Virus record (IMG/VR): IMGVR_UViG_3300012006_000012
Coordinates: 1-40,666 of that record
Strand: one strand, 5' to 3'
DNA length: 40,666 nt
Origin: a virus
Notes under the pieces: generated by a model
Told to the model about the DNA's origin: nothing
Seen by the model: the letters and a program-made list of their open reading frames with translations, nothing else
Database searches by the model: none
In this document: one piece after another, positions 1-40,666 of the stretch
How positions within the stretch are numbered: position 1 is the stretch's first letter
Layout: every line of letters starts with the position of its first letter
Program-made: the position numbers and the translations under genes

Positions 1-72
1 GGCGCATCAAAAGTTTGTGTTGGGTTTGTGTCGGCCGCTCCCCACGCGGTCGGGCGTGTCGGATTTTGGGCA
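1..72. repeat. Left copy of the terminal direct repeat
   Basis: This 72-bp sequence recurs at the right end (40596-40666) with one single-base length difference (GGG against GG near 22-24) and two substitutions at 40-41. It contains two tandem 11-bp units, GTTTGTGTTGG (13-23) and GTTTGTGTCGG (24-34), and the G/C-rich motif GGTCGGGCGTGTCGG. It suggests circular assembly overlap or terminal redundancy. The mismatches leave open whether these are one locus with end errors or two real copies. Confidence 0.8.
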
Positions 73-73
73 T

Positions 74-106
74 GAAGAAACCCCCGCCCGATTTCTCGGA
101 CGAGGG
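74..106 (-). terminator. Intrinsic terminator of the leftward 123-752 unit
   Basis: On the minus strand an 11-bp G/C-rich stem (arms 96-106 and 81-91, two G-U pairs) closes a GAAA tetraloop and is followed by TTTCTTC. It lies just beyond the stop codon at 123, so it should end leftward transcription of that gene and insulate it from whatever lies beyond the circle junction. Confidence 0.75.
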
Positions 107-122
107 CTTAGGGTCTTCGGGC

Positions 123-752
123 TTAGGCGGTCTTTACCATTGAACGCTTAGCGATTGGGACTAGGACTTCCAATAGGGCGGTTAGGGTCTGAAGGTCTGA
201 TGTCTTCATTTCCTTGAGATTCTTCAGAGTGCGGACTTCCAATAGGGCTTGAGACACGATAGATTCGATAGACTTCGCGCTTACCTTCTCGGACTTCGCA
301 TTAGTGCGGGACTTAGATTGAGTCGGTGCGACCTTCTCTAATTCTTCGATAGTTGATGCGCCTTCGATAGCGCCTTGAGCGCCTTCCGCGCCATGCTCGC
401 GACCGACACGCTCGGACAATTTTAGAAGGCTCGCGACCGATTGAGATTCCGCATCTGAAACCTTGCCGACAATTTCAGAGAAGATTGGAAACCATTGGAC
501 ATGTGACTTTCGGATTGTAGGGGCATTTCCGATTTTAGAGGCTTCCGCGATTGAGGCTTGGACTGTGCGGATTGAGGTCTTTCCATTTTTTAGCATTTCG
601 GCTATTTCTAGGACGAATTGGATTTCCCCGTCATGGTTGATGAGGGTTGAGTAACTTTCGACAATTTCCGCCATTGGGACGATTTCTGTCTTCTCGACCT
701 TGATTTTTGCTGGTGTTGAATTGTTAGTGCTGGCTACTGTTTTTTGAGTCAT
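123..752 (-). CDS. Hypothetical protein, 209 aa
   Basis: I do not recognise this protein. It is Lys/Ser/Glu-rich with a central HVQWFPIF patch (about residues 83-90), a charged low-complexity stretch (about 140-165) and a leucine-rich helical C-terminus. The ATG at 752 is preceded by GGAAATAAGAAA, a weak ribosome site. It is the only gene left of the origin-like block and is read away from it, with a strong terminator behind and a 15-bp palindromic operator 124 bp upstream. That placement would suit an early regulatory or replication-accessory role, but nothing in the sequence proves it. Confidence 0.7.
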   Translation of the reverse strand: MTQKTVASTNNSTPAKIKVEKTEIVPMAEIVESYSTLINHDGEIQFVLEIAEMLKNGKTSIRTVQASIAEASKIGNAPTIRKSHVQWFPIFSEIVGKVSDAESQSVASLLKLSERVGREHGAEGAQGAIEGASTIEELEKVAPTQSKSRTNAKSEKVSAKSIESIVSQALLEVRTLKNLKEMKTSDLQTLTALLEVLVPIAKRSMVKTA

Positions 753-875
753 TTTCTTATTTCCATTTCTGTGGGTATTTCATGGATTGGATTTTCCGAC
801 CCATAGGAAAACCTTAGCATCATTTCGGGCATTTCAACACCATTTCGGGGATTTATTTTTATTTATTTTTTGAGC

Positions 876-890
876 GTATGATTATCATAC
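876..890. promoter_or_regulatory. 15-bp palindromic operator, copy 1
   Basis: GTATGATTATCATAC, a perfect 7-1-7 inverted repeat, between the leftward 209-aa gene and the DnaA-box cluster. It is the only copy on this side of the genome. Confidence 0.7.
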
Positions 891-891
891 A

Positions 892-920
892 CTCAGGATT
901 CTCTCAGGATTCTCTCAGGA
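892..920. repeat. 11-bp tandem iterons
   Basis: CTCAGGATTCT occurs at 892-902 and 903-913, followed by a partial copy CTCAGGA at 914-920. A period of 11 bp puts each unit on the same helical face, as in iterons bound by replication initiators or regulators. Confidence 0.7.
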
Positions 921-926
921 ATGGAC

Positions 927-942
927 TCGAACACCTGTTCGA
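927..942. promoter_or_regulatory. LexA (SOS) box
   Basis: TCGAACACCTGTTCGA is a perfect match to the LexA operator of Actinobacteria and Firmicutes, GAAC-N4-GTTC, including the flanking TC/GA. It sits between iterons and DnaA boxes, which suggests that host LexA, and hence DNA damage, affects leftward transcription of the 209-aa gene or origin activity. The match is seen; binding is inferred. Confidence 0.7.
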
Positions 943-980
943 TTGTTTGTGTTGGGCGACACGCCCGACCTCGTTGTTGG

Positions 981-1022
981 CTGTCCACATGTGGATAACT
1001 TTGTGGATAAGCCTGTGGATAA
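981..1022. other. DnaA-box cluster (putative replication origin core)
   Basis: Three perfect TGTGGATAA boxes (complement of TTATCCACA) start at 990, 1002 and 1014, exactly 12 bp apart and in one orientation. An opposed box CTGTCCACA at 981-989 (one base from TTGTCCACA) abuts the first, forming CCACATGTGG. A degenerate TTATCCTGT follows at 1032-1040. Such density is expected at a DnaA-dependent origin and not by chance. No phage DNA polymerase is recognised, so host-dependent initiation is plausible. Confidence 0.75.
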
Positions 1023-1162
1023 CTATGCCCCTTATCCTGTGAGTTTGCTGAGAGTTTGCTGTGAGGATAGTCGCATCAAGAATAAACGCTTCATAGATAA
1101 ATCGACATATCTATTTATCGACAAATCGACAAATGCCGACCGTAGGGTTATTTATTTTGCAC

Positions 1163-1217
1163 CCCCACCCCTCTTATAGTATCCCTGAATAATTTTCTGT
1201 TATATTTTAGGGTGGGG
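1163..1217. repeat. 8-bp inverted repeat with AT-rich interior
   Basis: CCCCACCC (1163-1170) and GGGTGGGG (1210-1217) are perfect complements around a 39-nt AT-rich interior. This could extrude as a cruciform or mark a melting element beside the DnaA boxes. Confidence 0.45.
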
Positions 1218-1284
1218 ATATGACTATAATGGGGGGCTATATTACGCTCAAATAAAAGAAAACCTACTGCGATTGTTCGGTTTT

Positions 1285-1300
1285 ACCTGTTTGAACAGGT
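1285..1300. promoter_or_regulatory. Inverted-repeat operator on the late promoter
   Basis: ACCTGTT-TG-AACAGGT is a perfect 7-bp inverted repeat. Its right arm contains the proposed -35 hexamer TTGAAC (1291-1296), the usual position for a blocking repressor. It shares ACCTGTT with the SOS box at 927-942, but its GAAC and GTTC half-sites are not in the LexA arrangement. Confidence 0.55.
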
Positions 1301-1321
1301 TATCTTATATGTATATATAAT
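1291..1321 (+). promoter_or_regulatory. Putative late promoter for the structural operon
   Basis: TTGAAC (1291-1296), a 17-bp spacer and TATATA (1314-1319), or TATAAT at 1316-1321 with a 19-bp spacer. A hairpin AACGGAG-TCG-CTCCGTT (1323-1339) would lie at the 5' end of the transcript and may stabilise it. This is the best promoter-like sequence ahead of the terminase gene. Confidence 0.55.
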
Positions 1322-1438
1322 TAACGGAGTCGCTCCGTTTAAGACTCCGCTCCTCCTATATATAATATATAATTTATTATAATGGGACAATACTGCCCGT
1401 TTGACCCAACCGTTAAAACGGCGTTATTAGGAGATATG

Positions 1439-3307
1439 ATGGGACGCAAGCCAGGGGTACAATCTGTACCTAAAGACGAGGCCCAGGCCAAAGTACTAGC
1501 CCTACTAGAACAGGGTGCTACTATCACTGCTGCTATGGCAGCCGTCGGTCGCCAGGATACTGCCTTCCGTCAGTGGGTCATGTCAGATGAGTCTTTCAAA
1601 GAAAAATCAGATAAAGCCCGCCTTGCAGGCAAAGGCATTAAGGCCAACCTGGAAGAACTCAAGGATATCCCTTATGAAGAGTTCTCAATGCAATTTCTTG
1701 ATACCCAACTCTTTGACCATCAACTTAACTGGCTAGACCTCATTGAAGGCCGTGAGCCAAGGTGGCAACCTGCAGGTATGACCTATGAGCCAGGAGACCC
1801 AAAGCGCGTTCTTATCAACGTGCCTCCTGAGCATGCTAAATCAACCACCATTACCACCAACTATGTTTTACACCAAATCGTTACAAAGCCCAATACCCGT
1901 GTTATCGTAGTTTCTAAGACTCAGGGTATGGCCCGCAAGTTCTTGGGTGCAATTAAAACCCGACTTAGCCATCCTGGTTACATGAAACTACAGACGGCCT
2001 TTGGCCCTAATGGTGGCTACAAGGCAGATGCTACACAATGGTCTGCCGATATGATTTATCTAGGTACAGGACGCGATTCTGGCGAGAAAGACCCAACTGT
2101 CCAAGCCCTCGGGTTCGGTTCACAGATTTATGGTGCTCGCGCCGACTTGATTATCCTAGATGACGTGGTGATGGGTTCTAACGCCCATGAGTGGGAGAAG
2201 CAAATTGAATGGCTTCAAAAGGAAGTAATCACCCGCCTGGGGCGGCATGGAAAACTAATTATTGTAGGAACCCGTGTCGCGCCCATTGACTTATATAAAA
2301 TGATACGCTCTGGCGACCAGTGGACAGGTGGAAAGACACCCTTTACCTACTGTGCTATGCCAGCCGTTCTTGAGTTTGACGAAGACCCTAAGAAGTGGAA
2401 GACACTCTGGCCTGCGACTAACATTCAAGAGAATGATATAGATGAGGTTTTAGACAATGGACTTTTTCCCAAGTGGGATGGACCTTCTCTCTTTAAGCGC
2501 CGCTCTGAGGTCGCGCCGTCCGTTTGGGCTATGGTCTACCAGCAAGAAGATGTCCAGTCCGACTCCATATTCGCGCCAACACTTATCGCAGGATGTGTTA
2601 ACGGTATGCGAAAGCGCGGACCGCTTAAACAAGATACTCCAGGACACCCGAGACATTTAGAATCTACTTATACCGTTATTGGTTTTGACCCTGCGGTATC
2701 GGGACGCTCAGCCTTCGTAGCAGTTACTTATAACCGTTCCGATGGTAGGGTATATGTACTAGACTGCGTCAACATGGTTGACCCATCTCCCCAGAAAGAG
2801 AATGCTCTCATTCATGAATGGGTGGAAAAGTACAAGCCCCAAGAGTTTAGAGTGGAAATCAACGCCCACCAGAAATACTATGCTATGGATACGGACCTTC
2901 GTAATTACCTAGCCCAGTGGGGTTGTCAATTGAACTCACACTTTACTGGTAAGAACAAGTGGGATACATCTTTCGGTGTGGCATCTATGGCTAGCCTTTT
3001 TGGTAGCGAGCGCGATGGCCGTTTCCAGGACAACAATATTATCGAACTACCATCCAATGAAGGCTCTGAGGGACTTAAGTCTCTTGTACAGCAATTGATT
3101 ACATGGAAGCCAGATACTAAGAACCCAACCGACTGTGTTATGGCTCTTTGGTTTGCTATCATCCGCGTACGTGAGTTGATGCAGCAGTCTAGCAGGGTGG
3201 GTCAATACCAAACCAATCGATGGGCAACTAGGGCGCAAATGTCCAGCCGTGCATCACTTAATTTAGACGAAGCCTTTGCAGAGCAATGGGCTGAAACTTA
3301 CAACTGA
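1439..3307 (+). CDS. terL: Terminase large subunit
   Basis: This is the DNA-packaging motor, an ATPase-nuclease that cuts and pumps DNA through the portal. From the ATG at 1439 it is 622 aa. An N-terminal helix-turn-helix-like stretch (about residues 8-60) may replace a separate small subunit, since none is seen. Motor motifs are a Walker A-like PPEHAKST (about 129-136) and Walker B LIILDD (about 237-242). The RNase H-like nuclease starts at VIGFDPAVSG (Asp about 417) and ends near the Asp of NPTDCVMALW. I chose 1439 because AGGAG at 1429-1433 lies five bases upstream; an in-frame ATG at 1382 lacks a ribosome site and overlaps a TATAAT. Confidence 0.93.
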   Translation: MGRKPGVQSVPKDEAQAKVLALLEQGATITAAMAAVGRQDTAFRQWVMSDESFKEKSDKARLAGKGIKANLEELKDIPYEEFSMQFLDTQLFDHQLNWLDLIEGREPRWQPAGMTYEPGDPKRVLINVPPEHAKSTTITTNYVLHQIVTKPNTRVIVVSKTQGMARKFLGAIKTRLSHPGYMKLQTAFGPNGGYKADATQWSADMIYLGTGRDSGEKDPTVQALGFGSQIYGARADLIILDDVVMGSNAHEWEKQIEWLQKEVITRLGRHGKLIIVGTRVAPIDLYKMIRSGDQWTGGKTPFTYCAMPAVLEFDEDPKKWKTLWPATNIQENDIDEVLDNGLFPKWDGPSLFKRRSEVAPSVWAMVYQQEDVQSDSIFAPTLIAGCVNGMRKRGPLKQDTPGHPRHLESTYTVIGFDPAVSGRSAFVAVTYNRSDGRVYVLDCVNMVDPSPQKENALIHEWVEKYKPQEFRVEINAHQKYYAMDTDLRNYLAQWGCQLNSHFTGKNKWDTSFGVASMASLFGSERDGRFQDNNIIELPSNEGSEGLKSLVQQLITWKPDTKNPTDCVMALWFAIIRVRELMQQSSRVGQYQTNRWATRAQMSSRASLNLDEAFAEQWAETYN

Positions 3308-3317
3308 TAGGATACCA

Positions 3318-5084
3318 ATGGCATTAACAATGGAACAGGTTGCAGCAAGAGTTGACTCTCTTCGCTACCGCAACCACGAGCGTGACTCACGCAACCAGGA
3401 TGTTCTTGCCGTACGCAAGGGTAAAATCTCAGAAGTATACCCAGACTTTTTTCCAGATGGTGTTGATGCTAACGTAGTAGCAAATTTTATCGACATTGTT
3501 GCACGCGACCTCTCTGAGGTCATGGCCCCTCTTCCTGCTGTCAACTGCTCCGCAGCCAGCCAGGTTAACGACAGAGCACGCAGTTTTGCAGACAAGCGTA
3601 CTCGTATTGCCTCAAATTACTTCCAGCATTCTGACCTAGCAGTACAAATGTACTCAGGTACTGACTGGTATGTAACTTATGGTTTCGTCCCGTTCATGAT
3701 TGAACTCGACGAAGAAAGCAAATTGCCGCGTATTCGCATAGAAAATCCAATTGGGGCTTACCCAGAATTTGACCGCTATGGACGCTGCGTTGCATTTGCC
3801 AAACGATATATGATGACTTTGGGTGAACTTGTTTCACAATTCCCAGAGTTCGAGCGCCAACTGCTAGGTGACTTCGGTTACAAGCAGAACTTGAATACTC
3901 AGGTTGAAATGATGCGCTATTACGACGAAGACCAATCCATCATTTATATCCCTTCCAAAAAGAATCTTGTTCTATCTCGCGCTGCGAATCCACTCGGTAA
4001 AATGATGGTTATTGTCGCACGTAAGCCATCCATCGATGGTGAATTGCGCGGACAGTTTGATGATGTTCTAGGTATCCAATTGCTTCGCAATCGCTTTGCG
4101 TTGCTTGCAATGGAAGCCGCAGAGAAGAGTGTACAAGCACCAATCGTCCTACCTCAGGACGTACAAGAACTACAACTTGGTGGAGATGCGGTTATCCGTA
4201 CTTCAAACCCTGCTGGAGTTCGCCGCGTAGAACTGACGCTTCCACAGGGAGCATTTACAGAGCAGACCCTGCTCAACCAGGAACTACGTGTTGGTGCTCG
4301 TTACCCAGAATCTCGTACAGGAAATATTAATGCTTCTGTTGTAACTGGACAGGGTGTACAGGCACTTCTCGGTGCATTTGATACACAAGTTAAATCAGCA
4401 CAGGCTATCTTCTCAGCAACGTTGCGTGACGTTATCCGCATTTGCTTTGAAGTTGACGAAAAGATTTTTCCAGATGAAAAGACCATTCGTGGTGTTGATT
4501 CTGGTTCACCATATGAAGTTACCTACAAACCATCAAAGGATATCAAGTCTGATTACTCAGCAGATGTTCGTTATGGAATGCTTGCTGGTCTAAACCCAGC
4601 GCAAGGTCTTATCTTTATGCTTCAAGCATTAGGTGGAAAACTTATCTCCAAGGACATGGCGATGAGAGAACTTCCATTTACTGTGAACGTGACTCAGGAA
4701 CTTGAAAAGATTGAAATCGAAGAGATGCGTCAATCGCTTCTTGGTTCAATTCAAGCATACACACAGTCAATTCCACAGATGGCTGCACAGGGACAAGATG
4801 CATCCGATGTAGTGAGAAAGATTGCTGCGGTTATCAAGGCTCGTCAAAAGGGCCAGATGTTGGAAGATGCTATTGAAGCATCATTCACACCGCAACAGCA
4901 AGTTCCTCCTGCTGGAGTACCTACAAGTCCTGTCGAGCAGACGTCCCCTGTTCCAGGCGGCGCACCAGCAGGAGGCCCTATTACACCAGGACAGGCTCCA
5001 GCACCAGATGCTATGAGTTTGATTTCCAGCATTACGGGCGCAGGCAAATCAATGGCAAGAGTTTCAAGAAGCGGTAAAATCTAA
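3318..5084 (+). CDS. Portal protein
   Basis: A 588-aa protein directly after the terminase, the standard place and size for the dodecameric portal through which DNA enters and leaves the head. It has the charged alpha/beta portal body, a helical region near 460-530 and a Pro/Gln/Gly-rich disordered tail (about 530-575). Start ATG 3318 is chosen because GATAGGA lies just upstream; an in-frame TTG at 3276 would overlap the terminase. Identity rests on position, length and general character rather than a diagnostic motif. Confidence 0.8.
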   Translation: MALTMEQVAARVDSLRYRNHERDSRNQDVLAVRKGKISEVYPDFFPDGVDANVVANFIDIVARDLSEVMAPLPAVNCSAASQVNDRARSFADKRTRIASNYFQHSDLAVQMYSGTDWYVTYGFVPFMIELDEESKLPRIRIENPIGAYPEFDRYGRCVAFAKRYMMTLGELVSQFPEFERQLLGDFGYKQNLNTQVEMMRYYDEDQSIIYIPSKKNLVLSRAANPLGKMMVIVARKPSIDGELRGQFDDVLGIQLLRNRFALLAMEAAEKSVQAPIVLPQDVQELQLGGDAVIRTSNPAGVRRVELTLPQGAFTEQTLLNQELRVGARYPESRTGNINASVVTGQGVQALLGAFDTQVKSAQAIFSATLRDVIRICFEVDEKIFPDEKTIRGVDSGSPYEVTYKPSKDIKSDYSADVRYGMLAGLNPAQGLIFMLQALGGKLISKDMAMRELPFTVNVTQELEKIEIEEMRQSLLGSIQAYTQSIPQMAAQGQDASDVVRKIAAVIKARQKGQMLEDAIEASFTPQQQVPPAGVPTSPVEQTSPVPGGAPAGGPITPGQAPAPDAMSLISSITGAGKSMARVSRSGKI

Positions 5085-5102
5085 TTAACTAAGTAGGGGA
5101 CG

Positions 5103-5672
5103 ATGACAACACTTGTAGCAATTCAAGGTGATGGCTGGTCTGTCTTAGGTTGCGACTCTCGTTCTAGTGATGAAAGTGGTCGTCCTATGGACATGGCCAC
5201 TCACAAGATTATAGAAAATAACGGAATCCTTATTGCGGGTTCTGGAGCAGGACGTGGCTCAAATATTCTGCAGTTCGGATGGAAAGCACCTAAGCCTACG
5301 GCTGGTGCTAACTTGGATATCTGGGTAACTCAAACATTTATCCCAGCGATGCGTAAAGCATTTGTCGATGCAGGCTATGATATGAAAGAAGATGGGGAAG
5401 CAGCAGGACATGATTCTTCGTTTCTCATCTCAGTTAAAGGCGTTATCTATCCTATCTTTGAAGACTATTCTTGGGATAGGGACATTCGTGGTATATATTA
5501 CGGTGGTTCAGGTGGCGATGTTGCTCTTGGTGCTCTCGAGGCTCTTGGTGTCCAGCGTCTTACGAAGGCGGACTCAGTAGAAAAAGCAGTTCGTAAAGCA
5601 ATTGCTATCGCAGCACAGTGGGATATCTATACAGCAGAACCAATTATTACTAAAATTCATTATTCTAAGTAG
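5103..5672 (+). CDS. HslV/proteasome-beta-like threonine protease
   Basis: A 189-aa Ntn-hydrolase. After loss of Met1 the chain begins Thr-Thr as in HslV. Counting that Thr as 1, Asp falls at 17 in GCDSRSS, the position of the proteasomal Asp17, and Lys at 34 in THKI, next to the proteasomal Lys33. LIAGSGAGRG matches the Gly47 region and GGSGGDVALGALEAL a typical later helix. Length fits HslV (about 175 aa). GGGGACG precedes the ATG. It lies between portal and the other head genes, where phages place a prohead maturation protease, so cleavage of scaffold or head proteins is the obvious hypothesis. No unfoldase partner gene is present. Confidence 0.8.
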   Translation: MTTLVAIQGDGWSVLGCDSRSSDESGRPMDMATHKIIENNGILIAGSGAGRGSNILQFGWKAPKPTAGANLDIWVTQTFIPAMRKAFVDAGYDMKEDGEAAGHDSSFLISVKGVIYPIFEDYSWDRDIRGIYYGGSGGDVALGALEALGVQRLTKADSVEKAVRKAIAIAAQWDIYTAEPIITKIHYSK

Positions 5673-5681
5673 GAGGCCAAG

Positions 5682-6104
5682 ATGGCAATAAGCGCTGAAA
5701 ACAATTTTCAAGTATCAGCAACTGGTGGCGCGGGCGCATCTGGTCAAGGCAAGAAGTATATTCCAGGAATGAACAATTTAGGTTCTTCTGGAAAAGAAAC
5801 AATGGCTCAGCAAGGTGCAGCAACAATGTACAAAGCACCAGAAGCGCCTACACTTCCACCTGTAACTCCTCTTACAGCACCAACAGAACTAAAAGACCAG
5901 CATGTAATGCATGGTTCAATGGGCGGACCAGGACCCAATAGCGTTCCTAATCTTCCAACTGCTCCTAGCGAAGACCCAGATATCCAATCTTTGCGCGACC
6001 ACTATGACATCCTTGCATTTTGGGCATCACAACCTGGTGCATCACAAGCATCTAAAGACTACGTAAGTTACCTTAGCACAATTGTCCAGGGAAATGTGGT
6101 ATAA
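5682..6104 (+). CDS. Putative virion protein, 140 aa
   Basis: I do not recognise a family. The first 85 residues are Gly/Ala/Pro-rich and probably disordered; the last 45 form a likely helical segment (SLRDHYDILAFWASQ). AGGAGG precedes the start. Its stop overlaps the next start as TAATG, so it is translationally coupled to the giant internal protein. Small disordered proteins here are often head or ejection-apparatus accessories, which is inference. Confidence 0.7.
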   Translation: MAISAENNFQVSATGGAGASGQGKKYIPGMNNLGSSGKETMAQQGAATMYKAPEAPTLPPVTPLTAPTELKDQHVMHGSMGGPGPNSVPNLPTAPSEDPDIQSLRDHYDILAFWASQPGASQASKDYVSYLSTIVQGNVV

Positions 6105-9100
6105 TGGCTGGGATTTGGGATTCACTAGCGCGGACCCAGGAGATACTTTCAAAATATAAAAAGACAGATGCACCGTTTAACTCTGATAAGAAATTAAACT
6201 TTGGGGCTGCTTTAGATATTGCAAAGAATATGCCTGCTAATCCTACATATTACAGCAAAACAATTGCTGAGGCTAAGCAACAACTATTTTTTCCTACTGC
6301 TGGAACTGGCGTAAATACTGGTGGTGTTAATAATGCTATCGAACGTGGACGTCAAGATATTCTAGGTGTAGCACAAGCAACACTTGGTAAACCAATCGGC
6401 ATTCCTGCTAGCGCGGCTGCTGGTGCAGCGATTGGTTCTGTTGTTCCTGGCGTCGGTACTGCCATTGGCGGTGGACTCGGTGCGCTTACTGGTACTACAA
6501 TGTACGGTATTGCAGAACTTGACAAGAAAACAGATGGCAAAGTTAGCAAAGCCCTTATGTCTGGTACAAAAGGTGTGCGTTCTAACTACGCTTTTGTTAG
6601 TGATGTTACAAAGCATGATGCTGCGCTAGGCTTTTGGGCCACACTTGCACTTGTTGGTGCTGGTGTAGCAGGTACTGCTGCTGTAATTGCATCAGGCGGT
6701 GCGGCTGCTCCTGCAGTTGCTGCTGGTTTGCTCGCTATGTACGGTGCTGGTAAAGCAGAACGTGCTGCTGCAGAGGCTGGTGTCTTTGATTCTATTTCTA
6801 AGAGCATTAAACAGTCTGCTATTCTTTCTCAAAGCGCTGTAGGACAAGAGCGTTATAATTTTGGTACTGATGCTATGCATCTTGCTTCTGCTGCAACTGG
6901 TTTTAAGACACTTGGTGATACAACTAAGGGCATTGGTGCAATCGGTTCTGGCTTATTAAACTTTGTTGCAGAAACTGGAACAGCCCCAGATATCAAGGGA
7001 CTCCAACTCGGTGGTAAGTTAGTACGTGCAGCAACTGTTGGCGGTATTACATCAAAGACAGAAGGACCACTTGTTGGTTTTGTCGAAAAGGTTACTAATG
7101 AACCTGCTCGTGCAGCGCAACGTCTTGCTGATGATGTGGCAGTTATTAAAAGAACTGTTGCTGGGGAAGAAACTGCTTATACCCCATTAATTAAATTTTT
7201 ACAAGAGAATGATGTTGCTACAATTCAGCAACGTATAGAATATCGTGGTAATGAAATTGGCCAGATTGGTATTCCTCTTGTCGCTGGTAAAAGCGCAGAA
7301 GAAATTGGTCTAGTACTACGTATCTCTCGTGGAGATAAGACTGCACTAGAAGAACTATCTGCTCAGCACCCATCAACATTTGCACAATTAATGCGCTATG
7401 AAGGTATGCTTGAGACAATCGAGCAATCTGGTAATCAACGTATTGCTTATGGCTTTACTCGTGCAGATGGAAGTAACATTGTTCTTTCCAAGAAGTTGAC
7501 TGGTAACACAGCAATGATTGAAGCAGAACTAGAAGACTTACAATCACGTTTTAGTAATCTTAACAAAATGCTTAAACTTGATTCTTCAATGCAGGAACGT
7601 ACTGTATCAAAGATTCCTGGTATAGAAGCACTTCGCAACGATATTGCTAAGCAGCGTGCTGCCAATAAATTAGGCAATACAGAAACAGACCTCACTACTC
7701 GTGAGACTATGGCTGGCAAAGTCATGCAAAAGGTTTACACAGACAACAGCCTGCTTGGTGTAACTATCCGTAAGATAGATAGAGCGCTAGATGACACTCC
7801 TCACCAAACTGTTAATTTTAATGACATGGTTACTGGAACATCTCGCTTACGTACTACAACTCGTGCTGCTGTTGATAAGCAACTTATGGCTCCAGAAGAA
7901 GGACGTCTTCTTTATAACTCTTTCATAACTGCTAAAACAGAAGTTGAAAAACTTGCTGCATTAGAGAAATTTGAAACACGTATCTTTGAACAACTTGGAA
8001 ACAAGCATGGTGTTCCTGGACTATTGGTTGACCAAGTTCTCAAAGAGTATCTTACTATCATTGCACGCAATAAGTCTAAGGCTGTTGAAGCCAAGGCTGC
8101 TAATAAGGCTTACATGATTGATGAAGTTGGCGACGTAATCGTTGACCCACAACTTATCTCACAGTTGGCTAACGGACATTATCTTCCAGATATCGACCTT
8201 CTTGATAAAGCGTTTGCACGCTATTCAAAGAAGATGGGTGAAGAAGCAAGTCTACCAGTTAACATGGCTATTTTTGGCCGTTCTGTTGTAGATGAATTCC
8301 AATCAGTATGGCGTTCTATTACTCTTGCTCGTACAGGATTCCCAGTTAACATTATGCGTGACTCTACGCTACGTGCGTGGGGTGATGGTGCGTTATTCTA
8401 CATGGTTAAAGACATGAGTACAACAGCACTTGAGAATGTAGTTAAGTCAAAGAATGAAGTTTCAGAAATCCGTAACTGGGCTAAAACTGTAACTCGTAAA
8501 GATTCTAACTTAAAGTATATTCGTCAAGAGATGAATACACGCGATGCCGCACTCAAGGATATTCCAAATGTTCTTAAGCGTGCTGGTTATGATGCTGCAG
8601 ACCCAAAGACTTTAACTCCAGAAGTTCAAAAAGTTTTAGATTACCAAAATCAAGTACAATCAATCCGTGAAGGTTTGAGCATGCGCGAGCAACAACTTGT
8701 TGCAGGCAAGCCTGAGAAGATTGTTGGTCGTGATTCAGTTAATATCATGGGCTATGACTTCCCTAAGGGTGGTGCTGGTCGTTTTGGTAGGATGAGTTAT
8801 GATAAGTTGCGTGGCAAGGAAGACCTTCGTGGACTTCTTGCATCATCTCGTGAACTTGACATGGCTAATATTCGACGTGACCGCGTTGGTGGACATAAGA
8901 TTGAACCTACACAGTTCAATGAGAAGTTGCACTTGAAGTCATGGGAAACAATTCTTAATAACAGCCTCAAAAATGACCCAGTTGCACGCCTTATTCTTGG
9001 ACAGAAGATGACTGAAAAAAACATCATCTCATGGATTAGAAGCGAAAAGTCAACTGATTACATTGAACGCTTTGGATACGACCCAAAGTTAAAGCGTGCT

Positions 9101-11059
9101 CTTAAATATTCTGATGCTGAGTATATCTATAACCGTGTTCTTAATGCAGTCAATCAGTTTGCTCCAGAGACTAAACTTTGGAAGCCAATTCTTGACGACA
9201 CATTAGATGTAACTACTCTAAAGAAGTTATATCCATCATGGCAAGAACGCCCTACAATCGTAACTGACCTAGCAGAAGATTTGCTTGGAACAAGTAACGC
9301 TGCACGCTGGATGTCAAATCTTCTCAAGGATACAGTAGCGTGGATGGCTACAGTTCCTACAAGCGTTTTGTCATATCAGCCATACTTTAATGCAAAGTAT
9401 CAGCATAAGTTGCAGAACATGGTAGCAGTTGCTAACCAACAGGGACGTAAGTTAAGCGAGATGGACCAGGCGCAGTTTGAATCTGTTGCTCGCGCTCATG
9501 CTATGAGCGAATATAAGAGCAAGATTAACGCATTCAACCGCGATATGAATTATCCTGCTATGGTTAACTACATTATGGCATTCTTCCCTGCAGTGGTAGA
9601 ACAGTACCGTGCATATGGAAAGATTACAATGGAGAACCCAGAGTTCCCAATGAAGATTCTTGCTATGTCTCGTATTCCAGACTATGTCGGTGATGTAAAA
9701 CTTGACCAATATGGAACTGAGTATGTAGAAGTAGCACTTCCCTTACTTGGTATTCATGGACGCCTTCCAGTATCATGGTTTAATGCTGTTAACCCAACTG
9801 GTGGACATATCCTATCAGCAGGTCCAGTATCATCATTTGGTGTAAATATACTTGCTAAGCATGTTGACTTACCTAAGATGTTTGTAGATACAGTTCTTCC
9901 ATTTGGCGTACAGGCTAATAACCTAAACGCTCTAACACCAGGCCAACTGCGTAGAGCAGGCCAGGCATTCCAAGCATTCGTGCTAAAGAATGGCGAACAG
10001 TATAACAAAGATGTTAATATGTTCATTGAAATGAAGCGCTTTGATTTCCAAGGGGAATATCATCGTCAGCCCAATGCCAATGAGATTGACCAAATGTACA
10101 AGCGCTCACGTAAGGATGCTACACAGTTAGCAATCCTTCGCTCAGTTGGTGCTGGTATTCTTCCCGCACAGCCACAATATGTAACACCTATCCAGGTGTA
10201 TGCGGACCTTCTTGGTAAGTACATGAAGGATTATGGTCAAGATGGAGCAGAACGCTTCACACAGGACTACCCAGACTATTATCTTCTTGTAGATAAGTTA
10301 ACTGACTCAACATCTGGCATTCGTTCAGATGACACAGCAGTTGCTCTTGTAAAGAAGAATACTGATGTTATTGAGAAGATGGTTGCAGGTCGTATTGATT
10401 TACGCTCTCTTGGAGCCGTATTCAATGATGATAACTATGCATTCTCTGGAACAGCACAGGCTTACCTAGTAAACAATGCTATTCCTGGTACAAAGCAGAA
10501 GTTCAAAGAGCAGGGTGAAGCCCTAGCAAATAACACTTCATCTATTGTATCTAATGGTTGGAATCAATGGAATAAGATGATTGAGACTGTAACACAGGAA
10601 CTCATCAACAATGACCCACCTTATGACGTATCTCATGGATATGGCGCTGCAGTTCTTGATACATATAAGAAGAACTTCATGGAAGCAATGAAGACACAGA
10701 ATAACCTTTGGTACGAAGAGAAGGTTGGCGCTGGTTATACTAACCGCCAGAATGACGTGGTACAGGTATTGACTATTGCTGCTAACACACCTAAGTTGTG
10801 GGCAGACCTAGCAAAGCAGCCACGTTGGCACTCAGTTGTTGAGTATCTAAACTTTAGATATGAGATGTACGATGCTCTCAAGGCTCGTGGAACTACAATT
10901 AATACAGCCAAAGCAACTGACCTATTACAGGCAGCGAAAGCAAAGGTAGCAGAACTACGTAGAACAGATGTCAACTTTGGCAAGTTCTATGATAGATATT
11001 TTGATGGGGATGAGTTCTCATATGTCTATGAAGAACAACCAGCGATTGGGAGTAAATAA
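6104..11059 (+). CDS. Giant internal virion or tape-measure-like protein, 1651 aa
   Basis: The largest gene. Two Gly/Ala-rich hydrophobic blocks at about residues 98-136 and 173-215, with many small-xxx-small motifs, look membrane-inserting. The rest is mainly charged and helical, with a Trp-rich segment near 1060-1120. No lysozyme or peptidase motif was recognised. Size and coupling to neighbouring virion genes suggest a DNA-ejection (internal core) protein or tape measure. It lies before the scaffold and capsid genes and no chaperone frameshift pair precedes it, which favours an ejection protein. The ORF is intact, arguing against widespread indel errors in this assembly. Confidence 0.75.
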   Translation: MAGIWDSLARTQEILSKYKKTDAPFNSDKKLNFGAALDIAKNMPANPTYYSKTIAEAKQQLFFPTAGTGVNTGGVNNAIERGRQDILGVAQATLGKPIGIPASAAAGAAIGSVVPGVGTAIGGGLGALTGTTMYGIAELDKKTDGKVSKALMSGTKGVRSNYAFVSDVTKHDAALGFWATLALVGAGVAGTAAVIASGGAAAPAVAAGLLAMYGAGKAERAAAEAGVFDSISKSIKQSAILSQSAVGQERYNFGTDAMHLASAATGFKTLGDTTKGIGAIGSGLLNFVAETGTAPDIKGLQLGGKLVRAATVGGITSKTEGPLVGFVEKVTNEPARAAQRLADDVAVIKRTVAGEETAYTPLIKFLQENDVATIQQRIEYRGNEIGQIGIPLVAGKSAEEIGLVLRISRGDKTALEELSAQHPSTFAQLMRYEGMLETIEQSGNQRIAYGFTRADGSNIVLSKKLTGNTAMIEAELEDLQSRFSNLNKMLKLDSSMQERTVSKIPGIEALRNDIAKQRAANKLGNTETDLTTRETMAGKVMQKVYTDNSLLGVTIRKIDRALDDTPHQTVNFNDMVTGTSRLRTTTRAAVDKQLMAPEEGRLLYNSFITAKTEVEKLAALEKFETRIFEQLGNKHGVPGLLVDQVLKEYLTIIARNKSKAVEAKAANKAYMIDEVGDVIVDPQLISQLANGHYLPDIDLLDKAFARYSKKMGEEASLPVNMAIFGRSVVDEFQSVWRSITLARTGFPVNIMRDSTLRAWGDGALFYMVKDMSTTALENVVKSKNEVSEIRNWAKTVTRKDSNLKYIRQEMNTRDAALKDIPNVLKRAGYDAADPKTLTPEVQKVLDYQNQVQSIREGLSMREQQLVAGKPEKIVGRDSVNIMGYDFPKGGAGRFGRMSYDKLRGKEDLRGLLASSRELDMANIRRDRVGGHKIEPTQFNEKLHLKSWETILNNSLKNDPVARLILGQKMTEKNIISWIRSEKSTDYIERFGYDPKLKRALKYSDAEYIYNRVLNAVNQFAPETKLWKPILDDTLDVTTLKKLYPSWQERPTIVTDLAEDLLGTSNAARWMSNLLKDTVAWMATVPTSVLSYQPYFNAKYQHKLQNMVAVANQQGRKLSEMDQAQFESVARAHAMSEYKSKINAFNRDMNYPAMVNYIMAFFPAVVEQYRAYGKITMENPEFPMKILAMSRIPDYVGDVKLDQYGTEYVEVALPLLGIHGRLPVSWFNAVNPTGGHILSAGPVSSFGVNILAKHVDLPKMFVDTVLPFGVQANNLNALTPGQLRRAGQAFQAFVLKNGEQYNKDVNMFIEMKRFDFQGEYHRQPNANEIDQMYKRSRKDATQLAILRSVGAGILPAQPQYVTPIQVYADLLGKYMKDYGQDGAERFTQDYPDYYLLVDKLTDSTSGIRSDDTAVALVKKNTDVIEKMVAGRIDLRSLGAVFNDDNYAFSGTAQAYLVNNAIPGTKQKFKEQGEALANNTSSIVSNGWNQWNKMIETVTQELINNDPPYDVSHGYGAAVLDTYKKNFMEAMKTQNNLWYEEKVGAGYTNRQNDVVQVLTIAANTPKLWADLAKQPRWHSVVEYLNFRYEMYDALKARGTTINTAKATDLLQAAKAKVAELRRTDVNFGKFYDRYFDGDEFSYVYEEQPAIGSK

Positions 11060-11841
11060 TGGCAGAAACACCTAAACCTAGTGCTACACCAGTAGTAGGT
11101 CGTAAGCCTGTTGTGCCAAAGTTTAATCCACTTCCAAGCATAACACCTACACCTACACCAAGTCAATCTGCTGCTCCTTCTATTAGTGCAATTGATAAGA
11201 TTAACCAGAAACTTAAGTTGCTTCCTGGATTCCCAGCAGTTGACCCTAATGCATTTGCTGGATTAAATACTAATGATAATTATACAAATGAAGAAGCAAC
11301 CGCTCTTGGGGTTATTCTAAAGAAGTTGGGTTACCCAGTAAAAAAGACTAAAGAATCTATACTTACTGTAATTGCTACTAACCCAGAACTGCTTGCTCTA
11401 CAGGGAAAGTCAAAGACATACTCAGACTTCCTGCTTGGTCTTAAAAGCGCATACCTTCCTGGTCTTGACACACCAGCAACCCCGAAGGCTCCTGATACAA
11501 CTCGTCAAGTTTATCAGTATAAGCCAGAAGAAATCAATGCACTTATTGATGATGTATATGTAACCACTCTTGGACGTCCTGCAACAGAAGAAGAAAAGCA
11601 AGCAAAGTTTGCCGTTCTTGACCAACAAATCAAACAGGGTACAACATCTGTTAGCAAAGTTGTAAAGAATAAAAAGACTGGTAAAATGGAAACATTAGTT
11701 ACCCAGACTCCTGCATTCTCAACAACTGCTGCTAAAACAACTATTGAAGCAGAACTTAAAAAAGCAAATCCAGATGATTTTGACCGCAAGAAGCGTATTG
11801 ACTTTGCTGGTTGGCTATCACAGAATGTGGCGGGTGCATAA
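11059..11841 (+). CDS. Putative virion protein, 260 aa
   Basis: No family recognised with certainty. The N-terminus (about 1-45) is Pro/Ser/Thr-rich and disordered. A folded part includes YTNEEATALGVILKKLGYPV and, around residues 160-190, DDVYVTTLGRPATEEE, which resembles the LGRxA(T/D)xxE motif found in some surface and virion proteins. It overlaps both neighbours as TAATG, so it belongs to the same translational chain as the giant protein. Confidence 0.7.
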   Translation: MAETPKPSATPVVGRKPVVPKFNPLPSITPTPTPSQSAAPSISAIDKINQKLKLLPGFPAVDPNAFAGLNTNDNYTNEEATALGVILKKLGYPVKKTKESILTVIATNPELLALQGKSKTYSDFLLGLKSAYLPGLDTPATPKAPDTTRQVYQYKPEEINALIDDVYVTTLGRPATEEEKQAKFAVLDQQIKQGTTSVSKVVKNKKTGKMETLVTQTPAFSTTAAKTTIEAELKKANPDDFDRKKRIDFAGWLSQNVAGA

Positions 11842-12758
11842 TGGCAGCGTTAGATGCAGCAAATGAGGCAAGGCTTGCTACAGAGGCAGCCGCAGCGGCA
11901 GCAGCAAATGCAAATGCTGGCATAACTGCAGCAAATTCATATGGAATTAGTGAGGCGTTACTTGCCGCACATCCTGAACTAGCGGCAGTTTATGCTATGT
12001 TCAAAGCGAACAATATTCCTAAGGCTCTGGAACTTCTTTATGCTTCGGCATACTACAAGAACTCAAGCGCAACAGTTAAAACACGCGAAAAACAGAAGTT
12101 AGAGCAACCTGCTGTATACGCAGACAGCCTAGAGAAATACAAGATTGCTGCTCGTCAACGTCTTGTTACAACTGGCATTAAGATTGATATTGCTGCGTTT
12201 GACCTGCTTGCAGCAGATGCTTATGCTAAAGGAATGGACGACAACCAATTTGACCAGGCCATTATGGTATCTGGAAAGATTACTGGTTTTGGTGGTAATA
12301 TCCTTGGTGATACTACTACATTAAAATCATATGCTAGTTCATTTGGTGTAGATAAGTATCTAGATGCTAATTATTGGACACAGAAGCAAAAAGACTTGTT
12401 TGCTGGTAGCATAACAACTGCTGACATTGAAAAAGAAATTAGAGACAAAGCAGCGAGCGCTTTCCCAGGTTATGCTGACCAAATCAACAATGGTGTTACT
12501 GTAGATTCAATTGCATCTGCATATAAGGGAGCAATGGCTAATCTACTAGAACGTGATGCTGACTCAATTACATATGATGACCCACGTCTACGTGCGGCAT
12601 TGCAGTATGTAACACCAGATGGCAAACCATCTACTAAGCCACTATGGCAATTTGAAAAAGAACTTCGTAGTTCTCCAGAATGGCAGTATACTAATAATGC
12701 ACGTAACACTGTTGACTCTATGTCACTTAAAGTAATGCAAGATTGGGGTATGATGTAA
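11841..12758 (+). CDS. Putative virion protein, 305 aa
   Basis: An alanine-rich helical N-terminus (about 1-40) is followed by mixed helical segments. ATG 11841 is chosen because it overlaps the upstream stop as TAATG; an in-frame upstream start at 11811 would only extend into the previous gene. No enzymatic motif seen. Likely part of the internal or ejection apparatus with its neighbours. Confidence 0.7.
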   Translation: MAALDAANEARLATEAAAAAAANANAGITAANSYGISEALLAAHPELAAVYAMFKANNIPKALELLYASAYYKNSSATVKTREKQKLEQPAVYADSLEKYKIAARQRLVTTGIKIDIAAFDLLAADAYAKGMDDNQFDQAIMVSGKITGFGGNILGDTTTLKSYASSFGVDKYLDANYWTQKQKDLFAGSITTADIEKEIRDKAASAFPGYADQINNGVTVDSIASAYKGAMANLLERDADSITYDDPRLRAALQYVTPDGKPSTKPLWQFEKELRSSPEWQYTNNARNTVDSMSLKVMQDWGMM

Positions 12759-14314
12759 TGGCAGTCGCAGACCCAAATAGCCCCGATACGGCAGTACGCG
12801 TACAACCTGGTGATACACTTAGCGCTATTGCTAAAGCCAACGATTTAACACTTCAAGAATTACTTGCCCTTAATCCAGTATTAACAAGCAATCCAAAGTA
12901 TAATGGTGGCAATACAATCTTTAGTAATACTAAAGTTAATATTGCTCCAGCAGCACCAGCAGTATCAACTGTATCTGGTGGTGCATTTACCGATTCTCAA
13001 AATGCAGCACGTTTAGCAGCAGCCGACAAGGCAGCATCCGATGCAGCAGCAGCACAGGCTGCAGCAGCCGCTAATGCAGCAGCAAATAAAGCAGCACAAG
13101 ATGCGGCTGACAGGGCCGCAGCAGATGCAGCAGCAAAGGCTGCAGCAGATAAAGCAGCGGCAGATGCCGCAGCAGCAGCAGCAAAAACTCAAGCAGAAAA
13201 AGATGCTGCAGCAGCAGCACAAGCAGCGGCTGATAAGGCCGCAGCAGATGCAGCAGCGGCTAAAGCCGCAGCAGATAAAGCCGCAGGAGTAAATAAGTTT
13301 GCACCTGGCAATGGTGTAACTTCTACAAATGATTCATCTACTCCAGCGTCTGCAACAACTTATACGCCAAGTGCTAATATTAACTCTGCTGGTAATGTAA
13401 CTCTTGCAACAACTAATGTGGCAGATACGACTGCAGCAGATTATGCAAAGGCCCAGGCTGCTCTTGAAAAAGAACAGGCTCGTCAATCTACTATTGCTGT
13501 TATGCAAGCACGATTTGCACAATATAATCTTGGGACACTTGCAGACAAAATTAAGGCACTTGCAATTGATGGAGCAACGGAAGCAACAATTACACTTCAA
13601 TTGGCAGAGACACCTGAATACCAAGCACGCTTTAAGGCTAATGCTGACCGCGTAAAGAACAATCTACAAGTCCTTACGCCAGCAGAGTATCTTAATCTTG
13701 AAGATGGATATCGTCAAGTTCTACGTTCATACGGATTGACACAGTTTGCCAATGATGAATATGTAACTCAATTCATCGCAAATGATGTATCTGCAACAGA
13801 ACTTACTAATAGAGTTAATACAGCAGTAACACGCATTCAGAATGCTGACCCATCTGTAACTACAACACTTCGTGATTACTATGGTATCACTCAGCCAGAT
13901 TTGATTGGCTACATCCTAGACCCAGCGCAAAATATCAATACAATTCAGAAGAAGATTTCTGCAGCAGAGATTGGTTCAGCAGCGAGCCTACAAGGACTTC
14001 AATCTAGCGTTGGAGTTTCAGAGGCACTTGCCAACCAAGGGGTTACACAGCAACAGGCACAGACAGGCTATGCAACTATTGCTGGCATTCTTCCAACTGC
14101 TGAAAAACTTAGCCAAATTTACGGAGGCACAACAGATGCCTATGGACAAAGCACCGCAGAGCAAGAAGTATTTAATAACCTTGCATCAGCACAACGTGCT
14201 CGTCAAAAACTGACAGCAAAAGAAATTGCTAACTTTAGCGGTTCCTCTGGAACTTCAAAGGGTGCATTCTCAACAGGATACCTTAATAAGCAATCCGCAG
14301 CAGGTCAGTTCTAA
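12758..14314 (+). CDS. LysM-domain virion protein with Ala-rich coiled coil
   Basis: 518 aa. Residues about 13-62 form a LysM peptidoglycan-binding domain (VQPGDTLSAIAKANDLTLQELLALNP, shown in part by its PGDTL and LLALNP motifs). A long Ala/Asp/Lys repeat of AADKAAADAA type (about 80-175) follows, a likely helical rod encoded by GCA-rich repetitive DNA (13010-13290). The C-terminal 300 residues are helical without a recognised motif. It overlaps the upstream stop as TAATG. A LysM on a virion protein next to the ejection proteins suggests anchoring to the cell wall during DNA entry (inference). Confidence 0.8.
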   Translation: MAVADPNSPDTAVRVQPGDTLSAIAKANDLTLQELLALNPVLTSNPKYNGGNTIFSNTKVNIAPAAPAVSTVSGGAFTDSQNAARLAAADKAASDAAAAQAAAAANAAANKAAQDAADRAAADAAAKAAADKAAADAAAAAAKTQAEKDAAAAAQAAADKAAADAAAAKAAADKAAGVNKFAPGNGVTSTNDSSTPASATTYTPSANINSAGNVTLATTNVADTTAADYAKAQAALEKEQARQSTIAVMQARFAQYNLGTLADKIKALAIDGATEATITLQLAETPEYQARFKANADRVKNNLQVLTPAEYLNLEDGYRQVLRSYGLTQFANDEYVTQFIANDVSATELTNRVNTAVTRIQNADPSVTTTLRDYYGITQPDLIGYILDPAQNINTIQKKISAAEIGSAASLQGLQSSVGVSEALANQGVTQQQAQTGYATIAGILPTAEKLSQIYGGTTDAYGQSTAEQEVFNNLASAQRARQKLTAKEIANFSGSSGTSKGAFSTGYLNKQSAAGQF

Positions 14315-14437
14315 ATAGAATCCTTCTTTGATAGACCAGCCCAAAGAAGCGTACTAGACTGGTAGCAAGAGCCAGCCCAATCCCCCGATTGGAATCTGAG
14401 GCTTGCGATTCAACTAACGAAAGGGTGGACAGTTGCT

Positions 14438-14923
14438 ATGAGCAACAACTACTGGGATGAAGACGAAGACGACTTTGATACAGAAGTCATAACAGGTAAT
14501 GAAACTGGAAGCGATTTACTAAAGAAATTGCGGAAGGCTAAACGCGCTGATGAAAAGCGTATTAAAGAACTCACTGAGCAACTCGATGGATTGTCGAAAA
14601 CGCAGCGTGAGCGTACAGTCAAAGAAGTCCTAGAAAAGAAAGGTGTAAGTCCTAAGGCGGCAAGATTGCTTCTCAAGGATATCGACGGCGAAGTCAACGA
14701 AGAGTCAGTGAATAACTGGCTTGATGACAATGCCGAGTTATTCGGAATCAATATTCCATCGCAGGATGCACCTGAAAAAGGTGAGACTAATCGTGCGGCA
14801 TTACGCCAGCAAGATGTTCTCACACAAGGTGCAGTTACACCTGACAGAGCAGAAGATATTAACAATCGTATTGATGGCGCGGCCGATATGGACGAGTTGC
14901 TATCAATTCTTCGCTCAAACTAA
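14438..14923 (+). CDS. Putative scaffolding protein, 161 aa
   Basis: Highly charged and helical, with an acidic N-terminus (about 1-20), a coiled-coil-like segment (about 25-70) and the ending DMDELLSILRSN. It lies directly before the major capsid gene, the normal place for a scaffold that shapes the prohead and is then removed. AAAGGGTGG precedes the start by nine bases. If the threonine protease at 5103 is the maturation protease, this protein is the first candidate substrate. Confidence 0.75.
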   Translation: MSNNYWDEDEDDFDTEVITGNETGSDLLKKLRKAKRADEKRIKELTEQLDGLSKTQRERTVKEVLEKKGVSPKAARLLLKDIDGEVNEESVNNWLDDNAELFGINIPSQDAPEKGETNRAALRQQDVLTQGAVTPDRAEDINNRIDGAADMDELLSILRSN

Positions 14924-14957
14924 TCATAGTTTCCTAGTCACTTGGAGGTGACACGCA

Positions 14958-15914
14958 ATGGCTAATGCCTATACAACCACAGGTTCGTCCTCACTCGGAG
15001 GAACAGTCGGTAGTGCTGGTCTAGTACAAAAAGCGTATGACCGTCTCTTGGAGTTTGCCCTCCGTTCAGAGCCACTCATTCGTTCAGTAGCAGACAAGCG
15101 TCCTACAAACCAATCAATTCCAGGTTCAACAGTAGTGCTACAGCGCTACGCTGACCTATCAGCAGCAACATCAACACTTACAGAAACAACTGACCCAGAT
15201 GCAGTAGCAATGTCTACACCAACATCTGTTACTATCACTCTTAACGAGTACGGTAACTCAGTTCTTGTTACACGTGCGTTGGAACTCTTCTCTCTTGCAG
15301 ACGTAGACCCAGCAATCGCTAACATCATCGCGTTCAACCTTGCAGATTCAATCGACCAGGTAGCAATGGAAACATTGCGTGCTGGTACTAACGTAATCTA
15401 CTCAGGTTCAACAGCGACTTCTACAGCAACAATTACTGCTGCTGCAACACTTTCTTCTGCTAACGTCCGTAAGGCCGTTGCGAAGTTGCGTGCTGGTAAG
15501 TCAAAGGCTCGTAAGGGCTCACTATACTGGGCTGGTATCCACCCAGAAGTTTCACACGACCTACGCGCCGAGACAGGCTCATCAGGTTGGTTGCTTCCTA
15601 ACCAATACGGTTCAGTTCAGGACCGCATCTGGGCAGGAGAAATCGGTACATACGAAGGTGCATACTTTATTGAATCACCACGTTTGTACAACGCAACAGA
15701 CGGTGCATCATCTGCACGTAACTACCGTACTATCATCGCTGGACAGCAAGCGCTTGCAGAAGCAGTTGCAGAAGAGCCACATGTAGTTATCGGACCAGTC
15801 GTTGACAAGTTAATGCGTCACCGCCCAATGGGTTGGTACGGCGTACTTGGTTTCGCACGTTACCGTGAAGAAGCACTATACCGAATCGAATCAGGTTCAT
15901 CAATCGCATCATAG
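14958..15914 (+). CDS. Major capsid protein
   Basis: 318 aa, directly after the scaffold and with the best ribosome site in the region (TTGGAGGTGACACGC). Features fit an HK97-fold shell protein: an N-terminal arm with LLEFALRSEPLIRSVADKR, a beta-rich core with NEYGNSVLVTRALE, an ADSIDQVAMETLRAGTN helix, and a C-terminal HVVIGPVVDKLMRHRPMGWYG segment. No long delta-like domain is present, so any scaffold function lies in the separate protein. Confidence 0.85.
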   Translation: MANAYTTTGSSSLGGTVGSAGLVQKAYDRLLEFALRSEPLIRSVADKRPTNQSIPGSTVVLQRYADLSAATSTLTETTDPDAVAMSTPTSVTITLNEYGNSVLVTRALELFSLADVDPAIANIIAFNLADSIDQVAMETLRAGTNVIYSGSTATSTATITAAATLSSANVRKAVAKLRAGKSKARKGSLYWAGIHPEVSHDLRAETGSSGWLLPNQYGSVQDRIWAGEIGTYEGAYFIESPRLYNATDGASSARNYRTIIAGQQALAEAVAEEPHVVIGPVVDKLMRHRPMGWYGVLGFARYREEALYRIESGSSIAS

Positions 15915-15976
15915 TTGATTGACGGGTGGGGCTAAGGAAACTTAGCCTCATCAGTAAATTCACTATAAGGAGAATA

Positions 15977-16246
15977 ATGCCAAACTATACATTCGTAACA
16001 CCAATCATTGCCGAAGGCCCTGCTGGTGGACATCGTCTATTTCAATTTCGTAAATTAGATAGAGGTATTACAGTTGTTGGAGAACCTGGTGCTTATCAAC
16101 AAGTGCGTTATTTACAAGATGAAGTTCTTAATACTTATAGCGAAATCTATCGTGGTGGGTATAACTACACAGTAAACGCAGCAACTAAAACAGCATTAAT
16201 TGCTGGTGGCGTTGGGGTTACAGAAGCAAACTTTACAGCACAGTAG
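15977..16246 (+). CDS. Small putative head protein, 89 aa
   Basis: Beta-rich small protein after the capsid gene; family not recognised. ATG 15977 is used because AAGGAGAATA lies directly ahead; an upstream in-frame start at 15926 would overlap the leader. Position suggests a decoration or head-completion role. Confidence 0.7.
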   Translation: MPNYTFVTPIIAEGPAGGHRLFQFRKLDRGITVVGEPGAYQQVRYLQDEVLNTYSEIYRGGYNYTVNAATKTALIAGGVGVTEANFTAQ

Positions 16247-16253
16247 GGACACA

Positions 16254-16501
16254 ATGAATATTCACCAAAGACAGACACATCCAGAATATGTAGAAGGATG
16301 TTTTGGTTGTAAAATTGGAACACTTGAACTTGGAACTGGTGATACCACTAGGGACATTTCAGATAAAAAATGGAATGCTGAACTTAATGCATACCGAGAT
16401 GCAAGAGACCAGGGCATACGCCCAGGAGGAACATCTATGGCCCACATTGAAGCAGCACATGTAGCATCAGAGAATTTGGGTAAGGCCTATAATGCGGAGA
16501 C
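16254..16501 (+). other. N-terminal region of the 103-aa protein (CxxC part)
   Basis: Within the 16254-16565 gene, residues 1-25 hold HPEYVEGCFGCK, a CxxC pair preceded by His, and residues 38-62 hold the WNAELNAYRDARDQGIRPGGT block. A single zinc or redox site is possible. Confidence 0.35.
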
Positions 16502-16565
16502 CATGCCTAAAGCACATCAGATAAATAAAAAAACCGCCGAAGTTATGAAGGAAGTTGGACTATAA
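16254..16565 (+). CDS. Small putative head protein with CxxC, 103 aa
   Basis: The N-terminal HPEYVEGCFGCK suggests a metal-binding corner; the rest is charged and helical (YRDARDQGIRPGGT, then HIEAAHVASENLG). ATG 16254 follows GGGACACA shortly after the previous stop; in-frame upstream codons overlap that gene. It overlaps the next start as TAATG. Similar small proteins follow the capsid gene in other actinobacterial phages as far as I recall, but I can name no function. Confidence 0.7.
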   Translation: MNIHQRQTHPEYVEGCFGCKIGTLELGTGDTTRDISDKKWNAELNAYRDARDQGIRPGGTSMAHIEAAHVASENLGKAYNAETMPKAHQINKKTAEVMKEVGL

Positions 16566-16714
16566 TGGCTAAGATGGAAATGTATGCATCTAAGGGTGCT
16601 ATGAAGAAGCATGAAAAAGGCGAAGGCTCAAAGATGCAAATGATGGAAAAAAAGGCTGGAATTAAGAACATGGTCAAAAAGTCTTCTGTAAAGAAGATGG
16701 GCAAGAAGAAGTAA
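16565..16714 (+). CDS. Lys/Met-rich basic protein, 49 aa
   Basis: ATG overlaps the upstream stop (TAATG) and the stop at 16712-16714 abuts the next ATG at 16715. About a third of the residues are lysine (ending MGKKK) and there are eight methionines counting the start. It begins a run of four small basic proteins after the capsid gene; DNA compaction or capsid-interior binding is conceivable but unproven. Confidence 0.7.
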   Translation: MAKMEMYASKGAMKKHEKGEGSKMQMMEKKAGIKNMVKKSSVKKMGKKK

Positions 16715-16987
16715 ATGGCTACACGTAACTCCGCAGGAGACCATTCAAATATGTCTTCACTTTACAAGCCAGTTATTAGTTATGCTAAAACTGTCGGTAA
16801 AGCCGCTGCTGATTACGGCAGTGCATGGAAAGATGCTTTCAACAAGAGCGCAGATATCACGCCAGGAGCAAATGCTCGTGCTCGTGCTGCTAACAAGCGC
16901 CAAGATGAAGAGCAAGGTCAACTTCTAGGAGCAATCCTACAAGGTCGTAAGTACGACAATAAGACCAACAAGCAGATTAAGAAATGA
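16715..16987 (+). CDS. Small basic protein, 90 aa
   Basis: Basic and helical, rich in Ala/Lys/Asn (SYAKTVGKAAADYGSAWKDAF, about residues 21-41). ATG lies directly after the previous stop and its own stop overlaps the next ATG as ATGA. Function unknown; virion location inferred from context. Confidence 0.65.
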   Translation: MATRNSAGDHSNMSSLYKPVISYAKTVGKAAADYGSAWKDAFNKSADITPGANARARAANKRQDEEQGQLLGAILQGRKYDNKTNKQIKK

Positions 16988-17196
16988 AAAAGGTTCATCC
17001 AGGATTTAAGGCTGCAGCATCAAGCATTGCTAAGAAGCAAGGTATCTCCAAACAGAGTGCCTCAGCAATCTTAGCAGCAGGTGCTCGTAAGGCTAGCAAA
17101 GCCGCAGTTAAAGCCAATCCACGTTTGAAGCGTGTATCAGGACCTAAGAAAGCACCTATTGTTGGTGCTCCAGCAAGAGATACAAGAGCAAAGTAA
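16984..17196 (+). CDS. Histone-like small basic protein, 70 aa
   Basis: Starts KKVHPGFKAAASSIAKKQG and is Lys/Ala-rich throughout, with a Pro/Arg-containing tail. Such composition resembles DNA-binding tails. Four-base overlap with the upstream gene. Family not recognised; function unknown. Confidence 0.65.
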   Translation: MKKVHPGFKAAASSIAKKQGISKQSASAILAAGARKASKAAVKANPRLKRVSGPKKAPIVGAPARDTRAK

Positions 17197-17205
17197 GGGA
17201 CAATC

Positions 17206-17493
17206 ATGACAGAAGCATGGACACGCAAAGAAGGAAAGAATCCTAAAGGCGGATTAAATGCAAAGGGTAGAGCATCTTACAAAGGTGGAACCCTTAAGCC
17301 TCCAGTAAAGTCTGGTGATAACCCACGCAGGGCAAGTTTCCTTGCACGCATGGGTGGAGCGCCAGGACCTGAACGTAAACCCAATGGTGAACCAACACGT
17401 TTGCTGTTATCACTAAATGCGTGGGGAGCAAGTTCAAAGGCTGATGCTAAGAAAAAGGCAGCAGCAATATCTGCTCGTAATAAAAAGAAGTAA
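17206..17493 (+). CDS. DUF6321-like phage protein, 95 aa
   Basis: The pattern AWTRKEGKNPKGGLNAKGR followed by NPRRASFLARMG, PTRLLLSLNAWGASSK and a Lys/Ala-rich end is one I recall as DUF6321, common in environmental phages and without known function. AAGGGACAATC precedes the start. It closes the cluster of lysine-rich small genes between capsid and glycosyltransferase. Confidence 0.7.
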   Translation: MTEAWTRKEGKNPKGGLNAKGRASYKGGTLKPPVKSGDNPRRASFLARMGGAPGPERKPNGEPTRLLLSLNAWGASSKADAKKKAAAISARNKKK

Positions 17494-17505
17494 GGGATAG
17501 GGACA

Positions 17506-18234
17506 ATGGGACAAGAAACAATATCAGTCGCCTGGTGCGACAATGGCATGGTAGATGGCAAGTTTACACAGGGTATGGTAGATGTATTGCTACACTCTGG
17601 ATTAAAGTTTGAAACTTCTATTAGAAGCCAAGGTAATCAAATTGGACGCCAACGCGAGACAATTGTTAAATACTGGTATGAACAGAATAAATCTGACTGG
17701 CTATTATGGCTAGACTCAGATGTAGTAGTAAGCCCAGAGAAGTTCAAACTACTTTGGGATAATAGAGATGCAGAGAAGCGTCCGCTTCTTACTGGAGTAT
17801 ATTTTACAACTGATACACCAGAAGAACCGTTGATGATTCCAATGCCTACTCTATTTGAATTTGCTGAACAAGATGGCGTAGTGGGTATTAAACGTTTACA
17901 CCCAATGCCTCAGAATAAGTTCATGCAAGTTGGTGCTGCTGGCATGGGGTTTGTGTTGATGCACAGAAATGTAATTACACGTATTCTTGAAGCAGTTCCA
18001 GACGCTCCAATCTTTACTGAGATTGGCGTCAATAAATCTTTCATGGGTGAAGATATCTATTTCTTTGCTCTATGCGATAAGGCAGATGTTCCAGTTTGGT
18101 GTCATACAGGAGCCACAGTTCCTCATATGAAACGATTCTCATTTGATGAGCATTACTATAATGCATTCAATGGACAACCAGAAAAACCTAAAAGCAAACT
18201 TATTACCCCAGGTTATATGAACAAGAAGGGCTAG
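17506..18234 (+). CDS. GT-A fold glycosyltransferase
   Basis: 242 aa. It has the nucleotide-sugar binding layout of GT-A enzymes: QIGRQRETIVKYWYEQ (about 44-59), then WLLWLDSDVVV (about 65-75) with the metal-binding DxD, and a later GEDIYFFALCDKA acceptor-site motif (about 184-196) with a His/Cys pair (VWCHTGATVPHMKRF). GGGATAGGGACA precedes the start. Located between head and tail genes, it may glycosylate a virion protein or, less likely here, DNA. Sugar donor and target cannot be read from sequence. Confidence 0.8.
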   Translation: MGQETISVAWCDNGMVDGKFTQGMVDVLLHSGLKFETSIRSQGNQIGRQRETIVKYWYEQNKSDWLLWLDSDVVVSPEKFKLLWDNRDAEKRPLLTGVYFTTDTPEEPLMIPMPTLFEFAEQDGVVGIKRLHPMPQNKFMQVGAAGMGFVLMHRNVITRILEAVPDAPIFTEIGVNKSFMGEDIYFFALCDKADVPVWCHTGATVPHMKRFSFDEHYYNAFNGQPEKPKSKLITPGYMNKKG

Positions 18235-18237
18235 ACA

Positions 18238-18507
18238 ATGGCACTAGGAAGAGAAGGTAGCACTCTCATTGAAGAGTTAAATCGCCTTGCCTTTGGTGGA
18301 ACACTACCACCTAAGACTCAATGGTTAGACGATGAAGGTGCTGCAAACAAGTTGGCAGGAACTACTGGCTTAGCGGCTACTGGTGCTTGTAACATCTATG
18401 CAGGTCTTCCTATTAGTAAGTGGCAAGACCTTCAAGGAGCATGTAACGCAATCGCAGGTACTACGGGCAAAGGCGCTGCAGCCGCACTTAGAACGGTGAA
18501 TATGTAA
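18238..18507 (+). CDS. Small structural protein with internal repeat, 89 aa
   Basis: Contains two related blocks, LAGTTGLAATGACNIYAG (about 38-55) and LQGACNAIAGTTGKGAAA (about 63-80), sharing GAC and AGTTG elements. Stop overlaps the next ATG as TAATG. Position between head and adaptor genes suggests a connector or collar component; not recognised. Confidence 0.65.
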   Translation: MALGREGSTLIEELNRLAFGGTLPPKTQWLDDEGAANKLAGTTGLAATGACNIYAGLPISKWQDLQGACNAIAGTTGKGAAAALRTVNM

Positions 18508-19427
18508 TGGCAAAATTAAAAGACTTAATTGATGAGGTTAGTCTTAACCTTTCAGGTTATACGCTACAACAGGACCGTACAACACACCTTACAGAAGCAA
18601 TCACTGGCTTAACATCATCTAGCGCTTCTCCTCTAATTGTTAAACTTGGTTCAACTGATTCAGTTGGCAAGGGTACAGTTGAGATTGATGAAGAGTTGAT
18701 GTGGATTGATTCATTTGACCGTATTGCTAATACAGCAACTGTGGCCCCGTATGGTCGTGGCTTTCTTGGTTCAACACCAGCAACACACCTTCTAGATTCA
18801 AAGGTAGTAATAAGCCCAACGTTTCCACGTTATTCAATTAAAAAGGCCATTAATGATACTATTGCATCTATCTCTGCAACATTGTACGCAGTCAAGACAA
18901 CAACATTTGTATATAACCCAGCGGTAACAACATACGCTTTCAATGATTTAGATATTAAGAACATCCTTACAGTTTCATGGCAGAGTATTGGCCCAACTAA
19001 AGAATGGGTAAAGATTCGTCATTTTGATTTTGATTCAATCGCAAGTACTAGCGCTTTTGGCGCTGGTTCTCAAACAATAACAATTGGTGATAGAATCACA
19101 CCTGGACGTACAGTCAAAGTGATGTACTCAACCAATGCAGTACCATTTACAGATAATGAACAAGAGTTTGAAACCCAAACAGGTTTGCCAGACTCAGTAA
19201 AAGATATTGTAGTTCTCGGTGCTTCGTACCGATTGCTAACATATCTAGACCCAGCACGTGCAGGAATGGTTAGCCCACAGGCTGACGAGACGGATTCCAA
19301 ACGTCCATACGGTGCTTCACAATCTGCTACCAAGCAGTTGTTTGCTCTGTACTCACAACGACTCACAGAGGAAACTCGCGCCCAACAGCAGAATTTCCCA
19401 ATCCGCGTCCACTACTCCCGCCGATAG
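18507..19427 (+). CDS. Putative head-tail adaptor or tail protein, 306 aa
   Basis: Starts with a helical KLKDLIDEVSLNL segment, continues with a beta-rich domain (GTVEIDEELMWIDSFD and PYGRGFLGSTPATH), and ends in a helical SATKQLFALYSQRLTEETR tail. This looks like adaptor or tail-tubular-A-type proteins that bridge portal and tail tip. Placed right before the fibre genes. No catalytic motif. Confidence 0.65.
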   Translation: MAKLKDLIDEVSLNLSGYTLQQDRTTHLTEAITGLTSSSASPLIVKLGSTDSVGKGTVEIDEELMWIDSFDRIANTATVAPYGRGFLGSTPATHLLDSKVVISPTFPRYSIKKAINDTIASISATLYAVKTTTFVYNPAVTTYAFNDLDIKNILTVSWQSIGPTKEWVKIRHFDFDSIASTSAFGAGSQTITIGDRITPGRTVKVMYSTNAVPFTDNEQEFETQTGLPDSVKDIVVLGASYRLLTYLDPARAGMVSPQADETDSKRPYGASQSATKQLFALYSQRLTEETRAQQQNFPIRVHYSRR

Positions 19428-19436
19428 GTAGAATAA

Positions 19437-21734
19437 ATGACAACTAGAAAATACTCCTCACGTTCACAGCAAACAACGTTATCTACAGCGTTAACATCTA
19501 CTGCTACATCAATGCAGGTAGTATCTGGTTCTTCACTCCTTGGTGGGGCAACAATATCTGCTGGTGAAATATTCACAGTAGTAATTGACCCAGATACAGC
19601 GCTTGAAGAAATTGTAGATGTAAGCGCCCGAAGTACAAATACTCTTACAATTGCACGTAATGTTGATGGTTCAACAGGTCAGGCTCACTCTGCAGGCGCA
19701 GTAGTTCGACACATGGCTATTGGTAGAGATTACCGCGAAGCCAACCTTCACATTGAAGCAACTGCTTCTTATAACGATGGAACTGCAACTCACACAGTTC
19801 ACGGTGTTTCTGGTTCTGTAGTAGGAACAACAGACACTCAGGCTTTGACTAACAAAGACCTTTCATCTGCAACTAACACTCTTTCAACATCAGTTGTCAC
19901 TTTAACTGGCACTCAAACACTTACAGGCAAAAGTTTAACTAGCCCAACCATTACTGGTACTGGTGCTATTGCTGGTACATTTACTGGCAATCTTACTGGC
20001 AATGTAACTGGTAACGTAACTGGTAACGTCTCTGGTTCTGCTGGTTCTGCAACAGGTAATGCTGCAACAGCAACAGCCTTAGCAACAGGCAGAACAATCT
20101 CCCTTACTGGAGATGTAACTGGAACTACTGGCACATTTGATGGAACTGGTAATGCCACAATGACCTCAGCAATTGCTGCTGGTGTTATCGTAGATGCTGA
20201 TGTAAACGCCGCAGCAGCCATTGCAAAGACCAAGATTTCAGGAACTGCTATTACAGCAGCCGATACTGGCACAGTAACAAGCACAATGCTTCTTGATGGA
20301 ACAATCCTTAACGCAGATATTAACGCTGCAGCAGCCATTGACAAGACTAAGGTATCAGGTACAGCGGTAACTCTTGCTGATACTGGAACTGTCACAGGAA
20401 CAATGATTGCAGATAATACAATTGTTAATGCTGATGTTAACTCAGCAGCAGCAATTGCTTATAGCAAGTTAAACCTTAACGCAACTATTACATCTGCAGA
20501 TATTGTAGATGGTACTATCGTTGCTGGAGATATTGCCAATGGAACTATTACCGCAGCAAAGATGGTCTCTGACCCTTATGCTCGTGCTAACCATACTGGT
20601 ACTCAACTAGCAGCAACTGTCTCAGACTTTGACACACAGGTACGCACATCTCGCTTAGACCAGATGGCTTCTCCTACCGCTTCTGTTGCTCTTAACTCAC
20701 AGAAGATTACAGGACTTGCAACACCAACTCTTACTGGAGATGCTTCAACTAAGGGTTACGTAGATGCACAGATTACTGCCTTAGTCGGTGGTGCTCCAGG
20801 TACACTTGATACTCTTGCTGAAATTGCTTCTGCAATCTCTAGTGGTGGTTCATTTGAATCAACAGTAGTTCTCAAGTCTGGTTCTACAATGACTGGTGCT
20901 TTGACTTTATCGGGTGCTCCAACAACTAGCCTACATGCTGCTACTAAAGCATATGTAGATACAGTTGCTGGTTCTGCAACTGCAGCCGCTGCTAGTGCAG
21001 CCGATGCTGCAACAAGTTATGATAACTTTGATGACCGTTACCTCGGCCCTAAAGCAAGTGCTCCAACATTAGATAATGATGGTAATGCTTTACTTACTGG
21101 TGCTCTTTATTGGAATTCAGTATCTAATACAATGTTTGCATGGTCAGGTACAGCATGGGGTTCCATTTCATCTACTGCTGAAATCTATCGTTACAAGTAT
21201 ATTGCAACTGGTGGAGAAACGTCTAAGTCAGGTGCAGACGCTAACGGTCTAACTCTTTCTTATATTGCTGGTAAAGAACAAGTATATCTCAACGGCGTAC
21301 TTCTTGTTCGCGGTACAGATTACACAGCAACTACTGGTACTAGCATAACAGCGCTTGCAGCACTTACCGCTTCTGATGTACTAGAAATTATTACATTTAC
21401 AGCATTTGATTTAGCAACTGCTATTTCTAATTCTTTAATGACTGCAAAGGGTGATATCCTAGTAGCAACTGGTGCTAGCACTCCTGGTAAATTGGCACTC
21501 GGCACTGATACATATATCCTTACTGCCGATTCCACTCAAACAACAGGAATTAAATGGGCAGCACCTGCTGCTGGTTATTCAGCACCAACTCTTGGTTCAA
21601 CTTCAATTGCTTCTGGCGCTACAGTAACAACAATTAATGGTTTAACTAAAGTAGTATCAGCAACACACGCATCACTTGATGCAAATTCATATGAACAAGA
21701 TATTACGCTCATGAACATCATGGGCGCTTGGTAA
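19437..21734 (+). CDS. Tail fibre protein, 765 aa
   Basis: A Ser/Thr/Gly/Ala-rich fibre. The N-terminal about 150 residues form a beta-rich attachment domain ([21 protein letters not shown]). Then come repeated LTGN and VTGN units (about 175-200) and three copies of an approximately 40-residue module with AAAAIxKTKxSGTAxTxADTGTV-like sequence (about 248-344). Two copies of the collar-type motif TKGYVDAQI / TKAYVDTVA (about 435 and 505) and an [12 protein letters not shown] block follow, as in phage fibres. It probably reaches the receptor through the downstream adhesin. Confidence 0.85.
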
Positions 21735-21750
21735 CGGAAGGTAGTAACTA

Positions 21751-22053
21751 ATGGCTACAACAACTAAGGCTCTCTTTCGAGGAGCAGCAGCAACAACAAG
21801 TACAACCCTATATACAGTACCCGCATCTACAACTACAGTAGTAACAAATATTGTTGTTACCAATACAACAAGTACAGCAGGAACATTTAGTTTACTTCTT
21901 GACGATGTATCTGTTGCCACTACTGTTACTGTTGGCGCTCTGGACTCAACAATTATTGATATGAAGCAAGTGCTCGCAACTACAAAAACTATTAAAGGTT
22001 TAGCATCTGCTACAACAATTAACTTCCACATTTCAGGAGTGGAGATTGCTTAA
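21751..22053 (+). CDS. Small fibre-associated protein, 100 aa
   Basis: Thr/Val-rich and all-beta by appearance, with TLYTVPASTTTVVTNIVVTNTTS typical of small Ig-like or tip domains in tail regions. GGAAGGTAGTAACTA precedes the start; stop overlaps the next ATG (TAATG). Likely a fibre accessory. Confidence 0.65.
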   Translation: MATTTKALFRGAAATTSTTLYTVPASTTTVVTNIVVTNTTSTAGTFSLLLDDVSVATTVTVGALDSTIIDMKQVLATTKTIKGLASATTINFHISGVEIA

Positions 22054-23771
22054 TGGCAACATATAAGTTTAGTACTAATAGTCTAAAAACACCATTAAAG
22101 TATAGTTCACTACTTGCTGGTAATCCTTTTTATGACCCAAATATAACTATTGATTTTCTTGTAATTGCTGGCGGAGGCGCTGGCGGTACAAACGCAGGCG
22201 GTGGAGGTGGTGCTGGTGGACTTCGTTCATCTGTCACTGCAACTGGTGGCGGAGGTACTTTAGAATCTTCTTTAGTTCTTACTATAGATACAGCATACGC
22301 AGTTACAGTTGGCACTGGTGGCCTTAGAACTGGTGGACAAGGCGGCGTTGGTGCTAATTCTGTATTCTCAACCATTACTGCAACTGGCGGTGGCGGTGGT
22401 GGTTCTGCAGGTGGTAACGCATCATCTGGTGGTTCAGGTGGTGGCGGTGGTACTGGTTCAGGTAATGGTGCGGCTGGAACCGCTAATCAAGGTTACGCTG
22501 GTGGAAATATTAACGGTGGTGGAGGTGGCGCAAGCGCTGTAGGTGCTACTGGTACTGGTGACAATATTGGTCGCGTTGGTGGTGCTGGTTTAGCCGTTTC
22601 TATATCTGGTACACCAGTAACTTATGCAGGTGGAGGTGGCGGTGGCGGTAACACTGGTGCTTCTGGTGCTGGCGGTGCTGGTGGAGGTGGTGCTGGTGGA
22701 CAGGCTTCATCTGCAACTGCTTATACTGGTTATTCAGGAACACCCAACACAGGTGGTGGCGGTGGTGGCGGTAATACACAAGATGGCCCAGGCGGTGCTG
22801 GTGGTTCAGGTATTGTTGTATTACGTTATCTTAGTGCTACTCAAAAAGCGCGTGGTGGAGTAGTAACTTCTTCTGGAGGATATTTTATTCACACGTTCTA
22901 CACATCGGGAACTTTTTACACATCTTTCGCTGCACCAAATGCAACTGGTGGAACAATCACTAGAGATGCTAATTACTGGTATCACACATTTACATCTAGT
23001 GGAACATTTGCTCCAACAACATCTAAAACCTGCGATGTACTTGTAGTCGCTGGTGGCGGTGGTGGAGGTACAGATGCTTATACTGCTGGCACTCGTAACG
23101 GTGGTGGGGGTGGTGCTGGTGGTATTTTCTACGCTACATCTCAATCAATTTCAACTAATCAAACTGTTACTATTGGTGCAGGCGGGGCTGGTTCTGGAAC
23201 AAGCAATGGCGCAAACGGTACTAATACAACTTTTGGTTCACTTACTGCTGCAGTAGGCGGTGGTGGCGGAGGCGCTCACTCATCCGCAACAAATATTGCT
23301 GGTCAAAACGGCGGTAGCGGTGGCGGTGGTGCTAATAGTGCTAGTGGCGGTTCATCAACGCAAACTGGAACTGGCGGAACTGGATATGGTTTTGCTGGCG
23401 GTGCTGGCGGAAATCAAACAGGTGGCGGTGGAGGCGGTGCTGGCGCGGTAGGCGTTGCTGGTGCAGCAACTGCAAGTTCACCTAGTGGTAATGGCGGACC
23501 TGGATTAAACACTTGGAGTAGTTGGGGTGTTGGCGTAGGCGGATACATCGCTGGTGGCGGTGGCGGTTCTGGTCTTGGCGGCAATGGTGCAGCAAAATCT
23601 GGTGTTGGTGGAGTCGGCGGTGGTGGCGAAGGTGCTAATGGCGCTGGTGGATTTGCAGGAATTGCAAATACTGGCAGTGGCGGTGGCGCAGGCGGTGGCA
23701 CTGGTAGCGGTTCTGGTTACACAGGTGGTAATGGTGGTTCAGGATTGGTGGTAATTCGATATGCAGTCTAA
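22053..23771 (+). CDS. Glycine-rich tail adhesin, 572 aa
   Basis: Two glycine-rich domains (about residues 35-262 and 308-572) begin with the strand DFLVIAGGGAGG or DVLVVAGGGGGG and continue as poly-Gly sheets with variable loops, each closing near GGxGGSGIVVLRY or GGNGGSGLVVIRY. This architecture occurs in phage receptor-binding tips, where the loops set host range. The second copy probably arose by duplication. The 11-base overlap with the next gene indicates coupling. Repeated GGT/GGC codons make this locus prone to recombination. Confidence 0.8.
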   Translation: MATYKFSTNSLKTPLKYSSLLAGNPFYDPNITIDFLVIAGGGAGGTNAGGGGGAGGLRSSVTATGGGGTLESSLVLTIDTAYAVTVGTGGLRTGGQGGVGANSVFSTITATGGGGGGSAGGNASSGGSGGGGGTGSGNGAAGTANQGYAGGNINGGGGGASAVGATGTGDNIGRVGGAGLAVSISGTPVTYAGGGGGGGNTGASGAGGAGGGGAGGQASSATAYTGYSGTPNTGGGGGGGNTQDGPGGAGGSGIVVLRYLSATQKARGGVVTSSGGYFIHTFYTSGTFYTSFAAPNATGGTITRDANYWYHTFTSSGTFAPTTSKTCDVLVVAGGGGGGTDAYTAGTRNGGGGGAGGIFYATSQSISTNQTVTIGAGGAGSGTSNGANGTNTTFGSLTAAVGGGGGGAHSSATNIAGQNGGSGGGGANSASGGSSTQTGTGGTGYGFAGGAGGNQTGGGGGGAGAVGVAGAATASSPSGNGGPGLNTWSSWGVGVGGYIAGGGGGSGLGGNGAAKSGVGGVGGGGEGANGAGGFAGIANTGSGGGAGGGTGSGSGYTGGNGGSGLVVIRYAV

Positions 23772-24075
23772 ATACTTTGCACAACTAGAAAACAATACAG
23801 TCATTAAAGTTATTGTTGCAGAACAAGATTTTATAGACACGCAAAGCGGCACTTGGATTGAAACAACAATGGATGGTTCTTTAAGAAAAAACTATGCATC
23901 GGTTGGTCATACTTATGATGAACCTAGAGATGCTTTCATTGCTCCTAAACCATTTAATTCTTGGATATTAAATGAAAATACTTGCCAATGGGAACCGCCT
24001 ATTGCATATCCTGTTAATAATTTAATTTATAAATGGGATGAATTAAATCTAGTTTGGGAGATAACTAATGACTAA
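23761..24075 (+). CDS. Tail-associated protein, 104 aa
   Basis: Has the block SVGHTYDEPRDAFIAPKPFNSWILNENTCQWEPP (given here by its motifs HTYD and PFxSW, about 51-80), which I recall from small proteins in fibre regions of marine and freshwater phages. Overlaps both the adhesin (11 bases) and the next gene (8 bases). Possibly a fibre chaperone or tip component. Confidence 0.7.
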   Translation: MQSKYFAQLENNTVIKVIVAEQDFIDTQSGTWIETTMDGSLRKNYASVGHTYDEPRDAFIAPKPFNSWILNENTCQWEPPIAYPVNNLIYKWDELNLVWEITND

Positions 24076-24838
24076 AGCACGTGACCTAGCCAATGCCTCA
24101 ACAGCATTATCGGCTGTATCAGCAACTGAACTGGCATTTGTAGATGGTGTTACCTCTGCTATCCAGACTCAGATGGATGCTAAAGCACCATCATCTACTG
24201 CAGTTACATTAACTGGTACTCAGACTCTTACTAATAAGACACTGACTAGCCCTGCACTAACTACACCAACCATTAGCACAGCAACAACTAATGGAGATAT
24301 TTTATACGGAACAGGCTCTGGTGCTTTGGCTCGTCTAGGTGTTGGCTCTACTGCTCAGGTCTTGACTGTGGCTGCTGGTGTGCCTAGTTGGGCTACGCCT
24401 GCAGGCGGTGGCAAAATCTTGCAAGTGCAATTCTTTACCTTAAATGGTCCATCTGCAGTTGTTTCAACATCATCTACATACGCTTCAACAACAGTAACTC
24501 AAAACATTACTCCTTCATCCACATCTAGTAAAATTATTATCTTGGCATCACTATGCCTTGCTAATAACCCTGGTACTACAGGTAATTCTGGAGTAGGTTT
24601 AAGACTTAAAAGAAACTCAACCGTTATTAACTTAATGGGAGTCAGCAATTTATCAGACCAACTTTCTGGTGTTAAATATGGTCAAGGTAGTTTCACATAT
24701 TTAGATTCTCCTGCTACTACATCAGCAGTGACATACACAATAGAGTTTGCTCGCACAACAGCGGGAACTGTCTATATTAACGGAGACGGTGGCACAAACG
24801 ATAGTTCTAACATTTTACTAATGGAGGTAGGCCCATAA
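24068..24838 (+). CDS. Second tail fibre protein, 256 aa
   Basis: N-terminus KARDLANASTALSAVSATELAFVDGVTSAIQTQMDAK and then [17 protein letters not shown] (about 57-73), which repeats the 19437 fibre's [17 protein letters not shown] module. The C-terminal beta domain (about 120-256) is distinct and may bind receptor. Stop overlaps the next ATG as TAATG. Confidence 0.75.
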   Translation: MTKARDLANASTALSAVSATELAFVDGVTSAIQTQMDAKAPSSTAVTLTGTQTLTNKTLTSPALTTPTISTATTNGDILYGTGSGALARLGVGSTAQVLTVAAGVPSWATPAGGGKILQVQFFTLNGPSAVVSTSSTYASTTVTQNITPSSTSSKIIILASLCLANNPGTTGNSGVGLRLKRNSTVINLMGVSNLSDQLSGVKYGQGSFTYLDSPATTSAVTYTIEFARTTAGTVYINGDGGTNDSSNILLMEVGP

Positions 24839-25086
24839 TGGCAACAAGTGCAGATGTATTAAATATGTTAATCCCTAATGGGGGCTGGGTAATTTATGGA
24901 AACGATTTTGATTCTATTATTTATGACGATGGTGTTACACCAATTACCAAAGAACAATTTGAAGCAGGTTTTGCACAGTATGATGCTTTCAAAGCAGAAC
25001 AAGATGTAGCCAAGGCTGCAGCAAAACAAGCACTCCTAGATAAACTTGGTATTACAGCAGAAGAAGCAAAGTTACTGCTTTCGTAA
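24838..25086 (+). CDS. Small tail protein, 82 aa
   Basis: N-terminal part GGWVIYGNDFDSIIYDDGVTPITKEQFEAGF and a helical Ala/Lys-rich C-terminus ending LGITAEEAKLLLS, resembling small XkdW or fibre-assembly-like proteins in tail operons. Coupled to the upstream fibre by TAATG. Confidence 0.6.
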   Translation: MATSADVLNMLIPNGGWVIYGNDFDSIIYDDGVTPITKEQFEAGFAQYDAFKAEQDVAKAAAKQALLDKLGITAEEAKLLLS

Positions 25087-25149
25087 TAATTATCCCTGAG
25101 CAAGGATACAAACTGCTTAACTAATTTTTCTATATAATGGAGGTGTGCC

Positions 25150-27396
25150 TTGGCGGGTAGAGATATAACCGAAGGTCGCGGAGATGCTTCTGGCTATGGT
25201 AAAGCCATTGCCGTTGATATTGGTGTGGTATCTACATCTTCTATCTGGCAAAATACTGACGTTGCGTATGACGTAGCAGTTGGTGGGCTGCCTTTCATCT
25301 ATGCTATCAATGACACGCGTCCATACTTACGTCAGACAGCGCCCTTCAAGAAGGACCAGTTTGATAATGGTGCAGAACCTGGAGAGCAATCTCTAACTGG
25401 TTGGTGGATTCGTTCACAGTCATCCTTCCATCATGGTGGAGGAATTAAATTCTATGACCCATCTGCTGGTGAAATTGTATCACATCGTTTTAAGGATAGC
25501 AAGGGACTAGACATTTGGACCAAGGGTCAAGTTACCCTTCTCAAAAACTCAACTGCATTCTCACACTACACAACAGACCCAATTCCAACTAACAAGAAAA
25601 CTCCACAGTATCTTCGCTCAATCAAATGGGGAACTACTGATGGTACTCTTCTTCATGATGGATATGATGTAGATAAAGTTGCTGATGATGGAACGGTAAC
25701 ACACTTTATTGATTATGTATCTGGAACAGATTATCCTGTCTACGCAATCTGTGATGATGGTATCAATGCCTATTGGGTTACAAACGTACTCAATACTGGT
25801 ACTCCAAGATTGCGTGTATATAAAAAACCTTTAACTGGTAGTGCTACTGATACTTCTGACGTAACTCTAATGTTTAGCGATAACGGTTTTACTGTTACTA
25901 GCGCAACTATGGAATATGTAAAAGACCGTATTGTAATGGCTGTAAACAATAAGATTTATGAGTTTGCAACTAGTGCATCAGCGCTCCCAAGTCCAATTTA
26001 CACACATTCTGATACAGGGATTATTTATACAAGCGTAACTGCTTCTGGACCAGCCATTTATATTTCAAGTTACAGCGGTATCCAATCAAGTATCTTTAAG
26101 TTCACACTATCAACTACTGGTACAATGCCAACTCTTACATCTGCTATTACCGCTGCAGAGATGCCAGTCGGTGAAACAATCCACAAGATTCATTACTATC
26201 TTGGCTATATGATGATTGGCACAAACAAGGGCGTAAGAGCAGCAAGTGTTAGCGATACAGACGGCTCTATTAACTACGGACCAATCATCTTTACAACCGA
26301 CCAACCATGTTATGATTTTGCAACACGAGATAAGTATGTTTGGTGTGCTACTGGCACTGAGGCTCATGATGTTTCAGACTATGAAGAGGTTGGAGTTATA
26401 CGCATTGACCTTGGTAGCGAAATTGAAACTCTCCGCTTTGCCTATGCTAACGACCTTTACTATACTGGACCTATTGGATTCAAGACAACAGGTTGTGCTT
26501 TTGTTGGAGATACTGATAGACTTGCTTACTGCACAGCAGCAGCAGATGGATTCACAGTTACTAACAAAGCACTGACAACTAACGTAGCAACATTAACAAC
26601 ATCTGCAACGCATAATTATGTGGTTGGGGATTCAGTCTATGTTACTGGAGTGGACTCAACATTCAATGGACAATTTACTGTAGTAGCAACACCAACTACA
26701 ACAACTTTTACATATGCTAAAACTGCTGGAAACGTAGCATCAACTGCCGTATCACCAACTGGTTTAGTTGTTGCTACTGGAGATGTTTATATTGAAGATA
26801 CATCCACCCTTCTTTCTACTGGTTATGTAGAAACTGGAGCAATTCGTTACTCTACTCTTGAGCCAAAAAACTTTAAGCGCTTACTTGCTCGTGGTGATTT
26901 TACCTACGGTTCAATGACGCTTGAAACTGTTGACGCTAATGGTGTTGAATATGACCATATTGCATATAGTTCAGAAGTAGCACCTGTTGAGGTAACTACT
27001 TCTAGCCCAGCAACAGCACAGGAGTATGTATCATACAAGTTCATTCTGAACCGCGATACAACAGATACAACTAAAGGTCCAACCCTAAAGGGTTACCAAG
27101 CAAAAGCAACAATCGCAACACCGCGTCAGCGTGTACTTAAATTCCCAGTATACTGTTTTGATGTTGAAACAGATAGATATAATACAGTAATCGGATACCA
27201 AGGACGTGCATTCTCTCGTATCCTAGCACTGGAAGAAGCAGAACAAGCAGGCGATGTCCTTACATGGCAGGACCTAACAACTGGCGAGTCTCGTCAGGCA
27301 ATAATTGAGCAAGTCACATTTAGCCGACTAACTCCTCCCGATAAGCGTTTCGACGGTTTCGGTGGCGTTCTAGAGATAACAATTAGGACAGTATAA
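25150..27396 (+). CDS. Large tail protein, 748 aa
   Basis: Start is TTG at 25150, supported by GGAGGTG at 25139-25145; no nearby ATG is better placed. The protein is beta-rich with many repeated short strands and Trp/Tyr motifs (TGWWIRSQSSFHHGGGIKFYD, about 75-95; DKYVWCATGTEAHD, about 395-408), suggestive of a beta-propeller-like tail hub or nozzle. The final about 110 residues form a domain often seen at the end of tail proteins (DRYNTVIGYQGRAFSRI). Role inferred from size and place before lysis genes. Confidence 0.65.
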   Translation: MAGRDITEGRGDASGYGKAIAVDIGVVSTSSIWQNTDVAYDVAVGGLPFIYAINDTRPYLRQTAPFKKDQFDNGAEPGEQSLTGWWIRSQSSFHHGGGIKFYDPSAGEIVSHRFKDSKGLDIWTKGQVTLLKNSTAFSHYTTDPIPTNKKTPQYLRSIKWGTTDGTLLHDGYDVDKVADDGTVTHFIDYVSGTDYPVYAICDDGINAYWVTNVLNTGTPRLRVYKKPLTGSATDTSDVTLMFSDNGFTVTSATMEYVKDRIVMAVNNKIYEFATSASALPSPIYTHSDTGIIYTSVTASGPAIYISSYSGIQSSIFKFTLSTTGTMPTLTSAITAAEMPVGETIHKIHYYLGYMMIGTNKGVRAASVSDTDGSINYGPIIFTTDQPCYDFATRDKYVWCATGTEAHDVSDYEEVGVIRIDLGSEIETLRFAYANDLYYTGPIGFKTTGCAFVGDTDRLAYCTAAADGFTVTNKALTTNVATLTTSATHNYVVGDSVYVTGVDSTFNGQFTVVATPTTTTFTYAKTAGNVASTAVSPTGLVVATGDVYIEDTSTLLSTGYVETGAIRYSTLEPKNFKRLLARGDFTYGSMTLETVDANGVEYDHIAYSSEVAPVEVTTSSPATAQEYVSYKFILNRDTTDTTKGPTLKGYQAKATIATPRQRVLKFPVYCFDVETDRYNTVIGYQGRAFSRILALEEAEQAGDVLTWQDLTTGESRQAIIEQVTFSRLTPPDKRFDGFGGVLEITIRTV

Positions 27397-27599
27397 TGAC
27401 AATAGACCCTGGAACTTGGGCCGCAATCGCAATCGCAACCGTAACCGTAATGACAGCAGCAAGCGCTGTATTAGGTTGGGTTATTAAACATTACCTATAC
27501 GAGTTGAAACCTAACGGTGGCTCTAGCCTCAAAGACTCAATCAACCGCCTTGAAAAGCGAGTTGATGATTTGTACATTTTGATAGCGGAGAAACAATGA
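27396..27599 (+). CDS. Small membrane protein (holin-like), 67 aa
   Basis: One strong transmembrane helix (about 7-32, AAIAIATVTVMTAASAVLGWVI) followed by a cytoplasmic coiled-coil segment (SINRLEKRVDDLYILI). Stop overlaps the endolysin ATG (ATGA). This topology and coupling fit a holin or lysis-timing partner. Confidence 0.7.
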   Translation: MTIDPGTWAAIAIATVTVMTAASAVLGWVIKHYLYELKPNGGSSLKDSINRLEKRVDDLYILIAEKQ

Positions 27600-28093
27600 C
27601 GCAAGCAGATAAATTTTTAGAAGTAGCAACAAAAGAAATTGGGACAGTCGAGACTGGCGAGAACCATACAAAGTATGGCAAGTTCACAAAGCACGATGGA
27701 CAACCCTGGTGTGGTTCGTTTGTTATGTGGTGTGCCAATGAAGTAAAGGTCAAGATTCCCAATGTGGTCTATACCCCTGCAGGAGTAGCAGGTTTCCAAG
27801 GTATCGGACGTTGGGTTAACGCAGCAACAGCCAAGCCAAAGCCAGGAGACATCGTATTCTTTGACTTTGTAGAAGGTGGCAATCCAGTAGAGCATGTAGG
27901 GATTGTTGTAAAAGATAACCTAGATGGAACTGTTACAACAATTGAGGGCAACACTTCCCCCGAGCACAAAGCCAAAGGCTCACAAGCCAACGGTGGAGAA
28001 GTAGCGCTTCGTATCCGCGCCTATAAAGTAAGCAACAAGCCTAAACTCAAAGCGTTCATCGTTGGGTTTGGTTCCCCAAAGTTCACAAATTAG
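27596..28093 (+). CDS. CHAP-domain endolysin
   Basis: 165 aa, a single CHAP amidase/endopeptidase domain that cuts peptidoglycan to release progeny. Catalytic Cys39 lies in QPWCGSFVMW, His100 in PVEHVGIV and the third polar residue in TIEGNTS (about 115-121). No separate wall-binding domain and no signal peptide, so export depends on the holins on either side. Confidence 0.88.
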   Translation: MTQADKFLEVATKEIGTVETGENHTKYGKFTKHDGQPWCGSFVMWCANEVKVKIPNVVYTPAGVAGFQGIGRWVNAATAKPKPGDIVFFDFVEGGNPVEHVGIVVKDNLDGTVTTIEGNTSPEHKAKGSQANGGEVALRIRAYKVSNKPKLKAFIVGFGSPKFTN

Positions 28094-28101
28094 GAGATAA
28101 A

Positions 28102-28296
28102 ATGAATAAAGATAAAGTTTTAGCAGTAGCCGTTACTTACGCACGTGCAGCGGTTCCTACAATTCTAGCCATGTATATGTCAGGCGTGACAGACCCTAAG
28201 GTCCTAGCCTATGCCTTCGTTACATCCGTTATAGCGCCAATCTGGAAGGCTTTAGACCCTAAGGCTCCTGATTTTGGCAAGGGCAGCACTAAATAA
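28102..28296 (+). CDS. Holin
   Basis: 64 aa with two hydrophobic helices (about 5-27 and 32-50) separated by GVTDPK, and a charged tail. The ARAAVPTILAMYMSG...DPK pattern resembles r1t-type holins of actinobacterial phages. GGAGATAAA precedes the ATG. With 27396-27599 it brackets the endolysin. Confidence 0.75.
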   Translation: MNKDKVLAVAVTYARAAVPTILAMYMSGVTDPKVLAYAFVTSVIAPIWKALDPKAPDFGKGSTK

Positions 28297-28298
28297 TA

Positions 28299-28322
28299 CC
28301 CCTTAAAGGGGCCTAGAAGGCC
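28299..28322. repeat. Two short palindromes after the lysis operon
   Basis: CCCCTTAAAGGGG (28299-28311) overlaps GGGCC-TAGAA-GGCCC (28309-28321), directly after the holin stop. They may block RNA decay or assist the terminator that follows. Confidence 0.45.
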
Positions 28323-28332
28323 CGTAGAGACA

Positions 28333-28378
28333 AGAAAACCCCTTACCTTAGTAGAAATACTAGGGCGAGGGGTTCTTT
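28333..28378. terminator. Bidirectional intrinsic terminator
   Basis: AAACCCC and TAGTA arms pair with TACTA and GGGGTT around a GAAA loop; T-runs follow on the plus strand (TTCTTTTG) and on the minus strand (GGTTTTCTT). It ends the late rightward operon and the leftward 54-aa gene. Confidence 0.7.
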
Positions 28379-28393
28379 TGTTGTTTCTAGGGG

Positions 28394-28558
28394 TTAATCT
28401 TCGTCGTCAAACTCGTAATCTTCTAACTTATCCCATAGAATGTCCAGATTTTTGTGATGTTGTCGATACTTCCACTCGTCCAATAGTGTGGTTGCCAGGT
28501 TGACCGTAAACATACCTAGTGATGCTCCCAAGAACACAGCCCAGAATGTATTTGACAT
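28394..28558 (-). CDS. Small membrane protein, 54 aa, own leftward unit
   Basis: The sequence begins MSNTFWAVFLGASLGMF; residues about 4-26 form one transmembrane helix, followed by a basic then acidic cytoplasmic tail ending EDYEFDDED. GAAGGAGTACT gives an excellent ribosome site. Upstream is a consensus promoter (28644-28672) and downstream a bidirectional terminator, so this is a complete monocistronic unit read against both neighbours. Candidate roles are superinfection exclusion or control of lysis; neither is shown. Confidence 0.75.
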   Translation of the reverse strand: MSNTFWAVFLGASLGMFTVNLATTLLDEWKYRQHHKNLDILWDKLEDYEFDDED

Positions 28559-28597
28559 AGTACTCCTTCGATATTATAATAATATATTATTATATAT

Positions 28598-28617
28598 ACA
28601 AACGCCTAAGCGTTTGT
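28598..28617. repeat. Leader hairpin between the divergent promoters
   Basis: ACAAACGC-CTAA-GCGTTTGT is an 8-bp stem. In the leftward transcript it lies in the untranslated leader of the 54-aa gene; on the plus strand it is followed by TTTTATAT and may act as a weak terminator. Confidence 0.55.
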
Positions 28618-28643
28618 TTTATATATAATTTCTTACAAAATTA

Positions 28644-28672
28644 ATTATACACAGACAATTACCATCTGTCAA
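28644..28672 (-). promoter_or_regulatory. Consensus leftward promoter for the 54-aa gene
   Basis: On the minus strand TTGACA (28672-28667), 17-bp spacer, TATAAT (28649-28644): a perfect sigma70-type promoter. Transcription should start near 28637, about 80 bases before the ATG at 28558. Confidence 0.8.
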
Positions 28673-28686
28673 ATACTTATAACTAT

Positions 28687-28716
28687 TTGACTCAGACTCC
28701 AATTGTGAGTTATACT
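28687..28716 (+). promoter_or_regulatory. Rightward promoter of the replication operon (leaderless)
   Basis: TTGACT (28687-28692), 18-bp spacer, TATACT (28711-28716). The ATG at 28723 lies exactly where transcription should begin, seven bases after the -10, and no ribosome site precedes it. Its -35 is 14 bases from the -35 of the divergent leftward promoter. Confidence 0.7.
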
Positions 28717-28722
28717 CCAATT

Positions 28723-28914
28723 ATGGCAATTGAACTCGAAGAATATACTTTACCTGAGCACATGTCCTATTCGGCATTCTCAACATACCTAACATGCGGT
28801 TATCAGTACTATCTTGGTAGACTGCTCAATAAACAAGAATCTCCATCCGTCTGGTCTGTTGGAGGCTCAGCCTTCCACCTTGCCTGTGAGAACTATGACA
28901 AGGAAAGCCTATGA
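28723..28914 (+). CDS. Cas4/RecB-like nuclease, N-terminal part
   Basis: 63 aa from the leaderless ATG. SYSAFSTYLTCGYQYY carries the first cysteine (Cys25) and GGSAFHLACE the catalytic motif-I His (about 52) of PD-(D/E)XK nucleases. It stops at 28914 and overlaps the next ATG by four bases. Alone it lacks the catalytic Asp and Lys, which are in the next ORF, so the two pieces must act together, or the sequence contains a frameshift or an indel error in the 28899-28911 window. Confidence 0.75.
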   Translation: MAIELEEYTLPEHMSYSAFSTYLTCGYQYYLGRLLNKQESPSVWSVGGSAFHLACENYDKESL

Positions 28915-29525
28915 CTATAGCAAATACACTATGGGCAACTGCGTGGGATGAGTCTAGGGGAGACCTTGACTTAACCAATGCACGTGTTGGTGGTCGCGCT
29001 ACTAAGGCTAATCCAAACAAGGAAGACCAAACCTTCTGGCAATCTGCTGGCCCCAAGTGGGTTGAAGGCTACATTGCTTGGCGTGAACTTAATAAGAACT
29101 GGAAGATTTGGGTAGCACCTGATGGCAATCCAGCAATTGAACTTGCACTAACTCCTGTTGTGGCTGGTGTTCCAGTCAAGATGATTATCGACCGTGTCTT
29201 TGAAGTGGATGGCCAACTGGTTATCTGCGACCTCAAGACATCTCAGCAGACTCCGTCTAGTACTCTCCAATTGGGTTTCTATAAACTAGGGCTTGAACAG
29301 ACCTTTGGTATAGAAGTTAAGTGGGGCAACTACTACATGGCTCGCGGAAATAGCACATCAGAGATGGTAGACCTGTCAGGATACATTTATGACAAAATGG
29401 AATACCTAATAAAACAATTTGACACAGCACGCAAAGCGGGTGTATTCTTGCCCAACACAAACAACTGTCAGTACATGTGTGGACTCACCGAGTTCTGTCA
29501 GTTCTCTACGAAGAAGGATAAATAA
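28911..29525 (+). CDS. Cas4/RecB-like nuclease, C-terminal part
   Basis: 204 aa. IDRVFEVDGQLVICDLKTS carries Asp94, Asp107 and Lys109 of the PD-(D/E)XK site and STLQLGFYKLGL (about 117-128) the motif-IV Gln-Tyr. Three cysteines (186, 190, 196 in CQYMCGLTEFC) complete, with Cys25 of the preceding ORF, the four-Cys iron-sulfur signature of Cas4 and AddB. It starts at an ATGA overlap, so translational coupling is possible. Likely role is 5'-end processing in phage recombination or replication. Confidence 0.8.
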   Translation: MTIANTLWATAWDESRGDLDLTNARVGGRATKANPNKEDQTFWQSAGPKWVEGYIAWRELNKNWKIWVAPDGNPAIELALTPVVAGVPVKMIIDRVFEVDGQLVICDLKTSQQTPSSTLQLGFYKLGLEQTFGIEVKWGNYYMARGNSTSEMVDLSGYIYDKMEYLIKQFDTARKAGVFLPNTNNCQYMCGLTEFCQFSTKKDK

Positions 29526-29926
29526 TGGCCGAAGAATGGAAATTACAAGTCAACTATAAGTTGGCTACAGGCGACCTAATTAACATCCGTGCTAACAGCG
29601 CAGATGAACTAAGTGTTCTACTTGAGGGCATTGGTGACTATGCTACTCAGATTCATGCAACGCAACGACTGTTGTCTGCAGCAGGTACACTAGCCCCCCT
29701 GTCAACTACCGATTCCACTACAAGCACAACGCCTCCGCCTTACTCAACTCCGCCCCAGACTCGGGCTCCATCAAGTATGGAAGCGGCTCCAGTACAGGGT
29801 GGACCAACATGTCAGCACGGCCCTCGCAAGTACAAGTCGGGAATCTCAAGCAAGACAGGAAATCCTTACGCGATGTGGGTCTGTCCGATGCCTCAGGGCG
29901 CGGACCAATGCAAGCCAGTCAACTAA
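29525..29926 (+). CDS. ssDNA-binding-like protein, 133 aa
   Basis: The N-terminal 50 residues look like a small beta/alpha domain, followed by a Thr/Pro/Ser linker (about 55-85) and a C-terminal zinc-type motif CQHGPRKYKSG...GNPYAMWVCP...QC (about 96-130). That tail is one I recall from actinophage single-strand DNA-binding and related proteins. Lies between nuclease and ATPase genes. Confidence 0.6.
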   Translation: MAEEWKLQVNYKLATGDLINIRANSADELSVLLEGIGDYATQIHATQRLLSAAGTLAPLSTTDSTTSTTPPPYSTPPQTRAPSSMEAAPVQGGPTCQHGPRKYKSGISSKTGNPYAMWVCPMPQGADQCKPVN

Positions 29927-29969
29927 CACAAGAACTATTTCCGTTTTAATCAACTAGAAAGGGAGACCA

Positions 29970-30752
29970 ATGCGTACTCTAGTACGTTCAGTAGGACGAG
30001 CATCCATTGGTGGGGAACCCCTTCCTAGTTGTTTTAAGGCATTTGAAACGAACAAGATTATCATCAGGCGTTCAGAAGTTTCTATGTTTGCAGGCGCACC
30101 TGGAGCAGGTAAATCAACACTTGCTCTAGCGCTTGCACTCAAAACCAATGTGCCAACATTGTATATCTCAGCAGATACCAACGCACACACAATGGCTATG
30201 CGCCTTGCATCTATGATTTCGGGGAAGAGTCAGTCAGATGTAGAGCAGAAACTTAATACTGATGTTGGATGGACTAAAGCAATCCTCCAAAAAGGAAGCC
30301 ACATAGTCTGGTCGTTTGAATCAGCACCAACATTGCAAGACATCGATGAGGAAGTCGAGGCATTTGAGGAGTTGTGGGGCTGTCCCCCAACTCTTATTAT
30401 TCTCGACAACCTCATGGATGTAGCCACAGATGGTGGCGAAGAGTTCGCATCTATGCGAGCCATCATGAAGGAGTTAAAGTATCTTGCTAGGGCAACGAAT
30501 GCAGCAATTGTGGTTCTACATCATACTTCGGAAGCAGTTCCTGGGAATCCTTGTCAACCAAGAAGCGCCATCCAGGGTAAAGTTTCTCAACTTCCTGCGC
30601 TTATATGTACGCTCGGCACGGTTGGCACATCGTTGGGCGTGGCATCAGTCAAGAATCGCTACGGAAGAGCCGACCAAAACGGGTCGCTCATGACGTGGCT
30701 CGCATTTAACCCAGAGTATATGTACATAGAAGATATTCCAGAGAACGCATGA
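29970..30752 (+). CDS. RecA/DnaB-like ATPase (putative helicase)
   Basis: 260 aa. Walker A GAPGAGKST (about 42-50), Walker B TLIILDN (about 141-147) and a VVLHHT motif (about 181-186) as in the RecA/RAD25 and DnaB families; no OB or N-terminal DnaB domain. AAAGGGAGACCA precedes ATG 29970. It is the best candidate for the phage's replicative helicase or a recombination ATPase and overlaps the resolvase gene by four bases (ATGA). Confidence 0.82.
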   Translation: MRTLVRSVGRASIGGEPLPSCFKAFETNKIIIRRSEVSMFAGAPGAGKSTLALALALKTNVPTLYISADTNAHTMAMRLASMISGKSQSDVEQKLNTDVGWTKAILQKGSHIVWSFESAPTLQDIDEEVEAFEELWGCPPTLIILDNLMDVATDGGEEFASMRAIMKELKYLARATNAAIVVLHHTSEAVPGNPCQPRSAIQGKVSQLPALICTLGTVGTSLGVASVKNRYGRADQNGSLMTWLAFNPEYMYIEDIPENA

Positions 30753-31117
30753 CGACTCGCAAATCCCACAAGGCAAGAGGAGCATCATTTGAAACTGATA
30801 TTAGAGATTGGTTTCGTGCTCATGGCTATGATGCTGAGCGCCTTGCTCGTGCTGGTGCTAAAGATGAAGGTGACGTTGTTGTTAAGACGGATTTTTTGGG
30901 GAGCATCGGTATCATCGAGTGTAAAGCGCCAGGCGCAAGTGGCAAAATTACTCTCCCAGGTTGGACGAGAGAAGCGCAAGTAGAAGCAGACCATTACGCG
31001 GAAGCGCGTAACATTGACAGAAATGCTATACTACCCTCAGTTATTATTAAAGCAAGAGGCAAGTCCATCGACGATGCCTATCTAGTATTAAGGTTGGGCG
31101 ATGTTTTTGGTGGATGA
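30749..31117 (+). CDS. Holliday-junction resolvase-like nuclease
   Basis: 122 aa. The layout GASFETDIRDWFRAHGYDAERLARAGAKDEGDVVV (Glu15, then Asp42) followed by GIIECKAPG (Glu57, Lys59) matches the PD-(D/E)XK core of Hjc-type and VRR-NUC-like junction resolvases. It overlaps the ATPase before and the primase after, consistent with a replication-recombination operon that trims branched DNA before packaging. Confidence 0.75.
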   Translation: MTTRKSHKARGASFETDIRDWFRAHGYDAERLARAGAKDEGDVVVKTDFLGSIGIIECKAPGASGKITLPGWTREAQVEADHYAEARNIDRNAILPSVIIKARGKSIDDAYLVLRLGDVFGG

Positions 31118-31475
31118 CCTACCCGATATTGTAGCGGTACTACAGCACTACGGTGCTACGGTACGGCGCACTAGCGGCCAAGTGAATGTGAAGTGTCCAT
31201 TCCATAATGACTCTCACGCTAGTGCAAGTTTCAATACGAGAGAGAATATATTCAACTGTTTTGCGTGTGGTATGCAAGGCAATAGCATTCAAATAATTGC
31301 TAAACAAGAGAGGTGTGATATACGTGAAGCAAAGTCTATCGCAGAAGGAATTACTGGGCAGAGCGGCAATGAAGTACGCGGGAAATATTCATCTGGCCGA
31401 AGATTACCTAGCAAGTCGGGGAATAACGCGGGAAGTAGCGCGGTTGGCTCGATTCGGCGTAGTAGAGGAGCCTGA
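31101..31475 (+). CDS. DNA primase, zinc-binding part
   Basis: 124 aa. VKCPFHNDSHASASFNTRENIFNCFACGMQGN gives Cys32, His35, Cys53, Cys56, the CHC2 zinc ribbon of DnaG-like primases. Residues about 62-88 continue like a normal primase, but the last about 35 (SSGRRLPSKSGNNAGSS) look like out-of-frame sequence of the Toprim ORF, which is open in the +1 frame across 31297-31475. Either two separate subunits are made, as reported for mycobacteriophage L5-type primases, or there is a frameshift near 31370. Confidence 0.75.
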   Translation: MFLVDDLPDIVAVLQHYGATVRRTSGQVNVKCPFHNDSHASASFNTRENIFNCFACGMQGNSIQIIAKQERCDIREAKSIAEGITGQSGNEVRGKYSSGRRLPSKSGNNAGSSAVGSIRRSRGA

Positions 31476-31950
31476 GGTTGGTCAAGAAGCGTTCATCGGT
31501 CGTCTCTCGATTCCTTACATTACTAAAACTGGTATTGTTGATTTGCGGTTTAGGTCACTTAATCCAGCGGTGGAACCGAAGTACATGGGAATGACTGGTG
31601 CTGAAACCAAGATGTATAATGTAACCGACATTGACAAAGCAGGTGATTGGATTGGGGTATGCGAAGGTGAACTTGATACCATTACTCTTAGTGGCTGTGT
31701 TGGTATACCTTGCATTGGAGTTCCAGGTGCAAACTCATGGAAGAAACATTACACCAGATTACTTGCAGACTTTGAGCGCATCTTTGTCTTTGCAGATGGA
31801 GACCAACCAGGAAAAGAATTTGCCGCTGGTCTTGCCAGGGAATTGCCAGTTACTGTCGTCTCAATGCCAGACGGAGAAGATGTTAATAGTTGTTACGTAA
31901 AGTATGGTTCCGATTTCTTACGAGATAAGATGGGTCTGAATAATGAATAA
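31324..31950 (+). CDS. DNA primase, Toprim part
   Basis: 208 aa from GTG 31324, which has AGAGAGG ten bases upstream; TTG at 31297 and ATG at 31369 are alternatives. AEDYLASRGITREVARLARFGVV (about 25-47) is the linker motif before the Toprim fold. The fold has VCEGELDTITLSG (catalytic Glu) and VFADGDQPGKEFA (DxD). It needs the zinc domain of the overlapping upstream ORF for full primase activity. It makes RNA primers at the fork, with the ATPase at 29970 as likely partner. Confidence 0.78.
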   Translation: MKQSLSQKELLGRAAMKYAGNIHLAEDYLASRGITREVARLARFGVVEEPEVGQEAFIGRLSIPYITKTGIVDLRFRSLNPAVEPKYMGMTGAETKMYNVTDIDKAGDWIGVCEGELDTITLSGCVGIPCIGVPGANSWKKHYTRLLADFERIFVFADGDQPGKEFAAGLARELPVTVVSMPDGEDVNSCYVKYGSDFLRDKMGLNNE

Positions 31951-32305
31951 AGAAATACCAGATTGCCCAATATGCGGAACGCATTTCGACAATATCTTTG
32001 AAGCAACTGACCACCTATTAGATGATGAAGGAGAAGAAATCTTTGACCCTAAACTCATCTTACCTAATGGGTACTCTCTTATGGTGGGCTCTATGCTACG
32101 CGCTTTGTATGGCTATGCAGATGACCCAACACAAATTAAACGCATCACTCAAGATACCTACGCCACGCTGTACGCAGCAGAGGTTGACCCAGGTCAAATG
32201 AAACACTTTATCGAAGACATGATAGTAAGTGAGCACATGTCAGTTATCGATGAAGAATTAGAAGAATTACTGGACAAACCAAATGACAACGAAAGCAGAG
32301 AGTGA
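31943..32305 (+). CDS. Hypothetical zinc-finger-like protein, 120 aa
   Basis: DCPICGTHFDNIFEATDHLLDD (about 7-28) is a C2H-type finger lacking a second clear His/Cys. The remainder is helical and acidic (EELEELLDKPNDNE at the end). Overlaps the primase by eight bases. Function unknown; perhaps a replication-associated protein. Confidence 0.6.
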   Translation: MNKEIPDCPICGTHFDNIFEATDHLLDDEGEEIFDPKLILPNGYSLMVGSMLRALYGYADDPTQIKRITQDTYATLYAAEVDPGQMKHFIEDMIVSEHMSVIDEELEELLDKPNDNESRE

Positions 32306-32311
32306 AGAGAT

Positions 32312-32686
32312 ATGGCTAGTTTTGCAAATGTTACAACAACAAGGATTCAAGATAGCATCTTACGAAGTGATAGAGAGTACAGTACAGATAGTATTGCAGG
32401 TTCCTCTATTAAGTTCAACAACGATGTTGCAGAAGTAACCTCCAAGTTATTTGATTTACTAATTAGTAAGCATAAGGATTACGGTCCTAAGAATATTTCA
32501 CAAAGTCCAGGTGGTCCTCTCAATGGTCTACGTGTGCGTATGTGGGATAAATTGGCTCGCATCAACAACCTAGTTGATAGTGGTGCTAATCCAGAGCATG
32601 AAAGCCTTGAAGATTCTTTCAAGGATATGGCAAACTATGCAATCATCGGATTGCTAGTTCTACAAGGAAAGTGGCCCCAAGAATGA
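32312..32686 (+). CDS. DUF1599-type nucleotide-modification-associated protein
   Basis: 124 aa. KHKDYGPKNISQSPGGPLNGLRVRMWDKLARINNLV (about 53-88), then EDSFKDMANYAIIGLLVL (about 101-118), matches the DUF1599 (nucleotide modification associated domain 1) helical family, related to all-alpha NTP pyrophosphohydrolases. It may sanitise or channel nucleotides. Overlaps the HNH gene by four bases. Confidence 0.75.
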   Translation: MASFANVTTTRIQDSILRSDREYSTDSIAGSSIKFNNDVAEVTSKLFDLLISKHKDYGPKNISQSPGGPLNGLRVRMWDKLARINNLVDSGANPEHESLEDSFKDMANYAIIGLLVLQGKWPQE

Positions 32687-32958
32687 AAATATTTGGACCA
32701 TATAAAGGCAGTAAGCAAAACGGTGGACGTCCCATCTACGTAATCAAACGTAAGAAAAAAGATGGCACTACCGAAACTACATCTACCAATAAAGCACGCC
32801 TTGATTACGAGAAGGCTACTGGCAAGAAGTTGAAGAAGACTGTTGACGTAGACCATAAAGATAATGGTGGTCGTGCAGGTCGTGATGGAATTGGTAATCT
32901 ACAAGCGATGACTCATAAGAAGAACGTCGCCAAAGAGAATAAGAGACGAGCAAAGTAA
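32683..32958 (+). CDS. Small HNH endonuclease
   Basis: 91 aa from ATG 32683, the last base pairs of which overlap the upstream stop (ATGA). VDVDHKDNGGRAGRDGIGNLQAMTHKKNVAKENKRR (about 54-89) carries the Asp-His, Asn and His of the HNH metal site. The basic N-terminus may bind DNA. Could be a homing-type or packaging-associated nick enzyme; no intron is seen nearby. Confidence 0.75.
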   Translation: MKIFGPYKGSKQNGGRPIYVIKRKKKDGTTETTSTNKARLDYEKATGKKLKKTVDVDHKDNGGRAGRDGIGNLQAMTHKKNVAKENKRRAK

Positions 32959-33698
32959 TGAAGACAATAGTCTGTGTATCTGATTTACAGATACCCTACC
33001 ATGATAAGAGAGCGGTTGCTAACCTAGCCGCTTTTATCAAAGCGTACAAACCAACCGAAGTAGTTTCAGTTGGAGACGAAATGGATATGCAGACTATATC
33101 TAAATGGTCAAAAGGAACTCCCTTGGAGTATGAACGCTCCATCGGGCGTGATAGGGACGAAACGACAAGGGTGCTCGAGTCGCTCAAGGTCAAGCATATC
33201 ATTCGGTCAAACCACACGGACCGTTTGTATAACACAGTTATGATGCGTGCTCCTGGGCTACTCGGGTTACCTGAGTTGGAACTACCAGAGTTTTTGCGCC
33301 TTGATTCTATCGGCGCTACATATCACACCAAACCTTATGAACTAGCCCCAGGCTGGTTACTCATGCACGGTGATGAAGGCTCTATGAAGTCTACTGGAGG
33401 GCTTACAGCCCTTGGTTTAGCCATGCGTACAGGTAAGTCGGTAGTGTGCGGACACACTCACCGCATGGGTCTTGCTCATCACACTCAAGCACATGGAACA
33501 TCTGCACCTCAAACAGTATGGGGTATGGAAGTTGGTAATCTTATGCGTTACAGAGATGCTAAGTATATTAAAGGTGGATTATTTACATGGCAGCAAGGCT
33601 TCGGCATGCTCTACGTTGATGGTCGCACAGTTGTACCAGTTACAGTACCAATCCAACGAGATGGTTCGTTCATTGTAGAGGGAAAGCGTTGGGGATAA
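32958..33698 (+). CDS. Metallophosphoesterase
   Basis: 246 aa calcineurin-like fold. Metal ligands appear in order as VSDLQIPYHD (Asp9, His15), VSVGDEMD (Asp40), RSNHTDR (the GNHD-type motif, Asn85-His86), LMHGDE, and VVCGHTHR (GHTH). Substrate unknown; phage members are often annotated as nucleases or phosphatases. Overlaps both neighbours by one base (TAATG), so it is part of the replication operon. Confidence 0.82.
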   Translation: MKTIVCVSDLQIPYHDKRAVANLAAFIKAYKPTEVVSVGDEMDMQTISKWSKGTPLEYERSIGRDRDETTRVLESLKVKHIIRSNHTDRLYNTVMMRAPGLLGLPELELPEFLRLDSIGATYHTKPYELAPGWLLMHGDEGSMKSTGGLTALGLAMRTGKSVVCGHTHRMGLAHHTQAHGTSAPQTVWGMEVGNLMRYRDAKYIKGGLFTWQQGFGMLYVDGRTVVPVTVPIQRDGSFIVEGKRWG

Positions 33699-34399
33699 TG
33701 GACTGGGAACGCATTGAACCTTGGGAATACATCGCCGTATCTGTGGCAGCAGAGTACCACAAGAAATATGATATGGTTGAACTCGAGGACATCAAGCAAT
33801 CACTTTATGAGTGGTTCCTTGAGCATCCAAATAAATTAGATGAGTGGGAATCAATTGGTCCCAAGGATGCAAAAAATCTTATCTATCGTTCGCTTCGCAA
33901 TCAAGCATTAGATTATTGTCAACGATGGAAAGCCAAGTCAATTGGCTATGAGCCATCCGATTTATTTTATTATGAACCAGTAATGGTTGAAGCATTGTTG
34001 CCCTCGGTATTGCGCGGTGAGTTCACCGTAATGCCAATATTAAATCTTGGTAAAACAGGACGACCACCAGCACCATCAGAAGGCGGTAACATGATGGCGA
34101 TGATGGTCGAGATTAACGCTGCATACATAAAGTTAAGCAAAGAGGATAGAGCCGTGCTCTTCTTCAAGTATGTAGAGTCCCTGGATTTTGCTGGTATTGC
34201 TACTGAAATGGAACTTGGTTCAGAAGATGCTGCAAGAATGCGTCATAATAGAGCCATAAAGAAACTAATCACACGGATTGGTGGCTTCAAACCGTTCTTA
34301 GATAAAGATATTACCAAGCATTCTACTGATGAACCAGACGAACTGATAGAGCCCGACAACGAAAGCAACGAAGATGAAGGGCGAGAAGATAGCGATTAA
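33698..34399 (+). CDS. Sigma-70-like transcription factor
   Basis: 233 aa from the ATG overlapping the previous stop. Residues about 10-80 resemble sigma region 2 (LEDIKQSLYEWFL and SLRNQALDYCQRWKAKS); residues about 145-192 resemble region 4 with the helix-turn-helix (LSKEDRAVLFFKYVESLDFAGIATEMELGS). The acidic C-terminus is unusual. It is the last gene of the rightward middle operon, so a product made after replication begins could direct late transcription. The link is inferred; the late promoter at 1291-1321 looks sigma70-like, so a different target cannot be excluded. Confidence 0.68.
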   Translation: MDWERIEPWEYIAVSVAAEYHKKYDMVELEDIKQSLYEWFLEHPNKLDEWESIGPKDAKNLIYRSLRNQALDYCQRWKAKSIGYEPSDLFYYEPVMVEALLPSVLRGEFTVMPILNLGKTGRPPAPSEGGNMMAMMVEINAAYIKLSKEDRAVLFFKYVESLDFAGIATEMELGSEDAARMRHNRAIKKLITRIGGFKPFLDKDITKHSTDEPDELIEPDNESNEDEGREDSD

Positions 34400-34413
34400 G
34401 GTACTGATTTTAT

Positions 34414-34866
34414 CTATGATGTCGGGTAATCCCTCTCCGCTGGGTCTACCCACGTTTCTGCATAGTGCTCGTCCATAGATTGATTTTCTGCTACTCGTGC
34501 TTGTCGTAAATGTTCTAGTATCTGCCCTATAGTTATCAGATAACCTCTTGATGGGTTAGGTGGAATGTTACACGTTATCGGTCTTCCAACTTCCCATACC
34601 GCTTCTTTTAGTCTCCACAATGGAACTATAACTGTGGAATCTTCTAGCATGAATGCCCAATGCGTAGCCTTACTCACTCGTATGCCTGACGGCTTCCAAA
34701 CACTATCGCTTACATAATAGCATTCTGTTTCAATATAGACGTTTCCAGTTTCTATCCAACGCCTGTCTGTCTTGACTTCGACGGTGTCTAAGGAAAGCAA
34801 GTCTGCGACCCTGCTCTCACCTAGTTCACCTGCTCTAAGGTCTAAGTCCCAGTTGGAATCTTTCAA
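34414..34866 (-). CDS. PD-(D/E)XK-like hypothetical protein, 150 aa
   Basis: GELGESRVADLL then VEVKTDRRWIETGNVYIETECY (about 29-50) gives the Glu-x-Lys of restriction-like nucleases, followed by KPSGIRVSKATHWAFML (about 58-74), a core strand/helix. Start is TTG at 34866, which overlaps the upstream stop (TTGA); no better ATG. It is the last leftward gene and runs tail-to-tail into the sigma-like gene with a 14-base gap and no terminator. Confidence 0.68.
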   Translation of the reverse strand: MKDSNWDLDLRAGELGESRVADLLSLDTVEVKTDRRWIETGNVYIETECYYVSDSVWKPSGIRVSKATHWAFMLEDSTVIVPLWRLKEAVWEVGRPITCNIPPNPSRGYLITIGQILEHLRQARVAENQSMDEHYAETWVDPAERDYPTS

Positions 34867-35018
34867 TCTACCTCTGCCATTTCTTTTTCATACATCGCTA
34901 GACTAAGTTCATCTAACTGTTCCTTGATTTGGTCAATGAGACCCTCACGATAGAGTAGTTCTGCTTCTGTATAAACTACACCATCTTCATCTTCTTTGCT
35001 ATACTCATACTGTGTCAT
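34863..35018 (-). CDS. Small acidic helical protein, 51 aa
   Basis: Starts MTQYEYSKEDEDG and continues with an amphipathic helix (EAELLYREGLIDQIKEQLDEL). ATG overlaps the stop of the gene before it in transcription order (ATGA at 35015-35018) and its own stop overlaps the next TTG. Function unknown. Confidence 0.7.
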   Translation of the reverse strand: MTQYEYSKEDEDGVVYTEAELLYREGLIDQIKEQLDELSLAMYEKEMAEVD

Positions 35019-35134
35019 AGGTCATCCCAACATATCTCGCATATCGACCAATCAGCCAATCTGATTAGAGTTTCACTGCCAACCATAGTCTCACATCTTG
35101 TGCATTGACTTAGGTCGTCTTCGTCATAGCCCAT
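35015..35134 (-). CDS. Zinc-finger mini-protein, 39 aa
   Basis: From ATG 35134 (ribosome site AGGAGGATAGAT) it has CTRCETMVGS...CEICWDDL, two CxxC pairs in a compact ribbon. A longer in-frame start at 35218 overlaps the FmdB-like gene and lacks a ribosome site. One of several short Cys-rich proteins in this operon. Confidence 0.75.
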   Translation of the reverse strand: MGYDEDDLSQCTRCETMVGSETLIRLADWSICEICWDDL

Positions 35135-35136
35135 AT

Positions 35137-35313
35137 CTATCCTCCTGTCGAATAGAAGCCAGTTCCGTTGAACTTTACTGGTGCTGCATAATATACACGC
35201 TTCATATCCTGATTGCAAACGTTACATTCAGGGATTACTTCTTCATCAGACATACGACGCTCTACGGATACTTCTATGTTGTCCGTATCACACTTGTATT
35301 CGTACGTAGCCAT
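35137..35313 (-). CDS. FmdB-like zinc-ribbon protein, 58 aa
   Basis: MATYEYKCD at the start and CNVCNQDMKRVYYAAPVKFNGTGFYSTGG at the end match the FmdB regulatory zinc-ribbon family (YEYxC, CxxC, GSGFY). The first CxxC is reduced to a single Cys, so metal binding may be weakened. GGAGG sits seven bases before ATG 35313; the CGACCGACACAAAC motif lies just upstream. An upstream in-frame start at 35406 would add unrelated residues. Confidence 0.75.
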   Translation of the reverse strand: MATYEYKCDTDNIEVSVERRMSDEEVIPECNVCNQDMKRVYYAAPVKFNGTGFYSTGG

Positions 35314-35317
35314 GCGC

Positions 35318-35569
35318 TTACCTCCGCATAGTTTGTGTCGGTCGGAGTGTATGATTATCATACAGCCGTTGACGCTGTTGCGCCATAGCCTCCTGAACGC
35401 CGACATAGTTATCTAGAGATTGGCAAATCTTCTTGGCCATTTCTCTACCTTCTAATCTATTATATCCAAACATGGCTAGTTTGTCTATTACTTTTTGCAC
35501 ACGAGGCTCTTGTTGGTAAGCGCCTTCTTTGAAGATTTGCAACTTACCCTGTCTGACTCTAGTTATCAT
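35318..35569 (-). CDS. Hypothetical protein, 83 aa
   Basis: Basic helical protein with VQKVIDKLAMFGYNRLEGREMAKKIC (about 24-49). ATG 35569 overlaps the preceding stop as TGATG. Its 3' coding end contains palindrome copy 2 (read as YDNHT). Confidence 0.7.
   Translation of the reverse strand: MITRVRQGKLQIFKEGAYQQEPRVQKVIDKLAMFGYNRLEGREMAKKICQSLDNYVGVQEAMAQQRQRLYDNHTLRPTQTMRR
35349..35363. promoter_or_regulatory. 15-bp palindromic operator, copy 2
   Basis: GTATGATTATCATAC inside the 83-aa gene, eight bases from an adjacent GTTTGTGTCGG motif at 35331-35341. Confidence 0.7.
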
Positions 35570-35949
35570 CAGTACCAACCCTTCTTGTTATGGAACTTTA
35601 GCGCTTGGCAAGGTGAGCCATAGCGGTATAGAATATAGGCAAAGCCACGCTCAATTTGACGTGTTGCTGGCACGTTCGGGTTCATACCCAGTAGTTGCGG
35701 TATACCACCTGCGTTTTTACCCATTACCTTATGATTATTATAGGCTTCGGGTCTCCAATGAGACTCTTTAGTCCATAACTTATCTAGACAATCGAACTGC
35801 TTATCATTCCATGCAAGCATTACATCTTTTGCATAGGCTTTGCTATCTTCTGCTGTCCACTTGTGTGCTGGTGTTACTTTCTCATGCCCTGCATGAGTTA
35901 CACCAAACACCATAAATATTACTATCAAAAGCAATAGTAATTTCTTCAT
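35569..35949 (-). CDS. Secreted lytic-transglycosylase-like protein, 126 aa
   Basis: A signal peptide (about 1-20, MKKLLLLLIVIFMVFGVTHA) precedes a compact domain with FDCLDKLWTKESHWRPEAYN (catalytic-type Glu62), GIPQLLGMN, ATRQIERGFAYILYRYGSPCQA and a C-terminal NKKGWY. This is the layout of small SLT/Rpf-like transglycosylases; Cys54 and Cys114 could form a disulfide outside the membrane. AAGGTGG precedes the ATG. A wall-acting exported enzyme in the early operon rather than in the lysis or tail cassette is unusual. Confidence 0.75.
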   Translation of the reverse strand: MKKLLLLLIVIFMVFGVTHAGHEKVTPAHKWTAEDSKAYAKDVMLAWNDKQFDCLDKLWTKESHWRPEAYNNHKVMGKNAGGIPQLLGMNPNVPATRQIERGFAYILYRYGSPCQALKFHNKKGWY

Positions 35950-35952
35950 AGT

Positions 35953-36291
35953 TTACCACCTTACTAGAGGTATCATCTTGTCGGCAAAGTCTAGAGCGCG
36001 TCCCATATCTGACTGCACTCCATAGTTTTCTCGTGACCTACCTAGCCTAGCGATACGTTCGCCAGCGAGTAATCCACCCCATATACCATGCGGTAGATTT
36101 TCTGTCTTCATTCCCTCTTCTAGACATCGCGCCTTAGACGGACACGTATTGCACTGCTCAATAGCGTAGTTGATACTGCTTACCAACTCCGCACGTCTAG
36201 CGTTAGAAGGTCGACCATTATCGTTCTCAGGAAACCAGTAATCTGCATTAGGGTCGTTAGTGCAGTTACCTACTAGCGGTTCAGTCTTCAT
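35953..36291 (-). CDS. whiB-like: WhiB-family transcription regulator
   Basis: 112 aa from ATG 36291. Four iron-sulfur cysteines (C10, C47, C50, C56 in CNTCPSKARC) and the GIWGG turn (69-73) followed by LLAGERIARLGR define WhiB. These proteins are restricted to Actinobacteria and their phages and act with the primary sigma factor, so it may redirect host or phage promoters. It overlaps the 48-aa gene by 11 bases. An upstream in-frame start at 36342 lies inside that gene and is rejected. Confidence 0.85.
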   Translation of the reverse strand: MKTEPLVGNCTNDPNADYWFPENDNGRPSNARRAELVSSINYAIEQCNTCPSKARCLEEGMKTENLPHGIWGGLLAGERIARLGRSRENYGVQSDMGRALDFADKMIPLVRW

Positions 36292-36427
36292 GCATCTCGT
36301 CCCACATTCTATCAGGGTCGTCGTCTTCGACGCACTCTGCATCTATTTCATGGTCGTGTCCACATTCGTCACAGTCGTCCATTCCTAATGCAAACGGGTC
36401 TCCTTGAAGCCACATTGGTTCACTCAT
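36281..36427 (-). CDS. Acidic zinc-type mini-protein, 48 aa
   Basis: From ATG 36427, with GGGGAAGATA ahead. DDCDECGHDHEIDAECVEDDDPDR (about 17-40) holds CxxC and His residues in an acidic context. Overlaps the preceding stop (ATGAGTGA) and the WhiB start. Function unknown. Confidence 0.7.
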   Translation of the reverse strand: MSEPMWLQGDPFALGMDDCDECGHDHEIDAECVEDDDPDRMWDEMHED

Positions 36428-36587
36428 TATCTTCCCCTTTTGGTATATGTAATGAACAATATAGTTTTCCATGATGTGCGTAGAAAAATGACTTGTCGTT
36501 ATCTACATATCCACATTCAATGCACTCGTTATCAGCGATATACCGAATTGAATTATTTTCAAGTTTAACTGTGTAGTTAACTATCAT
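36420..36587 (-). CDS. Zinc-type mini-protein, 55 aa
   Basis: From ATG 36587, eight bases after GGAGG. CIECGYVDNDKSFFYAHHGKLYCSLHI (about 21-47) forms a CxxC...CxxH ribbon. An alternative ATG at 36593 is too close to the ribosome site. Function unknown. Confidence 0.7.
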   Translation of the reverse strand: MIVNYTVKLENNSIRYIADNECIECGYVDNDKSFFYAHHGKLYCSLHIPKGEDNE

Positions 36588-36780
36588 CTTCATCACCTCC
36601 GACAGCCTCATCAGAATCATCTTCAATCATCTCTACCCATATATCTTCTATCTCACTATGATATAGATTATTCTGCCACTCAATGGCAGCCTTCTTCTCT
36701 GCTTCATAGTCATCTTGCGCTTCCAACTTGAATCGAAACGTAACAGTAACAGTTGCATCATATTCTACATTGTCATCCAT
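36577..36780 (-). CDS. Hypothetical protein, 67 aa
   Basis: Beta-strand N-terminus (DATVTVTFRFKLEAQDD), helical centre and a very acidic tail (EDDSDEAVGGDEDDS). GGAGGATAAATATA precedes the ATG. Overlaps both neighbours. Unknown function; acidic small proteins in early regions can be DNA mimics or inhibitors, which is speculation here. Confidence 0.7.
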   Translation of the reverse strand: MDDNVEYDATVTVTFRFKLEAQDDYEAEKKAAIEWQNNLYHSEIEDIWVEMIEDDSDEAVGGDEDDS

Positions 36781-37027
36781 TATATTTATCCTCCAGTATC
36801 GAATCTAGAACGTACTCGAACTCAGGTCTATTAGCCATTTCAGGTTTCTTTCCGTCCCAAAATATTTCATAGCCGTCATCTTCATTCCAATGCAGCCGTC
36901 CACCGAATAGCATACGAGCGCCGTTGACCAACTCAAAGTCTTTGACCCAGCCTGTCTCGCGTCGCATACGTTGCTTGATATTGAATGCTTTGTTCATCTC
37001 ACTAACTGTTACTTCTGCATCACTCAT
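36773..37027 (-). CDS. Hypothetical protein, 84 aa
   Basis: Mixed alpha/beta with KQRMRRETGWVKDFELVNGARMLFGGRLHW (about 18-47) and EIFWDGKKPE. GAGGAGTTATC precedes the ATG, which overlaps the 42-aa gene's stop (ATGA). No family recognised. Confidence 0.7.
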   Translation of the reverse strand: MSDAEVTVSEMNKAFNIKQRMRRETGWVKDFELVNGARMLFGGRLHWNEDDGYEIFWDGKKPEMANRPEFEYVLDSILEDKYNG

Positions 37028-37152
37028 GATAACTCCTCTAGTAGTAATCGTGCATCTGCTAGTTTCTTATCTGTATGATAATCATACGAGTTGCTTGATG
37101 TGAGTAGGTGGATATAATCCAGCACTACATCACGCACTTTTTCTTTATCCAC
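37024..37152 (-). CDS. Small helical protein, 42 aa
   Basis: GTG start at 37152 with AGGGGGTAAGT directly ahead. Two helices (KEKVRDVVLDYIHLL and KKLADARLLLEEL) are joined by SSNSYDYHT, encoded by palindrome copy 3. Stop overlaps the next ATG. Its start codon context TGTGGATAA also happens to equal a DnaA box (37145-37153). Confidence 0.65.
   Translation of the reverse strand: MDKEKVRDVVLDYIHLLTSSNSYDYHTDKKLADARLLLEELS
37073..37087. promoter_or_regulatory. 15-bp palindromic operator, copy 3
   Basis: GTATGATAATCATAC inside the 42-aa gene, read as YDYHT. Confidence 0.7.
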
Positions 37153-37154
37153 AC

Positions 37155-37364
37155 TTACCCCCTATTGTATGCTGGATAGTATACAGGAACTACCTCAGCG
37201 TTGTCAAGTTGCTTCGCCCAATCTAGGGCTTTATCTAACGTTGGAAAGATACCATAATGTACCAATCCCTCATCAGTTTTTGTTTCTGTTATGTATCCCT
37301 CTACACCCATGCCCCAAATGGTAGCACGAATCTTTATATCTTTAGAAGTCGAAGTGCTTATCAT
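37155..37364 (-). CDS. Hypothetical protein, 69 aa
   Basis: From ATG 37364 with AAGGAGC ahead. Beta-rich start (KDIKIRATIWGMGVEGYITE), then DEGLVHYGIFPTLDKALDWAKQL. The start lies within the last codons of the amidotransferase gene. A longer in-frame start at 37508 gives a false membrane helix that is the amidotransferase's Cys-rich tail read in another frame. Confidence 0.68.
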   Translation of the reverse strand: MISTSTSKDIKIRATIWGMGVEGYITETKTDEGLVHYGIFPTLDKALDWAKQLDNAEVVPVYYPAYNRG

Positions 37365-38184
37365 AGTACCATGCTCCTTGTGGTTTGTGTCGGTCGCGTT
37401 GCCACTTACTATCGGCTGGTGTGTAACATAAGCAAGAATCGCCATACATGCCACTACAATCAAAGCAAGCAAAGCACATCTCGCAGTAGTAGGGGTTAGC
37501 ATCTTCAAATGCTATCGACCTACATGACGGACATTCGTAGTCTTCCAGTAGTTCCGCATCTGTATGATTATCATACGCAATCTCACCAACACTACTGGGC
37601 TTGAGATAACTAGACCACGCGGATGCCTTGTATGTATCATTAGACCACCACATGCCCTCATTATCCCAATGACCACTAGACTCGTTGATGATGTAGCATT
37701 GGTCATTAGCCAATGGGTCAAGCGTAAAAATAACAACCTTGCTACCACTAGCCCACTTGCTTACTATCTTCCATACATTATCATCATCAAGAGCCTTGAC
37801 TCCACCTATTGCAGGAAGGGTATCTTCTGCAAAGACACGCGTATCACTACGCTTATCTGTTGCATGGATTTCTATGTCGAGGATACCATTGTGCGCTAGA
37901 TAGGTATCATCTCTACCGCCAACCTTGAAGGGGTGGCAGTTATCTTGATTCTTTACGCCATGCGTAGCATATCTAGCATGATACATAGCATAACTATTAG
38001 GGTATTCTTTACGAACTTCTAAGAACTCTTTGATAACTTTCTTAGCAGACATACCCTTGCCTGTGATAATCTTATCACCAGCGATTACTGCATAGCCAAA
38101 GCCATGCGGGTTATTACATGAAGCACACTCTAAATCTTTTTTACGAGGCGTAGAGTTGGGTGAGCATACGACTAATAAGCACAT
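37342..38184 (-). CDS. Class II glutamine amidotransferase with zinc-ribbon tail
   Basis: 280 aa. The chain starts Met-Cys2, the N-terminal nucleophile of class II amidotransferases. HARYATHG (69-76), CHPF (83-86) and LAHNGI (96-101) build the Gln pocket. It releases ammonia from glutamine for a partner enzyme. The C-terminal part (about 215-260) is a multi-CxxC ribbon (CPSCR, CEMCFACFDC, CLCY) not needed for that chemistry. GATAGGATAGAT precedes the ATG, two bases after the amidoligase stop, so the two are co-translated and likely one complex. Palindrome copy 4 lies inside. Confidence 0.83.
   Translation of the reverse strand: MCLLVVCSPNSTPRKKDLECASCNNPHGFGYAVIAGDKIITGKGMSAKKVIKEFLEVRKEYPNSYAMYHARYATHGVKNQDNCHPFKVGGRDDTYLAHNGILDIEIHATDKRSDTRVFAEDTLPAIGGVKALDDDNVWKIVSKWASGSKVVIFTLDPLANDQCYIINESSGHWDNEGMWWSNDTYKASAWSSYLKPSSVGEIAYDNHTDAELLEDYECPSCRSIAFEDANPYYCEMCFACFDCSGMYGDSCLCYTPADSKWQRDRHKPQGAWYYDKHFDF
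37562..37576. promoter_or_regulatory. 15-bp palindromic operator, copy 4
   Basis: GTATGATTATCATAC inside the amidotransferase gene, read as YDNHT. Confidence 0.7.
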
Positions 38185-38186
38185 AT

Positions 38187-39398
38187 CTATCCTATCGTTT
38201 GTAGTTGGTTAGCAACTTTTGCTAATCGGATGTTTAGTTCTGCATACAGTCCAGCATTGTCCTGTATGTATTGCGTGAAGTTATCAGAAGACAACGCACC
38301 TTGACGAATATCTCTGACCGACAAGCCTCTAGTATACTCAACGCTGGCGTGCGCTAAGTCAATGAAAGCCTTGACTGTCTCACTATTGACGCTACTTCTA
38401 AAGATACGCATCTCTAAGGTAGCATGGTTCTGTGTATTGACCGCAGAGTATCGGTCGCTGTTGCGAGCGTTCTCTAACTTGTTCTTGAGGTTACGGCGTT
38501 GAGCCCATACTCTATCGCCGTCATCATCTATGCCTTTCACATAGTCGGTATGAGCATCATCAAACTTAGCCCAACGACTAGATGAACGACCTGCTATTGC
38601 TTCGTATAGTGTCTGATTATCATACACTAATCGTAAGAAGCGGTGCATGTGCGAACCACCATTGAATCCTGCACGTGAAATGTGAATGTGCAGACCTGCG
38701 GTTGATGCACTCCACGCCTTCACCTTAATACTCTCCCTGCTTCGTAACGCTTCGAGAGTATTCCATAACTCATTGGCTTCGTTCTTGTAAAAATCATGGG
38801 TCATGGGATGCGTGACTATTTCAAAGCCACAGTTGAGAGAGCCATCACTCTTGAGATAGGCTAACTCGTATTCTTCTAGTCTGCTCGCATACTCTGCGGA
38901 CTCAGACCTATTGCGTGATGCTTCTACTTCGATTTCTATCCCGAAGAATAAGCGTTCTTCTTTGTCTGTGCTGTGGAACACAGGGTCAGGGCGGTAAGAG
39001 TAATCATGGATTACCTGCGCATCATCTCCGTCATGGTCGGTGCAACCATGTGCGTAATACGCATCACAGTCCTCACACCAACTCGTATTACCTACGCAGT
39101 TCTCGCAGTAAGAATTGTTGGTGTCTTCTGTATAGTAACTATCGCCTGTGTGATACTCATTACAATCATCACAGTAATTGGCGTGGCTTTCCATACAACT
39201 TTCGCACCACATCTCGCTTTGGTCTACGTAATACCACGAGTCATTTTCCCAACCAGTATCATCACAGCGCTCGCATATTCGCTTGCACTCTGAGCAACTT
39301 ACATCACCCGAATAGGTAATGCTATACGCATCATCTTCGCTAACCTCTGCGGTGCAACCGCTACAAGTTAGGTTAGGTGATACTTCGTCTGTATCCAT
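38187..39398 (-). CDS. Amidoligase (COOH-NH2 ligase) with cysteine-rich N-terminus
   Basis: 403 aa. Residues 12-120 carry seven or more CxxC pairs (CSGC, CSEC, CERC, CESC, CDDC, CENC, CEDC). The amidoligase core follows: FFGIEIEVEA (151-160), LKSDGSLNCGFEIVTHPMT (182-200), LHIHIS (236-241) and LEMRIFR (328-334), the Glu/His/Arg set of the glutamine-synthetase-like amidoligase superfamily. These enzymes form amide bonds using ATP. With the glutaminase next door it would amidate a carboxyl group or tag a protein. GAAAGGATAGATT precedes the ATG. Confidence 0.82.
   Translation of the reverse strand: MDTDEVSPNLTCSGCTAEVSEDDAYSITYSGDVSCSECKRICERCDDTGWENDSWYYVDQSEMWCESCMESHANYCDDCNEYHTGDSYYTEDTNNSYCENCVGNTSWCEDCDAYYAHGCTDHDGDDAQVIHDYSYRPDPVFHSTDKEERLFFGIEIEVEASRNRSESAEYASRLEEYELAYLKSDGSLNCGFEIVTHPMTHDFYKNEANELWNTLEALRSRESIKVKAWSASTAGLHIHISRAGFNGGSHMHRFLRLVYDNQTLYEAIAGRSSSRWAKFDDAHTDYVKGIDDDGDRVWAQRRNLKNKLENARNSDRYSAVNTQNHATLEMRIFRSSVNSETVKAFIDLAHASVEYTRGLSVRDIRQGALSSDNFTQYIQDNAGLYAELNIRLAKVANQLQTIG
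38611..38625. promoter_or_regulatory. Palindromic operator, copy 5 (one mismatch)
   Basis: GTCTGATTATCATAC inside the amidoligase gene; one base differs from the family, and the leftward reading is YDNQT. Confidence 0.5.
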
Positions 39399-39419
39399 AA
39401 TCTATCCTTTCGATACTCC

Positions 39420-39434
39420 GTATGATTATCATAC
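39420..39434. promoter_or_regulatory. 15-bp palindromic operator, copy 6
   Basis: GTATGATTATCATAC in the 69-bp gap between the 61-aa gene and the amidoligase start, 22 bases before the amidoligase ATG. This is the clearest intergenic copy: a bound protein would lie over the amidoligase leader. TATAAC lies 22-28 bases upstream on the minus strand without a clear -35. Confidence 0.7.
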
Positions 39435-39467
39435 GAGAGGCGTTGCTATTTAGTTATAGGTAGAACC

Positions 39468-39653
39468 TTACACTAACGCCTGACGTAAGTCAAGTATCGC
39501 ATCAGCAATTTTTGAGCGCAAAGTTTCCACTTCAATCACAAGAACTTTGAAATCGTTGCGCTTGTGGGTGTCCTGTTGGACTCGCAGAGCCATGCGTATC
39601 ACTTCCACTTCACGCGGAGTGAGGTCGAGCAGTAGGTTTGTGTCGGCGCTCAC
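39468..39653 (-). CDS. Small helical protein, 61 aa
   Basis: GTG start overlapping the upstream stop (GTGA), with AAGGTAAGCAA ahead. LTPREVEVIRMALRVQQDTH resembles the first helix of LuxR-type helix-turn-helix domains, but the rest is a simple coiled coil (EVETLRSKIADAILDLRQAL). DNA binding is not supported. Confidence 0.65.
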   Translation of the reverse strand: MSADTNLLLDLTPREVEVIRMALRVQQDTHKRNDFKVLVIEVETLRSKIADAILDLRQALV

Positions 39654-39805
39654 TTGCTTACCTTCTTACGGATTAACTTAGCAACGCGAAGCAATACTAC
39701 AACGCCTGCTAAGAATAGCCATGTGCGGTGAGGTAGGAATACATCACCAAAGTAAGTGGTGAGGTTGATACTCCACTCACTAACCTCTAGGTTAAACAGT
39801 TCCAT
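39650..39805 (-). CDS. Small membrane protein, 51 aa
   Basis: Residues about 28-41 (TWLFLAGVVVLLRV) form a membrane helix after a polar N-terminal half, with a basic tail LIRKKVSK that suggests the C-terminus faces the cytoplasm. GAAGGGAAATGAA precedes ATG 39805; stop overlaps the next GTG. Confidence 0.68.
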   Translation of the reverse strand: MELFNLEVSEWSINLTTYFGDVFLPHRTWLFLAGVVVLLRVAKLIRKKVSK

Positions 39806-39829
39806 TTCATTTCCCTTCACTAAGTTGCT

Positions 39830-39844
39830 GTATGATTATCATAC
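39830..39844. promoter_or_regulatory. 15-bp palindromic operator, copy 7
   Basis: GTATGATTATCATAC, 25 bases upstream of the 51-aa membrane protein's ATG. TTGCCA (39883-39878) and GATACA with a 16-bp spacer lie upstream on the minus strand and may be a weak promoter. Confidence 0.65.
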
Positions 39845-39948
39845 AACTTTGGGTGTATCGGTATCCGCTATGGTATGGCAAGCGTAGACCTCGTCCGACA
39901 TCATTTCAGGTTTCCCTGCTGATTGAGCGTACATACCGATACACTTGT

Positions 39949-39992
39949 GCCTATCATGAGAATCGAACTCATGACTATGCGCCAGCATAGGC
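39949..39992 (-). other. tRNA-like or nested hairpin element
   Basis: On the minus strand GCCTAT (39992-39987) and ATAGGC (39954-39949) can close an acceptor-like stem. Inside is a perfect 7-bp hairpin TCATGAG-TTCGATT-CTCATGA, a textbook T-arm, and a 6-bp CTATGC-TGGC-GCATAG hairpin that competes with the outer stem. A normal tRNA does not fit: no D-arm and no seven-base anticodon loop. It follows the stop of the 56-aa gene and could be a tRNA remnant, a processing signal or a chance match. Confidence 0.25.
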
Positions 39993-40003
39993 TACCAGAC
40001 GGA

Positions 40004-40174
40004 TTACTCAGCCCACTCCGAGTCTTCTTCGTCTTCGGTTTCAGATAAGATTTCATCGAGGGAGATGTCCACGCCATACTCTTCTTCAATGGCTAGGATT
40101 TCATCCATTTGTTCATCAGTTAGGAAGTCATGGGCTAACTCCATAGCCTCTAGGTCTAAGTCGCTATCGTACAT
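40004..40174 (-). CDS. Acidic helical protein, 56 aa
   Basis: MYDSDLDLEAMELAHDFLTD then a strongly acidic helix (EILAIEEEYGVDISLDEILSETEDEEDSEWAE). ATG 40174 lies one base after the previous stop (TAAAATG), so re-initiation is likely; a TTG start at 40192 would overlap. Net charge is very negative, consistent with a DNA-mimic or inhibitor, which is only a guess. Confidence 0.68.
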   Translation of the reverse strand: MYDSDLDLEAMELAHDFLTDEQMDEILAIEEEYGVDISLDEILSETEDEEDSEWAE

Positions 40175-40175
40175 T

Positions 40176-40316
40176 TTAGAATACCATTCCAATCAGGCGT
40201 AGGTGTTCGGTATCAACCGAACGCTGTGAGTCGAGAACCTTGTTGCTCTCAATCTCTTGGTGGATAGCATCATGCGCTTCCGCGATAACCGCTTCCATTT
40301 CGTCTAAGTTCATCAT
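40176..40316 (-). CDS. Small helical protein, 46 aa
   Basis: Starts MMNLDEMEAVIAEAHDAIHQEIESN, followed by a polar tail. GAAAGGATAGC gives the ribosome site, and its ATG overlaps the stop of the 21-aa leader ORF (ATGA). A GTTCGGT-ATCA-ACCGAAC inverted repeat (40205-40222) lies within it. Confidence 0.65.
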   Translation of the reverse strand: MMNLDEMEAVIAEAHDAIHQEIESNKVLDSQRSVDTEHLRLIGMVF

Positions 40317-40378
40317 GCTATCCTTTCGTTATCCTGTATGATTATCATACAAGGCTTACTGCGTAGTTCAACCTTCAT
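40313..40378 (-). CDS. Leaderless leader peptide, 21 aa
   Basis: Sequence MKVELRSKPCMIIIQDNERIA. The ATG is seven bases after the -10 hexamer, so the message would begin at the start codon. The stop overlaps the ATG of the 46-aa gene. The palindrome at 40336-40350 lies in it, in the frame read MIII. Confidence 0.5.
   Translation of the reverse strand: MKVELRSKPCMIIIQDNERIA
40336..40350. promoter_or_regulatory. 15-bp palindromic operator, copy 8
   Basis: GTATGATTATCATAC, 28 bases downstream of the leaderless ATG at 40378. Confidence 0.7.
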
Positions 40379-40384
40379 ACTCTA

Positions 40385-40413
40385 AGAGTAATCTAATCTC
40401 ACCTAGAAGTCAA
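40385..40413 (-). promoter_or_regulatory. Leftward early promoter 1 (leaderless)
   Basis: TTGACT (40413-40408), 17-bp spacer, TACTCT (40390-40385), then six bases to ATG 40378. Every element is exactly 100 bp from the equivalent element of promoter 2. Confidence 0.65.
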
Positions 40414-40478
40414 GCACCCTCAGAAACTATCTCTGTATGATAATCATACAAGGTGTTTCTGCCTATCCCTAACTCCAT
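40410..40478 (-). CDS. Leaderless leader peptide, 22 aa
   Basis: Sequence begins MELGIGRNTLYDYHTE; the ATG again lies seven bases after its -10. Palindrome copy 9 encodes its YDYHT. The stop TGA lies within the -35 of promoter 1. Confidence 0.45.
   Translation of the reverse strand: MELGIGRNTLYDYHTEIVSEGA
40435..40449. promoter_or_regulatory. 15-bp palindromic operator, copy 9
   Basis: GTATGATAATCATAC, 29 bases downstream of the ATG at 40478; 99 bp from copy 8. Confidence 0.7.
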
Positions 40479-40484
40479 AAGACT

Positions 40485-40513
40485 AATCTATCCTAATCCC
40501 TGCCATAAGGCAA
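40485..40513 (-). promoter_or_regulatory. Leftward early promoter 2 (leaderless)
   Basis: TTGCCT (40513-40508), 17-bp spacer, TAGATT (40490-40485), then six bases to ATG 40478. A third, weaker -10-like TATGAT occurs a further 100 bp upstream (40590-40585) without a good -35. Confidence 0.55.
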
Positions 40514-40535
40514 GCATCACCAGCATTTATTTTCC

Positions 40536-40550
40536 GTATGATTATCATAC
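40536..40550. promoter_or_regulatory. 15-bp palindromic operator, copy 10
   Basis: GTATGATTATCATAC, 101 bp from copy 9 and 22 bases upstream of promoter 2's -35. Confidence 0.7.
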
Positions 40551-40595
40551 GCTGGCTATCTTGTGCGCTGGCTATGGCGTGCGAATCATACACGC

Positions 40596-40666
40596 GGCGC
40601 ATCAAAAGTTTGTGTTGGTTTGTGTCGGCCGCTTACCACGCGGTCGGGCGTGTCGGATTTTGGGCA
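40596..40666. repeat. Right copy of the terminal direct repeat
   Basis: 71-bp counterpart of 1-72 with three differences. It lies just upstream of the leftward promoter cluster and carries GTTTGTGTTG (40608-40617) and GTTTGTGTCGG (40618-40628). If the ends join, the 74-106 terminator and these promoters become neighbours. Confidence 0.8.

Follow-up and report, generated by a model that had tools for sequence, protein, structure and literature searches.

The 753-1381 intergenic region of a 40,666-base viral record (the window, by which we mean the whole stretch of DNA that was analysed) separates a leftward gene from the gene of the large terminase subunit (TerL). The two ends of the window share an imperfect 71-bp overlap, which indicates a nearly complete, circularly closed record. 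The features of the region and of its flanks are as follows:

123-752, minus strand: leftward gene on the other flank of the region, without assigned function
852-871, plus strand: T-rich tract (sequence and stability scan)
890-922, plus strand: three 11-bp iterons of the CTCTCAGGATT type (CACTCAGGATT/CTCTCAGGATT/CTCTCAGGAAT)
927-942, no strand given: actinobacterial LexA (SOS) box TCGAACACCTGTTCGA, exact match to the consensus
951-969, plus strand: conserved hairpin GTTGGGCG-ACA-CGCCCGAC, left of the DnaA boxes
981-989, plus strand: opposed DnaA-type box CTGTCCACA; the same 9-mer stands here in several relatives
990-998, minus strand: DnaA box TTATCCACA, exact sequence match
1002-1010, minus strand: DnaA box TTATCCACA at a 12-bp step, exact sequence match
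1014-1022, minus strand: DnaA box TTATCCACA at a 12-bp step, exact sequence match
1037-1069, plus strand: three 11-bp iterons CTGTGAGTTTG CTGAGAGTTTG CTGTGAGGATA, the inverse of the 890-922 set
1070-1180, plus strand: predicted direct terminal repeat, left end GATA/GTC at 1070 and right end at about 1180, by analogy with Streptomyces relatives
1382-3307, plus strand: TerL, with a weak terminase-small-subunit-like N terminus (profile search)

Based on its TerL, portal, split primase, helicase-like protein and WhiB, we place the window with phages of freshwater actinobacteria, a family that includes cultured members infecting the most abundant freshwater bacteria, and its host would most likely be a freshwater Nanopelagicales-type actinobacterium. 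The nearest named records are E7 and F5 (OX376640/41), both grown on 'Ca. Planktophila' (PMC10202952), while the Beephvirinae of Streptomyces are more distant relatives. A DNA similarity search of the box region against phage records returned the family and two short matches to 5.6-kb rodent-associated phage records. TerL, searched in bacterial genomes for prophages or a host, gave no match.

Elsewhere in the window, a proteasome/HslV-like peptidase, a possible maturation protease, is encoded between the portal and head genes (5103-5672). The 1651-aa protein encoded directly after the portal region (6104-11059) gave no meaningful match in profile searches and is swapped for unrelated proteins of about 1700 aa in other family members. 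A tRNA T-arm-like stretch, TATCATGAGAATCGAACTCATGA, lies at 39952-39974 and was called by neither ARAGORN nor Rfam.

A conserved cluster of DnaA-type boxes upstream of terL

The original prediction of three perfect boxes at 12-bp phase plus one opposed box agrees with what is found at 981-1022, where three exact copies of TTATCCACA fit in 33 bp and the opposed box, CTGTCCACA, differs from TTATCCACA by two mismatches. YTGTCCACA is the high-GC actinobacterial form of the DnaA box. In the whole window TTATCCACA is expected 0.36-0.42 times, and the chance of three copies within 42 bp is about 2-4 × 10^-8 (overall range given, about 10^-8 to 10^-7). Sequences drawn from a Markov model of the genome held at most 3 DnaA-type 9-mers per 200 bp, compared to 4 observed.

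Conservation was surveyed over 59 loci, i.e. the window and 58 relatives with enough DNA upstream of terL. The box cluster is present in 20 of them, always upstream of terL, and the complete or long genomes carry clusters at this site only; in 14 box-less genomes a cluster was found nowhere in the genome. TTATCCACA occurs 44 times in the box-carrying regions versus 0.08 expected, CTGTCCACA 8 times versus 0.04 expected, and the spacing is exactly 12 bp in 20 of about 40 close box neighbours. Across the relatives the boxes persist, with varying number, order, orientation and intervening sequence. A functionless cluster arisen by chance would fit the single boxes elsewhere in the window, which appear at about the chance rate; it is contradicted by the conservation of the cluster, which recurs at one place in 20 phages, and by a probability of the order given above, and we give it practically no credence.

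The presence of boxes is variable among close relatives. Phages whose helicase-like protein is 80-95% identical can be without any DnaA cluster, and the cultured relatives E7 and F5 have no DnaA boxes. On a TerL tree of 44 rows (a further 15 were lost to a truncated reading or to a first matched base that was out of frame), 7 changes are needed to explain box presence, at least 6 of them on well-supported branches. The box-less L018 and the box-carrying L016 have nearly identical TerL and different arrays. Box-less phages bear other repeats at the same place, for example CCTATAGGA and ATTTACTTA at a 12-bp step.

Searching 2.9 million viral contigs for the pattern TTATCCACA-N3-TTATCCACA gave at least 120 matches, against about 2 by a rough chance estimate, and TTATCCACA pairs also lie near terL in a second phage group, whose TerL is about 42% identical. 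In five members of that group (L361, L371, L397, L411 and L439), TTATCCACAggtTTATCCACA-type pairs stand right where terL, or a small gene upstream of it, has its ribosome-binding site; they are a possible DnaA operator on the terminase genes of these phages.

Host DnaA as the probable reader of the boxes

The likely host family comprised 61 genomes, gathered from the DnaA locus of a 1.3-Mb, 45% GC freshwater actinobacterium, of which 30 had their dnaA locus read. Downstream of dnaA, the conserved 9-mer met most often is TGTGGATAA (26 of 30 genomes), and CTATCCACA, TTATCCCCA, TTTTCCACA and TTATCAACA are enriched in both the host dnaA loci and the phage regions. Phage and host counts of 28 non-consensus variants are not significantly correlated (rho 0.25, p 0.21). 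The window thus shares TTATCCACA itself and several of the variant 9-mers with the Nanopelagicaceae-type oriC/dnaA leader. Some host dnaA leaders also carry a box pair at the same 12-bp step as the window, once with the identical 3-bp spacer, and the dnaA leader L304 has the 21-mer TGTGGATAACTTTGTGGATAA in common with it. The exact TTATCCACA-N3-TTATCCACA arrangement is absent from six actinobacterial genomes scanned.

A phage-encoded DnaA was considered and rejected, the domain search giving nothing above the cut-off and one sub-threshold match in a box-less genome. No gene is common to the box-carriers and missing elsewhere (five box-carrying genomes, one of them partial), which makes a variable phage protein an improbable reader. 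The host-matching 9-mer and variants, together with the lack of a DnaA-type domain above the cut-off and of a tracking gene, make host DnaA the most likely reader. Judged from the sequences, host DnaA very probably reads the boxes, as had been proposed, and we would expect with high confidence that DnaA binds the 981-1022 cluster. As in an oriC-type region, the cluster goes beyond chance and its boxes match those of the host.

The boxes might instead be sites of a phage terminase or initiator protein that equal the DnaA consensus by coincidence. Repeats beside terL would suit a small terminase, the iterons are of that kind, and CCTATAGGA and ATTTACTTA take the same place in box-less phages. 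Nevertheless, the 9-mer equals the bacterial consensus and several host-tolerated variants are present, the L018/L016 pair combines nearly identical TerL with different arrays, and no phage gene tracks the boxes; we find this explanation very improbable.

Register of the boxes with a predicted packaging terminus

Four Streptomyces relatives have direct terminal repeats (Dennebes 254 bp, Kumquat 264 bp, ZooBear 274 bp and FlowerPower 253 bp, the last as published, PMC9753666), which all start with GTCCC and end at GAGTG/AGTCCC, the slash marking the cut here and below. The bases before GTC vary among them (TATA in Dennebes; GGACT, GGACA and GTACA in the others). About 50 of 57 loci of the freshwater family have the motif GGNGATA/GTC at a distance of 300-470 bp upstream of terL. 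Its GTC is precisely where contigs L067 and L077 start; they are two of about 22 contigs ending within 460 bp upstream of terL, which is weak evidence taken alone. In the window, GTC likewise follows an ATA-type motif upstream of terL, as at the left end of Beephvirinae-type repeats. From the Streptomyces repeats and the two contig ends, we predict that the terminal repeat of the window has its left end at 1070 (cut between 1069 and 1070) and its right end near 1180. By the same analogy, the linear genome would have the boxes at its right end, just beyond the repeat. GATAGTC as a cos site was dropped, Dennebes having a direct terminal repeat.

The window thus resembles the four Beephvirinae in TerL, portal, helicase-like protein, split overlapping primase and a terminus starting with GTC upstream of terL; unlike it, these Streptomyces phages have no DnaA-box cluster, and their repeats measure 253-274 bp compared to about 111 bp predicted here. 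The Planktophila phages E7 and F5 belong to the same family (TerL about 75%, portal 83-87%) and share the GATA/GTC motif, and differ from the window by the missing boxes.

Counted over 19 phages, the boxes number 74, of which 71 are on the left side of the predicted cut and nearly all no more than 95 bp away from it. Among 15 non-duplicate phages, 7 have a box whose start falls exactly at -22, such boxes being found in either orientation, and 5 of 7 lineages have one at -22 to -24; random placement equalled the -22 register in 3 of 20,000 trials, relatedness not being corrected for. In the window itself, 11-bp iterons fill the -33, -22 and -11 slots right up to the predicted cut, and the box positions begin at -56; the arrangement is much the same in L006, L009 and L349. 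Box-less phages have iterons or AT-rich DNA in the slot, behind a conserved C-tract. The 22 bp between box start and TTACTAC in the host oriC may match the -22 phage register by coincidence.

These positions bear on a packaging function, in which DnaA beside GATA/GTC would bend, melt or mark the concatemer junction for terminase with no start of replication, and iterons or the AT-rich slot would do the same job in box-less phages. The register, including its rarity under random placement, speaks for it, as do the iterons that occupy the window's slots up to the cut and the C-tract preceding the slot; the cut itself rests on the Streptomyces repeats and the starts of L067 and L077. Against it, the terminus of the window's phage is deduced from relatives, the nearest exact box in the window is at -56, and the box position could partly reflect shared descent. 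We know of no terminase that uses DnaA. Overall, a pure packaging element appears rather unlikely.

Iterons, LexA box and the regulatory alternative

The 11-bp iterons that had been noted in the sequence are confirmed as repeats at 890-922 and, inverted, at 1037-1069. They stand on both sides of the DnaA boxes, and the last iteron of the right-hand set abuts the predicted cut. P1 oriR and pSC101 are origins with DnaA boxes plus iterons, and the window resembles them in combining both within one intergenic region. It differs from them in that no Rep initiator is recognised and that the iterons abut the predicted terminase cut and occur also in box-less phages. Pfam and PHROG scans of the main proteins gave no Rep family; many small proteins are without assignment.

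The LexA box, whose consensus was taken from PMC9380542, lies 38 bp left of the DnaA-box cluster. Similar boxes are found in 7 of 19 family genomes, all about 450-545 bp upstream of terL, against 0.03 expected per genome, and they are present also in phages without DnaA boxes. Through this box, the window's phage may sense host DNA damage. Between the LexA box and the DnaA boxes, the hairpin GTTGGGCGACACGCCCGAC (951-969) and the TTTGTG before it are strongly conserved in many relatives, and a related inverted copy lies at 47-60.

A regulatory function would have DnaA and LexA jointly control putative divergent promoters within 753-1381, or would have the boxes sequester DnaA, so that rising phage copies silence host initiation in a datA-like manner or time terminase expression. 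The cluster indeed stands between divergent genes, the LexA box recurs in the same region of several relatives, the second phage group has TTATCCACA pairs near TerL, some at the start of terL or of the small upstream gene, and host dnaA leaders bear the same 12-bp-stepped pair. DnaA is known to act as a transcription factor and to be titrated by datA (PMC5835720), and lambda offers a further precedent, its ori/pO region having DnaA boxes with DnaA described as acting through transcription (PMC3985674). What the window shares with lambda ori/pO is that host DnaA sites stand in a region for phage regulation and replication; lambda differs in having its own O/P initiators. However, titration calls for no fixed place, 12-bp step or -22 register, and LexA boxes are found also in phages without DnaA boxes; we consider a regulatory or titrating role unlikely.

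Replication genes and candidate start sites

The replication functions and a rival start site lie in the second half of the window:

28559-28686, plus strand: candidate rival start site, least stable DNA, upstream of the replication operon (stability scan)
29970-30752, plus strand: RecA-fold helicase-like protein, 260 aa (profile search and model)
31101-31475, plus strand: primase, zinc-ribbon part (profile search)
31297-31950, plus strand: primase, Toprim part, in another frame and overlapping the zinc-ribbon part (profile search)

Pfam and PHROG scans of the window's main proteins gave no DNA polymerase, and family searches in at least 20 family records found no polymerase A, B or III-alpha. 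The profile searches are thus in line with the original prediction, made from the letters alone, that the phage has no recognised polymerase, and support its reliance on that of the host. The split, overlapping primase frames resemble those of Dennebes. The helicase assignment stood in part: the fold of the 260-aa protein best matches DnaB and T7 gp4, but it is a single RecA-fold domain, its predicted model has a modest mean pLDDT of 63, and a PDB sequence search led to RAD51D/RadA.

GC skew, with a minimum near 2.0 kb and a maximum at 34.4 kb where genes converge, follows gene direction and is therefore uninformative; it was rejected as a means of placing the origin. The host unwinding motif consists of a box, 22 bp and TTACTAC, and GTTACTAC or its complement occurs in 22 of 30 hosts and in 0 of 20 box-carrying phages. 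TA[GA] runs (DnaA-trio) are at chance level in the phages. The predicted AT-rich tract exists at 852-871, but its stability is ordinary, at least 9 other 60-bp stretches of the genome being less stable, and it was rejected as an unwinding element. Beside the boxes there is thus neither the host motif nor a marked stretch of low stability, as an oriC-type unwinding element would show. Unlike the Nanopelagicaceae-type oriC, the phage region has no box-22 bp-TTACTAC, does not lie beside dnaA/dnaN and is tied to a predicted packaging terminus.

By far the least stable DNA of the window lies at about 28.57 kb, and the same site is the least stable in nearly every family genome. It contains a single TTATACACA (28645-28653) and is a candidate early promoter or origin. 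In many members this stretch, upstream of the exonuclease/helicase operon, has a conserved GGCC..GGCC-type hairpin and (T/G)TATACACA.

A classical origin at the boxes is thus disfavoured by the fact that phages with closely similar replication genes may have or lack them, by the missing host unwinding motif and by the universal low-stability site at 28.56-28.69 kb beside the replication operon. Of the bacterial-type origin originally proposed, the host-matching boxes stand; the unwinding motif is missing, the boxes are optional and, where present, are positioned relative to the predicted terminase cut.

A proposed role of DnaA at the genome terminus

The explanation we prefer, with clearly less than even confidence and only narrowly ahead of a packaging role and of regulation or titration, is that host DnaA is recruited to the genome terminus and seeds DNA synthesis there with host enzymes. 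The 981-1022 cluster would be a host-DnaA binding array immediately left of the packaging terminus. DnaA would bind the 12-bp-stepped boxes cooperatively and help to open the DNA and/or to load host helicase and polymerase III, and replication, or a local synthesis duplicating the terminal repeat, would start at the terminus. Host enzymes, with the phage primase and helicase-like protein, would carry out this synthesis, which could serve genome replication, terminal-repeat duplication or both. This reading is backed by the boxes, their conservation, their identity with host boxes and the lack of a polymerase in the searches, the terminus coming from the relatives. In broader terms, a polymerase-less phage probably borrows DnaA beside its predicted cut to start copying or to process its ends.

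Several results argue against DnaA-seeded synthesis: a register with the cut is unexpected of a simple origin, the TerL tree calls for 6-7 changes of box state, the cultured E7 and F5 lack boxes, and phage and host usage of the 28 non-consensus variants is not significantly correlated. A somewhat doubtful variant is that the boxes form a module, interchangeable with iterons and set at a fixed distance from the terminase cut, where DnaA-dependent opening or synthesis would duplicate or process the repeats; the formation of phage ends would then involve the host initiator.

Phage and plasmid origins with DnaA boxes are not new (P1, pSC101, lambda), and software has been used in at least one phage paper to predict an origin from such boxes. 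The literature searched, with incomplete coverage, gave no precedent for a DnaA module that can be exchanged and stands in register with a terminase cut. If DnaA acts at the packaging terminus, phage replication or end formation would be wired directly to the host initiation factor, and a 150-bp element that is naturally present or missing would make the start of copying and the duplication of ends testable in polymerase-less phages with short terminal repeats.

Other elements near the flanking genes

The palindrome GTATGATWATCATAC occurs 9 times in the window (876-890, 35351, 37075, 37564, 39422, 39832, 40338, 40437 and 40538) and 10 times in each of two family genomes, G001 and G003, and is absent from the other 17. 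It goes together with the leftward gene 123-752, 82-83% identical in G001 and G003, and is perhaps its operator. On the opposite flank, an inverted repeat, CGGAGTCGCTCCG...CGGAGTC, in the terL leader (1325-1356) gave no Rfam match; it is nearly universal across the family and is probably a regulatory RNA hairpin.

Follow-up and report, generated by a model that had tools for sequence, protein, structure and literature searches.

Genes and features of the locus

The DNA analysed here (the window, 40,666 nt) comes from a freshwater phage whose relatives include cultured phages of 'Ca. Planktophila'. Two sequenced phages have a large terminase with 75% identity to that of the window; their isolation host was 'Ca. 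Planktophila' LanE-43, which belongs to the actinobacterial order 'Ca. Nanopelagicales' (PMC10202952). Replication and structural genes occupy the right part of the window, and a leftward gene block on the minus strand (34414..40316) carries an amidoligase gene (38187..39398), a glutamine amidotransferase-like gene (37342..38184) and a WhiB-like gene (35953..36342); a sigma-like gene is also encoded. A further minus-strand gene, here named R (123..752), specifies a protein of 209 aa. Positions 1-71 and 40596-40666 were found by eye to be near-identical, with one indel and two substitutions, which makes it probable that the record is circular or circularly permuted. Three DnaA-box-like words (TTATCCACA) were observed on the minus strand at 990-1024, between R and terL, and this stretch is a likely origin. 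Searches of the window, three relatives and the two cultured phages for a tyrosine integrase, a resolvase or a ParA-type ATPase found none, although a divergent gene could have escaped them.

Palindrome copies and their conservation

A preliminary description of this DNA had reported nine perfect copies of the palindrome GTATGATnATCATAC and one copy with a single mismatch at 38611, and all were recovered at the same coordinates by a scan of the full 40,666-nt window. Its restriction of the family to the leftward region and the origin was likewise upheld, all ten copies being located within the leftward block or adjoining the putative origin; the only further near-matches were words with three mismatches at 11271 and at 35729. 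With up to three mismatches allowed, 22 strand matches were counted against 1.38 expected from dinucleotide shuffles, a number reached in 0 of 100 shuffles. The central base is A or T in no fixed orientation, and a de novo palindrome count revealed no second comparable family in the window genome.

Six of the ten copies are not intragenic. The copy at 876..890 adjoins the putative origin and precedes the start codon of R by about 125 bp; an equivalent was found upstream of R in the relatives in which that region is covered. The copy at 39420..39434 follows a -10 box by 30 nt within the amidoligase leader, and the one at 39830..39844 directly upstream of an ORF (39650..39820, minus strand). Those at 40336..40350 and 40435..40449 are 34 and 35 nt downstream of -10 boxes, respectively, the former 20 nt upstream of the start codon of another minus-strand ORF (40176..40316), and the copy at 40536..40550 marks the start of the leftward region. 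The remaining four are intragenic, and are located within minus-strand ORFs at 35318..35578 (copy at 35349..35363, read in frame as YDNHT) and 37024..37152 (copy at 37073..37087), within the glutamine amidotransferase-like gene (37562..37576) and within the amidoligase gene (38611..38625, the copy with one mismatch, GTCTGATTATCATAC). All four are in the same reading frame, giving YDNHT or a close variant.

The scan of the window and of related phages that the preliminary description had proposed gave, besides the excess over shuffles, the same palindrome at homologous positions in eleven other IMG/VR records. The intragenic copies were compared across 8-9 genomes, and for three of the four, between 20 and 25 out of every 30 columns in the flanks were variable. 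The 15 bp at 35349 were invariant in 8 genomes (20 and 24 of 30 columns variable on the two sides), as were those at 37562 (8 genomes; 20 and 25 of 30), the central base alone varied at 37073 (9 genomes), and the mismatch at 38611 was retained unchanged in relatives. By this comparison of sequences, the palindrome sites are under selection, the intragenic copies included. An additional copy between the amidoligase and glutamine amidotransferase genes was present in the close relatives covering that place, except G006, and is cleanly absent from the window (38185-38205).

Other features were observed in the same region. A word with the shape of an actinobacterial LexA/SOS box (TCGAACACCTGTTCGA, 927-942) adjoins the palindrome at 876, and a box of the same type was present in G001, G003, G009 and L112. 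A second repeat, TTTGTGTYG, occurs at 14, 25, 946, 35332, 37384, 39637, 40609 and 40619, mostly on the plus strand and in the leftward and origin region, and is retained in G010 despite the different palindrome there. A tRNA-like sequence (39950-40025) adjoins the site at 39830; ARAGORN predicted no tRNA in the window, and found tRNA-Thr in G010 and tRNA-Arg in G001 near the equivalent place. An Rfam scan of 39300-40666 gave nothing notable.

Different palindromes at the same places

G010 and G011, with approximately 53% amidoligase identity, did not contain GTATGATnATCATAC; instead, eight or nine copies of GGTCGGCnnGCCGACC were found in front of the same genes, at corresponding positions. The comparison was extended to 80 of about 490 terminase relatives by a de novo palindrome search, from which palindrome labels and half-site distances were assigned by the author, and one dominant palindrome per phage was found wherever the upstream DNA sufficed. 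At least 13 different palindromes were distinguished (17 or 18 bp including flanks), located left of terL at similar distances from it, most of them with TG or CG as the outer end and T(n)A as the centre. A scan of viral contigs for GGTCGGCTnGCCGACC included many lone chance matches among the matches listed. The terminases of L214 and L223 are about 95% identical, and between these phages the word shifts symmetrically in place from TGTATTAATTTAATACA to TGTCTGAATTTCAGACA; the flanks of three sites are 77-85% identical, and the R-bearing stretch about 40-55%. These sequences would be explained most simply by a replacement of R together with a rewriting of the outlying sites, in either order.

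These findings bear on the nature of the binding factor. The preliminary description had put forward a host metal regulator of the Fur family as a candidate, and the 7-1-7 geometry and ATGATnATCAT core do have the shape of a Fur box, as judged from the sequence and from knowledge of the family. However, unrelated words such as GTCGGGnnnnCCCGAC occupy the same places in relatives, and palindromes are absent from phages that lack R. Because the palindromes of relatives differ at the same positions and their type follows a phage gene, namely R (see below), this candidate is not supported, and recognition of the sites by a host regulator is considered highly improbable. The palindromes could also act as RNA hairpins in leftward transcripts, controlling processing or translation, as the several copies in leaders, shortly upstream of start codons, might suggest. 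This is scarcely to be expected, as hairpin formation alone would not call for a single constant word in each phage, the stems of some types (GTATTAAnTTAATAC) would consist of A-U pairs with one exception, several copies are intragenic and the copy upstream of R may fall outside the R transcript.

Gene R tracks the palindrome type

Nearly all these phages carry R as a gene of about 195-235 aa on the minus strand, left of terL, and phages with similar R proteins, forming R groups, have the same or related palindromes. For 41 phages, palindrome distance was correlated with R distance when terL was held constant (partial r 0.68, permutation p 0.0005), compared with 0.19 for terL distance when R was held constant, these permutation tests treating phages as exchangeable although they are related. 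L166 and L169 share terL proteins that are 99% identical, whereas their R proteins are 13% identical and their palindromes unrelated; a GCCGTAT palindrome, on the other hand, is common to two R clades only 27-30% identical. A palindrome family was present in 38/38 phages with R, counted among those with at least 1.8 kb of upstream DNA, and was not found in any of the four phages without R (L193, L194 and the cultured E7 and F5), a split with a chance of about 9e-6 were the phages independent, which they are not. Loci were also fetched out of sample by the R protein alone, about eight of the 13 being new and the rest contigs seen before, and all 13 had the expected palindrome: nine showed the family predicted from the R clade, and four short loci had a single copy upstream of R (three exact, one with a one-base departure).

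Compared with eight other genes, R was the best predictor of the palindrome, followed by WhiB; the glutamine amidotransferase, sigma-like, phrog_13596 and transglycosylase-like genes did not co-vary with it. Another phage protein of the leftward module, such as the WhiB-like protein (35953..36342), might be the binder and R its linked partner, since WhiB proteins are transcription factors and WhiB distance co-varied with palindrome type (0.60 given terL, 18 phages). This is regarded as quite improbable: in the same phages the value for R with WhiB held constant was 0.73, against 0.41 for WhiB with R held constant; identity to the window WhiB is 40% in G001 and 51% in G010, yet it is G001 that shares the palindrome and G010 that does not; and the cultured phages without palindromes retain WhiB. 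The co-variation makes the 209-aa R a strong candidate for the protein that binds the palindromes and represses through them, and the earlier statement that no phage repressor is recognised has been overtaken in this respect.

The R protein

Searches with R gave no significant relative in Pfam, NCBIfam, PHROGs and PDB sequences, and no relative in GTDB genomes and annotated phages. An alignment of 40 R sequences lacks conserved stretches. On sequence comparison, R is without recognisable kinship to known repressors, and its family is unnamed in any library. The AlphaFold2 model of the window R is helical, and for the R of L178 the prediction (mean pLDDT 90.7) shows a helical domain that a linker joins to a C-terminal helical part. 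Palindrome type is followed most closely by alignment columns 60-62, where a predicted helix begins, and 87, 88 and 94, all of them in or beside the helices predicted at 61-72 and 82-97. Foldseek searches of two R models against the PDB and of one against viral models returned nothing below E 0.8, and VIA structure comparison listed no match at Z of at least 8. Weak VIA matches to ParB-type DNA-binding domains were obtained (Z 2.8-4.4 over 85-103 residues), including those of ParB, SopB and KorB (6s6h, 6t1f, 3mkw, 8qa9 and 3mkz), and the KorB-operator structure 1r71 matched at Z 4.4 over 94 residues, which is also weak. A ParB sequence match for R was not found, and hhalign of R with KorB and SopB relatives was not significant (probability 0.8%, E 0.07, similar to a control).

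These resemblances raise the alternative that R binds the palindromes as a DNA-organising or partition and copy-control protein, ParB- or SopB-like, that labels the genome on its origin side, with secondary effects on transcription. The sites flank the putative origin with its DnaA-box-like words, several of the weak structural matches are ParB, SopB or KorB DNA-binding domains, and the outer TG..CA of many palindromes resembles parS. This alternative is nevertheless judged unlikely: no ParA-type ATPase was found, the sites extend over 6 kb of coding DNA, three of them lie at a fixed distance behind promoters, and R is too small for the ParB nucleotide-binding domain, since in the model only about 25 of its 209 residues precede the helical domain and would leave no room for it.

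Promoters and proposed mechanism

Three leftward promoters were predicted on the minus strand from their match to the consensus, and all are conserved, the first two in relatives: TTGACT-17-TAAGGT at 39465..39493 (-35 at 39488-39493, -10 at 39465-39470), TTGACT-17-TACTCT at 40385..40413 and TTGCCT-17-TAGATT at 40485..40513. The palindromes at 39420, 40336 and 40435 are 30-35 nt downstream of the -10 boxes, and at the amidoligase promoter of G010 this arrangement recurs with the palindrome word of that phage.

From the sites, the selection on them and their co-variation with R, we infer, with a probability of roughly two in three, that the ten palindrome copies are bound by R, probably in the form of a symmetric dimer, that bound R stops leftward transcription, and that R would also control its own gene and provide superinfection immunity. 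At the three promoters, a bound site would lie at about +25 to +40, where the polymerase has just left the promoter, and R on these leader sites would hinder promoter escape or early elongation; the intragenic copies may serve as further roadblocks to elongation. Since a copy lies about 125 bp in front of its own gene, R could control itself. Immunity to superinfection would arise because the R of one phage should bind the sites of a superinfecting phage only if both are of one type, and such immunity could be what has made R and palindrome change together so often. A repressor network would not bring its usual benefit here, given that no lysogeny gene was found.

Comparison with known repeat systems

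The repressor sites of L5, a cluster A mycobacteriophage, are 13-bp asymmetric words bound by a monomer and orientated with transcription, and in L5-type phages the stoperator word and the repressor differ together between related phages (PMC9283540, PMC6550527). As in L5, one short word recurs here many times, both in promoters and elsewhere along the genome, with a phage-encoded binder (candidate R), a word that changes with it and actinobacterial hosts. The likeness to L5 stoperators drawn in the preliminary description holds for the number of sites, their occurrence both in leaders and inside genes and their conservation in relatives, but not for their form, the window sites being 15-bp palindromes without orientation, with the centre base in both orientations. 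Searched against Pfam, NCBIfam, PHROGs, PDB sequences and annotated phages, R gave no significant match to any known repressor family, and, in contrast to L5-type temperate phages, no integrase, resolvase or ParA was found in the window, three relatives and two cultured phages. By analogy, the palindrome network would work most like L5-type stoperators, yet it is not filed as a member because its sites are symmetric and unorientated and no lysogeny gene was seen.

The phiC31 repressor sites are conserved inverted repeats of similar length. Streptomyces phage R4 has a repressor-stoperator system with many repressor sites across its genome (PMC10276819). Both R4 and phiC31 are temperate and carry serine integrases, whereas no lysogeny gene was found in the window. 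KorB of plasmid RK2 is a global repressor with multiple 16-bp operators that acts as a CTP-dependent sliding clamp with KorA as its partner (PMC11790492). Repression at multiple operators, as proposed for R, and the weak structural resemblance of the DNA-binding part are common to both, but R has no room for the CTP-clamp domain. The SAS/ESAS repeats of cluster K phages lie upstream of the start codons of many phage genes, the SAS being 13-bp, asymmetric and at translation starts (PMC3203893). Window repeats also occur upstream of start codons, but the word is palindromic and several copies are intragenic.

Significance

This phage group attacks the most abundant freshwater actinobacteria, and a literature search found no description of gene control in it. 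Judged from its sequences, the system, whose sites mark the early genes, looks like a virus-made gene switch in which the specificity of sites and protein has been changed many times. A broader proposal, which is held tentatively as possible rather than probable, is that R founds a new dimeric DNA-binding family that provides immunity to phages without recognisable lysogeny genes, each R silencing the early genes of matching phages, and that competition led to the at least 13 R/palindrome types, with R swapped by recombination and the sites rewritten. The family offers many natural pairs of protein and site in otherwise similar genomes, so that a joint change of specificity in a DNA-binding protein and its whole set of sites is directly testable. 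If the proposed immunity is true, it would mean that immunity types have diversified in phages without recognisable lysogeny genes.

Follow-up and report, generated by a model that had tools for sequence, protein, structure and literature searches.

A phage amidoligase and glutaminase gene pair with conserved cysteine modules, predicted to form one amidating enzyme system

Two adjacent genes of a phage genome are suggested here to encode a single enzyme system, in which a class II glutamine amidotransferase would provide ammonia to a ligase with a glutamine synthetase (GS)-like core. The genome is IMGVR_UViG_3300012006_000012, a 40,666-base IMG/VR virus record that is referred to in full as the window, and the two genes sit within its leftward gene block. 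An ammonia-channelling amidating ligase is the best reading of the pair. That the two genes make up an amidating two-part enzyme is considered quite likely, and the two-gene system is real and conserved and probably enzymatic. Its family, fold, catalytic residue sets, selective constraint, co-inheritance and operator are established by comparison.

The two genes and their catalytic cores

The preliminary description had placed an amidoligase and a class II glutaminase two bases apart. Both open reading frames (ORFs) do lie in this arrangement on the minus strand, with the amidoligase ending at 38187 and the ATG of the glutaminase at 38184.

37342..38184, minus strand: class II glutamine amidotransferase (glutaminase) gene, 280 aa (Pfam, Foldseek, dN/dS)
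37630..38184, minus strand: Ntn-hydrolase glutaminase core, residues 1-185, nucleophile Cys2 (conserved residues)
38187..39398, minus strand: amidoligase gene, 403 aa, the upstream partner (PF12224, folds, invariant columns, dN/dS)
38190..38957, minus strand: GS-like catalytic core of the amidoligase, residues 148-403 (VIA, invariant residues)

The amidoligase matches Pfam PF12224 (Amidoligase_2) over residues 150-351 with 40.1 bits against a cut-off of 22. Foldseek and VIA matched its AlphaFold model (pLDDT 89.6, pTM 0.67) to glutamine synthetase, YbdK, GmaS, Dop and PafA, and glutamate-cysteine ligase was also among the closest solved folds. The Foldseek match to GS had an E value of 7e-5, and over residues 144-402 VIA gave a Z score of 11.7 for YbdK (220 residues, rmsd 4.0) and for glutamine synthetase. 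There was in addition a weak match to TIGR02050, the YbdK family (E 0.011). Residues G153, E155, E157, E193, H237, H239, R271, N321, E329 and R331 are identical in 116/116 amidoligases, an alignment composed of 108 sequences from pairs in bacterial-genome contigs and eight from phages; E155, E157, E193, H237, H239, R271, E329 and R331 presumably serve in the active site, as in GS enzymes. The dN/dS of 0.13-0.17 against five close relatives indicates purifying selection. The protein belongs to the PF12224 GS-like COOH-NH2 ligases, and ATP-dependent amide formation is its predicted reaction.

The glutaminase begins with Met1-Cys2. Its Pfam scores, 22.8 bits for PF13230 (cut-off 23) and 23.1 for PF13522 (cut-off 27), are both just below threshold, yet its identity is settled by the fold search and the catalytic residues. 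Foldseek matched the model (pLDDT 75.1) to the glutaminase of GlmS with an E value of 1.9e-6, and also to those of PurF and EgtC. Residue counts were taken from an alignment of 100 cellular ORFs, because bad trimming had left gaps in 13-14 rows of the glutaminase columns in the paralogue analysis. Cys2 is present in 99 of these ORFs, the remaining one having a gap, while H69, R71, T74, G76, H84, H98, N99, D114 and S181 are found in 100/100; the T74-G76 stretch is conserved alongside Cys2, R71, N99 and D114. Purifying selection is again indicated, by a dN/dS of 0.08-0.12 against five close relatives. Judged by these features the product of 37342-38184 is a class II glutamine amidotransferase of the Ntn-hydrolase fold, for which glutaminase activity is predicted.

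Inheritance of the pair

Among related phages the amidoligase lies directly upstream of the glutaminase in 77/80 loci (the best 80 of 175), and the three unpaired loci (L035, L069 and L085) begin at or near the glutaminase, that is, at contig ends. A phage collection contained 25 records matching the amidoligase, 36 matching the glutaminase and 22 matching both by coordinates. These 22 comprise 19 Marvinvirus records, two OM43 phages and ctgrD200, and adjacency was confirmed in three phage records that were opened. In bacterial-genome contigs, mostly from Nocardia and some of them possibly viral, as one (L320) is, a glutaminase follows 108 of the 116 amidoligase ORFs with room downstream, and eight are without one. 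ORFs of at least 900 aa were left out of these counts and of the paralogue analysis, which removes L282, L306 and L325, and one search for relatives took the best 80 of 258 (75 loci). In two of three Mycobacterium plasmids the gene after the amidoligase is named 'glucosamine 6-phosphate synthetase', and in the third the amidoligase match is near the record end. An exception is a related amidoligase of Clostridioides phage AR1086-1, beside which no glutaminase was recognised. The genes adjoining glutaminase relatives in Bifidobacterium phages are unannotated.

Two pairs in tandem were found at 38 loci, where the upstream and downstream copies of both genes fall into separate old paralogue classes, the nearest neighbour being in its own class in 76/76 cases for the amidoligase and 76/76 for the glutaminase. 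Because the tandem copies form matching classes for both proteins, the pair would have been duplicated as a unit. Amidoligase and glutaminase distances are correlated (0.76). The amidoligase and the class II glutaminase are thus inherited together across phages and actinobacterial contigs. The earlier proposal that they form one functional unit is supported, at the level of comparison, by adjacency at the phage and contig loci, matched paralogues, intact catalytic sets and the predicted GS-like and Ntn-hydrolase folds.

Cysteine-rich modules

Both proteins were also thought to carry extra multi-CxxC modules, N-terminal in the amidoligase and C-terminal in the glutaminase, and these are indeed conserved, in 69 and 77 family sequences respectively.

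39042..39365, minus strand: LIM-like array of cysteine pairs, amidoligase residues 12-119 (cysteine conservation, weak fold matches)
37426..37533, minus strand: eight-cysteine C-terminal module, glutaminase residues 218-253 (conservation)

Residues 12-119 contain 15 of the 16 amidoligase cysteines, of which 14 are kept in 99-100% of the 69 sequences and Cys79 in 90%. Their spacing (C-x2-C, about 19 residues, C-x2-C, three residues, C-x2-C, about 19 residues, C-x2-C, with a second similar unit after it) is near the LIM consensus. Foldseek matches of the N-terminus to PINCH1 LIM4-5 (E 0.023, probability 0.96) and Lhx3 (E 0.11) were weak, and in BFVD the hit at rank seven bore the name 'LIM domain containing protein'. 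Among 12 family N-termini scanned with Pfam, LIM was matched in two (best E 8e-4) and DZR in three; the window N-terminus gave neither a LIM nor a DZR match in the profile scan. The array may be described as LIM-like, with the evidence pointing weakly to LIM proper, and from its conserved cysteines it probably binds zinc.

All eight cysteines of the glutaminase module are kept in 77/77 family sequences. Model confidence is low across this module and the fold there is unreliable; a PHROG DNA-binding match to the tail was weak (E 0.055). At least five N-terminal CxxC motifs were counted in 96 of 98 actinobacterial pairs and four CxxC in the glutaminase tail in 90, whereas clostridial pairs (9/9) retain the N-terminal array, with 6-8 CxxC, next to a glutaminase tail without CxxC. 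The zero N-terminal CxxC scored for ctgrD200 probably reflects an early motif cut, as the alignment shows its cysteine pairs. The modules had been thought possibly to bind each other. A role as mutual docking parts only, or mainly, is weakened by the nine clostridial pairs, in which the array persists without tail CxxC and so cannot be merely a dock for the glutaminase tail.

Neighbouring genes and host

Proteins encoded in the window include one with a CHAP domain, an ATPase of the DnaB/RecA type, a member of the WhiB family and a DUF1599 protein ('nucleotide modification associated domain 1'). As WhiB proteins are actinobacterial, the host is likely to be an actinobacterium, of aquatic or freshwater habitat. 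The terminase is 75% identical to that of Caudovirales ct2KA10 and about 45% identical to those of Streptomyces phages. One further product belongs to the same operon as the pair.

35569-35949: 126-aa product with a signal-peptide-like start

It is kept in 73/81 loci and had no match in a Pfam scan; from its translation alone we take it to be lysozyme-like in appearance. No ATP-grasp was found in the 22 window ORFs scanned, and no base-carboxylating enzyme was recognised in the ORFs scanned. GGACT (gamma-glutamyl cyclotransferase, GGCT) had no match in the window record, its control being positive in 9/14 genomes, and a second COOH-NH2 ligase (PF14395) had no match in the window, where the controls were equally silent. 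Neither gene of the pair matches a known defence system in PADLOC. At the Nocardia loci the recurrent neighbours are DNA-handling genes (DprA, SSB, Prim-Pol and DUF4192), not wall genes.

Palindromic sites and a candidate regulator

A palindromic operator had been noted before the pair and further copies inside both genes, and a search with TATGATNATCATA recovered them all.

39421..39433, no strand assigned: operator palindrome preceding the ATG of the amidoligase by 22 nt
38612..38624, no strand assigned: operator copy inside the amidoligase gene, one mismatch
37563..37575, no strand assigned: perfect copy of the operator within the glutaminase gene, where it falls in the variable linker that precedes the cysteine module
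123..752, minus strand: 209-aa product, a candidate for the DNA-binding protein that regulates through the palindromes (divergence tracks palindrome type)

The window has 11 sites, of which nine are perfect and two carry a single mismatch; ten fall in the stretch 35350-40549 and the other is at 877. Allowing up to two mismatches gave 25 strand-hits against 1.9 expected and 7 in the largest shuffle. The sequence is a different one in related phages. Nevertheless, 58/78 loci have a perfect palindrome of 12-13 bases in at least three copies each, types being counted from exact copies, three or more, and 19 different sequences occur in all; none was repeated in 100 shuffles (shuffle maximum 1). 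In 51 of the 58 typed loci a type-specific palindrome precedes the amidoligase ORF by no more than 120 nt; the distance is mostly 17-43 nt, and in L082 only 1 nt owing to the ORF start. A sequence that changes while its place stays constant is what would be predicted of an operator whose binding protein evolves along with it.

Of the genes lying up to 6 kb from the pair, the equivalent of 123-752 follows palindrome type best. Across 34 loci its identity is 53.0% within types and 22.8% between them, compared with 70.8 and 65.8 for the glutaminase at the same loci, and the gap of 30.2 points exceeds the maximum of 9.1 in 1000 permutations; near-identical phage pairs (glutaminase more than 85% identical) were left out of this comparison. 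In 11 genomes its gap was 28.7 points, and the largest gap in the 37 families ranked, 25.6, belonged to a gene of the structural region. Here it was scored by position and unranked, since the search had found it in under nine of the 11, and W-G002 was left out of both the ranking and the positional score; the lead over other families is narrow, and shared ancestry is a confounder. The product had no match in Pfam or in the phage collection. Its divergence with palindrome type suggests a candidate immunity-like repressor, and the palindrome types themselves suggest a diversified immunity system that is worth studying in its own right. The set of types is the most surprising part of the analysis, and the operator claim, which holds, is more of a surprise than first put.

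A parallel exists in cluster A mycobacteriophages, for which the available part of PMC6550527 describes a repressor and sites that diversify together, and that of PMC9283540 describes stoperators as asymmetric. As far as these parts go, window-type phages are similar in having many copies of a phage-type-specific site and a candidate regulator gene diverging alongside, but the sites here are perfect palindromes rather than asymmetric 13-bp stoperators. The candidate regulator is unrelated by Pfam to the cluster A repressor.

Proposed mechanism and alternatives

We propose that both genes constitute one enzyme system, which the phage would express from an operator-controlled leftward operon. 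Following family chemistry, the class II glutaminase would release ammonia from glutamine at Cys2 and hand it to the GS-like amidoligase, and the latter would use ATP to convert a carboxylate, by way of an acyl phosphate, to an amide. The LIM-like array on the ligase may bring the substrate to the active site, our best guess for this substrate being a protein carboxylate, and the cysteine tail of the glutaminase may aid assembly in the actinobacterial branch. The pair might in this way alter a host component, to the benefit of the phage or against its competitors, although this too is a guess. For the full mechanism, an ammonia-transferring pair acting on a LIM-presented protein carboxylate, controlled by the operator and altering the host, we estimate a probability of about 0.45. 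The choice of a protein as substrate, rather than the wall or something else, is tentative and somewhat short of an even chance. A protein target is slightly favoured by the LIM likeness, the PafA and Dop relatives, the missing GGCT and the DNA-handling Nocardia neighbours, and a protein carboxylate is weakly preferred to a wall peptide because the array persists in the nine clostridial pairs without the tail module. More speculatively, and doubtful as it stands, the pair could be a LIM-guided minimal writer of phages and actinobacterial mobile elements that docks host proteins and amidates their carboxylates with glutamine-derived ammonia, the Nocardia tandem pairs having different targets and the freshwater phages placing it under an immunity-type palindromic operator.

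It is also possible, though it seems the less probable choice, that the carboxylates amidated are those of wall peptide or of peptide precursors, which would change the surface and make other phages or lytic enzymes less effective. Wall modification is what the available passages of PMC5498523, PMC11945000, PMC11318856 and PMC10580990 propose, as a hypothesis, for related phage cassettes, and the signal-peptide-like 126-aa protein of the same operon is one hint in its favour. Against it stand the absence of the cassette partner GGACT, for which the control was positive, the lack of ATP-grasp in the ORFs scanned and the neighbours of the Nocardia pairs; all of these would be compatible with a wall enzyme reduced to two genes. 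An archaeal host was considered as an argument against a wall substrate and rejected. The 'Lokiarchaeota' contig concerned (L320) has ORFs that we take, from their translations, to be terminase, portal, helicase and primase, and as these mark a tailed virus it is uninformative on an archaeal chromosome.

Synthesis of a small molecule, in which the ligase would act like YbdK, GmaS and plant glutamate-cysteine ligase and amidate or join metabolites or short peptides, is unlikely. These enzymes are among the closest solved folds and the weak TIGR02050 match agrees with them, but a substrate is not predictable from the fold and a long conserved cysteine array would be unexpected on a metabolite enzyme. 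The cysteine modules might instead bind nucleic acid, the pair amidating a carboxylated DNA or RNA base. The DUF1599 protein of the window phage, the SSB, Prim-Pol and DprA families beside Nocardia pairs and the weak PHROG match of the glutaminase tail are all suggestive of this, yet LIM-type modules usually bind proteins and no base-carboxylating enzyme was recognised among the ORFs scanned, and we regard a nucleic acid substrate as improbable. Least probable of all, to the point of being hardly credible, is that no enzyme complex exists and two independently useful genes are adjacent through phage synteny alone. The entire neighbourhood is conserved in the window's own phage lineage, where adjacency is partly inherited synteny, but it recurs in unrelated contexts, and tandem duplicates of both genes split together.

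Relationship to known systems

The pair falls within the phage amidoligase/GATase systems that Iyer and Aravind are said to have predicted, and is not a new type of system. A 'peptidoglycan modification' cassette of the phiEco32, LUZ24 and RIO-1 type was reportedly described by Iyer in 2009 and Hardies in 2013. According to the accessible parts of the literature it resembles the window in having an amidoligase and a class II glutaminase in phage early regions, and differs in adding genes for ATP-grasp, GGCT and COOH-NH2 ligase, of which GGCT is absent from the window. PafA and Dop, the Pup ligase and deamidase, share the GS-like fold and act on protein carboxylates, but have no glutaminase partner and no LIM-like array, and the likeness is at fold level only.

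For more than ten years, annotations of amidoligase and glutaminase genes in phages have carried a guess of wall modification. The present comparison sets apart a minimal form made up of two co-inherited genes whose cysteine modules are conserved. The available passages of open-access papers including PMC10580990, PMC3890496, PMC5705681, PMC3517423, PMC11318856, PMC5498523, PMC6209634, PMC11945000 and PMC5513430 give no biochemical product for such a pair, and no paper linking an amidoligase with a LIM domain was found in the one open-access library searched. If the target is a protein, this would be a new phage post-translational modification. Because further phages and the mobile DNA of bacteria also carry the pair, it is testable in cultured strains, and Marvin in M. 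smegmatis and the Nocardia tandem arrays offer models for the question of the substrate.

Marvin gp105-gp106 and the genes of 18 other Marvinvirus records are, like the window pair, adjacent amidoligase-like and class II glutaminase genes that both have cysteine modules. The Marvin proteins are 31% and 33% identical to those of the window, and the pair differs in a shorter N-terminal array (4 CxxC), an extended C-terminus and an unrelated neighbourhood. The OM43 phages MEP401 and MEP402 also have an amidoligase and then a GATase, as the available part of PMC10580990 indicates, but with a long unrelated N-terminus containing 2 CxxC and a GATase without the cysteine tail. Gene order, N-terminal array and four-CxxC glutaminase tail are all shared by the Nocardia tandem arrays and the Mycobacterium plasmid pairs, which are distinguished by often occurring two or three in a row and by an identity of about 35%; their amidoligases mostly escape Pfam PF12224 (7/10 genomes).

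Palindrome types and a candidate repressor

At places equivalent to those of the repeated perfect palindrome of the window (877, 35350, 35730, 37074, 37563, 38612, 39421, 39831, 40337, 40436 and 40537), related phages carry 19 different palindromes, and the presence of so many versions at matching positions suggests that operator or immunity types have diversified. The following gene diverges in step with palindrome type, and its product may for this reason be regarded as a candidate repressor:

123-752, minus strand, gene of unknown family

When distance is taken across the record ends, this gene is placed upstream of the amidoligase-glutaminase pair with about 3.2 kb between them, as it is in relatives, and the record therefore looks circularly permuted.

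Other genes of the window

5103-5672, plus strand, Ntn hydrolase of the proteasome type (23.8 bits against a cut-off of 22.4 for Pfam Proteasome)
32312-32686, plus strand, DUF1599 (nucleotide modification associated domain 1)
35569-35949, minus strand, protein of 126 aa whose start resembles a signal peptide and which shows, by eye, a lysozyme-like motif
35953-36342, minus strand, WhiB-family protein (37.6 bits)

The WhiB-family protein points to an actinobacterial host. No Pfam match was found for the 126-aa protein, and its gene is kept in 73 of 81 loci; that for DUF1599 is kept in 61. The proteasome-type protein, encoded just after the 602-aa ORF that we read as the portal, is perhaps a head protease.

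Amidoligase relatives in cellular-binned contigs

PF12224 (Amidoligase_2) gave no match in seven (those of contigs L260, L268, L273, L278, L279, L295 and L304) of ten genomes holding this amidoligase subfamily, so Pfam-based counts of the family will be underestimates. Contig L320, binned as Lokiarchaeota and perhaps misbinned, is a virus, since terminase- and portal-like ORFs accompany its amidoligase pair. In Nocardia contigs (L257-L317), two or three amidoligase-glutaminase pairs stand in tandem; the Prim-Pol, SSB, DprA and DUF4192 families are represented nearby.
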